Source: Ceratodon purpureus
Lineage: Eukaryota; Streptophyta; Bryopsida; Pseudoditrichales; Ditrichaceae
Length of the DNA: 64,000 bases
Direction of reading: 5' to 3'
NCBI GenBank assembly: GCA_014871385.1
Contig: CM026425.1
Span: 7,479,243 to 7,543,242, forward strand
In this document: positions 1-64,000 of the stretch, piece after piece
Position numbering within the stretch: the stretch's first letter is position 1
Layout: each line of letters starts with the position of its first letter
Translations under genes and position numbers: made by a program
Notes under the pieces: generated by a model
Told to the model about the DNA's origin: nothing
What the model saw: only the letters and a program-made list of their open reading frames with translations
Database searches by the model: none

Positions 1-3000
1 ATCACAAGAGTCTCAAAATAACACAATGTCGTTTTATGCTCAGAGACAGAATCGTCCACCTCCTAATCGTTTTCAACGGTCAGGCAACCCTAGAATTTTA
101 GTGCGTTCATCTGATAATTACATTCAAAACAGTGGGAGTCATGCGGTTGGCAGTGGAAGTTATGTTGCTGGCAGTGGGAGTTATAGAACAGCTAACGACA
201 CTTATGGTTAGAAGCATCCAACTCTACACAAGCAGACCAGTGGGAGCAGTGGAAGTTATGCGCATCCTCACTCACCACTTTGACCATCTTTACAACCAGT
301 TACCCAATTCCACCAATGTAGTGACCTACGCGTCAACATCCTCAACACTCTACACCGACGACTGCATCCTCACCTCTCAACAAGGGATTGTACACAATTT
401 CAAACAGAAAAAGCAGCGTGCAATTGAGATTCTTGAGTTGGAGAAAATTACTCCGAGCAACAACTATGGAGAGTTCGGACATTGGTTCAATGAGTGTCCT
501 TACAGACGTTCATACTACCCCCACGGCCCCTAGCTCATGCGAATTTAGATGATACAGGTGCAAGCAACGATGAAGAATACTTGTCTTCCTACGACATGAA
601 CTTGCTCGATCAGTCATCATTTCCTGATTCTTATCCAACAGACGCGGGATATTCACTGGACCCCACACTGCATAACACGGATTTTTAAGAAGCAGCCGTG
701 CAGATCTCCAAATGGATGAGTCTCAACAAGACAGCCCGCATTATGAGCTCTCCTTTATGGCTGATAGTAGCTCCACTCGTGCAGTTTACTCGAATTCATG
801 GATTGCAGATACAAGGGCGGCTCGCCATATGACCGACAGACTTGACTGGTTTTCTACGCTGGAAAACTTATCTCAAGACCAAAACTTATCAATACAAGCC
901 ATTGGAGGGAAAATTCACTATGCTGCTGGTGATATATGTATCAAGATTCAGTTACCGAATCAGCCATCTCAATCTGCGTTCCTTAGAGACGTCCTGTATG
1001 TTCCTGGTTTACATCAAAAATTTATTTTCTACAACGCGGGCATCTCAACTGTACAAATTCTCCTTTCATGGCGATGACCAAGGATGTCAGCTTACTTCAC
1101 GTAACCAAACTATTATGGTCGGGAGAATGGTAGACTGCATCTACCTTTTGGACTTTGAGGTCATTCCTAGTGCAGATACTCATCAAGCTTTCCTTACTCT
1201 ACCGTTTCGAGATGTTGCTACAAAACATATGCCTATTTCTTTAGAAACGTGGCATCAGAGATTCGGACACCTCCATTATGACATGATTCGTCGAATGGCC
1301 TCATTGGATTCTGTTTAGGGTCTTCACATTTCAGGATCCACAACGAAAATCCCAGACCGTCCCTGCACAGGATGTGCTCTTGGGAAAATGTCGAAGGTAT
1401 CTTTTCCAGTCCACAAAGACCAAGAATGAGCAACTTATCCTGGGGAATTGGTACACAGTGATATCTGTGGACCAAACGAGATTTCTTACGGTGGCCCCCT
1501 CTATTACATCTTATTCAAAGATGATTTTTTGACGTACAGATTCATTTTTACAATTAAGTAGAAATCGGAAGCTCTATCCTGCTTCAAACAAGTTCTCAGC
1601 GAAATTTGGCGAGTCGCACAGACACGGATTAGCATATTGAGAACAGATAATGGAGGAGAATACGTGAGCAAGGCATTTACAGAGTACTTGTTAAATCATG
1701 ACATCAAGCACGAGTTCACAGCACCGACTAATCCTGAACAAAATAGTGTTGCCGAACGTGACAATAGAACCATTATGGAAATGGTTAGGAGCTATATTCA
1801 CCATTCACAAGTTTCTCAAAAAATTTGGGCAGAGGCTGTGCATTATGCAATTTACACGCTAAATCGTACTGGCTCACGACTATTGCATGGGCGAACTCCT
1901 TACGAGGTCTTCACATGTACCAAACCCTCCATTTCTCACATGAGAACTTTTGGTTGTCATGTCTTCATTCATACAGCCGATTCTCTTCGCAATAAGCTGC
2001 AGCCAAAGTCTCGCACTGGGATTTTTCTTGGATGCTCTGCTACTTCAAAGGCTTATAGAGTTTGGGATTTAACAAAGCGAAGAGTTGTTATTTCACAAGA
2101 CATAATATGCGATGAATCTGGCATTACGTCCTCGACATCTACAGAAGACTTGGAAAATTTGATGTTCTTCTTTGATGGTTGCCGAGTCTCGCTACCAACT
2201 CCGCCTTTACAGGTACAACAACAGCCTGATCAGATTCAACCTGCTGCCGAACTTGTGCACAAACCTGCTGCAAAACCTCACGTTTTACCTGATAATCATG
2301 GTTCAAGTACCCCGGCTCGCCCTGTACGTCACCGAAGGCCACCAGATCGATTTTCTCCTACACAGTATGCTTATACTGCGCAGGTCTTTGATTTACCCTC
2401 TATCCCTCAAAGCTACTATGAAGCGATTTCCTCTGAACATGGTGAGCAGTGGCACTTGGCGATGAAAGAGGAGCTTCAATCCCTTGCCGAGAATAAAACT
2501 TGGGAGCTAAGAGAACTACCGCATGGACGAAAGGCTATACGTAATAAATGGGTGTATGCATATAAGACCAATCATGATGGTTCCTTAGCACGTTTGAAGG
2601 CACGACTTGTAGCTAAAGGTTGCTCACAGAAGCCTGGGCTTGATTTATCCGAGACTTTCAGCCCATTGGTACGCTATGATAGCATTCGCACTATCTTAGC
2701 TCTCTGTGCATTCGAAGACTATGAGATAGTGCAGTTTGATATCAAGATTGCCTTCTTGAATGGCTTGTTATCTGAGGAGATATACATGCAACAGCCGGAA
2801 GGGTTTGAAGACAGAAACCAATCTCATTTGGTATGTCGATTATTTCACTCGCTTTATGGACTTCGGCAAGCAAGTAGAGTCTGAAATAAGGTTTTTGATA
2901 AATTTCTGAAAGGAAATTCGCTGATAGCAAGCCCTGATGATCCCTGGGTTCATTTCTCGACGATAGAACCTCACTTATTAACAGCCATTTTCGTTGACGA

Positions 3001-4287
3001 TGGGATCTGTGCTTCAAAATCCAACGACCGCATCCAATCGGTACTTATGGATATGCATGAGGTTTTTGAAGTGAAGACTGATGACCCGAACGTCTACGTT
3101 GGGCTACATATTATTCGAGATAGACAGGTTCGAACAATTTCTTTGCACCAGGCAATTTATATTGAAGGCAAATTGAAGAAATATGGTCTCTTTGATTCAG
3201 CACCATGTGCTATACCGGCGGATTCAACTGTCTATCTCCAAGACCAATCAACTATAACCGATGATCACTTTGAACCTTCTTTCCCGTACAAGGCGACCCA
3301 TGGTAGTTTGGGATTTGCAGCCCAATCTACTCGTCCAGATATCTCGTTTGCAACATCCAGCGTTGACAGGTTTCAAGCTAATCCAACTGCTGAGCATTGC
3401 AAAGCTGCAAGAAAAGTTTTCAAATATCTTCGGGGCACAATCGGTTTTGGAATAACTTACGGTGGATCAAATTCGAATTGCACTCTGACAGCTTATGGAG
3501 ATGCTGATTTTGCAAATGACAAACTGGACCGCAAATCCAGATCAGGATGGGTGGTACTTTTGAATAATGGCCCGATTGCGTGGGGATCCAATAAGAAAGC
3601 GATTGTTGCAACCAGTACTTGTTACGCAGAATACATAGCTATTTTCGATGTCACCAAAGTGGTAGTATGGCTTAGACGGCTCATGGCCAGCATTGGGCAA
3701 TGGGCATTTGCAGTCTTCACCAACATTAATCCATTGTGACAATCAAGCGGCGTTACGTCTGGCCAAGAATCCCGATGATCCAGGCAAAAACAAGCATATT
3801 GATCTGCGATTTCATTACATTCGTGAACAGCTTAAGCAGGGAGAAATTGTCTTGCAGTATTGTCCATCTGCACACAATCTGGCTGATATTTTCACAAAGG
3901 CGCTTCCTGTGCAGCAGTTCAAGATTCTTCGTGAACGATTGTCCATTACTGATGTCAGTCAACGTTGAAGTGGGAGATTACTTCTATTATCAACATTTCA
4001 TTCCATCTATTGAGTGGGAGGTTTGGACCAGGATGTATTTTGTTGAATAGATGTAATGAATGTAGGATGATCTCACCCTAGGGTTTTGTGCCTTGTCCCT
4101 CCGGATTTCTAGTGTTAGCTCTCTTTCTCTGTTCTGTCTGTGTGTGTCTAAGCGAGCTTTGCAGAGTGTAGTGTTAGCATGAGAGTGAGCATGATTGAGC
4201 TTGTGAGATAAGCATTTGTAATACTTCCAGCTGAATAAGAAGAAGAATTCATAAAGTGAGAGTGTTCTCTGTGTTGATTAAGTGACA
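1..4287 (+). mobile_element. Ty1/copia LTR retrotransposon fossil, 3' portion (5' end outside window)
   Basis: Fossil element read on the plus strand. In order it shows remnants of a gag region with a zinc-knuckle-like stretch (about 1-690), a protease region (about 710-1080), the GAG-pre-integrase and integrase region (about 1200-2150, with the MRTDNGGEY and NPEQNSVAER signatures), reverse transcriptase (about 2430-3450, with NKWVYAYK and VQFDIK) and RNase H (about 3480-3960). The order integrase before reverse transcriptase is diagnostic of Ty1/copia rather than Ty3/gypsy. The coding region is broken many times (at least half a dozen interruptions), so it is old and not functional. The 5' LTR and the start of gag lie left of base 1, so LTR divergence cannot be used for dating. 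A purine-rich tract near 4010-4020 precedes the likely 3' LTR. Confidence 0.93.
4019..4287 (+). repeat. Probable 3' LTR of the copia fossil
   Basis: It follows the RNase H region and a polypurine-like GAGTGGGAG, and ends near a CA dinucleotide at 4286-4287. It contains a pyrimidine-rich leader (CTCTCTTTCTCTGTTCTGTC) and an AATAAG polyadenylation-like signal, as expected of an R/U5 region. The boundaries are inferred because no second LTR is in the window. Confidence 0.45.
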
Positions 4288-7200
4288 TATGGTGTATTGG
4301 TTATAAAACAAAATAACCAAAATAACAACTTCCTCTATGTCTCCAACTATGGGGCCTTGCCTAAGACTATTAAAAATTCATGCAATATAAAATTCATTAA
4401 ATTCGACTCGACAAATTAAGGCCATATTTTTTATTAACCCCTTAAAGCTTTTGAGACCATATTGCGGCCGCAGTACTTTTGGGTAGGCTATTTCAAGCTC
4501 CCATATTTTTGAAAGAAATTGAAATTTTTGTTACATATAGCTTTTACCGCTAGCTTTTGAATGGCGCAAATTTCAAAGCATTTGGAGTTACAATGCAAAA
4601 GTTATGGATTTTATAAGAATCTGCTCTAAATCAAGGCAACCACTAACCAATCAGAATCTTCCATTTTTTGCCCCAAGTTGCCTGTCATTCTCAAGGGCAG
4701 AAAGTGACAAGACTTAATTTCAAAGGATGGGCACTTGCAAAATAATGGGTCCAATGTTTTTCATCCATGTATATGATGACAATTTTCATCCGACAGAAAT
4801 TTTTCATTGAACTAATAATTTCCATCTAAATGGGTTGTTTCATTGTTAAAAAATTTAATCCAAATGATAGTTATCATCATCAATAATATTCTTTCATCCA
4901 TAGAGTATTACATCTAGTCTTTATTTTCATCCAAAATTAACAAATTTCATCCAATATCTATGACGTGGTAGGGTCCATCCACATGACCCTCTATTACCAA
5001 ACTGCTCGTCAAAATTAAAGGAAATTATACAACTTGCAGTTTCGAAAATTCCAAAAATTTGAGTTTTACTACGGTTGCATTGAAATTTGTTTTGATACTT
5101 TTTCTTATTGACCTTAACATATCTAGTGTTCGGATTTTATATTGGACATGTTTAGATTACCCTTTTGATAGTTTTAATTTTGGAGAATGTAAGGCAATTT
5201 CAATTCACCCTTTTTCACAAAATCAAGGCTTTTTCCCCCTTCCTAAGCCCATATGAGGCTTAAACTTTGTGTGCTTACACATAACTTCCATATCTACAAG
5301 AACTGATGACCCTTTATTGATCAAATATGTTTGAAATGAATACTTTTTGGGCATCATAACTTAGGCATACTCGCGAGCACTATCAAAAAAATATTTGACA
5401 ATGACCTCAAACCTTATAATCTTGTAACTTGTACTCAAATTTGGCATGCATTTTTTATAAAAAAATTAGGGCACACAGAGCGCTTTTTGGCCTCTGGCAT
5501 TGCGTCAGGTGGTGAGGTGCATGCAACATCCAATATTTGCAGCGAGTCAAAAGTGAGACATCATGGTTGACTCTTGGGAGCTTTATGCCCCTCTTCTTGC
5601 CTACTCTTATGTGCTAGTTTAAGAAGAGGGACATAAGTCTCATTCCGGATCAGACATGCATTTTTCAAATAAGGTGGATCCAAGATCCTATCATTATATA
5701 TTCAATTTGATGTCCAAATTTAAAAAACATAGGTTGTTATCAATAGGGGTAAATTTTTGGCAGTTTTTGCTCCAAAAACACCAAGAGCCTTTAGAAGTTA
5801 AGATAAGAAAAACCTTCACCACCCTTGTTAATTGAAGACCTTCAAATATGTGTTCTTGAACAACAATTTTATCACCATCAAGAACAATTCAAGGTCTAAG
5901 TAAATCCACTAGTTCTAATTCCAAGCTCTATGTTAAAATTGGAGTATAAGACACTTAGCTTTCTCTACTCACATAAGAATACAGACAAAACTTGAAATCC
6001 TAAGGAACCATCTTCTACCACACTTCATGTCTAGTAGCTTTCTTTATTGATAAATCCATGTAGATACTCAACACAATAAACCACACTATTATCATAAAAT
6101 AAATGAATAAACAAAGTTTAAAACACTTATTCTTAAATAAAGACACTCTAGGTGTCTACTTGTATGCAAACAAAATGGTGAAGGCAAACAACATCTATGA
6201 AAACCATGCAATTGTCAATTCAAAGATAAAATTCATTAATAAGCTTTTCAAACCATTCGCAGAGTTGTATTGAAAGTCTTTCAATTTAGCAGCATAATCA
6301 AAGGGCTGAATTCAACTTCACAATCTACATAAAAGCCTCTCATCTTCTTATAGGGGGGTTTGCTTATATGTTTTTGGAAATACAACACAAGCAATTCATT
6401 TAAGCACAAGCCATTAAAGCACGCTAGAGCTTATTAGCTACTAACTAGCTTTATGTCTTGTTTAGTAGGGAGCGGTTACTGGTCCCGGGTGGATTTCAAG
6501 CACTCTACCTTACACCGTATGTTGCAACTGCCTTTTCTCACCAGGAAACTTGACAACTCATTTTTCCTTGTTTTAAACCAATCACTGCTTGACCTTTTTC
6601 ACCATTGTCTCTGCTCATACTACAAGCCACTGTATCAATTTCATTGGTAAAAGCTTGAGGTATGATATTTCATTAGCAATTGTCATCATTTAGACCTCAC
6701 AAATTCAAGTCCTGGTCCATTGTGACTTTTATTTGACTGTGGAGGGAATTGAAGTTCCACAAATTACATAAAGATGAAACATCAAGAATTAGGAAATTTT
6801 CAAAAGTAGCACGCTTTTGCCTGCAGTGATCTACCGATCTCACATTTTATATATTAGATTCAAAAGAATGAATGACATTTGAAGGCTTCTTTAGCACAAG
6901 ACCAGTCAGTCACTAGTAACTACAGTCGCATGTGACTCTTCACTTGAACGATGAAACTGCTACAAATTCACTGTGATTAATGCATGATATGATCACAGTG
7001 GGTGCAGCCCTGCAGCAGAGCTACTTTCTTGACGGTTCACTCTGCTCAAGCCTCAGATCTAAGCTCATCATGGCCTCACTTTGCCTCGCTCTTTTGACTG
7101 AACCATTCTTGGGTCAAGGATCTTTGTCTGAGGTAACTGGAGTTGTCTGAGGTAACTGGAGTTGATGACTGAGCTGAGGTAGAAAGAGAGCAGTGAAGAA

Positions 7201-7757
7201 TTATGGACACTGGCTCATCGTACTTACAATTCACTTTGCAATTACTGTAAATGAATATTTCATGTGTATAAATTATTTTGTAAAAATTTACAGCGACCCA
7301 GTCAAACAGAAATTTCCATCCTCTATACTAAGCCATATAATTGTATCATATTTAATAAGTCCATTTTATGTTTCTTCTAATGTTCAAGCAATGTTGTATC
7401 CAGTTTACTGCAAGGGAACTAAACACTTATTTATTTCATGATATAAACTATTTGTTATTTGAGGACTGTTGATGGATTGTCAAAAAAAGGGGGAACAAAA
7501 AAAGGAAAAAAAAAGAAAAAAAGAAAAAAAGATATACCAAAATGATGATGTGAGATTACAAATGTAACCATAAGGTAAGGAGAATTTGTGTCTATTTCAA
7601 ACCATCTATGATTGTCTAATTCAAATTATCTTAACCCTTAATAGGTCGTAACCATTTCTCACCAAAAACACTTCAAAAACTATCATTTCTATATCATTTC
7701 TGAAGCAAGAAGGCACCACGGCCATGGTGTACTAGTTTGAGTCGTTAGCACCAGGGA
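4288..7757. other. Intergenic AT-rich stretch, no gene seen
   Basis: I see no supportable gene here. A TTAA followed by CCCCTTAAAG at 4434-4446 looks like a left terminus of the TTAA-bounded repeat family found further right. A degenerate partner GGGGTAAA lies at 5746-5753, but the pair is too weak to call an element. A 19-bp unit (GTCTGAGGTAACTGGAGTT) is repeated twice in tandem at 7126-7163. A purine-rich low-complexity run lies at about 7484-7532. Confidence 0.5.
7126..7163. repeat. Two tandem copies of a 19-bp unit
   Basis: The unit GTCTGAGGTAACTGGAGTT occurs exactly at 7126-7144 and again at 7145-7163. This is a small recent slippage-type duplication. No function is apparent. Confidence 0.85.
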
Positions 7758-8375
7758 TCACCAAATTATCACCGCCGACAACATCAACCACCTTGAGAGA
7801 TGGAACCACCTGTCCGTCCACGAAGTAGTTTCTCCTCGAGCAGGAGAGATAGGAGCCAAGGAACCCCCTTGCACCACAGCAAGATCGCCACACAACTCCA
7901 CATTAGAACTATCCAAGGACCACTCTTCAGTGGTGGTATCCAAGTATATTGGATTTGCAGAGCAACTCCCATTGGAAGGATGTGGCAACTCCAACTCAGC
8001 AAGGAACGTGGAAAACGGATACGTGGAGGCTTTCCTCAACACAAACACTTCGCAAAAACACGCGTCATTCCACTCATACTTCCAGGATTTATTTAGAAGC
8101 CGATTCAACACAGGAAGGTCGGGCAAATAAGGCTTAGGGTCCCGGAAGTTCTTGGCATCCCGCCTAAAGTAGACTATTGACATCCACGCTAGGAGAGCCC
8201 CTCTCTGCGCATCCATGTTGAGCAAAAGGCAGACAAGAGAGCAACAGGGAAGCCGCGAACCAGACATAACAATTTCCCACATAAACAAAGGAACAACACT
8301 GGGCCTCGCCAAGGAACAAGAGGCACCCCAACATGACGACGCGAGAAGCTCCACATCGGAATCATCACAAGCCAA
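7758..8375 (-). other. Unrecognised open reading frame, possible gene fragment
   Basis: An open frame of about 205 codons on the minus strand, in a locally GC-richer patch than its flanks. The first in-frame ATG gives about 173 residues (starting MWEIVMSG). The middle contains the stretch DPKPYLPDLPVLNRLLNKSW followed by a Cys/Phe-rich segment (NDACFCEVFVL). I do not recognise a family. A second minus-strand open stretch at 8634-8819 may belong to the same degraded unit. There is no clear signal peptide or membrane span. It could be a gene remnant, part of an old mobile element, or chance. No promoter or splice context supports a working gene. Confidence 0.2.
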
Positions 8376-9470
8376 TTCTCATCAGGCTAAGAATAGGAGA
8401 TGACAACACAAAACTTCTATTGGACAATCAAAGTCTCACCATGTCATCACCATCTTTTACACTCATCACATCATGTCCGCAGAGAGTTTCAAATCAGACT
8501 CGAATAAGAGTCGCCCTGAGCCCTAAACTATCCCATCTCGTTTTTTTCAAACTAACCAATTATGCTCTCCTACTATTATGCAAGTAGCCCTTCAATAATA
8601 GTTAGACCAGCATTAGAGATGTTTTCTTCGGGTTTACTGGCTAGGGAACAGGAACATGGTTAGGGTACATACTAGAGGGGAAGCATTGACAGCATCAGAG
8701 GAGATAGCAAAGGAAGGAGACCTCGCGCCTCCAACAACACACGACTCCCGAAGATGAGCAACCTCATGCTTCCTCCTCAAATCTGATCCCGTACGGCTTG
8801 AGGGCGACCACATCAACAATTAGTAGACTCTCCGGGCAAATATGAAGATGCACCGACGACTCAAACATAGAGAGAGCATCCCGCCAGTCAGCACCAGCTT
8901 TGCATCACTGACCGCCTAGCACCAACTCATTAGGAGAAATTAGTCCTTCGCCAATTCACGAGAGAAGGACCATCCGAAGATTGGGCAGATTTCTCCAACA
9001 GTGACAACAATTTTCTATCATAATAGCTCAAGTCCAGTTTTTCGAGTTAGATTGTTCAGTTTCTGTAGGAGCTAGAACTGACGGAATGGCATTAAAAGTT
9101 TCATCCGTCGAAACTGGATTCCTTGCACAGGGCCCGGGTCCGTGATACGGGGCAGTTTCACCGCCTCGTAAACCAGGCGGTAACCTCCCTGGTTCCTTGC
9201 GATTTTGTTGTCACTTTTTCATTTTAACCCCGGTGGGGAATTGAAGGTCAAGGTTTAAGTCGTGGCCCACCGCCGAGGTGGTTGTGAGTTTGAAGGTCAA
9301 GGTAAAAACTTGCAAGTTCACAGCCTAAACCATGCATTCTGTTTCTCACTCAAGTGATTTTAAAACTAGTTCAACGAAGTAAACCCAGTATTACTGCGAA
9401 ATTATCTTTCATAAATAAGACTATCCTAATATAGCGGACTAAGCAGGGCCAGAAACTCATCAACTAGAGC
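8376..9470. other. Intergenic, no gene seen
   Basis: No supportable gene. A short GC-rich inverted repeat (ACCGCCT at 9160-9166 and AGGCGGT at 9175-9181, 8-nt loop) and two copies of TTGAAGGTCAAGGT at about 9241-9254 and 9290-9303 are visible. The meaning of both is unknown. Confidence 0.4.
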
Positions 9471-10878
9471 CAATCAATATAAAAGGATTAGCTCAAAAGT
9501 GAAGTATAATAAGTACACCGGAGCAATATCAGTGTATTGTGCTGGAAGAGCAGAATTTGCAGAAAGCAGAAGGTTGGTGGGAGACGAGGATTCCCCATGA
9601 AGGACGCCTCGGCATCGCTCAGCACTGACACTAGAGCACGGCTGTCCGCTTCTTGTCTGCCATAACTTAGCATGCTGCAGGCTCCCTCTTGCTCCCACCC
9701 AAGCTTGAGCACTGCCGGGAGTGAACTTCTCAGAACTCCCACCACCTGCACAGCGCAGCCAGCGCCGGACTCGCACTCCCCAGGCCCTGCACTCTGGACG
9801 GGGTGACGTCGGCCGAGGCACTGGATCGGTGCGGGACGGGCTCCATTGCTGAGCTGCAGCAGACAGATAGACACGGTCTTGTGCACGCCAAGGTGGGTGG
9901 GCTGCAGCCATCGTCGCCGGTGGTCATGTGGGAGCTGCGTCGCATGGCGATGAGATTCACCTGCAGGTCGCCTACTCCACCGCGCTAACTTGATCACTGG
10001 AGCTGCCTCGTGCTCTTTCCCAGCTCCATGCCCAGGGCGCTGACGTGATAATGCACCACCGCCTCTAACTTGTGAGTGGCGAGTGCTGTAGCTTACTCCG
10101 AGTGACCTCAGCTCAGCTACCAGCGTGGGAGTGAGTGGGCGAGTGAGTGAGTGCGTGAGTGAGACGTGAGTGGGGATATGCTGGTGTCGTTCTCTGCAGC
10201 TGCTGCATATTCTGAGTTGGTTCTGATGCTGTTGGTAATGTTGTGAGCTCAGCTGGGGGGAGCTGGTGTTTTCGTGGTGGGCAGTACGGTTTCAGGACTG
10301 TGGGATGCGGAGCCTGGGGTGGGATGCTGATGTCGACTCGATGAGTGAGCTGTGTGTGGCGCGTTGGGAGAAGGGTGAGCTGATGGGTAGTGAGCGATAG
10401 TGTGGGAGGTGGCGTGAGCAGCGGGCGAGGGTACTGTGAGACTGGTAAGCGAGGGCGAGAGGACGTTACTGGGGGTGACCACTGTCGGAGGAGTGGGATC
10501 GTGGTGGGAGCTGTTGGGAGGAGGTGGTCGTGGCATCACTCAGCTGGGGCGTGGCTTTTGGGGCCGGTGCTGATCGGGCATGACGTCGGTGAATGGGAGG
10601 AGCAGCGTGCGCGCATTCGTGCAGTAAATTGCGCAGCTCGTCCGTGCGTTGGTGTCCGTTTCTAGCGAGGTTGGTGTGTTGGTGGTCGGGCACGAGAGGG
10701 GGAGGTCGTCGGAATTCTGTCGCGGAGGTCCTCGGAGGTGGTGGAGCTCGGGCAGTGGAACCAATGTAGGAGCTGGCGCTGGACATCGACGAGCGACGGC
10801 GAGGCGGAGAGCGGGAACCCTAGGCCGGAGGGTTAGGTGGCGACGGGGCGATTGCGGGCGAGGCAATCTGCGGCAGGC
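9471..10878 (+). promoter_or_regulatory. GC-rich upstream region and probable 5' leader of SPL gene 1
   Basis: Composition rises sharply from about 9.5 kb and stays GC-rich up to the SPL start codon. A GTGA/GAGT microsatellite-like run lies at about 10130-10175. Several upstream ATG frames are present (see separate entry). No transcription start can be fixed from sequence alone, so the border between promoter and leader is unknown. The apparent long minus-strand frames here are by-products of high GC. Confidence 0.5.
10178..10769 (+). promoter_or_regulatory. Cluster of upstream ORFs in the probable leader of SPL gene 1
   Basis: ATG-led short frames read in the sense direction: 10178-10246 (22 codons plus stop), 10305-10400 (31 codons plus stop), 10580-10627 (15 codons plus stop) and 10593-10769 (58 codons plus stop, ending about 110 nt before the main ATG at 10879). 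The last frame ends with ATG immediately followed by TAG. If the transcript includes these, they would be expected to lower initiation at the main ORF. Whether they are transcribed or removed by a leader intron is unknown. Confidence 0.35.
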
Positions 10879-13800
10879 ATGGCGATGGCGGTCGACGGGA
10901 GCCACGCGCACTCGAGCATGACGTTGGGGAGCAGCCAGGCATCGGAGAATGCGTGGTCGAGCACGGCGTGGGAGCAGCAGAGCGGGCTGGCGGACTCGCT
11001 GTCGATGTCGATGGAGGGCAGCGGCGGGGGCGAGTACGGCGGGGGCGGGAGGATGGAGTGGGAGCTGAAGGCGAACTCGTGGGAGTGGGAGAATCTGACG
11101 ATGGTGTACCCGCGGCAGGGCGAGGGGCAGCAGCGGCTACCGAGCGCGGAGTGGGGGAGCGCGGGGTGCAGCGCGGTGACGCTGGCGACGTCGGCCGGGG
11201 GCGGGTCGGGGACGGACGATGTGTCCATCGGGCTGGCGTCGGGGAGCAGCACGCCATCAGGGACGTCGGTGTCGTCGGGCATCCCCGGCGTGGGCGCCGG
11301 CAGGGGCAGCAGCAGCAGCGGGGGCGAGCCCGGCGCGCTGGTGAAGAACGAGCCGGACGAGCAGACAGCGATGGGCACGCCGGCGACGCTGGGCAACGGG
11401 ACGAACGGGCTGTTCTTCAACCTGGGGGGAGGCCGGTCGCGAGGGAGCGCGGAGGCGTCGCCGGAGCGGGACGAGAGCGGGAGGCGGAGTGGTGGGCAGA
11501 GCAATGGCAGCATTGTGATGAGCGGCGGAGGCGATTCGCTGAACATCGGGCTGAAGCTGGGGCGGCGCACGTACTTCAAGGACTGCGCGGCAGGAGGGCA
11601 GGGGCAAGGGCAGGCGAAGAGCGGCAGTCCGGCAGGCAGCGCGGGCGCACCTCCGGCGAAGAAGCCGCGCGTGATGTCGACGAGCACGCAGGTGGCGCGG
11701 TGTCAGGTGGAGGGGTGCAAGGCGGATCTGAGCGGGTGCAAGGACTATCACAAGCGCCACAAGGTGTGCGAGATGCACTCGAAGGCGCCGAAGGCAATCG
11801 CAGGGGGAATAGAGCAGCGCTTCTGCCAGCAATGTTCGAGGTGATTGGCTGTGATAAACTGTGTGATGTGGTTTTGCTGGAGTGGGAGTGTTCTGGAGTT
11901 GTAGATGCCGAATGGGCATGGTGTGTGGATGCTGTGTATCTGTCGGTGTGGCCTGCTCTGCGGGACGATCGTTCGTGAGTCGGGACCGGACAGCTGGTTC
12001 TGTGGAGAGATTGCTGTGGTGCCGATGAGCATATGGTGTTCGTGTACTGTAATGTGTCCCGTGGGAGCTGTAGGTTGAGCAATGCACTGGTGAGGCTTGA
12101 CCTTGTTGAGGCTAGGTTTCCTCATCAGATCGTCGAGGTCCCTTGGTGTTGAAATGGCACTCACTCATGGAGTCATGGATGGGTGCTGCAGGTTTCACGT
12201 ACTTTCTGAGTTCGACGAAGGGAAGCGCAGCTGTCGCAGACGGCTGGCAGGTCACAACGAGCGGCGGAGGAAGCCGCATCCAGAGACGCATTCCGTGTTC
12301 GGTCTGCGGAACTCGTCCTCGTTGTACGGTGACACATCCAGACTGGGGTTCGACTCGGCGCCGTTTTACTTTCTAGGTGAGCTGCGCGCACCGGCCATGG
12401 TTGGGCAGATGGATGTGGTCAAGTTACATGGTGTGAGTGGAAGGCCGGTGTTTTGAAATGTCGGAGTCTGACAGAATTGCTAAAAGTGTCTGTTGGGGTG
12501 AGGGGGAGGCCATGTTTTTGAGCATTCCTTGTGTGCAAGTCTGATTGTGCTCGCCGACCGGCCGGTCCCGTATCCAATTTGTTTGGGAAAGGGAAGTGTA
12601 GTTGAGCTCACTGGGCCTTGAGCGTTTAGGGTCGGGATTGTTGGCTATGGTTAGTTTGCTATTGTTCTGAGGTTTTTGGATCATATTGATTCTGGCCAAC
12701 GAGATCCGGTTTTGCTCGATGGGTGGTCTGTGTATGGTCTCGCGAGATGTTGGTTGAAATGTGTGAGGCATGGCTTTTGAGCTCTTCGACTAGGACCGGA
12801 AAGCTCCAGGTCCTCGGTTGTGATTGTTTGGTGTACTTCCTGTGGCCATATGCTTTCTAACTTGGTTGTGCATTGTGATCCCCGCAGACAGCAAACGGCC
12901 AAGCTACTTGCATCGTCAGAGGGGATCCTCTCTGGACGATGAACTGAGCGCTTACTCCGATGTGAAGCGGACGAGCCCCTGGTCGACCTCCATGAGGAGG
13001 GACGACGGCAATCTGGCATATCAGCTTCAGGTATCTGTCCTGACATGTAGCGGTGGAGAGAGTGGTGGTCATGCGTTTACTCAGTGCAGTGTCAGTCGGG
13101 TCAGTGCAGAAGGAGTTTGATTTGTTGCTGTAGTTGTGGAGGGGCCATGTCGATGGGTGAATGTGAGAAACTGATGGGTTGGTGATGGCAAATGACAGGC
13201 TGCTAGCACAGAGAGACAGTCAATCTTCTCGACAATATCCCGGCCGACGGCGGACCGGCTTCTGATGCTTCTGCAGAATCCGAAGACGCAGATGCCGGCT
13301 CCGAGCACGTCGACGGGTATGAATCTGGGTGGTCATCAGTACCCGGAGGGACCCTTGGGTCCACTCGGCCAGGGTCTATCACTGTCCTCCACGGGAGGGG
13401 TCGTGGGCAGCCTGGAGCAGAGCCGTCTGGGCTCGTGCTCGCAAGCCCTGTCCAGCGTGTCTGGAATGATGGACTCTGGCCGTGCTCTCTCTCTTCTGTC
13501 ATCGCAGTCGTGGGCCTCTCGCCCACTCCCAGGCGCTCCGCCTCCGGTGTCCGTGGGCCTGTCGAAGGCCGCGGACTCGACGCTGGAGCAGTTGGTGGCC
13601 AGCAGCAATGATAGCAGCAGCCGAGGATCTCGGTTCGCTAATCAGGTGCAACTCCCGACGCTGGGAGGGTCATCAACGACGAGCGCCCAGCCGCAATTCG
13701 ACGCACAGTTCTCGGTCCAATCGGGGGCCGGTCTTGACTCTGTGGCGCTGAATTGTGGGCTGACTGCCACTGGTAACGGGACTCATCAACGCCAAGGTTG

Positions 13801-14044
13801 CAGCAACGGCAACGTGTTGGGCGGGTTAGGAAGGTACGAAGAGCCGAACTCGATCCAGGAGCAGCTGGAAGCCCTGAGGTCGGGGTTCGGCGGGTCTCAC
13901 GAAGGTCGGCCGACGATCGATCTGATGCAGATGCCTGCGGTCGGGGCGCATCATGGTGCCCAGAGCAACGGAGTGCATTCTGGGCAGTACGGCGGGTTCA
14001 GCTCTATGCGTCCGTTCGAGTCGTCGATCTTCACGAGTCAGTGA
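10879..14044 (+). CDS. SBP-box (SPL) transcription factor, miR156-type clade (SPL gene 1)
   Basis: Coding exons 10879-11840, 12192-12376, 12888-13030 and 13199-14044 give 711 codons plus TGA. All three introns are GT-AG and the phases match. The ATG at 10879 has purine at -3 and G at +4. SBP domain at residues 274-349: zinc finger 1 uses C275, C280, C297 and H300; finger 2 uses C316, C319, H323 and C335; the basic KR...RRRK nuclear signal spans 332-348. The SBP domain binds GTAC-core DNA. The first intron splits the codon after CQQCSR, the usual SBP-gene position. Conserved extras are MEWELK...WEWENL (59-73), LKLGRRTYF (225-233), LSLSSTGG (490-497), ALSLLSSQ (526-533, encoded by the miRNA site) and TIDLMQM (about 669). 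These point to the SPL9/15-like, miRNA-controlled group that drives phase change and reproductive timing. The N-terminal half is rich in Gly and Ser. It is convergent with SPL gene 2. Confidence 0.95.
13482..13501 (+). promoter_or_regulatory. miR156 target site, overlapping a miR529-type site, in exon 4 of SPL gene 1
   Basis: The 20 bases GTGCTCTCTCTCTTCTGTCA are identical to the usual miR156 target sequence of plant SPL genes, and they encode part of ALSLLSSQ. Bases 13477-13497 also match the complement of miR529 at about 19 of 21 positions, the two differences lying at 13477 and 13481. The site is in the last coding exon, as is typical. Expected effect: AGO1-mediated cleavage or translational block, restricting this SPL to late stages. 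Confidence 0.92.
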
Positions 14045-15681
14045 AGCTAGGCTTTGTGGCGTTCCGTGGTCGGAACGTGGAATGTGATATAATTTGGTCA
14101 GGATGGAGTGATGGTGGTGGGTTCTCGTGTTGGTTTAGATGGGAACCCAGGGTGTAGGAGTAGTTTTTGCATCACTGGATGGCAGTGGTGCGGATGTAGA
14201 ATCCGGTGTAAGTATTTCTGGGATACTGGAGAGCACTTTTGGGTTAGTCAGAGGCTGCCTGTGCGGAGGTGGTAGTGGCTAGACGTCGGGTTAATTTTTG
14301 AGGCTGCTATGTCGTTTTTGTGATATGATTAATCGAACTTGAGTCGCTCCGGGCGGTGCAGGCGGTGCGATAGGAGTATACAGAACTCTGTTGGGCCGAT
14401 GGGTTCAGAAAATATTGTGTGTTTATGATTGAAATTGTGCATTTGTATTCAGCGATTCTGGTTCCTGCTCTATCAAATTTTTGGATATGAAAAGAAATGT
14501 TATTGTTGGCAATATGGCTGGGTGCAGTTGAAGTATGTCTGGTTTGCTTTCGATGGATTCGGGTCGAGCTGATACTCTTGGTACTGTTTAGTTTTGTTCT
14601 GAATTGGCAGCGTAATGTGTTTGTTCACCTGTGGTAGGTTGTTTTCTGTCGTCCGGTTTCGTAACGCTTGTATTCTATGTGGTTTTGGTTATTTGAGTCA
14701 TAGTTCTGCTGGTTAGCCCGTATTCTTGAAAACTTCGCTGCTGGTTGACTCTTAGTTGGTATTCAGTCACATGTGCGATTGTTACAGCTGGTTTTCAATC
14801 TGGTACTTGAATTGTGATGCTGGAGCAGCTGGAATGCTCTCTATTTGGAAAACGCGGTGGCTTGAAGCTGGCCAATTAAATTGTGCACTGTCCCATCAAT
14901 GCAACCATCACCAGTCAGCAGGTTATCGTGGTCATCAGTGGACAGTAAAGCACAATTAGGTGGATACCTCGCATACGTAGCCATCCCAACTGATTTGATT
15001 TTAGTCTTGATTTTGCATGAGATTTTAATATCTTCCATCCATTTGTTATCACCGTCATGGGTTTAGTTTGTGGAGTAAACATTGGCTTTGCTTAGAATCT
15101 CGACCTTGATGTGCCTGTAAATTTACCTCCCGAAAGAAGTTGACAATCTTGTGTCAAGTCCCAACCGAAGACGACCCGTTTGAACAAACTGTACTGGACC
15201 TGTACTACCAGAATCTTGGCATCAACTAGGTGGAAGCATTTTCAGCATTGCTAGCTCCTAATTACACACCAGTGGAGACTGCAGTGGGGTCCCTCTTAAG
15301 TTTCAACTCCGTGTTTCCTGCTAATCTACCACCATGGTCCATGGCTGCTCACCAGGAAAGAAACGTACAGAAGGGGCTGGACTTGTGCTGTGATTTGGGA
15401 GCAAGCTGAACAGACGTACGCCAGAACCTTCGTGCAACAAGACCAATGTCCCCGAGCTCCGGAATGGGAAATTGGAATGATCTCTCACTTCCCACTTGGG
15501 TAATCCGGTACTACATCGTTATGAAAGCACTTGCTAATTAAGATTATCCTTTTGTGTACTTCGTGTCGATGTCGAGATGGGGTACGGAGCCTCTCACGGG
15601 CCCTCTCACAGGACATGCATCTCGGATTTGCTTCCAGAGATATGTGAAGCATGTCTGGTCAGCTCGCCATTAATTTGTGCT
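14045..15681. other. 3' flank of SPL gene 1, no further gene seen
   Basis: This must contain the 3' UTR and polyadenylation site of SPL gene 1. T/G-rich stretches between about 14300 and 14700 are compatible with plant near-upstream elements, but I cannot place the cleavage site. The rest up to the LINE insertion shows no supportable open frame. Confidence 0.5.
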
Positions 15682-15691
15682 TTTTTTTTTT
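15671..15691. repeat. Target-site duplication of the LINE, left copy
   Basis: TAATTTGTGC followed by at least 11 T. The same string recurs at 16165-16185 on the other side of the LINE fragment. The exact length is blurred because the duplication merges into the poly(T) tail. Confidence 0.75.
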
Positions 15692-16164
15692 TTTTTTTTT
15701 TTTTGAAGCAAAGGAATTCCATTGCAGAGAAATAGATTACAAGTCAAGGTCCTCAATCTGGTCCTCTTGCCTAGGAGGCATTGGTCGATGGGAAATGTGG
15801 CTGGCGGGTGCAGGTTCCTGGTCCCCTTGAGTAACCAGTGAATGATCAGAAAGGCCACCGTCCAGACCTTCTTGGATTGGGGACATTTGTAAAACCGGTG
15901 AGAGTAATTCTCAACACAGGGAGTAACACAGAGGGGGCATTGGGAATCAGCAAGAGGTTTAAACTTGCTTCTCCACGAGTTGGTTGCTATAGCTTAGTGA
16001 CACAACGACCATAAGAAGCCAGCCTCCTTTTGAGATCTGTTTTTCCAAATCTTCTTCCAACCTATCTCGAAGTTGATGGTTAGTTCCTGGCGCCACTTCT
16101 CGGAAATCGGAGTCTTGAGCTGGGCGCGGTCTGTTAAAATCTCTTTGCCCGCTTTGACGCTGTA
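15682..16164 (-). mobile_element. 5'-truncated LINE (non-LTR retrotransposon), 3' end with zf-RVT region and poly(A)
   Basis: On the minus strand the sequence encodes the C-terminal zinc-binding (zf-RVT) region of plant LINE ORF2: WKKIWKN...FLWSLCH, then AIATNSWRSK, CPLC, CVENYSHRFYKCP and KKVW. One in-frame TAA interrupts it after FLWSLCH. It ends in a poly(A) tail, seen as a run of 24 T at 15681-15704 on the plus strand. The same sequence TAATTTGTGC plus T-run occurs at 15671 onward and at 16165-16185, a target-site duplication of about 20 bp. This is the signature of target-primed insertion, with only about the last 480 bp inserted. It lies between the two convergent SPL genes. Confidence 0.85.
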
Positions 16165-16185
16165 TAATTTGTGCTTTTTTTTTTT
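16165..16185. repeat. Target-site duplication of the LINE, right copy
   Basis: TAATTTGTGC followed by 11 T, matching 15671-15691. Together they bracket the LINE fragment. Confidence 0.75.
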
Positions 16186-17520
16186 CCAACAGGTGGTGGA
16201 AATTAGGGAAGCTGACAAAGAACTCTATTGACTTTTAAGTGGACAACAACGTGATGAGAGCTAATTGGTGAATGATTTTATTCTAATTTATCCATAATGT
16301 CACCCACACACCAATGTCCACCATCTCATGGAATCCAATTGCATCTGGAATAGTTTGTTGTGTTTCTTCTATAATGGATAGTCACATTTTAAAGGTCTCC
16401 TTCCATGTGAGGATTGGTTGGGTGCAAGGCAGGAGAAGACAAGAAACGAGGTTTCAACAGTCTCTGATACTCCACCCATTTGGATGGAAATAAAAATTTA
16501 CTAGGAATGCATCCATAATCCACCAAAATGGTGGAGCTCCCTTCTGCTGCAGATCGATACCAATCATCCATCCAACATGGAAGCCTACCCTAAGAAAGGT
16601 GAATTAGAAAAGAAAGCTGGTTTGAGAAGCATAGTTTAATCTTTTAAAAAATAATATCCTTGGTGGCTGAATGCAAGGTCAAAGATGACTTAATTTTATT
16701 TGACTTGTTAGAGTGAAGGTAGCTATGAGGTAAAAAACATGTTTTGCGAAGAAAATTCATCTCAAATGTAGAATAATGTTGAAAGGAAATAATTTGTTAC
16801 ATTAAATCTAGTATAAGTGCGAGGACTTAGAGACGAGGACTTAGAGACATCACATTCAACATTTCTAGGCAAAGAAAATATTCATATAAAATTCACCCAC
16901 AACAACATGCACAAAGGACCATAATTTCTAAATTTTCTTTAGGCTATTTGTAAATAAAGGTCTAATTTGTAAAGTGCTTAAAATCATTTCTTTATGTATG
17001 ACATAAGTGCTCCTCCAATTTTTGACACCCCTAGGGGCCTAGTCCTTATTTTAGATAAAGTGTAAAAAATTGCACTGAAGCCTACCCTACACTACCCACC
17101 TGAAAATGGCTAAGTACATGCATGTGATTAATTCAATACTACTCTTGTTCTTGGTACTGTAGGTTACTAGCACCTTAGGCAAAAAATAATTATTTTGAAG
17201 TCTGCCTAAATTTTCTAGAAATTCTTGACTCTATCTACCCAACTTTGAGATATTATTATCCAACTTTGAGATAGTTACCATGCTAGTAACCTATGGTACC
17301 AAGAACAAGAGAATCATGGTTACCAATTACAATTAACTGGTAACATCACTTACACCAGATTGTGAACCAACAAACACAATTCACCTACACTCAGTTTGTT
17401 TTGTGTTGTTTGAACAATGTTGCACAGCTGTAGAGTTGGTTCTTAACTAAAGCCTTCATACGTCTTGGCAAATTACATGCATACCAATATTCATACAAAC
17501 GGAACGATGTTACTTTCAAA

Positions 17521-17521
<1 letters not shown>
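16186..17521. other. Intergenic AT-rich stretch between the SPL genes
   Basis: No gene seen. The string CTTGTTCTTGGTACTGTAGGTTACTAG near 17142-17170 reappears inverted near 17281-17311 (CATGCTAGTAACCTATGGTACCAAGAACAAG), giving an imperfect inverted repeat about 170 bp across, with TATCCAACTTTGAGATA in its interior. This could be a small MITE. Confidence 0.4.
17142..17311. mobile_element. Imperfect inverted-repeat element, possible small MITE
   Basis: The left arm (about 17142-17170) and right arm (about 17281-17311) are near reverse complements built around CTTGTTCTTGGTACTR(T)AGGTTACTAG. The interior is AT-rich. Length and foldback form suggest a short non-autonomous DNA transposon. No target duplication was confirmed. 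Confidence 0.45.

Positions 17522-17567
<46 letters not shown>
17522..17567. repeat. Poly(A) run of 46 bases
   Basis: Uninterrupted A tract preceded by C and followed by CAG. It could be the tail of a plus-strand retroposed sequence, but nothing upstream is recognisable as a LINE or SINE body. Confidence 0.9.
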
Positions 17568-17568
<1 letters not shown>

Positions 17569-18849
17569 AGTTTAACATAAATACACTGTTCAAGAAAACT
17601 TATATGAATCTGATACTCTTATAAAGCAATTGCATGATATAATGGTCATAGACAGACTTCATAGCTTAGATAGGTCACATCATAGGTTCGTATACAATAC
17701 TTTTCATTCAAACCCATTCATGATCGTCACCCGACACTGTAGTTAATACTGCCGTTCATATGTGACCCAAAAAGAAAAGAAATCAGAATAATATAAACCG
17801 AGGAAATAAGTTAGTTAGATTCGAGTTGAAAGAGACCACCACGAATTTCTTGTCTGGAGGCTCACGAGCTATCGTCTAGCCCTGTATCTCACCCTGTCCA
17901 GAACTCTTTCAAAGTGCATATACGTAGTAAAACTTCTGGCAAGAGAAGTCTATGTTGAAACAACTCTGCAGTCCCAGCTAGACAGCAAACGTAATTCAAG
18001 GAAGGACAGTCCCAAAATCTCCTCCCCTAAATAATGTGTACATGATGTGGCAACCAGACGAAACGCCCAAAACAGAGAGCTGCCACGGTCCGCAACCCTC
18101 GTGCATTACTGCCAGCATAAGTACATCATTTGCAAAAATGTTGCAAGTCTATCAGAGTTGCAGGTAATTTGAGGAAAGTGGATCACTTGAGTTGAAAACT
18201 TAGAGGCTGCAGTCACGCCATGGTCTCATATGAAAAATTCCCGGATCTGCAACCCCCATTCAACGCAATAATTATCAATAACCGAGTCCTAAGATCACTG
18301 CAAACCATATCGAATTTTGGATATAACTGCGCATTATGGAGTGCTTCATCAAGAGATTCCAACTCCGCAGCAAGGAAGCTCTTCACCTCAGCGTGAAAGA
18401 ATAATTCTTTAAACAAGCCTCATGTACTATCCAAACCTTCACCGCTGGCCCACTAGGACTAAAGGGACACCACGACGTCCGAAAACAGCATTTCATCGTT
18501 GAACATGGTTTTCATGAATTTACGCATCAGAATTGATATGACCGCTCGTTCAATGTTGTTAGCAGATATTACATCTAAACCTGATCTGGGGCATAAATTA
18601 TGAATCATAAACAGTATCCACTCAGCAAATCCTCGGCGTGGCTGCACATCCATACGGCCTTAACCCGCAGTTTTCAACGCAATGCTTTAGTGCTCTATGA
18701 ACGAGGTAAGAGAGATATCCCCTCCTTAGACACTTGTATTATGCAGTGCCCCAACGGACCCAGGTGATGCAGCCAAACAGATCACAGAAACGCTAAAATC
18801 ATGTATTTACCAGGCGCAAAACATTCAGGAATATGTGCGGTTTTTAAGC
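17568..18849 (-). other. 3' flank and probable 3' UTR of SPL gene 2
   Basis: Mid-GC, non-repetitive sequence just downstream of the SPL gene 2 stop codon (minus strand). Short open stretches at 18213-18416 and 18459-18653 (minus) have no recognisable domain and no splice path into the SPL frame, so I treat them as untranslated sequence. The polyadenylation site could not be fixed. Confidence 0.45.
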
Positions 18850-21800
18850 TTACAAGAGATTGTGATGTGAGTCATAAATGGCAGCTGACGAGCCACCGCC
18901 ATATGGTCGCATTGCCTGTAGCTCGGGATATTTCATGTCGGGGCTATCCACCGTGCTTCCAGCGCCACGACTGTTGTCGCCCCCTGAATCAGCCCCGCTG
19001 TTGTGCTGCTGTATGAATTCCATCGCCGCATGTCCCCCTTGTTCAACACTTTGGTTGCTAACCCCATCACCGGGATTTCCACCACCCTGATTGGGTGATG
19101 AGTCGATCAACGACATGATTTGCTGCCCGGACTCTAGCTGCCCATTTACGCTCATATGATTCATCGAGGACGTCCCAAAATGGTTGGAACCTGAACGTGG
19201 GGTCTGCCCACCCGCCGCCATACCACCAAGCATCCAGTCAGGGCTGGCTATATCGCGAGCTATCAGATTCTGACTCGATGGAGAGTAGGCCTGTACATCG
19301 TGCTCCTGCAATGTTTCAGATTATTAATTGCGCTAAGCATTGCATCTAGAAAACGTCACAAACGTCATTGCACATATTGACGCCTCGCGGATTTCTAATC
19401 ATCACATTGACTCCGTTAGAACAATCAATACTGTACAAGATACTAATCAACAAAAAGACACAAGAGGAGGGCCAAATTACTTCCAGACTCGTACATCTGA
19501 CTTCATTGGATGGACGACGGTGACAATACCTGGGAATTCGAGGAGTTCGCTGAGGCTGAATTCGTGATACCGGACTTCGAATCCGTGGACATAAGGTGCT
19601 GAAGATTCATGGCACTTTGTCTGCCCACCACTTGGGTCAAGTCCGATCTCGAAGTCAAAGGCCTCATCCAAGGAGCGGCAGGAGGATCCATTCCACTGTA
19701 AGTCTGACCAGACATGGTCTGGCTACGTCCTCCGCCATGATGACTCAACTGACCTCCCAGGGAAGAGAGAGACAGGTTGGGTCCGCTCTGGCCGGGACTA
19801 ACTGCCTGCTCAAATCAATCAGCACGCTATTTAATCATAGTTACACTTTAATTAAATCGACCCACGAGCACCTCTGCAGCAGGCCGCGACGCGGAACCCA
19901 TGGTAATGGCAGAACATTTTATGCACACAGATGCCTAGACAAATATGCTTAATACTAACTTCTTACTGTTTGTGTTCACAGAAATCAAAACTTGAGGTAA
20001 ACACACAGGGAGCCGTGGCTAATGCCAAAGTTTCATATTTAATGCACGACTCAAGCGGTACTTATGACCTCAAATTTCTTATGAGCAGTGTCGGAGTACT
20101 GTCAACACCTGTGTTGACATGTGATATACACGATGCCGGAATTTTAAATTCCGTGGTCTGCAAAAGGACGCCTAGAATATTATCTTCTATCCCATATTTC
20201 AATGTCGTACCTGCACTGCCTGAAGATGTTGATACACGGAATGGTCTTGCCCGTGACTGCCATTGCTTCCCATCATTCCCATCTGCCGCTTGGGATTATG
20301 GATCATCAAGGGGGACGTTGACATGGCGGAGAGCAACGCTTGTGCATCCGATCCCGTCAGAGCTTGAGAGTTTATCATTCCAGAATGAGAAGACGGGTGC
20401 TGGTCATCGCTAAGTCCTCTCCCGTATCCCTGACCAGAAGATCGCAACTGCAGGTTATTGCCTACAGAGCCAGGCTTCTCGTCGGAGTCTTCCAGGGAAA
20501 CGGAGCTCGGTGAGCTTCTACTCTTGAGCGGCATGAGCATCGATTTGGAGTCTGCATCTTAAACCCAATGAGGTCAGAGGTTGGTTAATTTGTTTCCAAA
20601 ACGGCTGAAATAGCTTACCTGCTGAATTTAACTTCATTAAAGGTTACTTGAATCTTGCGAATGTACCACCAAAGGAATGTTCAACTTAAACTATATCACA
20701 TTGACTTGCTTGATTGGTCTTGCTTGACCATCTGAAACTGAACTTGTGGAAAATATCTTGTCTAAGATATGCTTGTGATGATCGTTTTGATGTGCGACCT
20801 ATTAATTCTTTTCAAGTTACAAAATTTTCATTCCGAAATTTGTTCACTTGCGTTATTATGTAGACTTAAAAATGAAGTCCTATGTTTTTGTGGCCGATCT
20901 TTTCCATTACTTACTGTCTTGAGGGGTCAGATGGTGCCGAATGGAGGGGCGGATTATTCCGGTGCCAACGAGATCATGGCTTGTGAAAACAGCATGTCTG
21001 TGATTGGGCAGTTTGAAATTTTAGCTTGCTAACCGCATAATTAGGAATGTTATGTTTTTCCTTTTTTCTTTCTTCTTCTTTATTGTTTTTTAAAAGAAAA
21101 TTTATTTGCGGCTAGCATCACACTAAGTCCTCACGGAAACAGCCCAATATTTAACGCTTCTGGCAACTAGGCCTAACTGTAGTTTCTTCTAGTCTTGAAT
21201 TACACCATGAGCATATGTACTTTGTCATATATACATTGCACAAGCGACTGTAAGCATACCTAATGGATCGTCGTCTCCGTTTTTAATCCCAATAGACTCA
21301 GCCGTCGCTCCTCCAGACGTTGATGCATTAGGTTGTGGCTTCCGTCGCCGCCTGTTGTGATCTGCCAAACGCTTTCTACAACTTCTCTTTCCATCATCAA
21401 ATTCACCTAGACAATGAAATCTGGGAAACACAAAAAACAGTGTCAGATAACATTTTAAAAGTGAAAAATGACAAAAACATGTATTCTTAAATTACAGCAT
21501 TATTAAAAAATTATATGTTCACCGCTAAATACATAGGTGATCTAAGTTGTTTAAGCCACATTCCAAAACCAGGACTCAAATCAGCCAAAACGATGATCGT
21601 GACCAGAGTGGCAGATCCACAATGTTCAAACAATATTCAAGTACAAAAAAGCATGCTGCATATCCACTATCAAGGTAATTACCAGAATTAATATTCACTC
21701 TATGCTCAAGGAATTTATTTTGCGTGAAATCTTGAAAGTAAAAATAGACAAACCTGCTACATTGCTGGCAAAACCTCTGAGTCTGGCCACCGGCAACAAC

Positions 21801-23625
21801 ATTTGGAGCTTTCGAGTGAAGCTCACATACTTTATGGCGACGATGGTAATGCTTGGCCGTGCTAAGATCGGCTTTGCAACCCTCTGCCTGGCACATAGGG
21901 ACTTGAGACCCAGGTGATCCGGCACGATGCCGCTTTCCAAGCCGATTTGCAGCAGTTTCTTCGGTGGAGAAGTAGGTTCGCACACCGAGGTTGAGCCCAA
22001 TTCGGGCATGCCCATCATTCATCTTCGTCAACACAAAGTTCAATCAGGTATGATTAACACAAACAAAAACCATAGTAACTCAACTCTTCGCAGATCAACC
22101 TCAAACGATATGACGATCCTGACAAACTTCAATTGGAGGAAGTTGCACAAAAACTGCTTACAGCCTGCATCTATCATGCATAAGTACTTGAAACACATGT
22201 GCACATGAACACCATACTGTAAAGTCTCCCTCACTCATGACTGTCCTTCGAATGGATTATTAAACAAACACTACTACGACTCTCAGCAAGTCCTGCTGCT
22301 ACTAAAACAGGTTGACAACAAAATCAGTGCTGGACGTAGTGAGGACAAGATCGGTAAATATAAACTTAGATAGTAAGAACTCCTATCCTTGCCAGCTTGC
22401 CGACGGAAACCAAGAAAATGTTCAATTACTCACGCCGAAATCAGCGATGCAGGCAAGGATAGAACTAATTACACACGAGCAGCACATGCGAATTCAGATA
22501 TCAGATATCCAGAAATCAATCCCAAAAAAAGAAATAAATGAATAAAAAATAAAAAAGAAGAACCATACAGCTCTGAGCTATCCCGATCCGTACACTCCCA
22601 AACCTGACATACATGCAAGCATGAAAGTAATACAGCAGATAAACACATAAACGCGCTCATCACACTTAAAAGCATGCAAGAGATTCTTACGACTCCTCGC
22701 GCTTCCAATGCCCCAAAACAGACAAATGCATGCATCTATCTATGTATCCTACCTCCTCTCTCTTCACATGATGATCGTGCATCCCATGTCCAAAGAACTC
22801 GCGCCGCCGTTGATCGAAGCTGCGCGGGTCATTGTCAATGCCTGTGCCGCTCGTAGCTGCAAGCCCCGGGATACCAGATGCTCCCAGGACACTGTGGAGG
22901 TTTGATGACGAGAGCTGGGCAGATCCGTCCAAGGATCCGTAATTCCGGATCCCCGCGGAGCTGAATATCCCCAATGTGTGGTTGTTTGTAAAGTTGGATG
23001 GTAGGCCGGCGGACAACATACTGATATTACTGTAAGACGCTCGGAGACTCGACATTGGGCCTGTCCACATTCAACACCACTTCGTCAGACCACCACCAAC
23101 ACCACCCGTCACAACCTACCCTGGACTCATCTCTACTCAACCATTCCCCAGGCCTTCAATCTCCAAGCGTGTTAGTACTGCTCCTGTACCATGCTTTACA
23201 AATGCAAACATTTAGGAAACGCTTCCAACATATAGAAAGCGCTTCCTAGTAACATTCTACATACACCCCCTGGGCTCAGAGCATATCCCACTTACATACA
23301 GGCATCTAATATTCCGGCTACAATACTCTGTGAATCAACATCATGCACAAGTCATAAGTCACAAGTCTCAAGTCAGGGCTGCACCTCCGGATAACTGGTT
23401 CTTCATCATGCGATCTCCATCACCGCCCGGCCCGTCCGTTGATCCTCCACCACCAGGGTGCTGCGCCAGAATCATTGGATCCCACTCCCACTCCAGGCGG
23501 TTCGCACTGCTGTACTGGTTCGAGCTCTGGTCGAGGGCACTACCGACTGCACCTGGGTTGTCCCAATTCTCTGTTGACCAGCTGGGGTCGCCTTGCTGCT
23601 CGTTGGTATTTGCAGAAGGGTTCAT
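18850..23625 (-). CDS. SBP-box (SPL) transcription factor, SPL8-like clade (SPL gene 2)
   Basis: Minus-strand coding exons, in order: 23625-23385, 23060-22753, 22022-21754, 21420-21260, 20551-20211, 19805-19530 and 19305-18850, giving 683 codons plus TAA. All six introns are GT-AG and the phases agree. The frame is open upstream of the ATG at 23625 but contains no earlier ATG. SBP domain at residues 226-301: finger 1 uses C227, C232, C249 and H252; finger 2 uses C268, C271, H275 and C287; the nuclear signal KRSCRKR...RRRRK spans 284-300. [11 protein letters not shown] and [12 protein letters not shown] match the SPL8 type, as does [12 protein letters not shown] just before the domain (190-201). 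Other motifs: LEWEWDP (44-50), D-S-K at the exon 4/5 junction, and LSLSSLGG (451-458). The C-terminal half is rich in Ser, Gly, Gln and Asn. The miR156 consensus is absent, as expected for this clade, which acts in reproductive and meristem development. It is convergent with SPL gene 1. Confidence 0.93.
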
Positions 23626-26600
23626 CCCATATACTACCAGGGGATGGTAGACAGGTGTCTTCTCGATGGTTTCAGAAGACAGCTGGATGACAAGATTGAG
23701 TGACAGGGGAGAGAGAACACGCCAAGTACAGATAACGTCCTACAACTTATAACACACTGTACGTAGTAGTAATCGCTGAGGTGATCGTCTGTGTACACCT
23801 CAGTAACCGATACAAATAGGGTTCTACAGAGGTGTCACATACAGCTAGCGATAGGGCTTTAACGTAGTCCCAAATCGATTTACTTATACAGGTAGCACCC
23901 TCTATTTAGGAACAGTAATAACAGTTTATCGTGATCCTTATCAAGGGATATCTGAAAAGGCAGCTGATGATGCACATCAAGTTCACCTGTGGCTCCACCA
24001 CTACTTCTGTTGTGGAGTCAAGCGAGCGATGCTGCAGTTTATCCCTCACAGAACCTGCGTTTTGTGCTAACCTGCTACTAAATTACAAGCGAAATAGAAA
24101 ACGAGGGTCCGGAAAGATGCCAAACCTTTTCAGAGGTCTGGAACTAACGGCGTGCGCAAGCTCTCCCAGTCTGAAGGCGCTCAATCAATTAAGTCCCGGA
24201 TCGTTAGAAGAAGTGCGCTCAAGTAGAGGACTTCAGGTAGCTGGATCGATCAGGACTGAAGGGCAGAGCTCGAGTAATTCCGCTGTGATAAGCTGAGTAA
24301 ATTAGTGCTGGTGAGGCCCCTGCACTAATATCAGAATAGAATTGCTCTCTAATGGAATGAACTTCTCTCCAATGACTAGAGCTTGATAATTAGAGATATA
24401 ATTAAGTGGTACTCATTCTTAAGCTTGAACCACAAACCTAGTCTTACGAAACCACTGATAGGGGTGGTGGCTGAGGGGACTGGTTCAGCAGCACTGGAAA
24501 TGGCTGTGGGGGTGGAAGCGAGAGGAGTATGAGTAAATGGAGCAAAAAAAGATGGCCAGCCACCAGGAAGGGCTTGCTTATTTCACTTGGGGAAGAATCT
24601 GTGTTCTGTTGCATTTGTATTTCCCCTTTGAAATCATGAATTGCAAGTTAAAATTCCTGTTTAGAAAGATCTATCTTGTTGCATGGCTGTCGAGTCAGGC
24701 AAGATGAACTTGCTCTCCTTCGCTGAATAAGTTGTTGAAGGGTCAATGCTGCGCGGCCGCACCTGTCACCATTCAAAATGAGATGTTGAAAGGGTGAATG
24801 CTTACATCCGTACAAAATGAGATGTTGCATTTATATTGATAGAAGCAGTGCACTCAGCAATTAAGTGACTAGTACTTGCAAGGCTTAAGCGATCAAGGAT
24901 TGTGAACGTTTGAGGACTACAAATTCTCCAAGAACAAAATATTGTCAGATGTTTGCTCACTAATCATTAGAAGTATTATCTCTTGTTCCATGTTTTCTGG
25001 TGAAGCGTGTTTTACCAAGCAGTTTGGAATAAACAAACAACTACACATGCACCCCAAACAATATGCTGCAACGATAATAATTCATGTTCAGAACCATACC
25101 TGCACAAAGTATCCGTGACAGCACGATCGATCACCCTGGAGCCCTCAGCGAACACTGTAGAGGAAAAGCTGCAGCTGGATGAAGCTATAAAACCGGGATT
25201 CGAGTATTGATATTCCAGGATTGGAATATCGAGTACAGGAGTTGCACGCTCAAATATGTCATAGGTGGATAAGACCATGAAGCTGGTTGTCTACCTTCAT
25301 AAGCCCCGGTATTTAAATGACTACGTTTGTAACCTCATGCCACTGGCAACCTTATTTTCCCTTCGCCTCGCGGCAGCAGCAGCACAACAGGATTAAGAGG
25401 AATACACCTCTTGATCCGGGATCTCCAAGTTTCACCGTCTTGCATTTGTTCTCCGTAGGATATGAAGTTTTTGTCTATCCACCGTTGTGTTACGAAGCCT
25501 TGTACAAGTAGTCGGCCAAGTCGGTGCAATCCGCTTAATCGTTCAATGCGACTGATCTAATGTAACACATCTCCTCAACTGAATGGCAAACGGAGAAGGG
25601 CATCGCCAGCGATTAGGCACTGACGTGTTTGTACTCCAGTTTCACTTCATGCTTTACGCTTGCCTCCGAAGACTCTGTTGGTCAAAACATCACCAGGGGA
25701 AACACTAAAATGTTAGTCCTTCCTCCAAAATATCAACTATGATTTACAACTTATCATGTCCTAATACTGCCCGGGCTTTTAGGGAAGCCTGGAATCAACT
25801 GAATTATCTTCTGCATGCCCTCCACAGATTAATAATTGCAGGGCGTTAGCTTGATAAACGCTGGAAGGGCTTCAAGGCCCATCCAGTTGAATTTGAGAAG
25901 ACACTCTCAGGTGAGACTACTTAGCTGAAATATATTCAAGTGAGCCGACGCAAGCTCCTAATGCGGCACACGAGTTGTTAGACTATCCACGAGTCTAATC
26001 TCTGAGAAGCAAACGATACCATATTCCCAAGAAGCAGTTTGCTTTTTTCTCGCTTAGAGTGGCTTAACGCTGTTAATGAACTGAAGCTAATCATTCTGAA
26101 TTTCAATGTCGCTCACTTGAGGTGACAATGAAGAACCCACCACTTGATACGGGCGTTACAGTTTGTTCAAAATATGGCAGCATGAGCTTCTCTACATGCT
26201 AAAGGAAGCTTTCTTCGCCCTTAATCAGGAATTAGATTCTCTTTCGGCAAATACACTTAAGGATGGTCTGAACGCCGTTCCAATCTTCCAGGTAATCATA
26301 TTCTAGCTCATCGCTGTGCTTAGAAAAGAACTGGTCTGTATATTGCATCCGACCGTCCTCATAAATCAGTGCATGACTCGAAAAAGCTATTAGATATTCC
26401 TACTAGCCCATGACTGAGTCATAAACGGCTATCGTCCACGATTTCTTATCAACACGAGCATCGCTGCACTTGCGAAAAATTACAAATCAAACAGCACGAG
26501 TAATTCGAGCGTTTCAAACCCCTGAGACTGATACCTTATCCACCAAAGAGTCTCGACGGTTACTGTACAACTGCTGCTCGCTACTTGTAGACAATCAAGT

Positions 26601-27300
26601 TCACCCGCACCGATTGCGGGCTCTCAAAGCCACTTCAGAAGCTAAGTATGCAGCTCCTGGGTCGATGTAAAAATTGTGTATCCCTTTTCTCGCGGTACAT
26701 GAAAACTAAACAACCGACCTGATCACTGTATGCTGTGATGTACCGGCCTTGCACTCTCCATGTTCCCCTTCCTTCCAAGCCGCCTTCATGAAGGCTGGTT
26801 CTATGGCGAGACCTCTACAACAGTCTACTTCCCGATATCTCCAAAAAACCGTAACTGTCTACTACCACCCTTTCCTCACCTTGAATCGAAGCAACAGCCG
26901 CTTACAAGAGCCTCACTGGAATCAACCTTTACCACTAAACAGGAAACACTAATACTCAACGACCTTACCAAGTCCCTAGCACGAAATCCGAAACGTCCAC
27001 AGCGTTGGGAGGCTCAAGTTTCAACCTTCCACTTTCGTTACCACGCCCAACACCCTCACCCTCGCGACTACCATCAGCTCACGACCAGACAAAAACGACT
27101 CTTCAGAATTTACAAGCCCCAGTTTCCAGACCACCCCTGGCTCCCAGCTCCCTTACAAAAGACCAGATTTTTGGAAAACTAAGCGCCACGATTTTCGAAA
27201 AACTCAACCTGTACATGTACCACAGAACCGAGGCTGCGCCGTCGAACTCCCACTCCACGAGCTCCTGCACAAGCCTCCCCGTTTAGCTCTTACTCAAAAA
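23626..27300 (-). other. Upstream region of SPL gene 2, no separate gene seen
   Basis: Mid-GC, apparently single-copy sequence. It probably holds the 5' UTR, any leader introns and promoter of SPL gene 2, which reads leftward from here. Several short frames exist on both strands, but none has a recognisable domain. I cannot place a transcription start or TATA element with confidence. Confidence 0.45.
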
Positions 27301-27386
27301 CCCAACCCAACCTCACCATGCAACAAGTGCACCATCATCGCACACGATCTCAACCCATGTCCCGCCCCTCCCCACTACTCTACCCC

Positions 27387-27418
27387 CTCCCTCCCTCCCT
27401 CCCTCCCTCCCTCCCTCC
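27387..27418. repeat. (CTCC)n microsatellite
   Basis: Eight consecutive CTCC units within the GC-rich block. Confidence 0.9.
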
Positions 27419-28093
27419 AACAAGCTCTTCCCCCTCTAAGCCTCTAAGCTTCCAGCCCAGCCCGCAATGATCCCCCCGTACTACTACCAGTCCGAACCCA
27501 GGCCTTCTCACCTCTAGTCCTCCGTGCAGCAAAATCCCGAGTAGCTCCTGTGCAATACCTCAGCGTGTCAGAAATACGTCAAGGCCGCTGGCGCTGCACT
27601 CATGCTGCCAGTCCGTGCCGTGCCACACCACACCACACCACACCACACCTCTCCTCTTCGCCCAGGCTCCGTTCCTTCAAACTTGCGCTATACACTCACC
27701 ACCACCATGTCCAGCTCCTCCTAACCCAGTGAGTAAACTCACTCACTCACTCCCACCTCCACCTCCGATCCCCACTAGCCCACTCCCCTCCCCTCGTGAC
27801 CCCAATGCCGAGAACCCCCCCTCCAGTAGCAGCAGTACGTCTCCCTCCTTTCCTCTCCGCTCCGGTGCGCTCGACCACCCCCACGTTCACTGTTGGTCCC
27901 AACAACTACACACCAGCACCAGCACCACCCCCCACGCAACCTGCAACCTGCCCAGCAGCAGCAGCTCCGTCACCATGGCCAGGAAGGAACGAATGAACGA
28001 ATGAACGCCCTCTCCAACGCTGCCTGCCTGCCTGCCCGCCCGCCCGGCAATGACCCGAATGACCCGAGTGATGATGTGTGCTCGCCGTCGCCT

Positions 28094-28121
28094 GCCTTGC
28101 CTTGCCTTGCCTTGCCTTGCC
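28094..28121. repeat. (CCTTG)n microsatellite
   Basis: About five tandem CCTTG units, preceded by CTGCCTGC repeats near 28020. Confidence 0.85.
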
Positions 28122-28173
28122 TGGGCTTCGCTACTCACTAATGCCAGTGTCCACTCACTAACATGGGCTGCGC

Positions 28174-28194
28174 TAGTGAGTGAGTGAGTGAGTG
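28174..28194. repeat. (GTGA)n microsatellite
   Basis: Five GTGA units. A reverse-complement run (CACT)n lies at 27737-27752. Confidence 0.85.
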
Positions 28195-28684
28195 GGAGGG
28201 AGGGAGAGTGTGTGTTGGTGTTTTTTGGGGGGATGAGACCGGGTCAGCCGGCGGAGAGGGAGGGGGGGGGCGAGGGGGGGTGTCGGGATGATACCTCTTC
28301 CGCTAGCCTACGCTGGTCGGAACGGAACGCGGAAGGAAGCGCTGCCATTGGCTCCCTGGCTCCTGCGCCTCGCCCCCGTCTTCCGCTGCCCCTGGCCAAC
28401 CCTGTTGCCGTCCTCCTGTACCTGCCCCCCCCCCCCGCTGCCCGGCTGCTTCTTTTCTTTTCTTTTTCTTTCTTCGGCCCCGGGTTCCGGGTCCAGGGTG
28501 CCAGCCCGTCCGAATATTTGGAATGAAATATCTGCCTCCCTCCCTTTCACATCCCCTTCCCTTGACCGCGGTGAAACCACGAAACCGAACCCTCCATATG
28601 GGAATGAATACTTTTTTTATTTTTTTAGTTTTTTTTACTTAATTTTTAGGAGAGAAGTAATTAACAGATGCCGAGCTGGAAATA

Positions 28685-28718
28685 TTTTATTTTTATTTTT
28701 ATTTTTATTTTTATTTTT
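28685..28718. repeat. (TTTTTA)n microsatellite
   Basis: Repeated TTTTTA units. Similar TTTTTATTTTT runs recur at about 28838-28855. Confidence 0.85.
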
Positions 28719-28781
28719 GAAGCAAATGTGCATTTATTCCACCACAAAGAGACCAAAACGAACGATTTTTTTTATTTTTTT

Positions 28782-29000
28782 ATTGTTTTGACACATATGA
28801 ATAGTGCGTTATGAAACCCAACACGGAATGAATAGTTTGATTTTTATTTTTATTTTTTAATGGTTTTGGTTTTGGCACATGTGAATAGTGTGTTATGAAA
28901 TCCCCCATGCTAATGAAAATTTTGTTTGTTTGTTTGTTTGTTTTTATTTTTTTGATGGTTTTGGTTTTGGCACATGTGAATAGTGCGTTTGGGGTCCCGA
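28782..29000. repeat. Imperfect tandem repeat around TGAATAGTGYGTT
   Basis: Three diverged units share the core TTTTG...CACATRTGAATAGTGYGTTATGAAA (starting near 28782, 28859 and 28957), with a period of about 77-97 bp. Linkers are T-rich, including a (GTTT)n run at 28921-28945. No function is visible. Confidence 0.7.
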
Positions 29001-31258
29001 GGGAAGAGATGGATTGGAAGGCACCGTAATAGGGGGGTGGTGGTCCTTAGACTGGTTTTTTTTTTTTGGGTTTCCTCTCTCCTTGGGATATATTCGTTAC
29101 TGTTCCATTCAGTTTGTATGGGTTGGGGTCAGGAGTGATTGCGTATCTCATTCACATACAGATCTATCATGGTAAAAGTGGATCTCTTTTCTTTCAGTAG
29201 AAGTGAATTTCTTTGCATGGTGTGCAGCAATTGCAGAGCTTGTATACGTTGATAGAGATGGAGTAACTTTAAATAGTCAAGAGAAAAGCAAAGTGAATTG
29301 TGATGTTTCCATAGTAGCCTTATCAAACATTTTTGTCAAATGCCCATGGTAACCCTTTATTGAATTTTTCTTTTAACTATTAGAAGAATAATCTGAATTT
29401 TAATGGATGCTTCTTTTTAGTTTTAGTCTTCAAATTTGGAATTATTGTACAGTAAATACAGAACATCATATCCCTTAGTCAATGAATCAATCACGCATAA
29501 GCCAATTCCATACAAAACCATACATGAAACCTAATTCATGTGTCTTTTTAAAATATGCAACATTTTTTAGTACTTAAAAAAAATTTTATGAATTTTTTGA
29601 AATTCTTCAATTATTTTCTAAGTATGTCTTGACATAATCTACATTTTTGTACTTGTGTATATCTTCAAAAATGCATTCATGGTTTTATTTGATTGTTTTT
29701 GGAAAACTTAAAGACTTAAAATTTGAATCTAATTTTTTTTGCAAATTATGTAAAATTTATATAATTCAAGTATGCTAGATAATGTCGTAGCCAATAATAC
29801 CTAAGGCGCAAACACATAATCATTTATATAAATAACTAACAATCTATATAATGAAAGTGATATTTATACATGACTTTGTAAAGGTATTTTTCACAATAAA
29901 AAAAACAAAATTCTTCAAGTTATTCAACTTATTCTATATTATTATATCACTATTATTTTTAAAATTAAATTTTATTTATATGAAACATTCTATAGTTAAA
30001 ATTTAAAAAAAAACATAAATGCATATTATTTTGAATTAATTCTACCAATTTTAAATTCAAATTTTATATTTTATAAAAATATATAATATTCAAAAAAAAA
30101 ACATTTTATAAAATTTTCAAAATAAATTATAAATATAGTGTGTAAAAATATACATAATGTTGATTTTGTCGAGAAACACAGAACAAATAATTGAGAATTT
30201 TCAAACAACACTTAAGAAATTCTTTAGGTAACAGAAAACATTTGAAAAAACAAAAAATTAGGTTGTATGTAAGGTCTCTTGTGAAGTTCTTACTCATAAA
30301 CAAAAAATAGACACTAGTATTTTTATAGTATACATTTTTGCAAAATTTACATTTTAACATACATTCAATTTATTTTCTTAATCATAGAATATTTCAACTT
30401 TGAAATTGGAAATTAAATAAAATTCAAAAAATATTTAATCTTGAAAACTCTATTGGAACCTAAATTACTTGCAAGTTGAAATTACTTTGTTATTGAAAAA
30501 TAACCTTGAATAAAGAGGTTGCATATTTGTTTTTTACAGCGTACATTTATAATGACTCATAGATTGCCTATGTATTGGCCCAAAAGGCGGTGTTGATTTG
30601 CATAATCTAGTATTCATAGTTTGATTTGCGGTAGTTAATAGGCATAATCTAATATTTATTATTTTTAGAAAGACTCATATAGAAGATTTTAAAATGTTTA
30701 GATTACATATTAGCAACCTCTTATACAGTGGAAGGAACGGTATGTTTTAAAAACACTCTAAATAGATATCAATCAAATTGTTGAAGTCTTTAGAATATTC
30801 TAGAAGTCTAAAGAAGTTACTTAAAAGTCTACAGAAGGTTTTGGAAGTCTTTGGAAGCTTTTGAATGTTAGTATGTTTGTTGACTTTACTATTAAAGATT
30901 ACATGAAACGGTGAGAAAACTTTGATATTTTGTAGAGTGAACATTTTGTACTGAAAGAAGTTTTTTGGGGAAATCTCAAAGATGACAGCATTAAGTATTT
31001 GTAGAAATCATTTCAGAGGTAACAAATGTATTTAGCATACGTGCCCAAATTGTCCACTGAACACAAAATTTCACTTTGGGTACCATAACTATTTTATTAA
31101 ATGTCTAATTGAAAAAATAAATAAATTAATAAATCCCTCAAAGTCCTTGATACGGCCTACATTCACAAAAAGTTTAAAAAATCATGACTTAAATTGAAGT
31201 CACAAGTACATGCCCAAATTCCAAAAAAACCCAAATGTCGATGATTGTTCTTTAGGGG
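29001..31258. other. Extremely AT-rich stretch, no gene seen
   Basis: Long AT-dominated sequence without supportable reading frames or splice structure. The short open frames here are Phe/Lys/Leu/Asn-rich and are explained by composition. The right border at 31255-31262 (AGGGGTTAA) is a terminus of the TTAA-bounded repeat family, oriented opposite to the left end at 34868: about 55 bp running inward from each end are similar (CCCCTAAAGRACAATCATC). The matching far end was not found. Confidence 0.5.
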
Positions 31259-31264
31259 TTAAGG

Positions 31265-31745
31265 CTTTGAGGTTGGCCAAGAAACTTGTCCACCATTGAA
31301 TTCTCCATTAAAAAAAATTGTGACTTTGGTGGCTATGTCATTTTTCATCCATATTTGAAATTCTACATTTGAAAACTCTCAACCAATGTACGGGGAAAAC
31401 CGGCAGCTAGTTACAGATCAGCCGACCAGAATTGAGGTTCAGCCGGTTGAACTTGAATGTCTTAGGCAAATTTCTAGTTGAAAAAATTAAAAAACATCCA
31501 TATATTATATGAGTATCAGACAAGTATCACCCAGATATTGTCAAATTATCATCCAGGTATCATCTCTCTTGAATGAGTTAAGAAAAGAGAGGATATTAGC
31601 TGGGTTGAGTCCAAAATCTCCCCGATAGCTGCTCTCAACCGGAGAGTAAATCTCAACTACACATGAGACTCATTTTCAAATAGTCAAATTGCTTCATTTT
31701 TATAAAATTCATTACTAGTAAATTTTCTATCATAGTCTAAAGGGG
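31265..31745. repeat. Diverged copy of a TAA-type MITE-related repeat
   Basis: It contains the segment GGCTATGTCATTTTTCATCCAT flanked by CCACCATTGAA and CAATTGCTTC-like blocks. Counterparts occur at 39105-39362 and inside the element at 43320-44400, all in the same orientation. It ends near CATAGTCTAAAGGGGTCC, a degenerate version of the terminus CGTAGTCTAAACCGGCCC. The left boundary is uncertain. Confidence 0.45.
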
Positions 31746-33190
31746 TCCTAGGTAGCATAAATAATTTAGTATGACTATTATAGGTTATTGGTAAATTAGG
31801 CAGAAAATAATTGATTACAAGTGTGCCTAATATTTGGAAATTCTTGATCCTATATGCCCAAAAAAAAGTAAAACTTTGGTTATGGTGCTGCCAAAACTTA
31901 CATAAATTTAAATCATATTAAATATGTTCTACAGACTTTCACGTGTCACGAACTTGACAAGAAACCACTTCCACTCGACAACAGTGTAGCACACAACAAC
32001 ATTAATGCAAGTGATTAGAACAAAGTTTAAGGTAAAAGTAGCCGCCATCCTTGATTAATTAACCCTAAACATCTATGAAACTAGATGAATGCCTAACTTA
32101 TATTTAGTCATAATTCAAAACTCCCTGACTTTGACATATCAATTTTTGATCTACCTAACCACTTTTTGCACTTTAATTAACTAGGGCTACGCAATGCTAC
32201 CCACAACCGTTAATAAAAATCATAAGCTATCATATCCTTTGGTACAAACTCCATATTTTTTTAATTTGAATATAAATCAAAAAATTTCACAATGAACTGT
32301 CTGTTGCGGCACTTGCCAAAGAAGTGTGCAGTGTAAATAAATAAATGTATATTTAGGAATTCGCAAGCGAGGCTAGATTGACTACAATCACAACCACGCC
32401 AATGCCTACGCTTTTCAATTCCATTTGTAATTTTTTTGGGTAAAAACCCTCTCCGAGTATCTCGTCGACCAAATTATAGTAAAGTTAAAAACAAAGTTAC
32501 TTCTTTTTTGAATGATGGTTTGGAGTGTGTAAATTCAAAAATTGCTTGAAGAATACTTTGTGAAAAAAAATCCAAAAAAATCAAAAGTAAGAAGTAAGAA
32601 ATGAAAGGTGTTCATATAACAATGAAATAAAATAAAATTTACACAAAAAATGAATGATCTTGAGCTTTGCTTTTTTTTTTAAAAAATATATCAATTTATT
32701 TTTAAATAGTGTTTGAAATAACTTTTGCAATAACCTTTTGAGTAGCAATCTATATATTCTATATAAGCTTTCAAACAACCTTTGAAGTTTCCAAACTCCA
32801 ACTTCAATCTCTTCTTTCTTTTCACGACCATATAAGACTAATAATACCAAAAGACATGACGACAACCACCACCATGACGGTCACGATGCTGACTTTCTTT
32901 CATATTTTTCTAGGGTAAAGCCCCTTCCGAGTTCCTTGTCAACAGAGTTAAAAATCATGAAGACAAAAAAGAAAAATAGAATAAATTATTTTTTGTTATA
33001 TTTGTTATTTTTAAGCCTTTTAAGGCATTTTTACAATTGATTTTGTTAAAAAATAAAAATTGTGGAACTTAATTTTTGGAGGACAAACCTTATTTTTTCA
33101 AAAAAATAATTTGCTCATCATGTGGCCAACCTCATATGGTGTCACGATATGGGTTGCGCCAAACTAAATTTTGTGGGAGAATAGCTATAT
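31746..33190. other. AT-rich stretch, no gene seen
   Basis: No gene supported. TTAACCCTAAAC at 32059-32070 resembles a terminus of the TTAA-bounded family with one C fewer, but no partner was found. The two phrases GTAAA(A)ACCCTCTCCGAGTATCTCGTCGAC (near 32440) and GTAAAGCCCCTTCCGAGTTCCTTGTCAAC (near 32915) are diverged direct copies about 475 bp apart. Confidence 0.4.
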
Positions 33191-34027
33191 AATTGTTATG
33201 TGCTAAAATTATATGTGAGATTATGATATGATTAAAGGTCCGATCATGCTTTCTATAAGTCAATTTTTATAGGATGCAGCTCTAATTTTGGTACAATATG
33301 GACAATTATCATATCTTTCTAACAAGACCATTTGTGCTTCAAAATTCCTCATACTTTAGGAGATATCCGTAGTCAAAGTTTGAAAACACTATTTGGGCAT
33401 GCTCAAATCTGCCCAAAACTACATCATATGCTCAAAATTTGCCCAAAATTAATTAGATCACAAAAACTTCAAAAATTCAACAAAAATTGAGATTTTACTT
33501 TTTTCAAGTTTTATTTTTTTACACGTAAATACAATTTTTAGGCATGATCGCAGTGCTCGGATTTTCAATCCAATATTTCTCAATATGCCTTTTTACTATC
33601 ATAGACCGGCCTTTGTATTTGAATTTGAACATACTTCCATGTGAAAAATTAAGCACTTCTTTAAATATTATAGATAATATGAGGAAAAATAGTGCATAGA
33701 CATATTCCTAACCCACCTAGGAACAAGAATTTGAAGAGCCTCACATCAAATTTGCTTTTGAAACTGGTTTTTTTGGCTTACAAAACACTTGAAACCCATT
33801 TTGCAACAAGGAAAAAAACCTTTTTTCCAACTTAGAAAATTAAGATCTTACAAACGGTAAGGAATTTGAATCTAAGATTTAGAGTACCTATACATGTACA
33901 AAGTAAGGTACTAGATCCTATGGTTATTTTCTCCCAAAATACATCAAAACTTAAAATCTTACACTTTGTATTGAAAGAGTCTAGTTTTGAGGGTTGTTGG
34001 CAGTTATAGGCCTTTCAACTTTAGGGG
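33191..34027. mobile_element. TTAA-bounded non-autonomous element, copy related to 51336-52173 (right end clear)
   Basis: The right end is TTTAGGGG followed by TTAA (34028-34031). Internally it shares ordered blocks with the element at 51336-52173: GATTTTCAATCCAA, CACCTAGGAACAAGAAT, GTTAAGATCT, and AACGGTAAGGAAT or AATGGTAAGGAAT, all in the same orientation. The left terminus is not recognisable, so the start is approximate. Confidence 0.55.
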
Positions 34028-34339
34028 TTAAAACACAACGAAAATGCTTTGATAGAATATGGAGAAAGCTCAAATTTCAATGAGGACAAGGCAATCTCCC
34101 CTACGAGAAAGACTGGAGGACACCTAGGATTCCTTTTCATCCATGAAGCATGACGTGAAGACAATACCTTTGTCATTAGTAATTAGAAGCACATGAGGAA
34201 ATTGCAACTCTATGAACCAATTATCGTCAAGCACATGTCCCATCTCTCTTCCCACTCCCTCCTGCTCTTCTAGTCTGAAGTGGGCCTTATTATAAATCTC
34301 TGTTTCACATTCAAAGCTGCCAAGAGTGGCGCAGAATCA

Positions 34340-34860
34340 TAACCCATCACTTATGCCAAAAGGGAAGAGGAAAAAAGAAAGAAAAAAAGAAAATCAAAGC
34401 TGCGGATTGGCAGAACTCAAGATGCCAATATGGCCAGATTGATGTCAGAATTCACCATTGTGAAGAACATGTGGAATACATGGGGCCTGCCGCCTCTCCC
34501 TTCAATCCTACAGATACAGTTCTGTTCTGGTCAATGTTGGTGTAACTTACAACATGGTACACTGTTCACTTTATATACCATGGAATGCAAAACTAATGTG
34601 CATTATCCATACTAATTTCCATCGTGCACCTGTGTTTCAAGTTTTAAACTGGGAGCCCCCTATATAAAACAGGGTAGACTCTGCTCATTTGTAACCCCAA
34701 TTCTGTGCCCTTCTCTCTAGCTCTCTCGGAGCTTTTTTCCAATCAGATTTCCACTCAAGCAACCTTTGACCAGTGAATAGAGTAACTTACTGACTTTACC
34801 TCGGACTTCCTCTTTATGTGGATATCCATTTTCAAGTACCTATAACTTGTCAATTAGTGT
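34340..34860 (+). mobile_element. LTR-like promoter fragment (possible solo LTR fossil)
   Basis: GGGAGCC then TATATAAAAC at 34669-34678, followed by CATTTGTAACCCCAAT and a CT-rich leader. The same arrangement recurs at about 47762-47852, so this is a repeated promoter-like unit typical of retrotransposon U3/R. No internal coding region is attached here. Boundaries are unresolved, so it is treated as a fossil. Confidence 0.35.
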
Positions 34861-34867
34861 AAATTAA

Positions 34868-36101
34868 CCCCTAAAGGACAATCATCCACATTTGGGCTTT
34901 TTTTGAATTTGGGCAGGTTACTATGAGTTCAATTCACATCGGGATTTTCTGAAATTTTTATTGAAGCTGGGCCGTTCGGAGATCTTCGTGTTGGTATTTT
35001 TATTTTTCAATTCCGACATCGGGATGAGAAGTTATTGAGGTCTGAGCACAAAATGCTGCTCAGCGGGCAACTTAGCAAAATTAAGGATCCAATGAGAGGG
35101 CTTAGGATGCTTGACTTTTTATTGGGCACCTGCCCAAATTATGAATGGTTCCACTGTGGGGCAACTGAAATTTTGGGATTTAGTGGGATGGGAATAAAGA
35201 CGCTGCGTGGGAAAGGGAAAAGAAGCTGCAAAAATTCCCTGTGTCAGAAGGGGACGGTTGGGCGCAGCGTGCGAGGGAGGAGGAATGGGGAAGGGTGGGC
35301 AGTGGGCGACGGACGGGGCCCGCGAGGGGGAGGGAGCGGGGTCCAGGTGGCATCAAGGGATGGGGGAGAGCATGGTGGGGTAAAGGGTTGGGGAGAGTGG
35401 GTTTTTGGAATTTTCTTTTGGAAAGAGGAGGGGTGTAGAGGGCGGGTAAGGGGGATGGTCTTGCAGGCCCCGCTGCAGGTGGTGGGGAAGTGAACTGGGG
35501 GGCCTCTATTCACTGCCCTGGGCAGTATTAGTGTTACAATCAACATTTCCTTATTTTCCTTCTGTTTTGAATATTTTTTTAATCTCAAAAAATTGTGAAT
35601 TTCAAGTGTACACTGAGAGCCATGTAATCACCGTTCCGATCTTTGATTTTGTTCAAATTGAATTTTATAAAAATCAGGGAGTAGAAACAATGAATATGTT
35701 GAAGAATCCACCCTTGGAGTTGTTTTTTTTTCCCAACTAATGATAAAATCATTTTTCACCAATTTTTTTTCATAGACATGTACTTGACATTATCTACGTG
35801 TTGAATATCAAAAACCCCCAAATTGTGAAATGGAGAAATTTCAACTGAGATGAGGTCAAACAGTGGAAATTGTCTCGGGCAGATTCAAAAAAAGTTCCAA
35901 AATGTGCATCAAATGTTAATATCTTCTAATCCGTGCGGTCAAAGATTTTGAATTTTTTTTTACAACTTCTGAATATCATATCCTATAAGATCCTACGGTT
36001 ACATTTTGAAAAATCAAAAAAAAATTAAAAAAATTCACTTCTTGAGAAAAATGGCAGATTTGGAGACTTTTGGGCCAAAAATTGTCAAGGAATTTTAGGG
36101 G
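34868..36101. mobile_element. TTAA-bounded non-autonomous DNA element (piggyBac-like ends), 1.23 kb
   Basis: Left: TTAA at 34864-34867 then CCCCTAAAGGACAATC. Right: AATTTTAGGGG then TTAA at 36102-36105. The terminal inverted repeat is short (CCCCTAAA). TTAA on both sides and C-rich termini are what piggyBac-type transposons leave. No transposase frame is inside. A G-rich block at about 35130-35525 looks like a later insertion. Assignment to piggyBac is inference. Confidence 0.6.
35130..35525. repeat. G-rich block inside the TTAA element, possible nested insertion
   Basis: Strongly G-rich on the plus strand, with GGGGAGGG-type runs, unlike the AT-rich flanks. It begins at CTGCCCAAATTATGAATGG and ends at CTATTCACTGCCCTGGGCAG, giving an imperfect terminal inversion CTGCCCA...TGAATRG. 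Apparent open frames on both strands here (for example 35035-35493 plus) are low-complexity and not credible genes. Confidence 0.35.
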
Positions 36102-36105
36102 TTAA

Positions 36106-36978
36106 AAAACATGTGCTCCACATAATGATGTGAGTGTTTAATTTATATTACGATTCGTGATTTTTAAAGATATATCTCAACTTATGTTATAAAATAATGT
36201 AGGTGATAACCTAGCTAAAAATGTGGATTATTAATCAATATGATCCACATACTTAAAGAATATTTTGAATAATTCAATTTTCTACCAAGTAATGTGGCTC
36301 ACACTTAGTAGAATAAAAATACAATTTAGTACTGATTTTGCAAACAAGGAGGTATTTGAAAGAGCCCATAAGTTACCATTCATTTCAAATGAAGCTTCTT
36401 CACACTTGGTCAAACAACTCAATAGACAACAAGCATCTTGCATTTGATTGTAGACACAGGTTGAACCTGACATTTTTGTCTTCGGATTTACATGATGTGT
36501 TTTAACTGAAGGAAATAACTTACCAAGCAGATGATGTCAATGGCACGTGATATCAATTGAAGCACTAGGTAAACTTCTTCTTGCAGCTGGTGCAGTTCTC
36601 ATAATATTTGACTAGCTCTAGATCCCAACTACTATGTTTGAGCTGTCCTAAAAAGTTCGTAATAGAAACAGCCATGGTGAAAGTTGATATTATTTACTGT
36701 CTGAATATCATGACATGACCATGCCAGGTGGGCACTTTAAACCTAAACATGTGTAGTGCAGACTGTGGTAAAAGTTCAAAAACTGATCATGCCTATAAAT
36801 GATTGACCATTCTGGTTGTTTTCCGGTAATTTCTGTAAAAGCTCTTTGTTTGAAAATGGTGCGCTTTTAATTCTATTTAGTTCGGATCATATACTTGGAG
36901 CAATCTAAATAATCTCTTAATTCCTCTAATAATGTGGACAACTTTAATTAAGATACCCACATTGTTTGAGCTGTATTG
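36106..36978. other. AT-rich stretch, no gene seen
   Basis: No supportable gene, RNA gene or complete repeat recognised. Confidence 0.4.
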
Positions 36979-37099
36979 CACTAGTGAAAAAGGTGTCTAA
37001 GAATCATGACCATTCTAACCGGATTAAAGAAAATCTTGTCAAAATGGTCGTGATCCTCGTCACATGTTCGGGTCATTGCGGCTACGGTTTCCACTAGTA
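36979..37099. mobile_element. CACTAGTG-ended foldback MITE, short copy
   Basis: It starts CACTAGTGAAAAAGG and ends GGTTTCCACTAGTA. The interior carries ATCATGACCATTCTAAC and, inverted, AAATGGTCGTGATCCT, so it folds on itself. CACTA-starting ends suggest a non-autonomous EnSpm/CACTA element. The flanking TTG/TTA could be a diverged 3-bp target duplication. It is related to 37972-38167. Confidence 0.6.
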
Positions 37100-37276
37100 T
37101 TATGACCTTCTACATTCAACAAATTTTGTTGGATATGTCCTCATAAGTCATACATCTTATGAATTCAAAACCCGTATTACTTTAAAAATAATGTATATTT
37201 TATGTAGGCTTTGCTATTTGTGCATCACATCATTTGGTAACCCACACTAAGCAGAATTAAAAATGCAGTACAAAAA

Positions 37277-37740
37277 TCACAAGCAATTCCCCAGTTCAAG
37301 GAGGAGGCCTGTACGAAGCGAACAGCCTGCCATGGGTGGTGGTACAAGGGAGGAAGCCTGGGTGATGATTTGGCTTTTCTTACAGCAAGTCCTCATGCAA
37401 TTGTCTGAGTTGAAAGTATATTTTGTTTTGCTATGTTGTGTGGCCTCCCATGACAGAAGGAAGTCATTCAATGCAGCATAAACCAGTTTCTCCGCATGTG
37501 CAAGAGCCTGCTCAGAATGCCTCCTTGGATACCCAAACTTCATGTATAGCCCCCGGGATGAATTGAAAACCGTTTGTGACCCTGAAATGTAGCCTTCTCC
37601 GTGGATGAGAAAGCACCCTTGCTTCTCACTCCCATACGCCCCCCACACAATTTTTGAGTCAGAGAAGAGAAGCAAACTAGTTAAAATGATGGATAAGGAA
37701 AGCTTTTGTATCCTTGACTTCCTTTTGGTGCTATCTGTGA
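37277..37740 (-). other. Unrecognised open stretch, possible exon or gene fragment
   Basis: Minus-strand frame of about 155 codons, GC-richer than the surrounding desert. A strong acceptor-like TTTTTTTCTTGTTCTTCACAG precedes it (near 37733-37753), so it could be an internal exon. There is no ATG at its start. It begins with basic residues followed by a hydrophobic run (LSLSIILTSLLLFS), and has a later segment GLYMKFGYPRRHSEQALAHA. I recognise no family. It sits between the two CACTAGTG-ended foldbacks. Fragment of a host gene, captured sequence and chance are all possible. Confidence 0.25.
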
Positions 37741-37971
37741 AGAACAAGAAAAAAATTCTTAAAATTTAAAAATACGAGGGTGAGACTGGCCTCCAAAATA
37801 AGGAAAAAAAGGAAAAAGAAACAAGAAATGCCCTTTGACACTTAAGGGGTAGACTTTTGGATCATCATATCCAAATGGAGTCTCAAGAGGTATTCTAATT
37901 TAAGTCTCATCCTCATCAATAAAATACGTTGAAACTTCTTCAATTATGAATTAGAATTCTATTTCTAAGTT

Positions 37972-38167
37972 TAGTAGTGGAAATCATGCTCACAATGACA
38001 AGAACATGTGACCAAGATCATGATCATTCTGACCAAATTATGTAAAATCTTGGTCAAAATGGTCATGATCCTAGTCACGTGTCTTGGACAAATCACAAAA
38101 ATCTTGACAGAATGGTCATGATCTTGGTCACATGTTCTAGTGATTGCGGGCATGGTTTCCACTAGTG
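37972..38167. mobile_element. CACTAGTG-ended foldback MITE, long copy
   Basis: Terminal inverted repeats of about 60 bp: the left arm TAGTGGAAATCATGCTCACA...CAAGATCATGATCATTCTG matches the reverse complement of the right arm, which ends GGTTTCCACTAGTG at 38167. The interior has a repeated TCTTGGTCAAAATGGTCATGATC / TCTTGACAGAATGGTCATGATC. The whole unit would form a long hairpin. CACTA-type ends point to a non-autonomous EnSpm/CACTA element. Confidence 0.7.
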
Positions 38168-39104
38168 TATCAAAAATTGCTACATGAATAATATATTTCA
38201 TTTTACATTATTGTTAGAGTCTATGGAGATATCTGTGAAGTCCTATTGCAAGAGAGCACTTTGAAAGGAAGAAATCTCACACAAGTGCACACAAGTGCAC
38301 ACTCGTGTTTTTCCCTTTGGGCCGGAAAAGTATTGGGATGAGAGACCTCCTGGGAAGTCTAGTGCTGCATCCATATGGCAGTGACTTCGTTCCTGCAGGG
38401 ACAAGAACTCCTCTGCTTCTTGGGTTGTTGGGGAGCTGCAGGGTCCTTTGTATCTCTTGAAATACGGGTATTGTTGAATTAGTCTTTGTGTAAAACACTT
38501 AATCATTCTCATTCAGTCACATGTTTGGAGGGGTCACATGAGGGGTAAGGTACGGCATCACTTTGCTAGACAGTGCTGTGATAATTCAAGCAGGATGTTG
38601 TCCTAAGTAGGTCACCTGTCATCCTCATTTATTGGGAGCAGATGGATCAACATGTAAGTTATCCCCCTGAAATATGAATGCTCAAACCGGGATTTCTCAA
38701 TATGCCCCCATCGAGCATGGCTCCAGAGGGCTTGAGATGGCAGGCACAAAACCTGCCCCTATTTTTACGTTGAAGTCCGGCCCTAATTGATCTCAAGGGC
38801 TCTGGAATCTGGATAGTAACTTGAGACTGTAGGCCCCAAAGTTTAGTAATTGTTTTTGCAAAAAAGCCCCTATAACCCCAAATAGACAACGCTAATTTTT
38901 TTTATCAACCAATGGGTGAGGTTTGGTGCAACACTCAACACGTGGGATGATACCATATTAAATAGTTGAAAAATGGGAGTTAAAAAATCCAAAATGTGCT
39001 CCAAAGGTTCTAAACATAGACCTGAATAAAGGATAAAACATGAGAGGAACTTAAAACTCAAGCATTTTTAATTTGATGAAATTGGAATACTTTGAGGGCC
39101 AAGT
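38168..39104. other. Intergenic, no gene seen
   Basis: Locally higher GC around 38300-38900 with short overlapping frames on the minus strand, none recognisable. There is a CACAAGTGCACACAAGTGCACAC duplication at 38279-38301. Confidence 0.35.
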
Positions 39105-39362
39105 TTTTGTTGAAGACTTTGAGGTTGCCAAAGAAAATTGACCTCCTATGACTTACCATAATAGAAGGGTAGCAATGATAGCAACCATGTCATTTTTTCA
39201 TCCACCATTGAAGTTCTCCACCAGAGGACTCTTGGCCGTAGTGTAAACCTCGACTCGATAAGAATATGATTCTTGGCCAATCAAATTGCTCCATTATCCT
39301 AGAATTTATGATTGGTGGACTTCTTTACCGTAATACAAAGCTATTCCGAGGTAAAGTACTTG
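39105..39362. repeat. Diverged copy of the TAA-type MITE-related repeat
   Basis: It shares AGCAACCATGTCATTTTTTCATCCACCATTGAAGTTC and CTTGGCCAATCAAATTGCTCC with the copies at about 31265-31745 and inside 43320-44400. It ends near CTTTACCGTAATACAAAGCTATTCC, a degenerate version of the CACCGTAGTCTAAACCGGCCC terminus. Confidence 0.5.
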
Positions 39363-39424
39363 AATCCAGTCAATGCCAATGGACTTTTTGCAAGTCTCGG
39401 TGGCATTGTGAGATTAACTCTTAA

Positions 39425-40116
39425 CCCCTAAACGTCTAAACGACCAAAAACTCGTCAAACTCATTTTTCCAAGTTCCATAACTGTCATCCAAATGACAAT
39501 ATTTCATCCATTTTTTTTCATGTTGTAAAGTTGTAAGAAATCTATCTAATCCCATTAACAAATTCTTAAAATAATAATTTCATGAATTTTGGTGCCTCCT
39601 TTAAGTCAAAAAGATCAATACCGTGTGTGTTCAAAAATTCCTTAATATAGACAGCTGAAACACAATTTTGACTATCGGGATGATTTTTTTTGCAGTTGAG
39701 GCAAACTAATGAAATGTAGTTCGATAAATCTATTTTCTAGACCAATTAAAATTTTTAAAAATAACCTAAAATTGAGTGATTTATAGCTGGTATAAGATGA
39801 AGGGTATAACCGTGGCTACCACTTGATTTTCCACGGTTTTAGGTTTTTTCATCATATTTTTTTGAATTAAAACATAATTTTTGAGCACGGTAACTAATAT
39901 GAGGTTCATGGTTGTCATGTACAACTATGGTAAATATTTCGTACTTTTTTAGTATAACCTATATTTGATAATTTTGATAAAATTATAGCTTGTAGATAAC
40001 ATGTGTATCTAACTAAGAAAATTTAAAAATTCATATTTTACAATATTTATAGTAGCAAAATAGAGCATCTAAAGTCAAAGTCTATTTCTGTGGTCAAAGG
40101 CTTAGGCATTTCGGGG
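39425..40116. mobile_element. TTAA-bounded non-autonomous DNA element, 0.69 kb
   Basis: Left: TTAA (39421-39424) then CCCCTAAACGTCTAAACG. Right: AGGCATTTCGGGG then TTAA (40117-40120). Inverted ends are CCCCTAAACG versus CCCCGAAATG. The interior is AT-rich and non-coding. It belongs to the same family as 34868-36101, 42292-42513 and 51336-52173. Confidence 0.6.
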
Positions 40117-40120
40117 TTAA

Positions 40121-42291
40121 AGTTCCTTGCAACATGTTTTGAATTATAGCACTACATTGGATGACTTTTATAAATGAAAATAACTTTTTGAATTGCCTTT
40201 GGAAAGATTTATTGTTAAAGCAAATACTGTAAGAGTGAACTATTTCTAAAAAAATCAGCAGACATTTTTTGTAATGTTAGAAACCTTACTTATTTCGGGA
40301 GCTAATGATGTTTTACATATCATGTTACACATTTTTTATTTATTTATGAATGCAGCTTATGCTCTCAATCCAATCATTAAAAAATACAAACACTAAAGAT
40401 AGAAATTATAACTTTTACAAATTTTTAAAAACACGTTACTTTGAAAACATTTGACAAAGATTGAATATAATTTTTCAACTTTCAACTTTCAACTTTATGA
40501 ATAATTTCTAATCTTCATATTACACACTTTCTTTTTGGAATGAATTTCAATGAGTTTGTGGAAATCATGTATTATAACATTTCTAATTTTGATCAAATAC
40601 ACTTTGCTCCTTAGAGGTTAAAATAATTAGTTATTTCAACAATTTTTTATCCTAAAATTTTCTTGATTATAGGTTTCCACAAATCTTTCAAAGTTGGCAT
40701 TTTCAATCCAAAGATTTGAGCTTCAAACAATTTTTTTTATTGATTCATTTTTAGTTTTGGTTGTAGTATCTTGTCATGGACTATTGGAAGAATGTGAGAA
40801 AGTTATTTAGAATGTATGACCAAATATATATTGGAAGAATACTGAATTTGAAGTGAAGAGAATAAATTTTTAAGACCTTGCTTCATAGGGTCAAACACAT
40901 TTAAAATCTTTGTGAAGGAAAATCTTTAAACTAAGTGAAGTCGTAATTCTTCATTGTTACAATCTATCTCATATTAGCTACTTAAGTACCAATTTTCAAA
41001 TATAATAGAAGTCTCTAGTGTATTCAAAAATCTTGCAATCAGAAGATGTGTGAAGTTGTGCCAATTATAAGGTTACACTGATGTCTTCCAAATTTTGAGG
41101 CATTTGGGAATGATTTCAATATCTTTGGAAAATTTTTGTAGACAAATGGTGCATCAAGATAGTTTTGCAAGAGATTGACCTTGTAAGATAGGAGTTGAAG
41201 TTTGCAGACTTTAAAATATCTACTCAAAACATAGAAATTTGAAAGTGTATATAAAAATCTTTTTTGAGGATTCAATTTCATTCAAAACTAATAATTTCAA
41301 AGAAAATACATTCCAAAATTGTTACTCATTCCAAGAACAATCAAAGTGCTAAAGTAGAAATTTCAAAAAGTTATCTGAAAGTTTTGCTTTCACTTAGATA
41401 TAATAGATGTATTGAACAGCTTTTTGGTGGTTGTACTTTAGTTTTCAGATATCTAGATCTGCCAATAATAGATTTGATTGATTAGATGGAAAGTTTTAAA
41501 TGTAATGAATTGATAGTTGAAGAGAAGAGGAGATTTTCTCATGAAAATATGTGGATGAGAAGAAACATACAAAATCTAAATTTAAAAATTAAAATAAAAC
41601 CAAGATTTCGCCACAATTGAATGAGGGTTTGTTCATTGCAACATTTTAATTGTTTACATTCAAAAAGATGATGTAGTTCTTTGCTTTCATTCTTTTGTCA
41701 TGTGGCATTGAATTTAGGATGGAATTAACAAACACTTAATTCACGTCACTCTTATGCAAAGACCAAAGTTACTATTCTTCTAAAGCATTATAATCGATTT
41801 ATGAAACACAATTAAATTTTACATTTATTTTATTTCATGAGAAAGAAATGAACAAACGAAGAGAACAAGTTCAACGGACACATTCAATTTGTTTTTTTTT
41901 TTTAAAGTGAAATAAGAGAACAATAAAATAAAACTTCTTGAGGTTGTCTTTTTGCTGTCTCGCACAAACAGGCCACCACTCTACTCCTCTTGAGCAGGAA
42001 ATCATGCCCTTTGTTTTTTATCATCATTCGGCCACCCATCACTACCATTCCACCTTGGAACATGCATGGGCGATTGTTTGGCTTTGTGCGTGCCATTCCC
42101 TGTAACCATTCATTGGCTCTGGGTTCAATTAATTATTTCTCCCTTCAGCAAGATCCGACTTCAAACTGGGATCATACATACAGAATGAATAGGAAGGCGA
42201 TTCCGTGACTCGGTGGATTGAATCATTGACAATTCATGTTATCCCAAGAAAGGTGGCGGACATCTGATTGGTTTATGACCACTTGGTTTAA
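40121..42291. other. AT-rich stretch, no gene seen
   Basis: No supportable gene. A triple TTTCAAC run is at about 40472-40494. A short GC-richer patch at 41940-42200 contains small frames on both strands without recognisable domains. Confidence 0.4.
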
Positions 42292-42513
42292 CCCCTGAAC
42301 GGCCCTTGGTCTCAGAAAATACAAGACCGTATTTGACAAATATGATGAGAGCAAAAGCGGAGCTTCTCAAGCGGTAGCCAACCCATGATTCAAGAAGTGT
42401 TCATAAAAAAACTTGACTTCAAATTTGAAGTGGATTCACAATTGTGTGATTCAGAGCACGGTATGTAGAGTTGCTGGCATACGGCCACAAAGGACTTTCA
42501 TGCCGTTCAGGGG
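42292..42513. mobile_element. TTAA-bounded MITE, 222 bp
   Basis: Clean example of the family. TTAA (42288-42291) then CCCCTGAACGGC; right end GCCGTTCAGGGG then TTAA (42514-42517). The 12-bp terminal inverted repeats are perfect. It is too short to code for a transposase. Confidence 0.75.
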
Positions 42514-43221
42514 TTAAATATAAGAGAGCTCTACCAAACTTTTTGTACTTCAACCGTGTACCATACGGTAATCAAACATTCAAAAGAAAAGAATTAAACA
42601 AACCTAGCGGAATCCATCATTTATGGATATTTTAAAGGATTATCATTGATAATATATATTTATCTATATTATAAAAAAATGATTGATTTGGAATGAATGG
42701 AATTCAAAATAATTTTATGGCTAAAGGAGGTGAGCCCTCATATCATGCACATTAGTAACATCCTAAAGTTTACAAAAACATGACTTGAAGAGAAGAAGAA
42801 AAAAGAAATGATTAAAATAAAAATAAAAATAAAAATAATTTTTTTGGTGCCAATACAAGAATGAATTATAGAGAGAATGAGTATTGTCGGATTTTATTTT
42901 TCAAAAAAATAAAATAATTGGGAACTACGAGGTGACTAGTTGAGAAACTTTGATCATCAAATGAGATCAATGTGAATAAAGTGTCTGTTTGGTCCACCAC
43001 TAAGTCTAAGTCCACAGGACATAGGTTAGTGGTATAAATTATTCACCCTTTTTGAGAGTAAACACTTAGAGTCAATTTAGACGTATTTGAGTTGAAAGGC
43101 TAACCATCAACAATCCATATAGAACTAGCGGACCTTTTAGAAATTTTGAGAGTTTCAAAATTTGGACTGATTATATACAATAAAACACTCCAATCAAAGC
43201 CCTTTTCTAGTTATGGTGCAA

Positions 43222-44638
43222 GGGCTCGTTCAAACTATGCCCAAACTTTGAAAAGTCATCAATTGGACTGATGAAAATGCTGAAATGCCCAAAGTCCTCC
43301 CTCTCTATCTTCGTAATAAGGGCTGGTTTACACTACGGTGGAGAAGGCCTTTGGTCGGTCAAGAATGCTTGGCCAAGACATGGTTATATGAGGCAAATGG
43401 TGGATGTGCCGGAGAAGAATTAAAGGCAATAAAATATTTCAAATGGAGTCTTGCAATTGACCGGTTGTAATCTAAACACCTAGTGGAGAAGCTTAACGGA
43501 CAAGTCCACCAGAGAAGTGTACCGGCGAAGAGAAACTCACCAAATTGTGAAGTTTTTTTTTGATAAAAAATCACAATTCTCTACATTCACATTGTAACAA
43601 AAGACTTAAACAAGAATTGTTTTCATAAAAAATGAATATGCATATGTATGACAATTTGACTAAACTTCAAAATTATTTTGTTATCAAATTATGCGGAAGA
43701 ATAATAATTTTTTTGGTTGATTTTCACTTTTCATATTTAAAAAACATCTCATGGTAATATAATATTCAGTTTTAGTAAAAAAAAAATTAAAATTACCAAA
43801 TTGCCAATTGTCAATTTTGGCCCATATATCAACACCTAATCAAATGACAAAAATTCCATTGGTACCCTACGTGCTCATGTCTTAAAAAACATAATAAAAA
43901 GCCCAAAAAATAAACTCTAAGCCATCAAAATGGCTTTGTAAAAAAATTACAGCATGTAGAGCTAGAGTGAGAAGTATATATATGCAATTTTAAGTGAGGG
44001 AGGGAACAAGTAAAAGGTGGAGGTAGACCACAAGCAGCGAAGACTTATCTTAGGCAGACGCGAGGTGTGTGGTTCAAATCTCACTGATGGAACTTGTGGC
44101 CTAGATTTGTTTTGAAAATTAAATTTTTATTGACTTGGGCTTCTCCGCATGTGGAGTTTCTTCTTTGGCCTCTTGAGGCCGGACAAGAAACTCGTCCTCC
44201 GGTGAAGCCCAAGTCCAAAAAGTGCTGCCATGTAGGCGGCCATGTCATTTTATCATCCATGAGAAAACTTCACCACCATTCTTGTCTTCACCTAGTGTAA
44301 ACACCTTCTGGTGAAGAGTTGCATTTTTGGCCAATCACATTTCACAAACGCCTTTTTTTTCATGACCGGTGGTCTTCTCCACCGTAGTCTAAACCGGCCC
44401 TAAGGGCTAAAGTCCAAAGAATGTTGCATCCAAAAAAACCTAGGTCGCAACACTTTTAGGAAGTTATAGCGCCGAAACAACAACCTCTTGAGCAATAGTT
44501 TGGATCGAGAAAAATGCTCAATCCAAATTTCCGTTGAGAGGCCGATTTTTTTTTCTCATGAGACTCGGCCTCTTGGCACAGTTAGGTCTAGAAAAGTAAG
44601 AGTTGGCCTCTCAACTTGGGCATAGTCTAAACCGATCC
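43222..44638. mobile_element. Harbinger/Tourist-type MITE, interrupted by another
   Basis: Left end GGGCTCGTTCAAACTATGCCCAA (17 of 23 positions matching the reverse complement of the right end). Right end TTGGGCATAGTCTAAACCGATCC. The 3-bp flanks are CAA and TAA, a diverged TAA-type target duplication. Removing the inner 1,081-bp insertion plus TAA leaves about 330 bp, a typical MITE size. Confidence 0.6.
43320..44400. mobile_element. Harbinger/Tourist-type element with TAA target duplication, 1,081 bp, innermost of nest
   Basis: Starts GGGCTGGTTTACACTACG and ends TAGTCTAAACCGGCCC; the inverted repeat continues through GGTGGAGAAG on both sides (about 27 bp, two or three mismatches). It is flanked by TAA at 43317-43319 and TAA at 44401-44403. 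TIR sequence and TAA duplication match the PIF/Harbinger superfamily. No transposase is encoded. A segment at about 44215-44330 is shared with repeats near 31.3 and 39.2 kb. Confidence 0.8.
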
Positions 44639-45406
44639 TAAAGCCTTACATGCCAAGTCCAAAGGCGAAGACCTATCAGCTGAATATTTGAAAATCTATA
44701 GAAAATTGAAAAAAAAAAAACAGAAAATTATGAAAAAATAAAGGAAGGTGTAAAAACTAACAAAGAACATGTGACAAAACTTTAGCAATAGATTCATTAG
44801 TATAACAAAGGTAGGACTATTTTGAATTCAACTTAATTTTAACTAGTAGAGGTGTAGTGCCATTGATTATCAACGATTTGTCTATTGAGCAGAAATAGGT
44901 TTGTGGAGCATGAACCCTTAATAGCCAAAAGCCTTCTCTTCTTGTGATTTTTTTTTATTAAAAAAAATCCACTTCCTCTCGACAGAATTTGGATTACACC
45001 AAAACATGTGCTACCATATTGACCCCTACCTACCATCAAAACTACCTTCAAAAATATCAAGACTATTGCCATCCACTACGCCATGTCTATTCTCCTCTAT
45101 AAACGAAGACTTGAAAACCGCCAACCCCTACCTGAAAACCTCGACCCCCCATAGTTTACAATCTTCAACCCTACCTACCCCTGCATGTATACCTACATCT
45201 CCTTATCCGTCACTACCCTACACATCTTATCACACTCTTTATTTTTGCTTTTGTTTTTGTTACGGTTGCTTGTGACTAAATTGTCTACTCTCAAAAGGGG
45301 GGATTAGATCTTTACTCTCATACCTTTGTCCTATGGACTCTAGCTTGGGGATGGATCAAATAGACACTCAATTCACGTTGGTCTCCTCCGGAGACCGAAG
45401 TTTCTC

Positions 45407-45937
45407 TCTCTCTGCTACCATATTGACTCTTTTAGAAGCAATGACCTTTGGACTTTGGCCTATACTGGGAAGGGAAAAAAATTGGACTTTGGACATTCTA
45501 GTAATTTGATTGGTGCAAACTAACCACCTCTTGACCTTTGATCATGTTATGAACTAATAACCAATGATCTTAAATGGTCAAAGTCCATGTGAGGCTTTAT
45601 GTCTTAATTTTTGTAGTGTGATACTTGGTGATTGTGTGTGCTTTTCACTAAGTCATGAGCTAAGTGGTTGGAGAGCGTATTTATATCATATACATGGTCC
45701 GAGTTCAAAACTTCATGCACTTGTTTAAAGGGATATGTGGTGTGTGGTGACTTAGCACTTGTGGTGATTATCCTACAATAAGTTTGAAACTTTTATCAAT
45801 TTATCAAATTATGTGATCTTTGAGGTGGTTTGTGCGTCATTGGTAAATTTTAATCCTAAAATATGTTAATGCTATCCCATGATTGGCCAATTTGAATTTC
45901 CCAAGTTACAAGAAGAAATGAGTCTAAGCTGTCACTA
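45407..45937. other. Intergenic, no gene seen
   Basis: No supportable gene or complete repeat in this stretch. Confidence 0.35.
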
Positions 45938-46040
45938 GGGGTCTCTTTATTTCTCCCCAACGAGCGTAGCTGGGTTGCTAGGTTTAGTTGGTTCCATTTT
46001 TTGGGGAGAGCGTTTGGGAGTGCGTCACTCAGAGTGCCCA
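45938..46040. repeat. Partial copy of the GGGTCTCTTTATTTC-ended MITE family
   Basis: Begins GGGGTCTCTTTATTTCTCCCCAACGAG and continues GCTGGGTTGCTAGGTTTAGTTGGTTCCATTTTTTGGGG, which matches the reverse complement of the right half of the complete copy at 60497-60817. The other end was not found. Confidence 0.6.
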
Positions 46041-46268
46041 TAGCCGTGTCCACTGACAGATTCACAATCTGAAAAGTCACTGCTCATGTGGGGGAAGGGG
46101 ATGAAAACAAAAATTCATGCTGGCTTCAATGAAATATACAGTTCCAAATTGTGACTGTAACCGTTTCTTTGAGGAAAAATTTAGGAAAATAGATTAATAA
46201 ATAAATTTCATTAAATTTTATAAATAAAATATATATTTCACATAAAAATATCTAAGCAATACTAGGCT

Positions 46269-46735
46269 TTTCAAACCCATCGAGCGGAGCGAGAAGGGTT
46301 TGAATACGGACAACGGGTCCGGTAGGACCCGTTGCCCGTTAAGTAATTTTAGGGTTCACTCAAAATAGCGATAGCGGGATAGCTAGGGTTGATCTCATTG
46401 ATTTTTGGGTTTTATAGCCCTTGTTTTATCATGCAAATATTGTTAAAAATAAATAAAACTCAAACTCATCAAAATCAAAGAATTAAGATGCAAAAAGATA
46501 AGACCCTTCAAACCCATCGAGCGGAGCGAGAAGGGTTTGAATACGGGCAGCGGGTCCGGTAGGACCCGTTGCCCGTTAAGTAATTTTAGGGTTCACTCAC
46601 AACAATGATAGCGGGATAGCTAGGGTTGATCTCATTGACTTTTGGGATTTATAGCCCCTATTTTATCATCCATGTAATGATAAAAATATATAAAACTCAA
46701 AATTATAAAAATCAAAGAATTAGGATGCAAAAAAC
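46269..46735. repeat. Tandem duplication, 237-bp period, with hairpin-forming cores
   Basis: Two direct copies start at about 46269 and 46506. Each begins TTCAAACCC...GGGTTTGAA (9-bp inverted repeat around ATCGAGCGGAGCGAGAA) and then CAACGGGTCC-GGTA-GGACCCGTTG, a perfect 10-bp stem with a 4-base loop in copy 1. In copy 2 one A becomes G in the stem, which would still pair as G-U in RNA. Both continue TAGCGGGATAGCTAGGGTTG, then become AT-rich and more diverged. No family was recognised. Confidence 0.85.
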
Positions 46736-47119
46736 CATTTATACAAAATCATTTATCATAAAATAATCACTTGACCCAATCAATCAAATTAATTTTTCAT
46801 TTTTAGAAAATCCCAAATGTTATAGTTAAATTTAAAAACTTTAATTTATAAATATTTTCATTATAAAATTTATCGATGAATTATTTAATTAAAATATTCA
46901 GTGTACAAAGCAAAAAATAAATAAAACAAAAATCAGTGAGTACTAAGGTTTTGGCTTCACTGTGGCATTGGGATCAAATTTTCATCACTGACTCAGTTTC
47001 CGTCAGTTATTGGTATCTTACAGCTCCACCCATGTGGTCTAAAGTGAAGCAGAATCAGCCTATAAAAGCCCTCCCCACCCTGAATGACCCACTCCCAAAC
47101 TACTACCTCCCATTTTTTT

Positions 47120-47330
47120 GCCCCTACATGTTCTAAGGTCTATTTTTGGTTTTTTTTTTGCTAAATTTGGGGCAGCATGCTCCAAATTACTCTATGGAGA
47201 TAACCTTGAGATAAGTAGGGCCCCACTCAAACATAATAATAGGAGCAGATATTTGTCCCCACCCCTCCCGAACCTGGGCTCCGAGCCACACTCGATTGGG
47301 GGATTTAGACAGTTCCTGTCATTGGTGAGT
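47120..47330. repeat. Diverged copy of the GGGTCTC-ended MITE family, reverse orientation
   Basis: It contains GGGCCCCACTCAAACATAATAATAGGAGCAGATATTTG and TCCCCACCCCTCCCGAACC, matching inverted segments of the copies at 57094-57263 and 60497-60817. It ends near GATTGGGGGATTTAGACA. Boundaries are approximate. Confidence 0.55.
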
Positions 47331-47439
47331 GAATATAAATTTCCTTTGAAATTGGACTGTGTACCAAATTTGAAACAAAGTTCACATGCTACTGTTGGTG
47401 ACGATGCTCAGGCTCACACAAGTGTCTATCAGGGATGAG

Positions 47440-47940
47440 AGGACTAATCAGATAATAATGGTGTGAATTTGGTCTTAGAGTGTGGGAAATGTCACCCCTT
47501 ATATGAAGCCAAGTTATGTGGGTGTACAGCTATCAGTGACTTGCAAGTTGTCTCCCATTTTGGCCAGCATTTGTACCACCAGCCTCTGGATTAAAACTGT
47601 GTGGAAATGATAGCAACTATCACTATCTTTCAATGTTTTTACTACTCTTCTCTTCATTACTTGAAATAAAATTTAGGAGGATGGTTTGTCAATAAAGGCT
47701 TCCTATCAGCTATCCATTTCTCTAAACCCCTTAAACAATGTAAAGTAGGCTCCATTAAACCTGGAGCCCGGGTATATAAAGCGGGGACACACTGTGCACC
47801 ATTTGTAACCCTAATCTTGTGAGGGCTCTCCACCTCTCTTCCTCTCTGTGAATACAGGAGTAATCAAGTTCTTTTGACCTCAAAAATTAGAACTCCCAAG
47901 TAACCTCGTCATTGAGCGCAGATGGGCGTACAAACTTCCG
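47440..47940 (+). mobile_element. LTR-like promoter fragment (possible solo LTR fossil), relative of 34.3-34.9 kb
   Basis: GGAGCCCGGG then TATATAAAG at 47773-47781, CATTTGTAACCCTAAT and a CT-rich leader, matching the arrangement near 34669. No internal coding region is attached. Treated as a fossil with uncertain edges. Confidence 0.35.
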
Positions 47941-50900
47941 GTTTAAAATAAATATTGAATTTGAACATGGATTAGTCAAGGGGCACACTAATGTACACCT
48001 ATTGAAATTTTGAAATTTTAGAATGTAGAACATTGTTCATGTAGAACATGTAGAAACCTAAAATCACAAATTCAAGGTTTTACAATCTTTGTTTAGAAAA
48101 TTTTATCAAATTTAGATTATACAACCCAAATTTTGTCTAGAGACTTCTCGCGTAAAGCGCACTGGGACCAATATCCTACAAGTTGAGATGTTCTGCTAAG
48201 GCCCACTCAGGGTTCTCCGAAGAGTTCGATGAGTATTCTTTAGTGTACCCCATCAGTCAGCTCCAGTCTTGCCCATCTTGGCCTTCTTGTAGGCTGGAAG
48301 TTTAGACTAATTAGGCCAAAGCGCACAAAGGTTTTACTTTTGGACCTGGAGAAGTGTAATGTAAGTTAGCCAACCTACCCTCATAGCACATTCTCTTGAA
48401 ACTTTCGGCAGCATTGTCCCTACCAACTTATGCTGAGATGCTAATCTGTGCGATAAAAATATGAATGTTCAAGTTTGGAATCAAACACAGAAATCCACAA
48501 TTCATCTGTCACCTCATTTGTTTTTTGTGTTGTTTTATTCTTTGTTTCAGCCTTCACAGTTTACAAAGTTGGTCTGGCTTGGATACGATGGCCGCTATTC
48601 ACTGATGTATTAAGCCCCAATCACATTGTGAGGAGAAAGGCAATTGAGATGGATGATTCACATGAACAAGAGGTAATCACATAAGCGGAACACAACATTG
48701 ATTTGACGTATGCATTTACTAAATAGTTATCAACCAAAGAAATAATGCAGGATCATATTTGGAAAGAAAAAGAAAGCTAGTGTAGAAGGGGCAGTTTACA
48801 CTACGGACCATGAAGATTGACTAGGAGAGTTAAAATCTTTTCATGGTCACAACTCTTGGACTAAAGCCGTGATCATGAAAAATCAAAAATCATTTTTTAA
48901 ATTTCTTGGTCATTTCTCATAGTGTACAGTGGATTTGGACGAGGATGACTTTGTACTAAGAAAAAAAGTAAAATGATTGAATTTCGGCCCAACAATCTCA
49001 TTGATTTATGTGGAATAGGCCTTTTTCCTTTGACTCAATGGAAAAATTTGATATGTTCATAACAAAAATAAGTATATAGAAATGTTAGAGCGCAAATCTT
49101 TGAATGTACAAGAAAGTTTTTTAGAAGTATTTGAAGGTAGAAATGTTTGGTGGCTGCTATATTGTCTAGTCATTGGGTAAAAAAAACTTTTGAAAATGTT
49201 TGTGAGCTATAGTGTTGCAAATCTTTTGCGTGGAAGTTAAAAAGAATCATTGAAATGACAACATTTTGTTACTATGTCTTATGAAATACAACCGGTCCTT
49301 TAGGGTTAATTTTTAAACATGTTTTTAAAATATATTTAGATTTTCAGAACAGTAAAAAAGTTATTCATAAACTAATACATTTACGTAATCAAGCTAACTT
49401 TGATTAACTCTTTAATGAAGAAAGGCAAGTAAGATTAAATTTGTATTCAATAACATTTCACCTCTTTTAATTTATAGATTTCTTGTTTTGATCACCTAAT
49501 TCGCATCAAAGGTGTTTAAGACATCTAAATTCGTCTCATAATAAATTTACTAATGCAATTTTTAATCTTGTAACGACTACATATGCTGCTATATTCTTGT
49601 ACTTCAAGATAATATTATAAGGGTTTAAAATTTTTGCAGGTGGTTTTTTGGGGATTTCCATATACCTTTAATACACACATGATATTTGCTTTTGTATTCA
49701 AAATATTGAAATAAATGGAGTAAAAAACAAAATGGATACCGGTGGACTAGGGTTGGTTAACTTTTATTGTATGCTGGGCAACATCAGCGGAGTTTTCAAT
49801 ACATATGACATCTCAAACTTCATCTATCATACAAGTACAACGGAGGGTTTCGAGCTAAAGTAGGTGGTCAACAAACCCGGGGATCATGGAGGTGGCGAGT
49901 TGAGTTCAGATTTCATAGTGTAAACGCTCTACCGGTATCAGCCATGCATCTACCAATATTGCATCAGTTGAGTCATACAAGGTCATATGCTCCTTATGTC
50001 TCACCAACTTGTTTGTACTGTAGGTACAGTGTAAGCAGAGATTGCTGAAACATCTTCTTTTGACATGGGAATTAAATGGGATTAAATCCAATGCAATTTA
50101 TTCAGGAATTTTACTACTCTAAATTTAATAAATTTTAGTTGGAATCCTGTGTGGCAAAAGTGGATCATCTCCTCTTTGGATTCCAATTTACTTGAAGAGT
50201 AACCTTATGGAGCATACTATCCCTTAAGCCCAACCAAAAACTTTGGTCCCATGGTTTTTGGATTATATGCATATGAAAAATTAAGATCTTTGCAATGTTA
50301 TTTTATTTTATTTAAAATGTATTTTGTTTTTGGATTTTACTGTTCTTCTTGTTATCATCACTTTACTATCATCACTTCTTTTTGAATTTACATAAAAACC
50401 TTGAGCCACAATTTACTTACAACTTAGTTTTTTTGAGGATGGTACATCGCTAGCAATGCCCTCGTTGAAGAACAAGGTATCATTTGTGACTTTTGATTGG
50501 AGCGTAAGCCTTTTGATGTAATCTGTCCTTGGCAAAGACTAATTTTGTGTTTTAAGGAAAAAAAAACTTAGTCTTCACGTGGCATCAAACTGTTCACAAT
50601 ATTTTTCTTTTTTTTCTAAAAAATCGGATTCAACATTGACATTGTAGAGGCTTGCCCAAAATCTCAAAAAAGCCCATTTATGGACAATGGTCTTTTGAAG
50701 GTCAAACAATTGAAGGAATTTCTTCATTCTCAAACAATCTATAGCCTGAAGCACTAAGACTTTCTATCTAGGTTGGATATGATAATAATCTTGAAGTGGA
50801 AGGATTCTATGTTTTCGTAGATCAACTTGGTTGGCAAAAACCTTTACCACCTCTAGCTTTTAGAAGAAATTATTTGCTTAAATAGTATTATCCATGAATT

Positions 50901-51335
50901 AGTTTGGTTTGAGAATTGATATCAAACACACCATGAAAAAGTAGTACAAGAATCCAAAGAATTTGAGATGAATAAAAAATGCTGATATCTATAAATAAAA
51001 TTACTTTTAGTACTTTTTATATGAAGAATGTTTGGTGTTCAAATGATTTGTTTAATTAATACATACAATGCACAATACATACAATGCATATTCGTAGATT
51101 ATTATAGTCTAATGTTCTAAACCAACCAAGCTTTCTCAAATTTGTATTGAAGACTCCTCTTAGAACCACCACCTTTGAGATTTCACATAAACCAATTGTA
51201 TGCCAAGCATTGTAAAAAAGTAGTCGGTTGTTCTGGGTATCATCATGAATGAAAGTTATTACCATATAGAGTGAGTCTATACAATGCTATTGCCTCCAAT
51301 GTATTTTCCACTTTGAAAATTTGTATCTATTTTAA
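47941..51335. other. AT-rich intergenic, no gene seen
   Basis: No supportable gene. At 48790-48935 GGGGCAGTTTACACTACGGACCATGA and a later TCATAGTGTACAG resemble weak inverted ends like those at 43320, suggesting a decayed small MITE, but this is not firm. Confidence 0.4.
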
Positions 51336-52173
51336 CCCCTAAATGGCCAAAGTCCTAGAATGGGCGTTTTTGGACTTTGGGAAGGTTCCTAAAAATTCAA
51401 ATTTACTTGAATTTTTTTGAATTTTTTTGTGGAAAAAGGTTTTTTCAAGAGGTTTATGGGGATATTTTTTTAATTTTTTTTGGATGAAGTGAGGAAAAGT
51501 TATGCTCATCTGAGCATAAAACGCCCTTCCACGGGCAGGCTCTCAACCACTGTGAATGAAGCAATTTCTGCCCGAAACTGCCCAAAACTGCCCAAAACTG
51601 CCTAAAGACGAAACTTTGAAATTTCACCAAAAATCGAGATTTTAGTTTTTTCCAAAAAATAAAAATTCCTAAATGTAGAAGATCCACTATAGCATGTTTC
51701 CGCCGTTTGGATTTTCAATCCAAGAATGTTTCATATGCTATTTTCATTGTAAAAAAATGGCCTTTGTATGTGAATTTTAGCATACCCCTTGTAGAAACTG
51801 ATGATTTTCTCAAGGTTCTACACCTTGCATGGGCATGAGATTTTGTAGACATGTACCTAATTCACCTAGGAACAAGAATCTAAAGAGACGCCATCCAAAT
51901 CTACTCAAAAAAATGGTTTTTTGGACCCCAAAATACGCTGTCACCGATTTGCAAGGTAAAAAAAACTTTTTTTTCAACTTTGAATGTTAAGATCTCTCAA
52001 ATGGTAAGGAATGAGAGTGTGAGATTTGGTAGACATATAGACATAGTAGTCAGATACAAGATCTTACGGTTTGGAATATCAAAATTGGTTCCAATTTTGC
52101 ACTATTTGGCTTGCTTTCAAAAGGGACTATTTGGAGGCAGTTTTGAGCAAAAACACCCTTGGCCGTTTAGGGG
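51336..52173. mobile_element. TTAA-bounded non-autonomous DNA element, 0.84 kb
   Basis: Left: TTAA (51332-51335) then CCCCTAAATGGCCAAAG. Right: CCTTGGCCGTTTAGGGG then TTAA (52174-52177). The inverted ends match at 15 of the first 16 positions. The interior shares ordered blocks with the copy ending at 34027. No transposase is encoded. Confidence 0.75.
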
Positions 52174-52177
52174 TTAA

Positions 52178-53859
52178 CATGAAGAATAAAATAGAGCTAT
52201 TTCATTGTCAAATTTTATATAGAACATTACAAGTAAAAACAAAATCATTTAAAAAAATAAAAATAAAAGAATAAAGAACTTAAAACCAAAAATACCTTAA
52301 AGTTTAGAAAAGTTGGTGATTTTAGGGCAATCAACCATAACCTACATAAAAACAGCTTAGGCTAAAATCAATTACCTGAGTTATTATCTTGCTTTGAAAC
52401 TGCAACATTGAATCTGCAGTAAATAACTTAGTATCATAGTGCTTTCAATGTCTTTCATTGGATTAGAACCCATGTAAGGTAAGGTCGAGGCACCCATAGC
52501 CGACCACGTATCCATAACTGATCAATAGACTTCTCTATTTCCGACTAGTTTTCAGATTTAAAATCTTGGAAGATCTAGAAGAAAGTATGAAGCATGATTG
52601 GAAGAAAGGGAATCATATGGGAATATTCTGGTAGTAGTAGAGTGATCAAGTTTTGGTGTCATGGTGGTCGGTTTTAGGTGGGGCTATATATCGGTTATAT
52701 TTATTACAAAAAAAATGTCTTTTAAAATTCATAGTAAATTAAATATTGAAGTAAACATGACATTTGAAGTTGCATTCCTCCTTAAACCTATTTCTCTTTC
52801 TAGGAAAAATCTCCCTCGACTTATACACTTCCAATCTCAGCGGAAAATCTCTAAACTGGTCGGTTATAGGTGCCTCGACTTTAGGAGCACCCAAAATCAC
52901 CACTCTAACTAGTTGAGAGTATTTATTGTGTCAAAATGGACAAAATTCAGCTGTGAGTCTACGGGGAACTTATAAGTAGCTTGGTTGAAGTGGAAGAATT
53001 GGATTACATGGCAAAGTGAGTGAGTTATAGAGCTTTTCAAAGTGCATTTTAGGTTGTTTGAAAATTTTCATAGGTTTTCTTTATGTCATGTGGAAAAGAC
53101 ATTGATGTGGTCAGAAAACCACCTGTAAACAACACAAATTTTTAAAAATGAAGCTTTTGATACTTAGGCTTTGCAATCCTTGAAAAATGGAGTTGCATGA
53201 AACTATATGAACAATGTTAGGGTGAAAAATGTCAGAGTAAACAACGTCAGGGTGAAAAATTGGATAGGGCTACACGAACTAAATTGCACCGCTGAAAGTG
53301 CCTATTTACTACAAGCTATACCAAATATGTGTGAACTAGAATCCAAAATTGCCTTTGGCAGGAGCAGAAGCAACATAGCCTAATCTCAATTTCATGTTGA
53401 AGAGTGCGGCAAATCATGCACTATACCGCTCATGTTGAAGCGGATGTTGGTGCAATCTTTCTACTCCGCTCTTTCTTGATTGATAACCTTGCTCCAACCA
53501 TGACATCAATTTATAGTTGCGTGCGGATTCGAAGCTTCGATGGATTTGGCTTCATAGAATTGAGAATTTGGTGCAAGAATTTTAAGTTTGAGTTTACAAA
53601 TGGATGTGAAGAATATTGTTGGCTTATTGACAACAATTGAAAAAGTGGTGCCATTGCGCATGTACTTTGCTTTTGTTTAATGAGCTTCTATCTAGACTTA
53701 GCAACTCTTTGATTCCGAATGCAGATTAAAGGAACAATGCTAGAAAATAGGGCGAAGTATGGGCCTGGGGGGAAGCACAATAAAGTGTTCCACCAAGTGC
53801 AATATGTGATCACTAAGAAGTGAATATGAAGTGTGCTGTTTTTTATAGCTCAAAGCTGA
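52178..53859. other. AT-rich intergenic, no gene seen
   Basis: A few short frames (for example 53404-53640 plus) without recognisable domains or splice context. Nothing supportable. Confidence 0.35.
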
Positions 53860-53915
53860 TTTTGAGCATTTTGGTGTAGTTTTTGAGCATTTTGGTGTAG
53901 TTTTTGAGCATTTTA
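53860..53915. repeat. 21-bp tandem repeat, about 2.7 copies
   Basis: The unit TTTTGAGCATTTTGGTGTAGT occurs at 53860-53880 and 53881-53901, with a partial third from 53902. Confidence 0.85.
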
Positions 53916-54614
53916 GTCACTTTCTAAGGTGTCATAAGGTATTTTACATGCATCTCCATAAAAAAAACATCTTCAATTGAAACTTAACTTGACCGCTAGT
54001 TCTAAATCATGAAAATGAACTTTTCCAAAGTCTTAATTTCTTCATTTGGGGCCCTCTATTGTCTTAAGACGATGTTTTTTCCAATTTAAAAAACAATGTT
54101 TGGTGAAAAAAACCTCACAAAAAGTTTCACCAAAAACAGTGTTTTAAAAACGTCCCGGAGATACTTCTCGCCAATCTAGGATTGCAAACACAGCCACCCG
54201 GATCATTTCTACAAGCGTAATGTACAAACAGAAGGCCCTGCGAAGTCAAAAGTGATTTCTGTCAAAACTACAATGTAATACGATCTCTTTTTCAAATGAC
54301 TGCATTCACTTTGTTCAACTTTGTGGTGTTCATATAGGTGTCTCAACTCAACAACTACGAACGCAAATTTTGGAAGTTGTAGTAGATCAAGTCCACTTTC
54401 TGTATCCCAAACTTAATTTCCCATCAAGAAGTTTTAGATGCCACTTTCTCGCGTGTTTACACAACGGATTGAAATTGACAATGAGCTAAGCACTTTTGTG
54501 GTCCACTTTATTGTGCTTCCCCCCGCCTGTAAGAAGAAGATGGATTGGCTTCATGATCTCTTGCAACCCGTTTCTCCAACCAAAGTCCTTCACACCTTCC
54601 TAGTACGCTTCAAG

Positions 54615-54616
<2 letters not shown>

Positions 54617-54678
<62 letters not shown>
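54617..54678. repeat. Poly(T) run of 62 bases
   Basis: Uninterrupted T tract. On the minus strand it is an A run just downstream of the transposase relic's Lys/Arg-rich C-terminal part. It may be an expanded AAA/AAG-coding tract or a poly(A) tail. Confidence 0.9.
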
Positions 54679-54679
54679 C

Positions 54680-55920
54680 ATAGGTTTCTCTTCAGCCTTC
54701 TCTACTTGCTTTGTCGTTATGATTTTTTTTGTCCTCATGCTTTCGATTGCGCTTGTTGGTTTTTCTCCTTGCAATCCCGCACCTTCCATTACTGCTGAGT
54801 CTCTACACGGCAATGCATTTGAGATCTTCAATGTCACTTGTGTTTGTAATATTAATGGACTTGTTGTAGTCTACCACGGTCTCTCCGCGCCCCTTCTTTT
54901 GCAGCCTTACAAATACGGTTGAGAGGTGTAGCTGACCCCAAAAGCCCCCACATATCTGCTCTTGGCTTGACTGTTTGTCACCTTGGCTCAGGCTGTGTGG
55001 GACTTTGAGTTTGCAGTCACTCCAATAGTCAATGTTAATGTCAAATTTGGAGCACTCTTCGCAATCTGAGAAGGTTTCTTATATGAACTCTTCTAGCACT
55101 CATTGTAGTGTCTTTCTTATTTGTCCAACATGTAAATGGCATCTACAAACAACTTAATTGGTCCATATTTCAAATCCAAGGCATTTGAATTTAGTTAGTA
55201 GATCCTGAAAGATCTAAATATGCTTTGAATGTTTTGAACAGTCAATGCCTTCAACGCCTTACATACCCAACATGCTAGAGTTGCCTTAGTTATACCCTTG
55301 CCTCTATTGCCCATTGTCCAAACCTTTCCACAGATGTGGTAGAAAGTTTTTTAGGCAACTTATGTCAAGGGTTTGTAGAGGGTGGGAAGTATGTGAGGGG
55401 AGCGTTAACATGTCTATGCCTGATTTGCATGCTTTCGCAATGATATCTAAGTGACGTGAAAGTTATGTCTATCTAATATTAAAAGATGACAATTTGTTGT
55501 CTTTCTCTAGCTTGTGTACAAAGTGATCTAGCCACTTCCAGAACAAATAACCAATCAATTATGCATTTTCTTGCATCTTGAATCAAATACCATCTTCACA
55601 CTTTGCAACATGCACTCTTTGAGCACATTTTTTTTAAAGACATAGTAATTTGGAATGTAATTTCATATTGCGTTGATGCAAGATAGCATTGTCATGTGCT
55701 CGTGCTTGTGCTTGTTAGGCTTGATGATATGCATATAGTGTTTTTTGCTCTTTGCAATAAATTCTCCTGCCTCCGTTGCGTCTAGCTTACGCCCCGCTCT
55801 TTTTGGTGTTCCTAATATGGCTAGGTTTGTACTTCCACTTTGCATACAACTCCACGTGATCCCTTTACAATGTTGTAGCGTTCTCTGGGCACAACGCCCT
55901 TTCTTGTGCTTGCTCAAGCT
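54680..55920 (-). pseudogene. DDE_1 (pogo/Tigger-type) DNA transposase relic
   Basis: Minus-strand translation shows the hallmark of DDE_1 transposases: GIDMLTLPSHTSHPLQTLDISC then LKNFLPHLW (plus-strand 55322-55440), equivalent to the family's L-P-x-H-T-S-H-x-L-Q-P-L-D-V-x-x-F-x-P-F-K. Next, in a shifted frame, comes a stretch ending KALKALTVQNIQSIFRSF (about 55205-55320), like the family's KALTPxNIxSGFRxTGI, then LNSNAL. Upstream on the same strand lie FWKWLDHFV and fragments of the DxHxSH region. Stops and frame changes interrupt it, so it is not functional. The C-terminal part is basic (RRKTNKRNRKHEDKK) and runs up to the poly(T) tract. The N-terminal DNA-binding region is not recognisable, and terminal inverted repeats were not located. 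Confidence 0.72.
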
Positions 55921-57093
55921 CTTGTATATTTTGGATTTTTTATTGTCAAACTTTGAAGTCTACCCTTGTAAAATTCATATATGCTACAAGGTAAGTTGAT
56001 AGTTTAAAAAGGGATTTGGTTAACAATACATTACAATAATATTAAAAATACCTTAAAGTAAAGTTTTTTTAGGTGTCTAAATTTAAAGAAAAATAAAATT
56101 CGTCAATGAAAAATTTCCAAAAAGTCATAAGCTCACCAAAAACATCATACAATTAGGTTGCAGCAAAATCTTACTTCATAAAAAATGTCACGCCAAGATT
56201 ATTTTTTACTACTTCATCTAAATTGCTTATAATCATTTGGACCGAATTAGGACTAAAAGAGTTTTACAAATTGATTGAAAGACAATCCAATTCTTTTATA
56301 CTTGATAGCTATTTATAGTGATAAAGTTAAAGTTTTAATAAAACTCATGATATCTAAGTTAAACTCTTGATATTACAAGTAATTCTCACATATCACATAT
56401 GTTATCATCTTTTAAATTGCTTCATTTCAATACATAATAGAAGGACATATATTAATGGAAGACTCCGAGATGATTCATCCACTTTCTAGTACCTTCAAGA
56501 TGAATCAACAAAAAAAGCTCTATTGTCTTTGGAAAAGTTTGCTATAGCTTAATTTTGACCTATGATATGGATTCCCTAAGTGTTTGAGTGTTTAAACCTG
56601 TATATACCGGCATCAAGGATGTCTTTCGTTGGAGAATGCTGGGGAAAATGTCGTGTAATGCAAGTAAACTTAATAACTGTGCCCCAGATGGGTGTGCAGC
56701 TTCGTTGTGCTACTTTCAAGTTGTGCTCCTTTGAAGATGAACAGTTGAAACCTAAAAAGCAGAGTTGAGAAAGCAGGCTGGGTCATGCTAGTTGTAATGT
56801 TGCAACTTCACTAAGTTACTGTAGACTATACTTCTTATCATGTGGCATGCTTTGGCACAAAAGCTGCCACCTAACCATTGCTTATGTAATGCAGTTAACC
56901 GCCTCAAACTTACTTTTCCCTCCATTTAAGTTACAAGCTTTTCTGAATCCCCATTTCAGACAAAACGTTTCTGAATCTCCATTTCAGACAAAACTTGTCA
57001 GCTACTTTGCATTTTAGTCTCTAAGTTATGACACTGACCCTTCATTTTGCATTAAGTCACAGGAAATCCACATGTTCCAATAGCATAGATGGA
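55921..57093. other. AT-rich intergenic, no gene seen
   Basis: No supportable gene. The phrase TTTCTGAATCYCCATTTCAGACAAAAC is repeated in tandem near 56940-56995 (two units of about 27 bp). Confidence 0.4.
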
Positions 57094-57263
57094 AGTGTCT
57101 GAATTCCCCCATCAAGCGTTGCTTGGAGCCCAAGTTGGGGAGAGGATGGGAGGGGTGGGGCAAATCTCTGCCCATATTATTATGTTTGAGTGGGGTCCTT
57201 GTAGCTCAACAATCAAACCTGACATCTCAGCCACGTTAGTTGGGGAGAAATAAAAAGACTCGG
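57094..57263. mobile_element. MITE of the GGGTCTC-ended family, diverged short copy
   Basis: Left end AGTGTCTGAATTCCCCC, right end GGGGAGAAATAAAAAGACTCGG. The interior GGGGCAAATCTCTGCCCATATTATTATGTTTGAGTGGGGTCC closely matches the complete copy at 60497-60817. About 150 bp shorter than that copy. Confidence 0.65.
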
Positions 57264-60200
57264 CTTAAACCATCCTTACACTTGATACCAACGGTGGCGC
57301 CAAAGTTGAATTTGAAGTGTAGGGCCTAGACACAATGGCCACCAGGAACCCGCCAACTCTAAATTTGGTACGGGTTCCTCCAAATTCAGCACGTTGGAAC
57401 TGTTCTTTTGAATGAACCATTCTGAAAGGTAAATTTGACTTTTTATTACACTAACGCCATTTGGAGGTTTGTCAAAGATGGATTGAGGGAAAAAACATAG
57501 GAGAGAAGGATGAGGGCTTGGAAGAGAAAATGAAAAGAAAGTGAAGAGGTGAGAGAGGGGTTTGAAGGAGCCTCGAGCAAAAACATGGAGCGGGGCTATG
57601 CCAACAACGGGGCCCTCGCAAATACCCCTCCCCCCCCCCCTCCCTTCAAAAGACCATTTCCTTTAGGTTTACTTTTAGGACACTTCGTATTGCCATATGT
57701 ATCAACATATAGAGCACATATGTTGCAGCATCAAATTTGGCTTTATTACAAAGGGTTTTTTGTGAAGATCTTTAAAATTAAAATTGTATGTTTGTGCCTC
57801 TTACCACATGGATTATCATAAATGAAAAGAAATCTAATTTATCAAGAATTGCTTGTGGTTGACAAAGATTTCTTACCAAAAGAATTTCTTTAAGTTAATA
57901 AAAGAAGGAGATGCAAGAGCTTTTGTGCAAATAGCTTGTCTTCTTATTGAGTGGTGGAATATGCCTCATGGTAAGATATAGTTGCACATTACAAAATCCT
58001 TCTTGACTAGAAGTCCAGTGCTTCCCAGCTCTCTACCACTTTTGGTAGCATGAAGTGCAATTTACAAGAGATCATGAATTCCTACAAAAGTTAATCCTTT
58101 CAAATACGATTTTAAAAAAAAAAAAACTAAAATTTATCAAATCTTCATTTTATTCATCTATTAAAAAATATATGGTGAATAAATTATCCTATTTATATCA
58201 TCTACAAGCATTATAAGTTCACACTTTTTTGATCTCTGCATAATTTTAGGATTAATATTCTTATATTCCATATTTAAAACATGGTTCAAAATCTTACAAA
58301 CACATCTAAGGTTGATTTTAGATTCTAACAAGTAAATAACTACCACGTAAAATAAAATATTTAGAAAATGAATAGCAATTTTTTCCATCCATGTTACTCA
58401 ATGTCAATGTTTCTCATCTAGAGAGATTGCAATCACATATTAAATTTGATTACTTTTATAAATATTTAAACCCTTATTTAGAGTACTGCAATAAAATTTT
58501 ATTGTACAATACAACTCGGTTTGTCTCACTCAACCACTCTGTGCTAAAATCCGTTGAGGAGACAAACATAGCTGCGGACATCCCTCCAAATTTCTTAACA
58601 TTAAACTAACGTCAATGTGCTCAATGGCACGGGTCCTAGTAAGTTATGTACATATGTGAATGGTTAAGAAATCTGTATGTCTGTAGTCGCTTCAAAAAGA
58701 AAAGAAAACGTAATGAAATCTACTAGTTTAGGTGCTCCTAGATGGCGTAAGAACCAGCTACAAGCACAACATAGCTTATCATACTGGGCTAAGCATTGTA
58801 CCTGTGAAAAGTTCCAGTGAGTACAATGTTTGATATTCATTAACTGTCCTCTCCTCAAGCGAGCGGTAGTTTTAGTTCGAACATTCTCTTACACTGCTCC
58901 TGCTGTTGGACAATCTAACTTCCTAACTTTTCCTTCCTACATGATTCAGTGACCGTAAATCAGGCAGGCTCACAACCGGATTACATCACAGCCTCTGCCA
59001 TGCATTATATCAACTGCCCCATTTCAGATATTCTTCAAATGGCTCCGTTTAGAAGTTTTCATTTGAGCTGATATTGCTGCTTTTGACTCCCTTAATCCAA
59101 TATTTTTTTTTATCCTTTTTTTTTTTTTTAATTTTAGTTTTGGAAACTTGTGATCACTGTCCAGTGCTATCAATTCTGCATTGGTCGAAGCAACGGTTCG
59201 AAAGCTATTCTTACGAAGGCAAGCATTTGGAGCAAGCATATTGTATAAATGCTACAAGTTTTCAGCAGAGACTCGGGTGCCTGGAGATGATGTCGAAGGC
59301 TTTGAATGCCGGTCTATCTTTGTTTCAATGCCAAGCCTTTTTCAGTGGATTCCAGCTCAAGGATTTGTAGGTACTTTATACTTAGATTCTCAATCCTTTC
59401 CTGAAGTACGTCTGCTGCTGAAGCCTGAAACGGACGCCAATGCATGGTACCACTCTGTTTCTGCACCACGTGATATATGTTAGCAAGAGATTGACACTTT
59501 GCCAGCATAATCACACAAGAGATTATGCAACGATCTTTAACACTCAATAGGGATGAGCACGCTCTTTATGTTCACAGGACAGACACATAGCTGACTGTGG
59601 AGTAGTAGTTGCTTAGCCATGGTGGTCAGCAGGATTAATTTCAGAAACAATTACATGCATAAATTCCACCAAGACTCGGATAACGTACCTGAAGCATAAA
59701 TTCTTCTTATAGAATTTCAACTTCTCTAACTACATGAACACGAGGTTGAAATTTTGCTGTAATAGTACCGCATAAACTAATGAGTTGACTGTAATGAATT
59801 GGCGAATATTCAATACTCTACAACAATTTGCTCCATACTTGCAGCTGAGTGTTTCTAGGAGACCATATGAAACTACGTACAATTAGAAGTAGTCGGTGGC
59901 TGTTGCCAATGACCATAGTTTAGAAACTTGGAGGATGGATTTTGCAGAAATTATTCATGTCTGTAACATGTGGGCCGAATCTGTCTGACGGAACTTGATG
60001 TAGTTGGGTCTGGCTGAAAGCCCACGTGAAGTAAAAGAGCATTTTGCACCGAATCACAACGAACGTTTGTGCTACAAAAATTTCTCTCCACGACGAACTA
60101 GCTTATAATCGCCAGTTTGGACTCAGCGGCTCACACAACAACTTTTGACTTGAGAATCTCCGTTGACGGATAGAACTTTCTATTTTGTTGACATGCACAT

Positions 60201-60496
60201 GTGATCATCTTGACTTTGATCGACGTTCTGAACCTTCACAAAGTTGCTTGTAACTTAGAATAGACTTTTCCTGGGTTATGGAGATTCGTCCCACTGACAA
60301 CATCAAGTGTATGGATCTAATATTGTTTAATACGCTGATGGGTCGATCAAAGAAGCGCCATTTGGCTGGACCCACTTTCTGACGTAGCAAGGTGATGTAA
60401 CAAAGTCTGTGTTTTTATGTAACTGCTTGCTGATAAACTATGATTCAAGTACGGTAGCCCTTTTTCCACAACCTCGGTGATTAACAGCCTTGGGAC
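57264..60496. other. Intergenic, no gene seen
   Basis: A C-rich homopolymer block lies at 57626-57650. From about 58.6 kb the composition shifts from AT-rich desert to mid-GC, apparently single-copy sequence. Short frames near 59074-59547 on both strands lack domains. No gene supported. Confidence 0.35.
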
Positions 60497-60817
60497 GGAT
60501 CTGTCTATTTCCCCCCTACGAGAGGTGCTGATGGGGTGGCTCGGAGGGCAGGCTCGGGGGGTTGGGAGGGGAGGGGAGGGGAGGGGCAAATCTCTGCCCC
60601 TATTGTTTGCCTTGAGTGGGGGTCCTAGTGATCTCAAGAGGACCTTCCAGGGATAATCTAGGACCTACGGCCCCAATTTTTTTTTTTAAAAAACCAAAAA
60701 AAGACCCCAGGACCCCAAAACGGGGAGGGGCAGCAAAATGGAACCCACCGAGCCTAGCAACCGAATCAACGGTTGTGGTTTGGTTGCACATCTCGTAGGG
60801 GGGAAATAAAGAGACCC
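60497..60817. mobile_element. Complete MITE, 321 bp, GGGTCTCTTTATTTC-type ends
   Basis: Left GGATCTGTCTATTTCCCCCCTACGAGA and right TCTCGTAGGGGGGAAATAAAGAGACCC are inverted copies (about 27 bp, three mismatches). The interior is G-rich, then holds T and A runs. Relatives lie at 45938, 47120 and 57094. No clear target duplication was seen (flanks GAC/AGG), so the superfamily is undecided. All frames inside are low-complexity and not genes. Confidence 0.75.
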
Positions 60818-63800
60818 AGGGGACCTTCTATGTAACATCGTCTAAGTCTAATTATTCCCAACAAAATCTTGGTATCAAGCATCTGGCTTTGGCTTTTGAT
60901 AACAGCGAGCCCCTTGTAACTGTTTATTTATTAAATGGTTTTTCTTCAAACAAAAATTGAACTTCTTCTATTATAGGGGGATACAAGTACAAGTACGCAC
61001 AGCTGTTCTTGGCTATGGCATGTGACTCAAGACCTGACCTGTAAGTTTAAAGGCTGGTAAGCAGGACCCAAAGAATATTGTGTTTTTCATAGGGAGATAC
61101 TCACCATGCAGCATCTTTTCTAACCAATTGGTGAGAGTTTCTTCACGGATAGGGTCACGCGCTACTCAAGATACTAATTGTTTTCTTGTTGACATTGCAT
61201 GGGGCCCCCTATTCAACTATCTTTCCAGGTTCTGTTCTTAATCATCAAGCACTGCTTACTGTTGCACAACACGGGCATTGGCAGCAGCCAGAGGTTTGAA
61301 TGAGGGACAGGCTGTTACTCGAGCTCATGATTCATCACGAGCAGCATCCAGTACGTAGCCCTGAGGCCTCGTGTGAATCGGCGGGCCAGCTTGTGGATTG
61401 CGATAATCTGTCTAGCCTTGCAAGCTGAAATCAAAGATATGAAATGGCTTTGCAGATTGCATACCTTGTCAATATGCAACCATCCGAACATCACAGATCA
61501 AGAATTGGTACTTCCGGATGAGTTCCATTGAACTAACTCACAAGAAATGGAGCAGTAGAAAATGCTTTGATCGCCAATGAGGGCAGCATGAGTACTCCTA
61601 CAGCATTCAACCAGCGATTCCATTTATGAATATAATTCATCCTGATTCTAGCAATCTCACATTTCAACTTTTAGTACACTTTACACGACACAACGAAGTG
61701 TAGAAGCAGCTCATATGTCAATTTTTATTTGCTGAATCTATCTGACTTAAATCGGAATATTTGTTCTTGCATCCGACCGGCCAGCCCAATTCTAAGTACT
61801 ACATACTAGACGAATGCAGCGTAAGTGTAGAAGATTTGATCAGTTTCTAAGGTTCTTCTCGCTGCGATTAATTCTAGCACTCCAATTACACGGTTTTATG
61901 CTATTAAAATTCTATAGTAGGTGCTACTGCATGCGGAAGAGTCGGTGAAGAGCAAGAGTCTGCTTGACAAAATAAAATTGCGCATTCGTTATCACTGATT
62001 AACTTCTTCACAGGCTGGAGCTGGAACCTGAACCTTGGCACAACATCGATATCATCCTGGGTTGGAAGACGTCATTCTAATATGGACTTTCGCACCAGTG
62101 TTGTAGTACTTCTTCGGGCATTACTAGTTTAGTGACGTTGTGGAACAGCATACGAACTTGTTTATTAACCACTTCCTCTCACCAACTGGATTCTTACAAA
62201 TCACTATTTACGGGATGACTGAAGCCTGAAGATAATATTTCAGGGGGAAACAGTGAATCAGATGTTCATCAACCACCATTAACGGGTAGTACTAGTAACC
62301 AGTTGTAAAGAATGAAACAGGGCATAATCACACATTGTATAAATTCAACCATTTTGCGAAAGAATGCTAAGTCCCAGAACACTAACCTTATCTTACGTCA
62401 AGTACTCAACGTAGAGGTTTAGCTGAGATACCTGGAGCGGGGTCTGATCTCCTGTGCAGGTCGGAGGGCAGTAAGAAGATTCAGAATCCATCTGCAACAT
62501 GATCTGATTGCGAATCGAGTCGTTTCTCTCGCTCGTGGAGCAAAAAACATTAGACGTTTAACTCTAGAACATGTTCACGCGGAGGAAGATTCGGCGGAAA
62601 TCCGAATGATCTCAATCTACCTCCGAACCCGTGGCATGGCCTGCATTCTAGAATCTGCATGTTATTAGATTTCAATCCAAGATATCAATGAACTAGAGTG
62701 ACGTGTACACCATTCAGCGTTAGTATGCTCAAGTCCCAAACTGGAGTAGTGTAACTGCTGTCAGCTTGGACGATGACTAGTACTGATGGTAATGCTCTTT
62801 TGGGGCTTTTCGACATAAATGAAAGGTTTTCCAATGCATAAGGACTCATCATCATCAGCCTGAGATTACCCAGGCGGCCAGGCCAGGAGTTAGGAGGTTA
62901 TGTTGATTATCCAGGATTCGATTCATGCATCGGCCTGATCTTATTTCAAATGGCTCTAACATGTAGGAAGACCCTTGACTGGCAGAGGATATAATTGAGC
63001 ATAGACAGGGATGCGCAGTGAGCACAGAAGATTTCTGCAAACTAAAATTCTGTCAGAGATTGCACTCACCAGTGTGTGTCGGGAGGTAAGGCACTGTCCG
63101 TGACTCAGCCTAATTACAGTAAACTTACTATGTATTCCTGGTCTCTGACTCAGGCGATATATTCCCACTGCGGCAATCACATACAAAAAACGTGAAGCTT
63201 GGCAGTAAGTCAATAGAATTGTGCAATGCACTTCCTAAACAGGTAAGTATGTGTCAACTTGAAGTTTCTCAATATAGCAACTTAGAATTCAATCATTCAT
63301 CTATGATCTGGTAAAACATGACTCAGACTATCCTGGTCTGGACTCTGGACTGGTACGTAGTTTGTATGGTTTCTTCAAGCAAAAGAATCATCTTTTCGTT
63401 TGCTCTAAAAGCAAAAACAAAATAAAATTGAATGACAGTACTTACAGACCTGATCGACTCTTTGCGTTTGTAGCTTCGACATTAATGCGCCAATAGAACC
63501 TGCCGGGCAATCAATGACAGTGCGCCATTAGCTCACTTTTCAATAACTGTTCATTTTCTGAACAACTGATATTACAAGGGTTTATTCGCTGGTGATTGGT
63601 GACTGTTGGGTGGTGGTCTGCATTCTTTAAATAAATGACCTCGGTGTCAGTCAGTAAGCATAGTTCAGAATGACGATCTGGTAATTTTCAATCAATTAGA
63701 CAATCATTGGCTGCAGGCTAGTCTTGATTTTGCAATCTTAAGACCAGTCACCAATGCCACTAATAACTCAGGAAGAAGTAAGAGACGTGCCTTTATAAGA

Positions 63801-64000
63801 TTCGAGGGAAGATCTCTTTTGGTGTAATTTTCAGGTGCCGATCGCTTCAAGTGAGGATCGATCGTGGTACATGAAGAAGTTGTCTTGACGGGGCATCACT
63901 TCCCAGCCAATGTCTGTTTTCTTATCTTCGAAGAGAAGGAGAGATTGTTTGTGTCAAGTACAGTATGGAAACTACGTGACAGTGTACTGATCCTTCCGAA
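60818..64000. other. Mid-GC, apparently unique sequence without recognisable gene
   Basis: About 3.2 kb unlike the repeat desert: balanced composition, no clear repeats, no long open frame, and no RNA gene that I can identify. The composition resembles the flanks of the two SPL genes, so it may be upstream or untranslated sequence of a neighbour beyond the right edge, or a long non-coding transcript. This is inference only. Confidence 0.3.

Follow-up and report, generated by a model that had tools for sequence, protein, structure and literature searches.

We consider it likely that two convergent SBP-box genes of the moss Ceratodon purpureus, here called A and B, are neighbours by inheritance from an ancestor. 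Their pairing probably goes back to early land plants and was not broken up afterwards. In land plants, the timing of phase change is set by the miR156-SPL module, alongside which SPL8 acts. Should the miR156-controlled clade and the SPL8 clade both stem from one convergent pair that is still linked in mosses, liverworts, hornworts and flowering plants, a single locus would suffice for studying their split, the polarity of that split and how microRNA control was gained. Linkage would also serve as a tree-independent marker of orthology for two clades that are poorly resolved by SBP-domain trees, and the "tandem duplications" of angiosperms would be recast as an inherited state. Gene structure, reading frames, target site, microRNA sequences, clade assignments and the gene cluster come from our own analysis; linkage in other plants is taken from papers; the ancestral duplication, its orientation and a shared function of the two genes are inferred.

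The window, i.e., the whole 64,000-nucleotide stretch that was analysed, contains both genes in intact form (Table 1). All nine introns of the two models (9/9) are GT..AG, and each coding sequence has one terminal stop. The first-pass annotation, whose start coordinates for both genes match ours, had placed them tail to tail about 4.8 kb apart, and this layout is correct. A and B are convergent neighbours without an intervening gene, as judged by ORFs of at least 120 aa, none of which lies inside the gap; a gene made of short exons would escape this listing. For exon 5 of gene B, the acceptor was set 6 nt inward, where it equals the acceptor common to the related gene B' (see below). A and B also share the motif IGL.LG.RTYF, which lies beyond their SBP domains.

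Table 1. Features of the A/B locus, in positions of the window
Feature	Position	Strand	Description
Gene A	10879..14044	+	Putative Group 2 (miR156/miR529-targeted) SBP-box transcription factor, 711 aa; final base includes the stop codon
Gene A CDS, 4 exons	10879-11840, 12192-12376, 12888-13030, 13199-14044	+	Gene model, GT..AG introns
miR529 target site	13477-13497	+	Predicted; last coding exon of gene A, overlaps the miR156 site
miR156 target site	13482-13501	+	Predicted; last coding exon of gene A, overlaps the miR529 site
Gap between converging A and B	14045..18849		4,805 bp
Strong imperfect hairpin	17142..17311	none	31-nt arms, 94% complementary; inside the A-B gap
Gene B	18850..23625	-	Putative SPL8-type (Group 1) SBP-box transcription factor, 683 aa
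Gene B CDS, 7 exons	23385-23625, 22753-23060, 21754-22022, 21260-21420, 20211-20551, 19530-19805, 18850-19305	-	Gene model

In a profile search, PF03110 scored above its cut-off on both SBP exons of gene A. The intron at 11841-12191 splits the SBP domain immediately ahead of FH in the CQQCSRFH motif, which is the intron position that marks Group 2, and the three introns of gene A are inside the range of this group, in which most genes have two to three (PMC10796333). By word matching, the site in gene A has one mismatch to miR156 and two to miR529; it is a predicted target. Given its SBP intron position, intron number and predicted miR156/529 site, gene A appears to be a Group 2 SPL. It had previously been labelled SPL9/15-like. 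This label is right in pointing to a miR156-type SPL but too specific as to SPL9/15, for in an SBP-only tree, where the AtSPL9 row forms a long branch, its SBP domain falls in no particular miR156-type subclade. The miR156 sequence occurs at no fewer than two loci of the genome and the miR529 sequence at one; all three MIR loci score below the RF00073 gathering cut-off and were recognised by direct matching of their mature words. The MIR loci detected and the A/B pair lie on different chromosomes, and the data therefore give no link between the pair and how miR156 originated.

As had been reported for gene B, no miR156/529 site was found in it, nor in B', allowing up to three mismatches. In the SBP tree, B, B' and a copy on C4 group with AtSPL8 (support 97/95). 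The SBP domain of gene B is closer to that of AtSPL8 (64/79) than to that of gene A (59/79). Gene B has six introns, as in moss Group 1 members, for which six to seven are given in P. patens (PMC10796333). The tree, the absent miR156/529 site and the intron number all suggest that gene B belongs to the SPL8 clade (Group 1).

That the two proteins represent different clades, as first proposed, agrees with the rejection of a constrained single clade of A-types and B-types (AU p = 0.03), a value from a weakly resolved SBP tree with 2/12 inner branches starred and with long-branch warnings. Angiosperm group g6 was left out of the tree. With a longer stretch that includes the upstream motif, a grouping of A and B apart from Groups 3 and 4 gained no support but could not be rejected either (AU p = 0.45); upstream of the SBP domain, Group 3 carries a related motif. 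According to the tree in PMC10796333, Groups 1 and 2 each include every land-plant representative, and the algae of that study have Group 2 and lack Group 1. Because each group spans all land plants of that tree, their split predates the lineages in which the linkage is shared, and the linked partners are old orthologues.

Ten SBP loci were found in the genome, and five of these lie in one cluster of ~138 kb that consists of three A-type genes (A, A' and A'') and two B-type genes (B and B'). The cluster runs beyond the window, which contains part of it. Thus, what was described as a pair is indeed a pair of convergent neighbours, and is extended here to part of a five-gene cluster. The copies are scattered across these 138 kb, and both orientations occur; the microRNA site is present in A, A' and A'' and absent from B and B'. 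Full gene models cover A, A', B and B', and partial ones A'' and the C4 gene. Genes A and A' are 94.6-98.7% identical (dS 0.035), and B/B' dS is 0.347 outside a converted tract. An assembly artefact was considered and rejected, since A differs from A' in sequence and no frame is broken in A, A', B or B'. The C4 gene is a third B-type gene, with no adjoining A-type gene among the SBP matches, and has one 3-mismatch miR156/529 word, upstream of its start codon. The C4 and C5 flanks gave several ORF matches, and no Pfam family was found in the 7 matching C5 flank ORFs scanned; as possible paralogous flanks, these matches speak neither for nor against a whole-genome duplication. A Copia fragment and a ~255-bp tandem array are also present in the region.

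The first-pass annotation left room for a later rearrangement that joined two dispersed clades by chance in this moss. Such an event would fit a region with the repeats just mentioned, and one B-type gene is indeed elsewhere, on C4. However, by our own arithmetic, which takes A-type and B-type loci as independent over ~250 Mb of autosomes, the chance that one of two B-type loci falls within 10 kb of the A-type locus is ~2e-4, in the Ceratodon genome alone. Moreover, the gene IDs of these two orthologues are consecutive in liverwort and hornwort as well, on which grounds we reject a chance rearrangement as very improbable. In these plants, adjacency is inferred from the IDs and not from mapped distance or orientation.

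Linked copies in other seed-free plants, which the annotation had proposed to look for and whose absence it would have taken as a sign of chance adjacency, are indicated in both lineages. In all three Anthoceros species, which count as one lineage, SPL1 (no site) and SPL2 (site) have consecutive IDs: Sc2ySwM_344.856/.857, AANG003444/AANG003445 and utg000107l.74/.75 (PMC10796333). The site is in SPL2 only, as in Ceratodon; these hornworts differ in having one gene per group, and the SPL1-like model of A. angustus lacks an SBP domain (PMC10796333). The linkage goes unremarked in the accessible text of that paper. In Marchantia, the orthologues of B and A are MpSPL1 (Mapoly0014s0224, the SPL8 orthologue; the same ID is given in PMC7363739) and MpSPL2 (Mapoly0014s0223, a miR529c target), again with consecutive IDs (PMC6174852). 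Unlike the Ceratodon locus, with its 3+2 genes, Marchantia has one gene per group, and a liverwort microRNA, miR11671/Mpo-MR-13, targets MpSPL1 itself (PMC6174852). For ferns, a single miR529-related SPL ID is uninformative for linkage (PMC8386757). We take OsSPL8 to be an SPL8-clade gene. The P. patens SPLs Pp3c16_7480 and Pp3c16_7490 have adjacent IDs and are both in G6 of PMC8535611; they were not counted as a pair because G6 mixes AtSPL9/15 and OsSPL8.

To our knowledge, Arabidopsis SPL8 is not near another SPL gene, judging by locus IDs. As a general premise for angiosperms, however, the earlier statement that the two clades are unlinked is contradicted by published cases. In citrus, SPL8 and SPL10 are tail to tail at ~7 kb in all species of PMC10515035. 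Like the Ceratodon genes (4.8 kb), they are a convergent SPL8 and an SPL with a miR156 site; they differ in that one pair per species is described, vs 3+2 genes, and in that citrus SPL10 clusters with no AtSPL (PMC10515035). In four Euphorbiaceae species, five tandem g6-g1 pairs are reported, with AtSPL8 in g1; Arabidopsis has no partner group g6 (PMC6929338). A survey of 22 angiosperms places a g1 gene close to 13/21 g6 genes, and 8/21 have none nearby; of the 13, 10 are in reverse direction, and 9 of these 10 are face to face (PMC7277735). Here too a non-target SPL8 group is beside a miR156-target group, and 9/13 pairs converge. PMC7277735 differs from our interpretation: it connects the pairs with how miR156 arose and regards g6 as confined to angiosperms and as an offshoot of g1. 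Bryophyte linkage is unmentioned in its available text. As far as we examined the literature on SPL linkage, the bryophyte and angiosperm cases are nowhere joined.

If g6 was derived from g1 within angiosperms, as that survey holds, the angiosperm pairs could be independent. More generally, an SBP gene could have been copied locally in each lineage, with divergence of the copies, so that linkage arose several times. The low A/A' dS and the B/B' value indicate frequent local copying at the Ceratodon locus. However, the copies made in this moss keep their type with respect to the microRNA site, the B SBP domain is nearer to that of AtSPL8 than to that of A, and the partners are old orthologues, given the land-plant-wide span of both groups (PMC10796333). 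We therefore regard repeated independent duplication as improbable.

Retention of an ancestral neighbourhood, i.e., the earlier suggestion that linkage preserves the ancestral duplication, is strongly supported by the linked orthologues in other land plants. A local duplication of an SBP gene, no later than the last common ancestor of land plants, would have produced two tandem copies, most likely inverted and tail to tail. The miR156/miR529-controlled clade would have come from one of them and the SPL8 clade, free of those two microRNAs, from the other. The neighbours would have been kept in liverworts, hornworts, Ceratodon and several angiosperm families, and elsewhere, e.g., in Arabidopsis, the pair would have been separated or the partner lost. 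At the Ceratodon locus, inverted and direct local duplications, together with gene conversion, may then have led to the present three A-type and two B-type genes. In our working model, the A and B proteins would act on overlapping promoters, and miR156/529 would damp A, not B, in the juvenile phase. The locus could thus feed two inputs, one timed and the other untimed, into the programme of reproduction and branching.

A stronger form of this explanation, whose odds overlap with it, is that selection has also held the ancestral linkage through shared enhancers, interference between convergent transcripts or co-regulation. The tail-to-tail layout in Ceratodon, in citrus (PMC10515035) and in 9/13 pairs of PMC7277735 is consistent with this idea, as is the report that MpSPL1 and MpSPL2 share a co-expression group and that MpARF3 represses both (PMC6174852). 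Against it, Arabidopsis does without g6 (PMC6929338), and the Ceratodon copies are dispersed in both orientations; we find it rather doubtful. Only tentatively do we suggest that the pair is the founding inverted duplication of the SPL8 clade, kept convergent throughout land-plant history via shared regulation. If so, it would rank with the oldest conserved neighbourhoods of plant transcription factors and would be the place where the miR156 timing module is physically rooted.

The gap between A and B contains a strong imperfect hairpin (Table 1). No Rfam family reached its gathering score anywhere in the 64-kb window, and a microRNA gene was rejected, with the hairpin scoring 32 bits against MIR2606 (cut-off 139.7). 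Because this score is far below the cut-off and part of the hairpin is repeated at 31781-31861 in the window, the element is probably a MITE-like repeat.

Gene A, the SBP gene with a miR156/miR529 site, and gene B, the SPL8-type gene converging on it, both have intact frames, with GT..AG borders in all nine introns of the gene models. Their intron counts (three in A, six in B) fit the published ranges for Group 2, the miR156/529-targeted SPLs, and for P. patens Group 1, the SPL8 clade, respectively (PMC10796333). The gap measures 4,805 bp and contains no ORF of at least 120 aa, the cut-off used, so the tail-to-tail pair about 4.8 kb apart described in the first-pass annotation stands. The last exon of A carries overlapping sites for miR529 (two mismatches) and miR156 (one mismatch). 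When up to three mismatches are allowed on both strands, sites in the 170-kb cluster stretch are confined to A and its further copies A' and A'', which bears out the claim of a site in A and none in B. At up to three mismatches, a 10-kb stretch enclosing each SBP locus outside the cluster (five in all) yielded no site except one three-mismatch word on C4; this miR156-like word precedes the likely start codon of an unlinked SPL8-type gene by about 90 bp. Among the best 59 of 16,454 candidates scored, the miR156 sequence occurs at two places (C9 and C12) and that of miR529 at one (C13), all under the Rfam gathering score for RF00073, and none on the cluster chromosome, C5.

The two genes had also been assigned to different clades, and an SBP-domain tree agrees (16 rows, with provisional sequences for AtSPL8 and AtSPL9). 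B, its further copy B' and the C4 gene join the AtSPL8 row (97/95), the A-types form a separate group (87/92), and a single clade of A- and B-types is rejected (AU p = 0.03). Of the 12 inner branches of this tree, however, only 2 carry a star, and it comes with long-branch warnings. Among the miR156-targeted genes it gives A no preferred subclade, and the label SPL9/15-like is narrower than the SBP domain supports. A longer alignment neither favours nor opposes A and B as sisters relative to Groups 3 and 4, the other SBP classes (AU p = 0.45), and our argument for this relation relies on the published tree.

The window occupies C5:7479243-7543242 in the assembly (362.5 Mb, 151 contigs). A profile search of this assembly gave 18 PF03110 exon matches, corresponding to ten SBP loci; the count of C. 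purpureus SPL proteins in PMC10796333 is nine. That paper gives no Group 4 protein for this species, whereas we find an SPL7-like gene on C1. Of the loci found, each of the three A-types and two of the three B-types sit within about 138 kb of C5. A' was copied from A recently and lies in inverted orientation (dS 0.035), A'' is an older copy (DNA identity about 86% in matched stretches), and B' is a same-orientation copy of B. Because dS between B and B' is 0.008 in exons 1-2 and 0.347 in the remaining coding sequence, the comparison points to a gene-conversion tract in exons 1-2. Separately, the two Group 3 genes on C7, each encoding its SBP domain in a single exon, are inverted relative to each other at a distance of about 82 kb and share 97.9% identity across about 7.2 kb, within the stretches compared.

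Coordinates of genes, SBP loci and repeats (types of SBP loci assigned from translations)
Feature	Position	Strand	Details
Gene A	window 10879-14044	+	4 exons, 711 aa
Gene B	window 18850-23625	-	7 exons, 683 aa
A-type loci	C5 7490943, 7418504, 7411846
B-type loci	C5 7500989, C5 7549633, C4 16591559
Group 3 loci	C7:8971843, C7:9053915, C1 17245833
SPL7-like Group 4 gene	C1:14386075-14386218		joins AtSPL7 at 100/100 in tree
B/B' stretch	window 22698-23855; C5:7550122-7551279		98.8% identical
miR156-like word	L022 3316-3335 (C4:16590316)
Tandem array	C5:7445349-7450026		~255-bp units, between A' and A
Hairpin in A-B gap	window 17142-17311		31-nt arms
Partial second copy of hairpin	window 31781-31861		77% over 83 nt
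Copia-type fragments	window 676-3739
ORF in Copia region	window 1562-2881

The first-pass annotation proposed a check for linked copies in other seed-free plants, and these were found in three of three hornworts and in Marchantia, with adjacency read from gene IDs. Hornwort SPL1 (without a miR156/529 site) and SPL2 (with one) have consecutive IDs (PMC10796333, Table 1): AagrBONN Sc2ySwM_344.856/.857, AANG003444/AANG003445 and utg000107l.74/.75, where AANG003444 is an SPL1-like model without an SBP domain. The Marchantia SPL8 orthologue MpSPL1 is Mapoly0014s0224, and MpSPL2, a miR529c target, is Mapoly0014s0223 (PMC6174852). In P. patens, two SPL genes have the neighbouring IDs Pp3c16_7480 and Pp3c16_7490 (PMC8535611); they are a possible counterpart of the C. 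purpureus cluster.

The assumption that these clades are unlinked in angiosperms does not hold in general. Citrus SPL8 and SPL10 lie tail to tail, separated by about 7 kb, in every species studied (PMC10515035). In Euphorbiaceae, each gene of the miR156-target group g6 has a tandem partner in g1, the group including AtSPL8 (five pairs, four species); Arabidopsis, by the same account, is without g6 (PMC6929338). Across 22 angiosperms, a g1 gene lies near 13 of 21 g6 genes and none near the other 8, with reverse direction in 10 of the 13 pairs and a face-to-face arrangement in 9 of those 10 (PMC7277735; its Table 2 gives 12 + 10 g6 genes, whereas its text gives 21). The SPL8 references in that study, together with the grouping its authors used in 2019, lead us to infer that its g1 is the SPL8 group.

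All land-plant representatives studied have members in both Group 1 and Group 2, and the algae studied have Group 2 without Group 1 (PMC10796333); this makes the linked partners orthologues of long standing. The simplest account of the linkage is that a local duplication would have occurred once, in the land-plant stem, and that the resulting pair would then have been kept as a gene neighbourhood. Independent duplications in separate lineages could also have made linked pairs, but this is improbable, as A-types and B-types would have to arise repeatedly, each time with the same microRNA difference. Shared ancestry is less sure for the angiosperm part than for the bryophyte part, because the authors who described g6 have it arise from g1 inside the angiosperms (PMC7277735) and the rows of our SBP-domain tree all lie outside g6.

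As for function, MpSPL1 and MpSPL2 share a co-expression group, and MpARF3 represses both (PMC6174852). P. patens plants lacking PpSBP1 or PpSBP4 (SPL8 clade) form more branches, whereas those lacking PpSBP3, which is grouped with AtSPL6, form more leafy buds (PMC3617394). A may thus serve a shared programme as its microRNA-timed input, with B as the untimed one.

The angiosperm pair is already known, piecemeal, and miR156 has been proposed to originate from the g1/g6 pair (PMC7277735). Word searches for linkage terms found no remark on the hornwort SPL neighbourhood in the main text of PMC10796333, and a word search of PMC6174852 found none on MpSPL1/MpSPL2 adjacency under 'tandem', whose sole occurrence concerns lectins. 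Among the titles and abstract openings found in the open full-text literature, a scope that excludes most subscription papers and so gives no proof of absence, none joins bryophyte to angiosperm linkage; likewise, no description of the moss cluster of three A-types and two B-types was found in the open literature searched.

The A-B gap also contains a stable predicted hairpin (MFE -68.8; shuffled sequences average -31.7; z -9.9). Because part of it recurs elsewhere in the window, it is probably a MITE-like repeat and less probably a small-RNA hairpin. Copia-type retroelement fragments lie near the start of the window, and the sole ORF scanned in that region matches the RVT_2, SH3_retrovirus and integrase families.
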